8,655 nucleotides of DNA from a bacterium (GTDB lineage: Bacteria > UBA9089 > CG2-30-40-21 > SBAY01): positions 1-8,655 of the forward strand of contig JBFLYA010000158.1 in NCBI GenBank assembly GCA_040757115.1, written 5' to 3'. The translations under genes and the position numbers were made by a program. Each line of letters begins with the position of its first letter. The stretch's first letter is position 1. Positions 1-8,655 of this stretch are shown here, piece by piece. A model generated the notes under the pieces. The model was not told the DNA's origin. It did no database searches and was given only the letters and a program-made list of their open reading frames with translations.

Positions 1-10
1 TTTCCACAAT

Positions 11-50
11 CAATTTCTACCTATTTCTATAAATTTCAATCTATTTCTAT
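11..50. repeat. Imperfect tandem repeat, 2 x 20 bp
   Basis: Two adjacent 20-bp units (11-30 and 31-50) match at 17 of 20 positions and share the half CTATTTCTAT exactly. On the minus strand they read as AGAAATAG-type units just downstream of the stop of the small ORF at 55-165. They look like low-complexity interspersed repeat material. Two copies are too few to call an array. Confidence 0.5.
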
Positions 51-54
51 TATC

Positions 55-165
55 TTATCTCCATATCACTCTTATCTCCTTATCCCCTTTCTTACACTTT
101 TGATATATAGCCTGAACGGTTACAAATGAATTTGGTTTTGGACCACGTGGATATCTTTTTTGCAT
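55..165 (-). CDS. Small basic ORF of 36 residues, function unknown
   Basis: An ATG at 165-163 opens a 36-codon frame ending in TAA at 57-55. The start is preceded by a very good ribosome binding site, AAGGAGG at about 180-174, 8 nt upstream, which is the main reason to take it seriously. The product begins MQKRYPRGPKPNSF and is rich in Lys/Arg with a single Cys. No signal peptide or membrane segment is visible. I do not recognise the family. It could be a genuine small protein or the 5' remnant of a longer gene, for example a transposase, cut short by the AT-rich tandem repeat that begins just past its stop. No convincing sigma70 promoter is visible upstream. Confidence 0.35.
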   Translation of the reverse strand: MQKRYPRGPKPNSFVTVQAIYQKCKKGDKEIRVIWR

Positions 166-201
166 AATTCTTTCCTCCTTAAAATTTCTATGCCCACGTG
201 G
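143..201. promoter_or_regulatory. Pair of CCACGTGG palindromes, possible operator
   Basis: The perfect 8-bp palindrome CCACGTGG occurs at 143-150, inside the first codons of the small minus-strand ORF, and again at 194-201 in its upstream region. The copies are 51 bp apart and share the following GA. Two copies this close in AT-rich DNA are unlikely by chance, but there is no direct evidence for a binding protein. Confidence 0.25.
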
Positions 202-299
202 AATTATCGTCATTTTATCAGCAAAACTTTAGAAAAAACTGTGAAAAAATTTACTTAACACAGTACTAGGATATATCACCAATTTTATACTCTATCCTC

Positions 300-330
300 G
301 CCCCGTTTAGAAATGAATTTCTAACGGGGC
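300..330. repeat. Strong GC-rich hairpin
   Basis: GCCCCGTT-T-AGAAA (300-313) pairs with TTTCTAACGGGGC (318-330) to give 13 base pairs with one bulged T and a TGAA loop. No T-run follows on the plus strand (TCGTATT) and none is clear on the minus strand, so it is not a typical intrinsic terminator. It lies 25 bp before intron domain V, so it may be part of a degenerate intron domain IV or a separate interspersed palindrome. Confidence 0.5.
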
Positions 331-354
331 TCGTATTGAGGAGGTATAACTGAA

Positions 355-430
355 GAGCCGAATGGGAAGAATCCACAAGTTCGGTTCTGTGAGGGGCATT
401 AAGCACTGAGGAGGTGTTGAAGATGTCTAC
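355..430 (+). ncRNA. Group II intron 3' fragment (domains V and VI)
   Basis: Bases 355-387 match the 33-34-nt domain V pattern of bacterial group II introns. GAGCCG with the catalytic AGC opens it, GGTTC closes it, the two ends pair, and a small distal helix lies between. The following TGTGAGGGGC is the usual linker into domain VI. Domain VI can fold as GGCAT (395-399) with ATGTC (423-427) and AGCAC (402-406) with GTGTT (414-418). The internal loop GAAG (419-422) could hold the branch-point A. The sequence then runs CTACTCGAC, so an AY-type 3' end is possible at 430 (TAC) or 435 (GAC). No reverse transcriptase ORF and no domains I-III are visible upstream, so this is a 5'-truncated, splicing-incompetent remnant. 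The family assignment rests on recalled consensus, not on a covariance search. Confidence 0.7.
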
Positions 431-2757
431 TCGACTGAAAACAAAGTTTGGAGCGGCGACATTGGTGCTTGCGCTATCGCTTTTTGCCGGGGCTGTCGGT
501 TCTTTCGGGGCTGACCCAGCTAAGGGACCGCTGCCTATCGTCTTCTGGACCTCCGATCCTGTTTGGCCCGGGGATCTGGTGCTCGGATATGGCGCGGGGC
601 TGTCCGGTGCGGAGAACATCCGTGTTGTGCGACTAGCTGATGGTCCCCGCGGAGGGCCCGGCCGAGAGGGCTTCGTGCCGCGTGGCAGTGTGCGCTCCGT
701 GGGCCCGCTCCAGTCCAGCGATCATTCGGTCAAGTTTGTTCTTCCAGAGAATCTGAAGCCGGGCGTCTTTGGCGTTCAACTAGAGACGCCAAAAGGTCGC
801 ACTGCGGTGGTGTGGTTAAACCGTCCAGATGTGTGGTGGTGTCAGGGGGACAGAGGTCAAGCGGCCAGTCCTGGAGGGTGGGTGCGAGTTTTTGGAAGGT
901 GTCTGGGATGGAGCGGTCGTGCGATCACAACAGTGTTCCTCAGAGGGGCGAGGGGCGTGGCTATTTCTGCAAAGGCCGATTGTTACTCAGCCAGAGCAGA
1001 ACTCCCGAAGCACTTACCTGCGGGAGACTACGAGGTCTTTGTCCATAACGGCTTTGGTGGCAAATGGGGCTGGAGTCGGCCTTTGAAGATTTCGGTTGTG
1101 AGGCCTGAGGCTTGGTCTAACACGATCTTCAACGTGCGCAAGCTCGGCGCGAAGGGTGACGGCGAGTCCGATGATACCGCAGTAGTCGGCGAAGCACTCA
1201 GAAAGGCAAAGGAGGAGGGTGGGGGGAGTCGTCTACTTTCCCCGTGGCGACTACAAGTTTCGTGCCGCACTCGAAGTGCCGCCTAAGACCGTACTCCGGG
1301 GGGAGCGACAAGATCTGGTGCACCTCTTCTGGACCGGTGCCCTGGACAATCGCTTGGAGGCAGTCATTCTTGGAACGAACCAATTTGGCATGGAGGACCT
1401 CACGCTCACGTTCGTTGCGGCGAACAACGGCATTCTGGCAGACATCCCCCGCCAGGGCGCAGTAGCCATACCCCAAGTGAAGCAGACAGGTGAGCATGCC
1501 GGCAACATATTTTTGCGGCGCGTCAGGATGCGGTGGCTCCTCTACGGGGGGCACCTGAGCATCGCTCAAGCAAATCAACTTTTCACTGAAACAGCGAGGG
1601 ATGGCGGCTACGGGGCTGTGGGCTTCCTCTTTGCGTTCGGGGGCAGGAACATACAAGTCAGTGATTGCGATTTCTACAGTTCGGGTAATGTCTTTAATCT
1701 CGTCGAAGCCAAGGGTGCACAGATTACTCGAAACCGCTTCTCCATTGGGCGGTGCGGATGGGCGAACTTTGATGGCTGCGATGGTGTCATCTGTGAGGAC
1801 AACTCGTTCATCGGCGCTGACAATATGGTTCGCTCCGGTGTAACCTTTTGGTCCTACCAACTGCCGATGCGCAATGCCTATTTTGCTCGAAACTTCCTCA
1901 ATAACGTTTACTATCATGACCGAGAGGGCATGACGACTGATGGGGCGAGCGGCAAATACTTTGGGCCGGTTGTGGCCTCGGGCATTAGTTCAGTAACTCT
2001 TCCGGAAGGTGTGAGCTTCAAGCCGAATGAGATAGTGGGTCATACATGCTTTGTCCTCGACGGTGCAGGGAAAGGTCAATGGCGAGGTGTGATAGCCAAC
2101 GACGAGCGAACGCTCACGCTTGACCGACAGTGGGACGTGATTCCGGCAAGCGACTCTATCATTGGCGTAAACCACACCGTAGCACATCTGCTAATCCTCG
2201 GTAACACCATGGAGGATGTCGGAATCGCTTTCCAGTTTTACGGCACGGCTATGGATTCTATCGTTGCACAGAACCGGTGCGTACGGGCGGGCGGGTTCTT
2301 CAGTCATGCTGCACGCTATCCGGGTGGCTCCAAAGATGAGAAAGACACCCAGCCTCAATTCTTCGTTCAGTACCTCGACAATGAGGTGGTTGAAGGCTAC
2401 ACCCCATTCGAGATTCGAGGCTACGACTACGGGCAAGGTCACTCGGTGATCGGCGTTCAAGGTTTCTCCTGGGGAGGCGGAAAACTGGAATGGAAATGGC
2501 CATTGGCCCTGGGGTTTGTGATTCGGGGGAATAAGCTCGACTCCAATGCTAAGATCCGTGTCCATGGGGTAGCCGACGGCGATGGTCCTCCCTTGGTCGA
2601 GGACGTAGTGGTGGAGAGGAACACATTGTCTTGTTCCCGCGTCGGCATCGACGTCGGCCCACGCTGCGTTGGTATCGTCATTCGGAGGAACAGCTTTCAC
2701 GAAGTAGACCTGCCGTTTGCCGGCGCCGGCCTGCCAGGGGCCCTGGTTGAGAAGTGA
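423..2757 (+). pseudogene. Secreted right-handed beta-helix protein (pectate-lyase-3/GH28-like), frameshifted
   Basis: The product is about 777 residues if one base is removed. The apparent ATG at 423 follows AGGAGG by about 8-10 nt, but both lie in intron domain VI, so the native start may have been displaced. An N-terminal signal peptide is visible (LVLALSLFAGAVGSFGA). Two beta-rich, IPT/Ig-like segments follow (about residues 38-130 and 140-230). From about residue 235 comes the hallmark entry of the pectate lyase superfamily 3, FNVRKLGAKGDGESDDT, then GGGVVYFPRGDYKF, then many short beta-helix rungs to the end. Reading frame changes at 1221-1226: removing one G from the six-G run restores the family sequence exactly. 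Such proteins are usually exported polysaccharide-active enzymes or cell-surface proteins; no substrate can be assigned. The gene is markedly GC-rich compared with everything else here, suggesting transfer or a chimeric join. Confidence 0.75.
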
Positions 2758-2819
2758 GTACGGCGCGTTAGTCGTTGCGGACGACGAGAGAGCCATGCTC
2801 TGCGACGGCGCGATCATCA

Positions 2820-3213
2820 GAAGAGCAGATAAGATACGCACAAATATTAGATATTGGAATGTACCTGGGACTTACCCTTATTGTGGTGACCTTTATAGTG
2901 TATATGTCAGGGATGCTATCGTCATTTATTCCTCCTCAGGAAATACCGAAATACTGGGGGTATGGCATCAAAAGATTTTATACATAACTTTCAGGCTCCT
3001 ATAGGATGGGAATGGTTAGCAATGGTAGGTAAAGGAGATTATCTGACTTTTGTAGGTATAGCCCTCCTTGCCGGGCTTACAGTCTTATGTTATCTGGTGA
3101 TATTACCTATTCTCATGAGAAAAAAGGATACTCCCTATGTGGTAATAGCAATTCTTGAGGTTGCTGTTTTAGTCTTAGCCGCAAGTGGAATCTTAAAATC
3201 AGGAGGGCACTAA
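2820..3213 (+). pseudogene. Small three-helix inner-membrane protein, 5' end lost and frameshifted
   Basis: The recognisable protein starts near residues EEQIRYAQILDIGMYLG (about 2824 on) and ends at TAA 3211-3213, roughly 125 residues. Three hydrophobic segments are visible: LGLTLIVVTFIVYMSGML, FVGIALLAGLTVLCYLVILP, and VVIAILEVAVLVLAASGIL. A basic MRKKD loop lies between the last two. It may belong to the DUF1634-like group of small membrane proteins, but that is a weak impression. Two defects are present. There is no good start codon, because the frame runs back into the GC-rich block and would begin only at a TTG in that foreign sequence. There is also a +1 change at 2956-2960: removing one G from the five-G run joins YWG directly to MASKDFIH. 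The ATG at 2962 has no convincing ribosome binding site, so a separate 83-residue gene there is less likely. Confidence 0.6.
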
Positions 3214-3225
3214 TAGGCAAATTTC

Positions 3226-3262
3226 GGGGACACAATCAATACTGTTCGGCATGATTTTTGCT
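3226..3262 (+). repeat. Left arm of 37-bp inverted repeat
   Basis: This arm matches the reverse complement of 5201-5237 at 32 of 37 positions. The outer GGGGAC and the inner 26 bases are identical; only 5 bases between them differ (ACAAT against GTTGG). It begins 13 bp after the stop of the membrane-protein gene. It could be an outer terminal repeat of the IS or one copy of an interspersed repeat. No target-site duplication is evident outside the arms. Confidence 0.75.
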
Positions 3263-3316
3263 TAAACTATTTTATTAAAGTGTCGTAACTCATTGATATT
3301 AAAGGAGAAAAAATTC

Positions 3317-3345
3317 TAGACATTTTTATCCTTTTATGTTATAAT
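3317..3345 (+). promoter_or_regulatory. Sigma70-type promoter of the transposase, extended -10
   Basis: TAGACA (3317-3322) and TATAAT (3340-3345) are separated by exactly 17 bp. TG at 3337-3338 adds an extended -10. Transcription would be expected to start near 3352, which is the A of the transposase ATG, so the mRNA may be leaderless. Confidence 0.65.
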
Positions 3346-3351
3346 TGAATC

Positions 3352-4653
3352 ATGGTTAATGATTCAGTTATGAAGGACAAAAAACTTAAAAAGAAGCATG
3401 CGATCAGGGAGGAAGACCTTCAGGGATTCAAGCCCCTTTATAAGTTTATCCCTTTTCTCGAACGCTTTCATTTGGTTAAAGACCATCATAATCGAGAGCT
3501 TCATTTAGACCAATATCTCAGCCTTATTTTATTATACTTCTTTAACCCTATTATAGATAGTCTTCGTGGAATTCAACAGGTTTCTCACCTTGATAAGGTT
3601 AAGAAGTTGCTTGGTGTTGAAAAAGGTGTAAGTCTTGGCTCTCTTTCTGAAGCAAGTTCTGTTTTTGATGCTGAGCTGATTGCCCCTTTAATTAAAGAAT
3701 TAACAAGCAAAGCTATCCCCTTAGAGAAAGACCCTCAACTTAGAGCGTTGCAACAGACTCTTGTAGCTGTAGATGGGACACTCCTGGCTGCTTTGCCTAA
3801 GATGCTCTGGGCATTATGGCTTGACGACAATCATCGGGCAGGTAAACTTCACCTTGAATTTAATATCGTTAAAAATATCCCTCTTAATGCCAAAATTACT
3901 CATGCCAATGCTAATGAAAAAACTGTCCTGCGAGAGTTCCTTTCTCCGGATAAAATCTATACTCTGGATGTTGGATATAGCGAATATAAACTCTTTCAGG
4001 AGATTATAGATGCCCAGAGTTCTTTTGTTGCCAGGTTGAAAGATAACGCTGTTTATGATATTGCTGAACAAAGACTTTTAACTGATGCTGACAAAGAAGC
4101 AGGGGTTAAAAAAGATATAGTCGTTCGATTAGGCTGCAAAAGCAAACAAGATACCATTACCTCTCCTGTTCGAGTTATTGAGGTCTTTCATGAGGGTAAT
4201 AGTTCAAGACCAAGAACATCAAGGGTCTCAAGCAAAAAGACCTTCAGAACGACTGAGTCTGACTATACCTTTGTTATTGTCACTAACCGCATGGACTTAT
4301 CTGCTGAAATAATAGCTCTTATCTATCGCTATAGATGGCAGATAGAGCTTTTCTTCCGCTGGTTTAAGTGTATCCTCGGCTGCACCCATCTCATCTCCCT
4401 TTCCCAGAATGGTGTCTCTATTCAGGTCTACTGTGCTCTTATCGCCAGTATGTTAATTACCCTCTGGACTGGCTGCAAGCCTAATAAACGCACCTTCGAA
4501 ATGTTATGCTTCTATTTTTTGGGCTGGGCTAATGAGGAAGAACTAAGCCAGCATATCAAAAAACTTAAAGAACCTAAAAAGAAGAAACCTAAACTAACCG
4601 CCTTTACTGGTTCATGGTCGGTTTTTAACCCTCTACTGGCAAACCAGGACTAA
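3352..4653 (+). CDS. IS4-family DDE transposase
   Basis: This 433-residue protein is full length for the family and uninterrupted. The catalytic acidic residues are visible: D141 in VAVDGTLL, D206 in YTLDVGYSEY, and E332 inside the IS4 signature Y-x2-R-x3-E-x6-K (Y325, R328, E332, K339; YRYRWQIELFFRWFK). It would cut and paste its own element by the RNase H-fold DDE mechanism. The C-terminus is strongly basic (KKLKEPKKKKPK). The ATG at 3352 is only 6 nt past the -10 box, with no ribosome binding site, so translation is either leaderless or starts at the in-frame ATG at 3370, which also lacks a good site. Low expression by this means is common for transposases. The intact frame implies recent arrival compared with the broken genes around it. 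Confidence 0.93.
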   Translation: MVNDSVMKDKKLKKKHAIREEDLQGFKPLYKFIPFLERFHLVKDHHNRELHLDQYLSLILLYFFNPIIDSLRGIQQVSHLDKVKKLLGVEKGVSLGSLSEASSVFDAELIAPLIKELTSKAIPLEKDPQLRALQQTLVAVDGTLLAALPKMLWALWLDDNHRAGKLHLEFNIVKNIPLNAKITHANANEKTVLREFLSPDKIYTLDVGYSEYKLFQEIIDAQSSFVARLKDNAVYDIAEQRLLTDADKEAGVKKDIVVRLGCKSKQDTITSPVRVIEVFHEGNSSRPRTSRVSSKKTFRTTESDYTFVIVTNRMDLSAEIIALIYRYRWQIELFFRWFKCILGCTHLISLSQNGVSIQVYCALIASMLITLWTGCKPNKRTFEMLCFYFLGWANEEELSQHIKKLKEPKKKKPKLTAFTGSWSVFNPLLANQD

Positions 4654-4679
4654 TACGCTGTCAATAATTCGCACAACCC

Positions 4680-4699
4680 GCTTCGTGGATACCACAAGC
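4680..4699. repeat. Short hairpin downstream of the transposase
   Basis: GCTT-c-GTGG (4680-4688) pairs with CCAC-AAGC (4692-4699) around an ATA loop, giving 8 pairs with one bulged C. There is no T-run after it, so I do not call a terminator. It may be a subterminal structure of the IS right end. Confidence 0.35.
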
Positions 4700-4948
4700 T
4701 TGCGGCTGATACATCACTCAAGTAAGACAGGTTTGCGAAGGATAGAAAGTCTGTTGGATGCTCTAACCCTATGCTAACCCAACAAAATGGTGCATAAAAT
4801 GTACCCCACTTCTTGCTATCCTGTTATAGCTATCCACAACCTTTAACTTGCATTTTCTTCCTCTTTGCTTAAGTCAATACTGGTCTGTGACATTTGTTTT
4901 TGCCAGATTGGTAGGCGAACGACCCATGCTTGGCATAGGTGCACCGAG

Positions 4949-5003
4949 CCTGCAACCATTTCGCAACCTAAAGGTTGCGGCTACCACCAAAAACAGTTGC
5001 AGG
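4949..5003. repeat. Nested palindrome, REP-like
   Basis: CCTGCAAC (4949-4956) is inverted as GTTGCAGG (4996-5003). Inside, CGCAACCT (4962-4969) and AGGTTGCG (4972-4979) form a perfect 8-bp hairpin with a 2-base loop. A further imperfect hairpin, CCCATGC-TTG-GCATAGG, lies just upstream near 4923-4939. The structure resembles interspersed REP/BIME-type elements. Confidence 0.55.
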
Positions 5004-5190
5004 AAACAAGATAGCAAAAACTTATGTCATAGACCAATACGCAGTTGTCAAATATTGTCTTCCTTCCCTTCATCATACCCTCTCTTTGGTTAAAAGGACC
5101 ACCATCATCCGTTTCCTTGACTATCTCTTGATAGGTCGTTGTAGCAAATTTAAACCATTCTTCTATCCCTACCCTCAGATACCCCTTCCT
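4981..5190 (-). pseudogene. Possible gene remnant, unrecognised
   Basis: A minus-strand frame stays open from a TAA at 5193-5191 to a TAG at 4983-4981, about 69 codons, without an ATG in its first half. The first part reads like real protein (GIEEWFKFATTTYQEIVKE, then TDDGGPF). The last part is Cys/Trp-rich and ends in the REP-like palindrome, as if the repeat had replaced the original 3' end. I do not recognise the family and it may be chance. Confidence 0.2.
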
Positions 5191-5200
5191 TTATCCCTAT

Positions 5201-5237
5201 AGCAAAAATCATGCCGAACAGTATTGCCAACGTCCCC
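5201..5237 (-). repeat. Right arm of 37-bp inverted repeat
   Basis: This is the reverse-complement partner of 3226-3262, with 32 of 37 positions identical, including 26 contiguous bases (5201-5226). It ends 11 bp before the stop codon of the MacB-type permease gene. Confidence 0.75.
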
Positions 5238-5248
5238 TATTTTCCCTT

Positions 5249-6466
5249 TTATTCATACCTCAATGCCTCAATTGGTTTCAAGCCTGCGGCTCCTTTTGCC
5301 GGGTATAACCCAAAAAAGACCCCAATAGAAACAGAAAAGATAAATGCCAGAAGTATGGAACCGAATGTGATAATTGTTGTCCAGCCAGCTATCATCGAGA
5401 TTATTTTCGCAACCATAATACCCAATATTATTCCCACCAACCCGCCAGTCAAGCTTAAAATCATCGCCTCAATTAAGAATTGAATTAGAATATCAGTTGG
5501 AGTCGCTCCCAGTGCCTTTCTTATCCCTATTTCTCTTGTCCGCTCTATGACAGAGACTAACATAATGTTCATAATGCCTATTCCACCAACTAACAGCGAT
5601 ACAGCCGCAATACTGGTTAAAAGCATCGTAAATGTCCCCAAAACACTTTGCATGGTTTGGAGCATATCTTTCTGACTTCTAACCGTGAAATCATCATCAT
5701 CTTTTTCTTTTAAATTATGCCGCTGCCTTAAGATATAGGTGATATTATCGCAAACATCGTCCATATTTCTTTCATCTTTAACCTCAATATAGATTACCGA
5801 GATATTATCCTGTCCCAAAATCCGTCTTTGCATAGTTGATAGAGGAATATAGATGACATCATCCGGGTTTCCCATTACCTGGGAACCCTTTTCTTTCAAT
5901 ACCCCAATTACTTCAAAACTATGTTGTTTTATCTTTATCTTCTTACTTAGAGGCTCATATTCACCAAAAAGATTATTTACTACCTCTTTCCCCAATATAC
6001 ATACTTTTTTCTTCCCTTTTAATTCCGTTTGGGTAAAATTTCTCCCCTGGCTTATTTGGTAATTTCTAACTTTTAAAAATGATGGTAGCGCACCGGTTAA
6101 TTGGGTTTCCGTAGTCATATTTTCAAAACTAACCTTTACTCTACTTCTCAACTCGGGTGAAACCTCTTTTATTAAGCTAATTTTTTCTTTAAAGATATTT
6201 GCATCCGCTAAGGTCAAGTTTTTAACCGTAGTGCCTCCAGCAGGAAAAGAATGTCCTCTTCCAAACTGACCAGGGTTAACCATCAATAGATTTGTCCCAA
6301 GGCTTCTAATACTTTCCCTTATCTGGCTTTTTGCCCCTTTCCCTACGGCAATCATTGTGATTACCGCACAGACACCAATTATTACTCCGAGGATTGTAAG
6401 TGTAGAACGGAGTTTATGTGCTCTAAGAGAAGTTTCTGCAATTGCTATTCCTTCAAATATATCCAT
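5249..6466 (-). CDS. MacB-type ABC transporter permease
   Basis: This 405-residue inner-membrane permease belongs to the MacB/FtsX (type VII ABC) fold. It has a first transmembrane helix at about 18-40 (LTILGVIIGVCAVITMIAVG), a large periplasmic domain at about 45-275, and three C-terminal helices. The family hallmark GGIGIMNIMLVSVIERTREI and RKALGA lies at about 298-326, and the usual C-terminal ending GLYPAKGAAGLKPIEALRYE is present. With its ATPase it would drive export of substrates such as macrolides, peptides or lipoproteins from the periplasm by mechanotransmission; the substrate is not predictable. The start overlaps the end of the ATPase gene by 14 bp, indicating translational coupling. 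ATPase and permease are separate genes, unlike E. coli MacB, where they are fused. The frame appears intact, although the upstream adaptor and outer-membrane genes are broken. Confidence 0.93.
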   Translation of the reverse strand: MDIFEGIAIAETSLRAHKLRSTLTILGVIIGVCAVITMIAVGKGAKSQIRESIRSLGTNLLMVNPGQFGRGHSFPAGGTTVKNLTLADANIFKEKISLIKEVSPELRSRVKVSFENMTTETQLTGALPSFLKVRNYQISQGRNFTQTELKGKKKVCILGKEVVNNLFGEYEPLSKKIKIKQHSFEVIGVLKEKGSQVMGNPDDVIYIPLSTMQRRILGQDNISVIYIEVKDERNMDDVCDNITYILRQRHNLKEKDDDDFTVRSQKDMLQTMQSVLGTFTMLLTSIAAVSLLVGGIGIMNIMLVSVIERTREIGIRKALGATPTDILIQFLIEAMILSLTGGLVGIILGIMVAKIISMIAGWTTIITFGSILLAFIFSVSIGVFFGLYPAKGAAGLKPIEALRYE

Positions 6467-7127
6467 CTCTTATAATCTCTCCATCCTTCAATTCAATAAT
6501 TCTTTTGCCAAACCTGGCTACATTGACATCGTGTGTGACCATAATGATGGTATTACCTTGACTATTTAACCTGGTTAAAAGTTCCATTATTTCCCTGCCT
6601 GATTTTGAATCAAGGTTTCCCGTGGGCTCATCGGCTAATAAAATCTTTGGACGATTAACTAATGCCCTGGCAATGGCAATTCTCTGTTGTTGACCGCCGG
6701 ATAATTGAGATGGTTTATGGTTCATCCTATCAATGAGACCAACGGATTTAAGTGCCTCTTTTGCCCTTTCCAATCTTTCTTTCTTTTTTATCCCGGCATA
6801 AATCATAGGCACTTCTACATTCTTTAAAGCTGTAGTTCTCGCCAACAGGTTATAACTCTGAAATATAAAGCCAAAGGATTTATTCCTCATCTTCGCCAGC
6901 TCTGTTTCATTTAAGTTACCCACCTCTTGTCCTAAAAATTTATAAGAACCATTAGTTGGGACATCCAGACAACTGATGATATTAAGTAAAGTAGATTTAC
7001 CACTTCCGGATGCTCCCATAATGCTGGTGAATTCGGCTGGTTCAAGATTAAGGGAGATATTATTAAGGGCAGTAATTTCTACCCCATCAAGTTTGTAAAT
7101 CTTAAAGATATTTTTCAGGATAATCAT
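6453..7127 (-). CDS. MacB/LolD-type ABC transporter ATPase
   Basis: This 224-residue cytoplasmic nucleotide-binding subunit is complete. It has Walker A GASGSGKS (38-45), Q-loop Q90 in FIFQSYNLL, signature LSGGQQQR (142-149), Walker B ILLADE (162-167) followed by the D-loop region, and switch H199 in VTHD. The LADEPTGNLDS sequence is typical of the MacB/LolD/FtsE branch. It would hydrolyse ATP to power the permease encoded next. Its ATG overlaps the TGA of the MacA-like fragment (ATGA) and its own 3' end overlaps the permease start by 14 bp, showing an operon of the order adaptor, ATPase, permease. Confidence 0.95.
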   Translation of the reverse strand: MIILKNIFKIYKLDGVEITALNNISLNLEPAEFTSIMGASGSGKSTLLNIISCLDVPTNGSYKFLGQEVGNLNETELAKMRNKSFGFIFQSYNLLARTTALKNVEVPMIYAGIKKKERLERAKEALKSVGLIDRMNHKPSQLSGGQQQRIAIARALVNRPKILLADEPTGNLDSKSGREIMELLTRLNSQGNTIIMVTHDVNVARFGKRIIELKDGEIIRDGYI

Positions 7128-7411
7128 CTTCCCATCCTTCTCATTTGTCTATCTCTATTGCCTCGTGGCGGCATAAAAAGCCCTTTTGGCACCTCTTTTG
7201 CCTGTTTAATCAGGGAAAAATTACCAATGATTATTTGTCCTTCTTTTAATCCTTGAGTTATTTCATATCTATCCTCTGTTTTTAATCCAACTTCAACCCT
7301 TTGAGGACGGGTTTGATGTTTAAGAAGGACAATGTAATCTCCTTTTTTATCCCTTTTTACCGCGGTTGAAGAGATAGAGAGGCAAGATGAAACTTCTTTT
7401 AAGTCAGGGAT
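7124..7411 (-). pseudogene. MacA-like periplasmic adaptor, C-terminal fragment only
   Basis: About 95 residues read in frame up to TGA (7126-7124), which overlaps the ATPase start. They fit the C-terminal end of an RND/MacA-type membrane-fusion protein: STAVKRDKKGDYIVLL, then QRVEVGLKTEDRYEITQGLKEGQIII, and a basic tail. A normal adaptor is about 350-420 residues, so the signal/anchor, alpha-hairpin, lipoyl and most beta-barrel parts are missing. The fragment begins exactly where the TolC-like N-terminal fragment ends, in another frame, so no fusion protein is made. Adaptors of this family bridge the inner-membrane transporter to TolC; this remnant could not. Confidence 0.8.
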
Positions 7412-7767
7412 AATGAAAGGTCAGATTGGTAAGAAGGGCTTGACTCCTTTTGCCTTTGGGACTTAAGTTCTATATTATAATTTGTTCCCCAATAGAGTTT
7501 TTGTGATATTCCAATGGATAAATCCTCTGTGGTAGGAGAGTCAGCACCCGCAAGGTTTGATTTCAAAACCAGATTTTTATCAAAGGATGCCCTTTCAATA
7601 TTGATTGTTTTCTGGGCGATTTTGGGATTAAATCCTTGCACCTTTATATCCAGATTGTTTTTCAGGGCAAGGTTTATACAATCATTTAAAGTTAATGTAG
7701 TTTGCCCATAGACACTTGAAAAAACAAGTAAAAGAATAGCGATTATTGCCACTCTTGTATATCTCAA
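7399..7767 (-). pseudogene. TolC-like outer-membrane efflux protein, N-terminal fragment
   Basis: I place the start at TTG 7767-7765, because GGAGG lies 8 nt upstream and the product then begins with a proper signal peptide (MRYTRVAIIAILLLVFSSVYG). The mature start LTLNDCINLALKNNLDIKVQ is typical of the outer membrane efflux protein family, where the first helix follows the signal sequence. The frame ends at about 122 residues after YQSDLSLSLT, where full-length members (over 400 residues) continue with the next strands and helices. The stop TAA (7401-7399) lies in sequence that belongs to the MacA-like gene. A longer in-frame start at 7824 would run through the palindromic repeat and is unlikely. 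Confidence 0.8.
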
Positions 7768-7791
7768 AATCTTTTTCCTCCAGATAAATAA

Positions 7792-7860
7792 GGTAATCGG
7801 GTAATCGGTGACCAGTATTACCAATCACCGATTACCGATTACCGCTAACTGATTACCGAC
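7792..7860. repeat. Palindromic repeat built of GGTAATC units
   Basis: The left arm at 7792-7811 and the right arm at 7825-7843 are inverted copies (GGTAATCGGTAATCGGTGA) differing by one extra G in the left arm. They form a 19-bp hairpin with a 13-nt loop. Another unit continues at 7851-7858. The element fills the gap between the Spy-like gene and the TolC fragment, and its last unit contains the stop codon of the Spy-like gene. No T-run follows, so attenuation is possible but a classical terminator is not shown. Confidence 0.8.
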
Positions 7861-8332
7861 TCATTGGGCAGTGTGATTCAAAGGGCGGCATCATGGAAAG
7901 TTTCTCCAGCTGTTCTTTGGTCAAGATTTTCTTGATTTCCAGAATAAGCTGGATGCGACTCTTCTCTATTTTACTTCTTAAATCAGCAAGTTTGTCAAGA
8001 TTATCTTGCAATTTTTTCTCGTCACTCTCAGTTGCCATTAATAGCTCATGAATCTCGATTTTTGTCACTTCCACAGAAGATTTAAGAGGAATTATCTCCT
8101 TTTTGTTGGCAACGGTTAATTCTCGGATTTTACTTCGTTGCTCCTGATTGAGGTCAAGATGTGTCTTTAGTAGCCTGACCATATCTTGTGGATGGTCAAC
8201 ATTGCTCTCTCTACACTTCTGATGGTGATATTTTGACTCCTCCGGATGTTCCTTAATAGACTCAGTATTTCCGAGAGAAGACATACTCACCACCAATATC
8301 AACGCTAAGCCAATAGATATTACTTTGTTCAT
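7853..8332 (-). CDS. Spy/CpxP-like periplasmic protein (LTxxQ motif)
   Basis: This 159-residue protein starts at ATG 8332, 8 nt after GAGGAGGT (8348-8341). It has a signal peptide (residues 1 to about 21) and a His/Cys-containing mature N-terminus (HPEESKYHHQKCRESNVDHP). A long, highly charged alpha-helical core follows, with the two characteristic short motifs LNQEQ (61-65) and LTKEQ (137-141). This is the pattern of the Spy/CpxP/ZraP group: periplasmic chaperones or metal-linked stress sensors. The His/Cys clusters at both ends (also ESHCPM) hint at metal binding, which is inference. It leads the minus-strand efflux block and is probably co-transcribed with it. Its stop codon lies inside a palindromic repeat, so the extreme C-terminus may be non-native. 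Confidence 0.75.
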   Translation of the reverse strand: MNKVISIGLALILVVSMSSLGNTESIKEHPEESKYHHQKCRESNVDHPQDMVRLLKTHLDLNQEQRSKIRELTVANKKEIIPLKSSVEVTKIEIHELLMATESDEKKLQDNLDKLADLRSKIEKSRIQLILEIKKILTKEQLEKLSMMPPFESHCPMSR

Positions 8333-8472
8333 TTATTTTTACCTCCTCTAAGTTGATGCAGGCAGGGTTCTGCAAAAATAGGAAACTGTAGTTTTTAAGC
8401 GGGTATTTAAAACCTCTATTTTTATCAATTTCCTCCAAAGAGCAAAATGCAAAAAGCAAATATAAAAATTAC

Positions 8473-8610
8473 ATATCAAAATGTAAAATTATCTCTTTCC
8501 TTTCAGCGTTAAAATACTTGAAGCAAAAATATTACCAAATTCCTCCAACTCTTTGAGAAACCCTGCTACTTCCTCTTTGAAATTTGATTTGTAAATTTGC
8601 ATTTTGATAT
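8473..8610. repeat. Small inverted-repeat unit (MITE-like)
   Basis: The arms at 8473-8490 and 8593-8610 are inverted copies matching at 16 of 18 positions (ATATCAAAATGYAAAWTT). They enclose about 100 bp that contain most of a 37-residue ORF. Related motifs (AGCAAAATGCAAAAAGCAAATA at about 8441-8462) extend the left side. The unit resembles a non-autonomous element carrying a cargo fragment. Confidence 0.5.
8489..8602 (-). CDS. 37-residue ORF inside the inverted-repeat unit, possible four-helix-bundle remnant
   Basis: ATG 8602-8600 lies in one repeat arm and TAA 8491-8489 in the other. Between them the peptide reads FKEEVAGFLKELEEFGNIF and then ASSILTLKGKR, an amphipathic helix with coding-like composition. 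It resembles the C-terminal helix of small four-helix-bundle (S23/23S-rRNA-intervening-sequence) proteins, as recalled rather than searched. The family is normally about 110-130 residues, so this would be a relic. There is no clear ribosome binding site. Confidence 0.3.
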   Translation of the reverse strand: MQIYKSNFKEEVAGFLKELEEFGNIFASSILTLKGKR

Positions 8611-8643
8611 TTATATTTGATATTTGATATTTGATATTTAATA
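8603..8643. repeat. Tandem TTTGATA heptamer array
   Basis: Units run TTTGATA, TTTATA, TTTGATA x3, TTTAATA. It abuts and partly overlaps the right arm of the inverted-repeat unit and continues as AT-rich sequence to the window end. Its role is unknown; it may be the outer part of the same element. Confidence 0.7.
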
Positions 8644-8655
8644 TTTATTTGTTGT

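Follow-up and report, generated by a model that had tools for sequence, protein, structure and literature searches.

A fragment of a group II intron at the start of a bacterial beta-helix gene probably belongs to a mobile intron lineage that targets translation starts

Specialised lineages of bacterial introns have been the subject of earlier work. In Azotobacter a group II intron reportedly lies in the stop codon of groEL; like the lineage described here it occupies a signal for translation in an essential gene, and the unspliced RNA is said to be possibly still able to yield protein; there it is the stop rather than the start codon that is occupied, and there is no spare start. Bacterial group II introns mostly lie outside housekeeping genes (review, PMC4424553). 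For start codons within domains V and VI we found one precedent, C.te.I1 of Clostridium tetani, whose domain V/VI motifs hold the annotated start codons of downstream ORFs (PMC3919590). This feature is shared with the present introns. C.te.I1 is a single locus with four repeated domain V/VI motifs and alternative splicing beside S-layer genes. It is of class B and is found in a genome without an intron-encoded protein; its 5′ boundary is predicted to follow directly on a stop codon, and it has not been presented as a start-codon-targeting lineage (PMC3919590). In a search of open-access literature no report was found of a mobile intron lineage that targets start codons, nor of one built around start codons within domains V and VI.

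The window, by which we mean the whole stretch of 8,655 nucleotides that was analysed, is the complete contig C158 of the draft genome G000 (4.3 Mb). A preliminary description had recognised in it a group II intron remnant with a domain VI hairpin and a 3′ end at about 430–435. The Rfam covariance model for domains V–VI of group II introns (RF00029) bears this out, matching 353–435 over the full model (1–77) with 41.2 bits (E 1.5e-5; cut-off 40 bits), and the domain V/VI stretch folds much more strongly than its shuffles (z −4.5, 0/200). On the forward strand, domain V occupies 354–388 and the domain VI hairpin 390–433, both from the model and the fold, and A429 is presumably the branch point of domain VI, judging from its distance to the 3′ end. 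That end can be set exactly at 435, where the matches of relatives stop and after which the sequence differs for each copy, which puts the junction between intron and 3′ exon at 435/436 (C/TG, forward strand). The terminus ..GAC is the same as in relatives and fits the AY end of group II introns, while the 3′ exon (TG AAA..) fits an insertion of the form ATGN/TG, the window's own 5′ junction having been lost.

The window holds only part of a group II intron. This fragment runs on the forward strand from the end of domain III/IV to the 3′ splice site (270–435), includes a presumed domain IV stem (286–345, forward strand; from the fold and comparison with relatives L100 and L105) and lacks domains I–III; a search of the rest of the genome found no 5′ part of the intron either. 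The text upstream in the fragment, tatatcac..tatactctatcctcgc, is common to the window and contig C44 of G001. Positions 1–269 are made up of repeat DNA and an insertion sequence end. Four further contigs of the genome agree with the window as far as ..CACAGTACTAG (about 269–272) and diverge after it, so the insertion sequence end has taken the place of the intron's 5′ part and cuts the intron at 269. As the 5′ part is missing, cis-splicing is impossible in the window, and the beta-helix gene must therefore start from domain VI or not at all. Two small elements were also seen here. Bases 1–126 form a separate repeat of 126 bases found in at least 35 places in the genome, often at contig ends. 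Within the domain IV loop, 299–329 forms a small hairpin that looks perfect (GCCCCGTTTAGAAATGAATTTCTAACGGGGC); it has CTCG on its flanks, is absent from relatives and is possibly a tiny mobile hairpin; a longer CCCCG..CGGGG element lies upstream of a decayed intron copy in G005 (C56).

The start available in domain VI consists of a Shine-Dalgarno sequence, AGGAGG, in the apical loop and an ATG in the 3′ strand of the hairpin. The Shine-Dalgarno sequence, which is conserved in the lineage, had been placed at 410–415 and is in fact at 409–414, one base away. The ATG (423–425; both features on the forward strand) lies eight bases beyond it and 13 bases before the last intron base, C435. As had been proposed, it is inside the hairpin and in frame with the beta-helix gene (M-S-T-R-L-K-T-K-F...), with the frame open to 1286, and directly after the intron the frame enters MSTRLKTKFGAATLVLALSLFAGAVGSFGA.., by eye a signal peptide. 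The interrupted host gene (3′ exon, 436–2757, forward strand) probably encodes a secreted beta-helix protein, judging from its ORFs, its composition and a Pfam Beta_helix match below cut-off. Its GC content is about 57% in an otherwise AT-rich contig, with the jump at about 440. A frameshift near six consecutive G (about 1219–1228) splits it, where five G would keep the frame open, so that it may be a pseudogene or the run may reflect slippage or a sequencing error. No homologue of the gene, with or without the intron, was found in the phylum; a scan of the genome collection with the protein gave one weak relative and no close homologue for comparison of the native start, and no homologues were found in viral contigs or among PDB sequences.

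By searching 19 genomes of the phylum with 270–435 of the window we found matches in 15, most of which reach the base equivalent to 435. Copies with domains V and VI number 33 in G006 and seven in G015, where they sit at contig ends, as a repeat that breaks the assembly would. Past the junction, every copy leads into a different gene. Nearly all 3′ ends of the lineage read AGGAGG-N(6-9)-ATGTCTACTCGAC. Since the pattern GGAGG-N2-14-ATGTCTACTCGAC is present in 12 of the 19 genomes and a reversed control pattern in none, the coincidence of Shine-Dalgarno sequence and ATG is not due to chance. Three matches to the pattern in viral contigs, none with an intron around it, were set aside as chance, two being near-identical GC-rich repeats and the third also GC-rich. 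The preliminary description had called the coincidence of Shine-Dalgarno sequence, spacing and frame unusual, and it is indeed real, and is a design found throughout the lineage and not an accident at one gene. Its suggestion of an intron insertion at the 5′ end of the gene that now supplies the start is supported by the covariance match and by these relatives, where the intron occupies start codons of dozens of unrelated genes with the same in-frame arrangement in domain VI.

The frame of the domain VI ATG is open for at least 60 codons after the 3′ junction in 49 of 62 junctions, and in none of these 49 is either alternative frame longer. The remaining 13 lack a long in-frame ORF, and a few remnants with the Shine-Dalgarno sequence and ATG are found among such cases. 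Products recognised by Pfam include phosphoglycerate kinase (PGK), Cpn10 (GroES), glutamine synthetase (GlnA), histidyl-tRNA synthetase (HisS) and LytB/IspH, together with rubrerythrin, RidA, a PilT-like ATPase, 3-phosphoglycerate dehydrogenase and a bile-acid symporter.

The position of insertion was examined at 5′ junctions located using the 5′ half of the intron from G012 and G006. All 36 clean junctions, from six genomes, consist of a start codon plus one base followed by GTGTG or GTGCG (GTGNG), and these intron 5′ ends agree with the GUGYG of group II introns. The start codon is ATGN in 35 and GTGN in one, with a Shine-Dalgarno-like sequence upstream in nearly all. Counted back from the junction, the exon base at −1 is A in 29, G in six and C in one, −2 is always G, −3 always T, and −4 is A in 35 and G in one. 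A degenerate junction in G010 (C101, ..cgtgtacg) does not fit the clean pattern and is excluded from the 36. The first base of the 3′ exon is A in 49 of 62 junctions. Empty groES sites (ATGAAA...) are present in G007 (..AAATGAAATTAAGACCA) and in G000 and G005 (..ACAATGAAACTTAAACC), and comparison of these sequences with the occupied site of G006 (..ATGTCTACTCGAC/AATTAAAACCATTAGCA, also given as ..CTCGAC/AATTAAAACC..) confirms ATGA^AA as the insertion point. The intron therefore follows the fourth base of the gene and precedes the fifth (ATGN^NN). On paper, joining the exons by removal of the intron would restore the native frame and codon. The stretch that begins with the domain VI ATG and closes the intron has 13 bases, a multiple of three plus one, so this ATG has the same phase as the displaced ATGN.

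A candidate for the element that recognises this site is found in domain I. The loop TTCATTTG, or a close variant, is present in introns of several genera (G003, G006, G007, G012 and G017) and of Caedibacter, and in the G006 and G007 copies it falls within a predicted hairpin loop. The domain I hairpin loop UUCAUUUG is complementary to the target AAAUGA, the complement being UCAUUU, and with G-U pairs allowed UCAUUU fits at least 35 of the 36 targets at each position from −1 to −4; the one GTGA target fits as well. By its position and complementarity the loop fits EBS1, and it presumably pairs with the target in that role. No anti-Shine-Dalgarno EBS2 was found on inspection of domain I by eye.

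Other parts of the intron were recognised in relatives, with domains I–III present (RF02005 in L170, L173, L174 and L179), a Pfam RT match in the copy from G012 and RT remnants, by eye, in copies from G007, G014, G015 and G016. No intron RT was recognised in the genome of the window; its RTs were considered as intron proteins and read instead as an RT joined to a primase-like protein and an AbiA-like protein. By reading, L033 (G000, C42) has a group II-like RT that continues in a single frame into TPR-like repeats and a primase-like domain; similar ORFs are found in G002, G003 and G010, and a Cas1-like ORF adjoins in G003 and G006. The same genome as the window has a second, different group II domain V–VI in L005 (C39, 8030–8106; 56.9 bits) with the 3′ end ..CTCTACCCGAT and, ahead of it, an apparent RT N-terminal remnant by eye. 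In L221 (G006, C376) an intron of another family (GTGCGCCAAGAAAAGC..) is nested inside domain I of a start-codon intron; other copies of this family in G006 come after ..CTTTGA or similar. L104 (G017, C75), with domain I pieces, domain V and a long domain VI of about 120 bases that ends GGGGGTTATGATGCCTACTCGAC before a gene, is a diverged member of the lineage.

It is very probable that the window contains the decayed 3′ end of a mobile intron lineage that targets start sites and whose domain VI acts as a spare start. The domain I loop UUCAUUUG would pair with AAAUGA, an anti-AUG that reads the start codon of the target, and the lineage inserts into translation start sites at ATGN^NN. Domain VI brings its own Shine-Dalgarno sequence and an ATG that lies 13 bases ahead of the 3′ splice site, in the phase of the displaced ATGN. 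Splicing would restore the native host gene, whereas an unspliced or broken copy could still be translated from domain VI with the addition of Met-Ser-Thr-Arg. In the window, with the 5′ half of the intron gone, the domain VI start is the only good start remaining. Position, frame, conservation across genera, the empty site and the complementarity of the loop are the observations from which we infer splicing, initiation at domain VI and the pairing role of the loop. A stronger form, in which the start site is both target and cargo, so that base pairing with the start codon finds genes and domain VI is a portable initiation region, seems to us evenly balanced between right and wrong. If true, insertion into essential genes would be tolerated even without splicing, decayed copies would turn into permanent new start sites, and branching and ribosome binding would compete on one hairpin.

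In a further reading the intron is a control of expression, branching and the opening of domain VI by ribosomes being mutually exclusive. This is compatible with a spare start and would add to it. The helix with the branch point holds the ATG in its paired 3′ strand and the Shine-Dalgarno sequence in its loop. As a point against the spare start, the ATG of intact copies is mostly base-paired in their predicted fold, so that an intact hairpin may allow only weak initiation. A comparison of predicted folds did not find decayed copies to be clearly more open at the start than intact ones. The insertion into unrelated genes suggests selfish spread and not regulation, however, and we consider such a switch possible but rather unlikely.

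It is less likely again that the start in domain VI is a useless inherited accident, with EBS1 targeting start codons and expression occurring only after splicing. The near identity of the G006 copies, which thus count as few independent events, would allow this, as would the occurrence of the 3′ end CUACUCGAC on introns outside the lineage. These are plasmid introns of Bacillaceae with an LtrA-type RT, which resemble the lineage in domain V and at the 3′ end but differ in domain VI, where there is no ATG at −13 and no Shine-Dalgarno sequence before one. The plasmid introns of Peribacillus (Bacillaceae) end CTACTCGAC and that of Stanieria TTACTCGAC; because these introns, among the nearest domain V relatives on plasmids outside the phylum, lack an ATG at −13, the ribozyme does not need the Shine-Dalgarno sequence and ATG. 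Within the lineage, on the other hand, both are kept although the domain VI loop otherwise differs from genus to genus and in Caedibacter, and the frame of the ATG agrees with the phase of insertion. The Caedibacter intron, on plasmid pKAP298 of C. taeniospiralis (NC_005915.1; AGGAGAAACAGAAATGTCTACTCGAC), appears from its sequence to be a member of the lineage, sharing domains V–VI with AGGAG..ATGTCTACTCGAC at the 3′ end and the EBS1-like loop TTCATTTG; it differs in that its 3′ neighbour is a 10-codon ORF overlapping the next start. Its RT scores just under the group II RT/maturase cut-off, the nearest RTs being the Bacillaceae ones (45–47%), whose introns have no ATG there. As this intron carries the Shine-Dalgarno sequence and ATG, the variant is not confined to one phylum. 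A short 3′ query against plasmids and phages gave chance-level matches only.

The decayed copies speak most directly against such an accident. Several lack domain V or are reduced to nearly only the last 26–29 bases, and without domain V splicing by the normal route is impossible. Decayed copies with the Shine-Dalgarno sequence and ATG nevertheless stand before intact genes for independent phosphoglycerate mutase (iPGM, in G007), electron-transfer flavoprotein subunit (EtfB, in G013), a SurA-like protein (G006) and a MacB-like protein (G003), and this retention in copies without domain V or domains I–IV, ahead of intact genes that include housekeeping ones, is the strongest argument from sequence that the domain VI start may work. 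The argument is weakened by the way the decayed copies were sought, through the conserved 3′ end, which favours copies retaining the Shine-Dalgarno sequence and ATG; one without the ATG was found (G002, C102; GGTTGATACTCGAC). Traces of decay include a 5′ junction with part of domain I (G003, C167), domain I pieces (G006, C105) and an RT piece (G014, C226).

That an intron end was simply joined to a GC-rich gene, in a mosaic junction of the kind first offered as an alternative or in an assembly artefact, is suggested by the GC jump and by the window being a whole contig of a draft genome, but is highly improbable since it leaves unexplained the same in-frame type of junction, with Shine-Dalgarno sequence and ATG in domain VI, at dozens of other genes in other genomes.

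The finding in the window is real and is one example of a wider system, whose anatomy is read directly from the copies and which would involve splicing and use of the spare start. The lineage occupies dozens of gene starts in one genome, including those of the normally essential PGK, GroES, HisRS and IspH. This suggests a route by which introns may spread through essential bacterial genes without reliance on efficient splicing, with mobile elements rewriting the start sites of genes, and the copies offer natural material for studying how splicing and translation compete on a single RNA hairpin. For gene finding in the phylum it also advises caution, as N-termini beginning MSTR- may derive from the intron.
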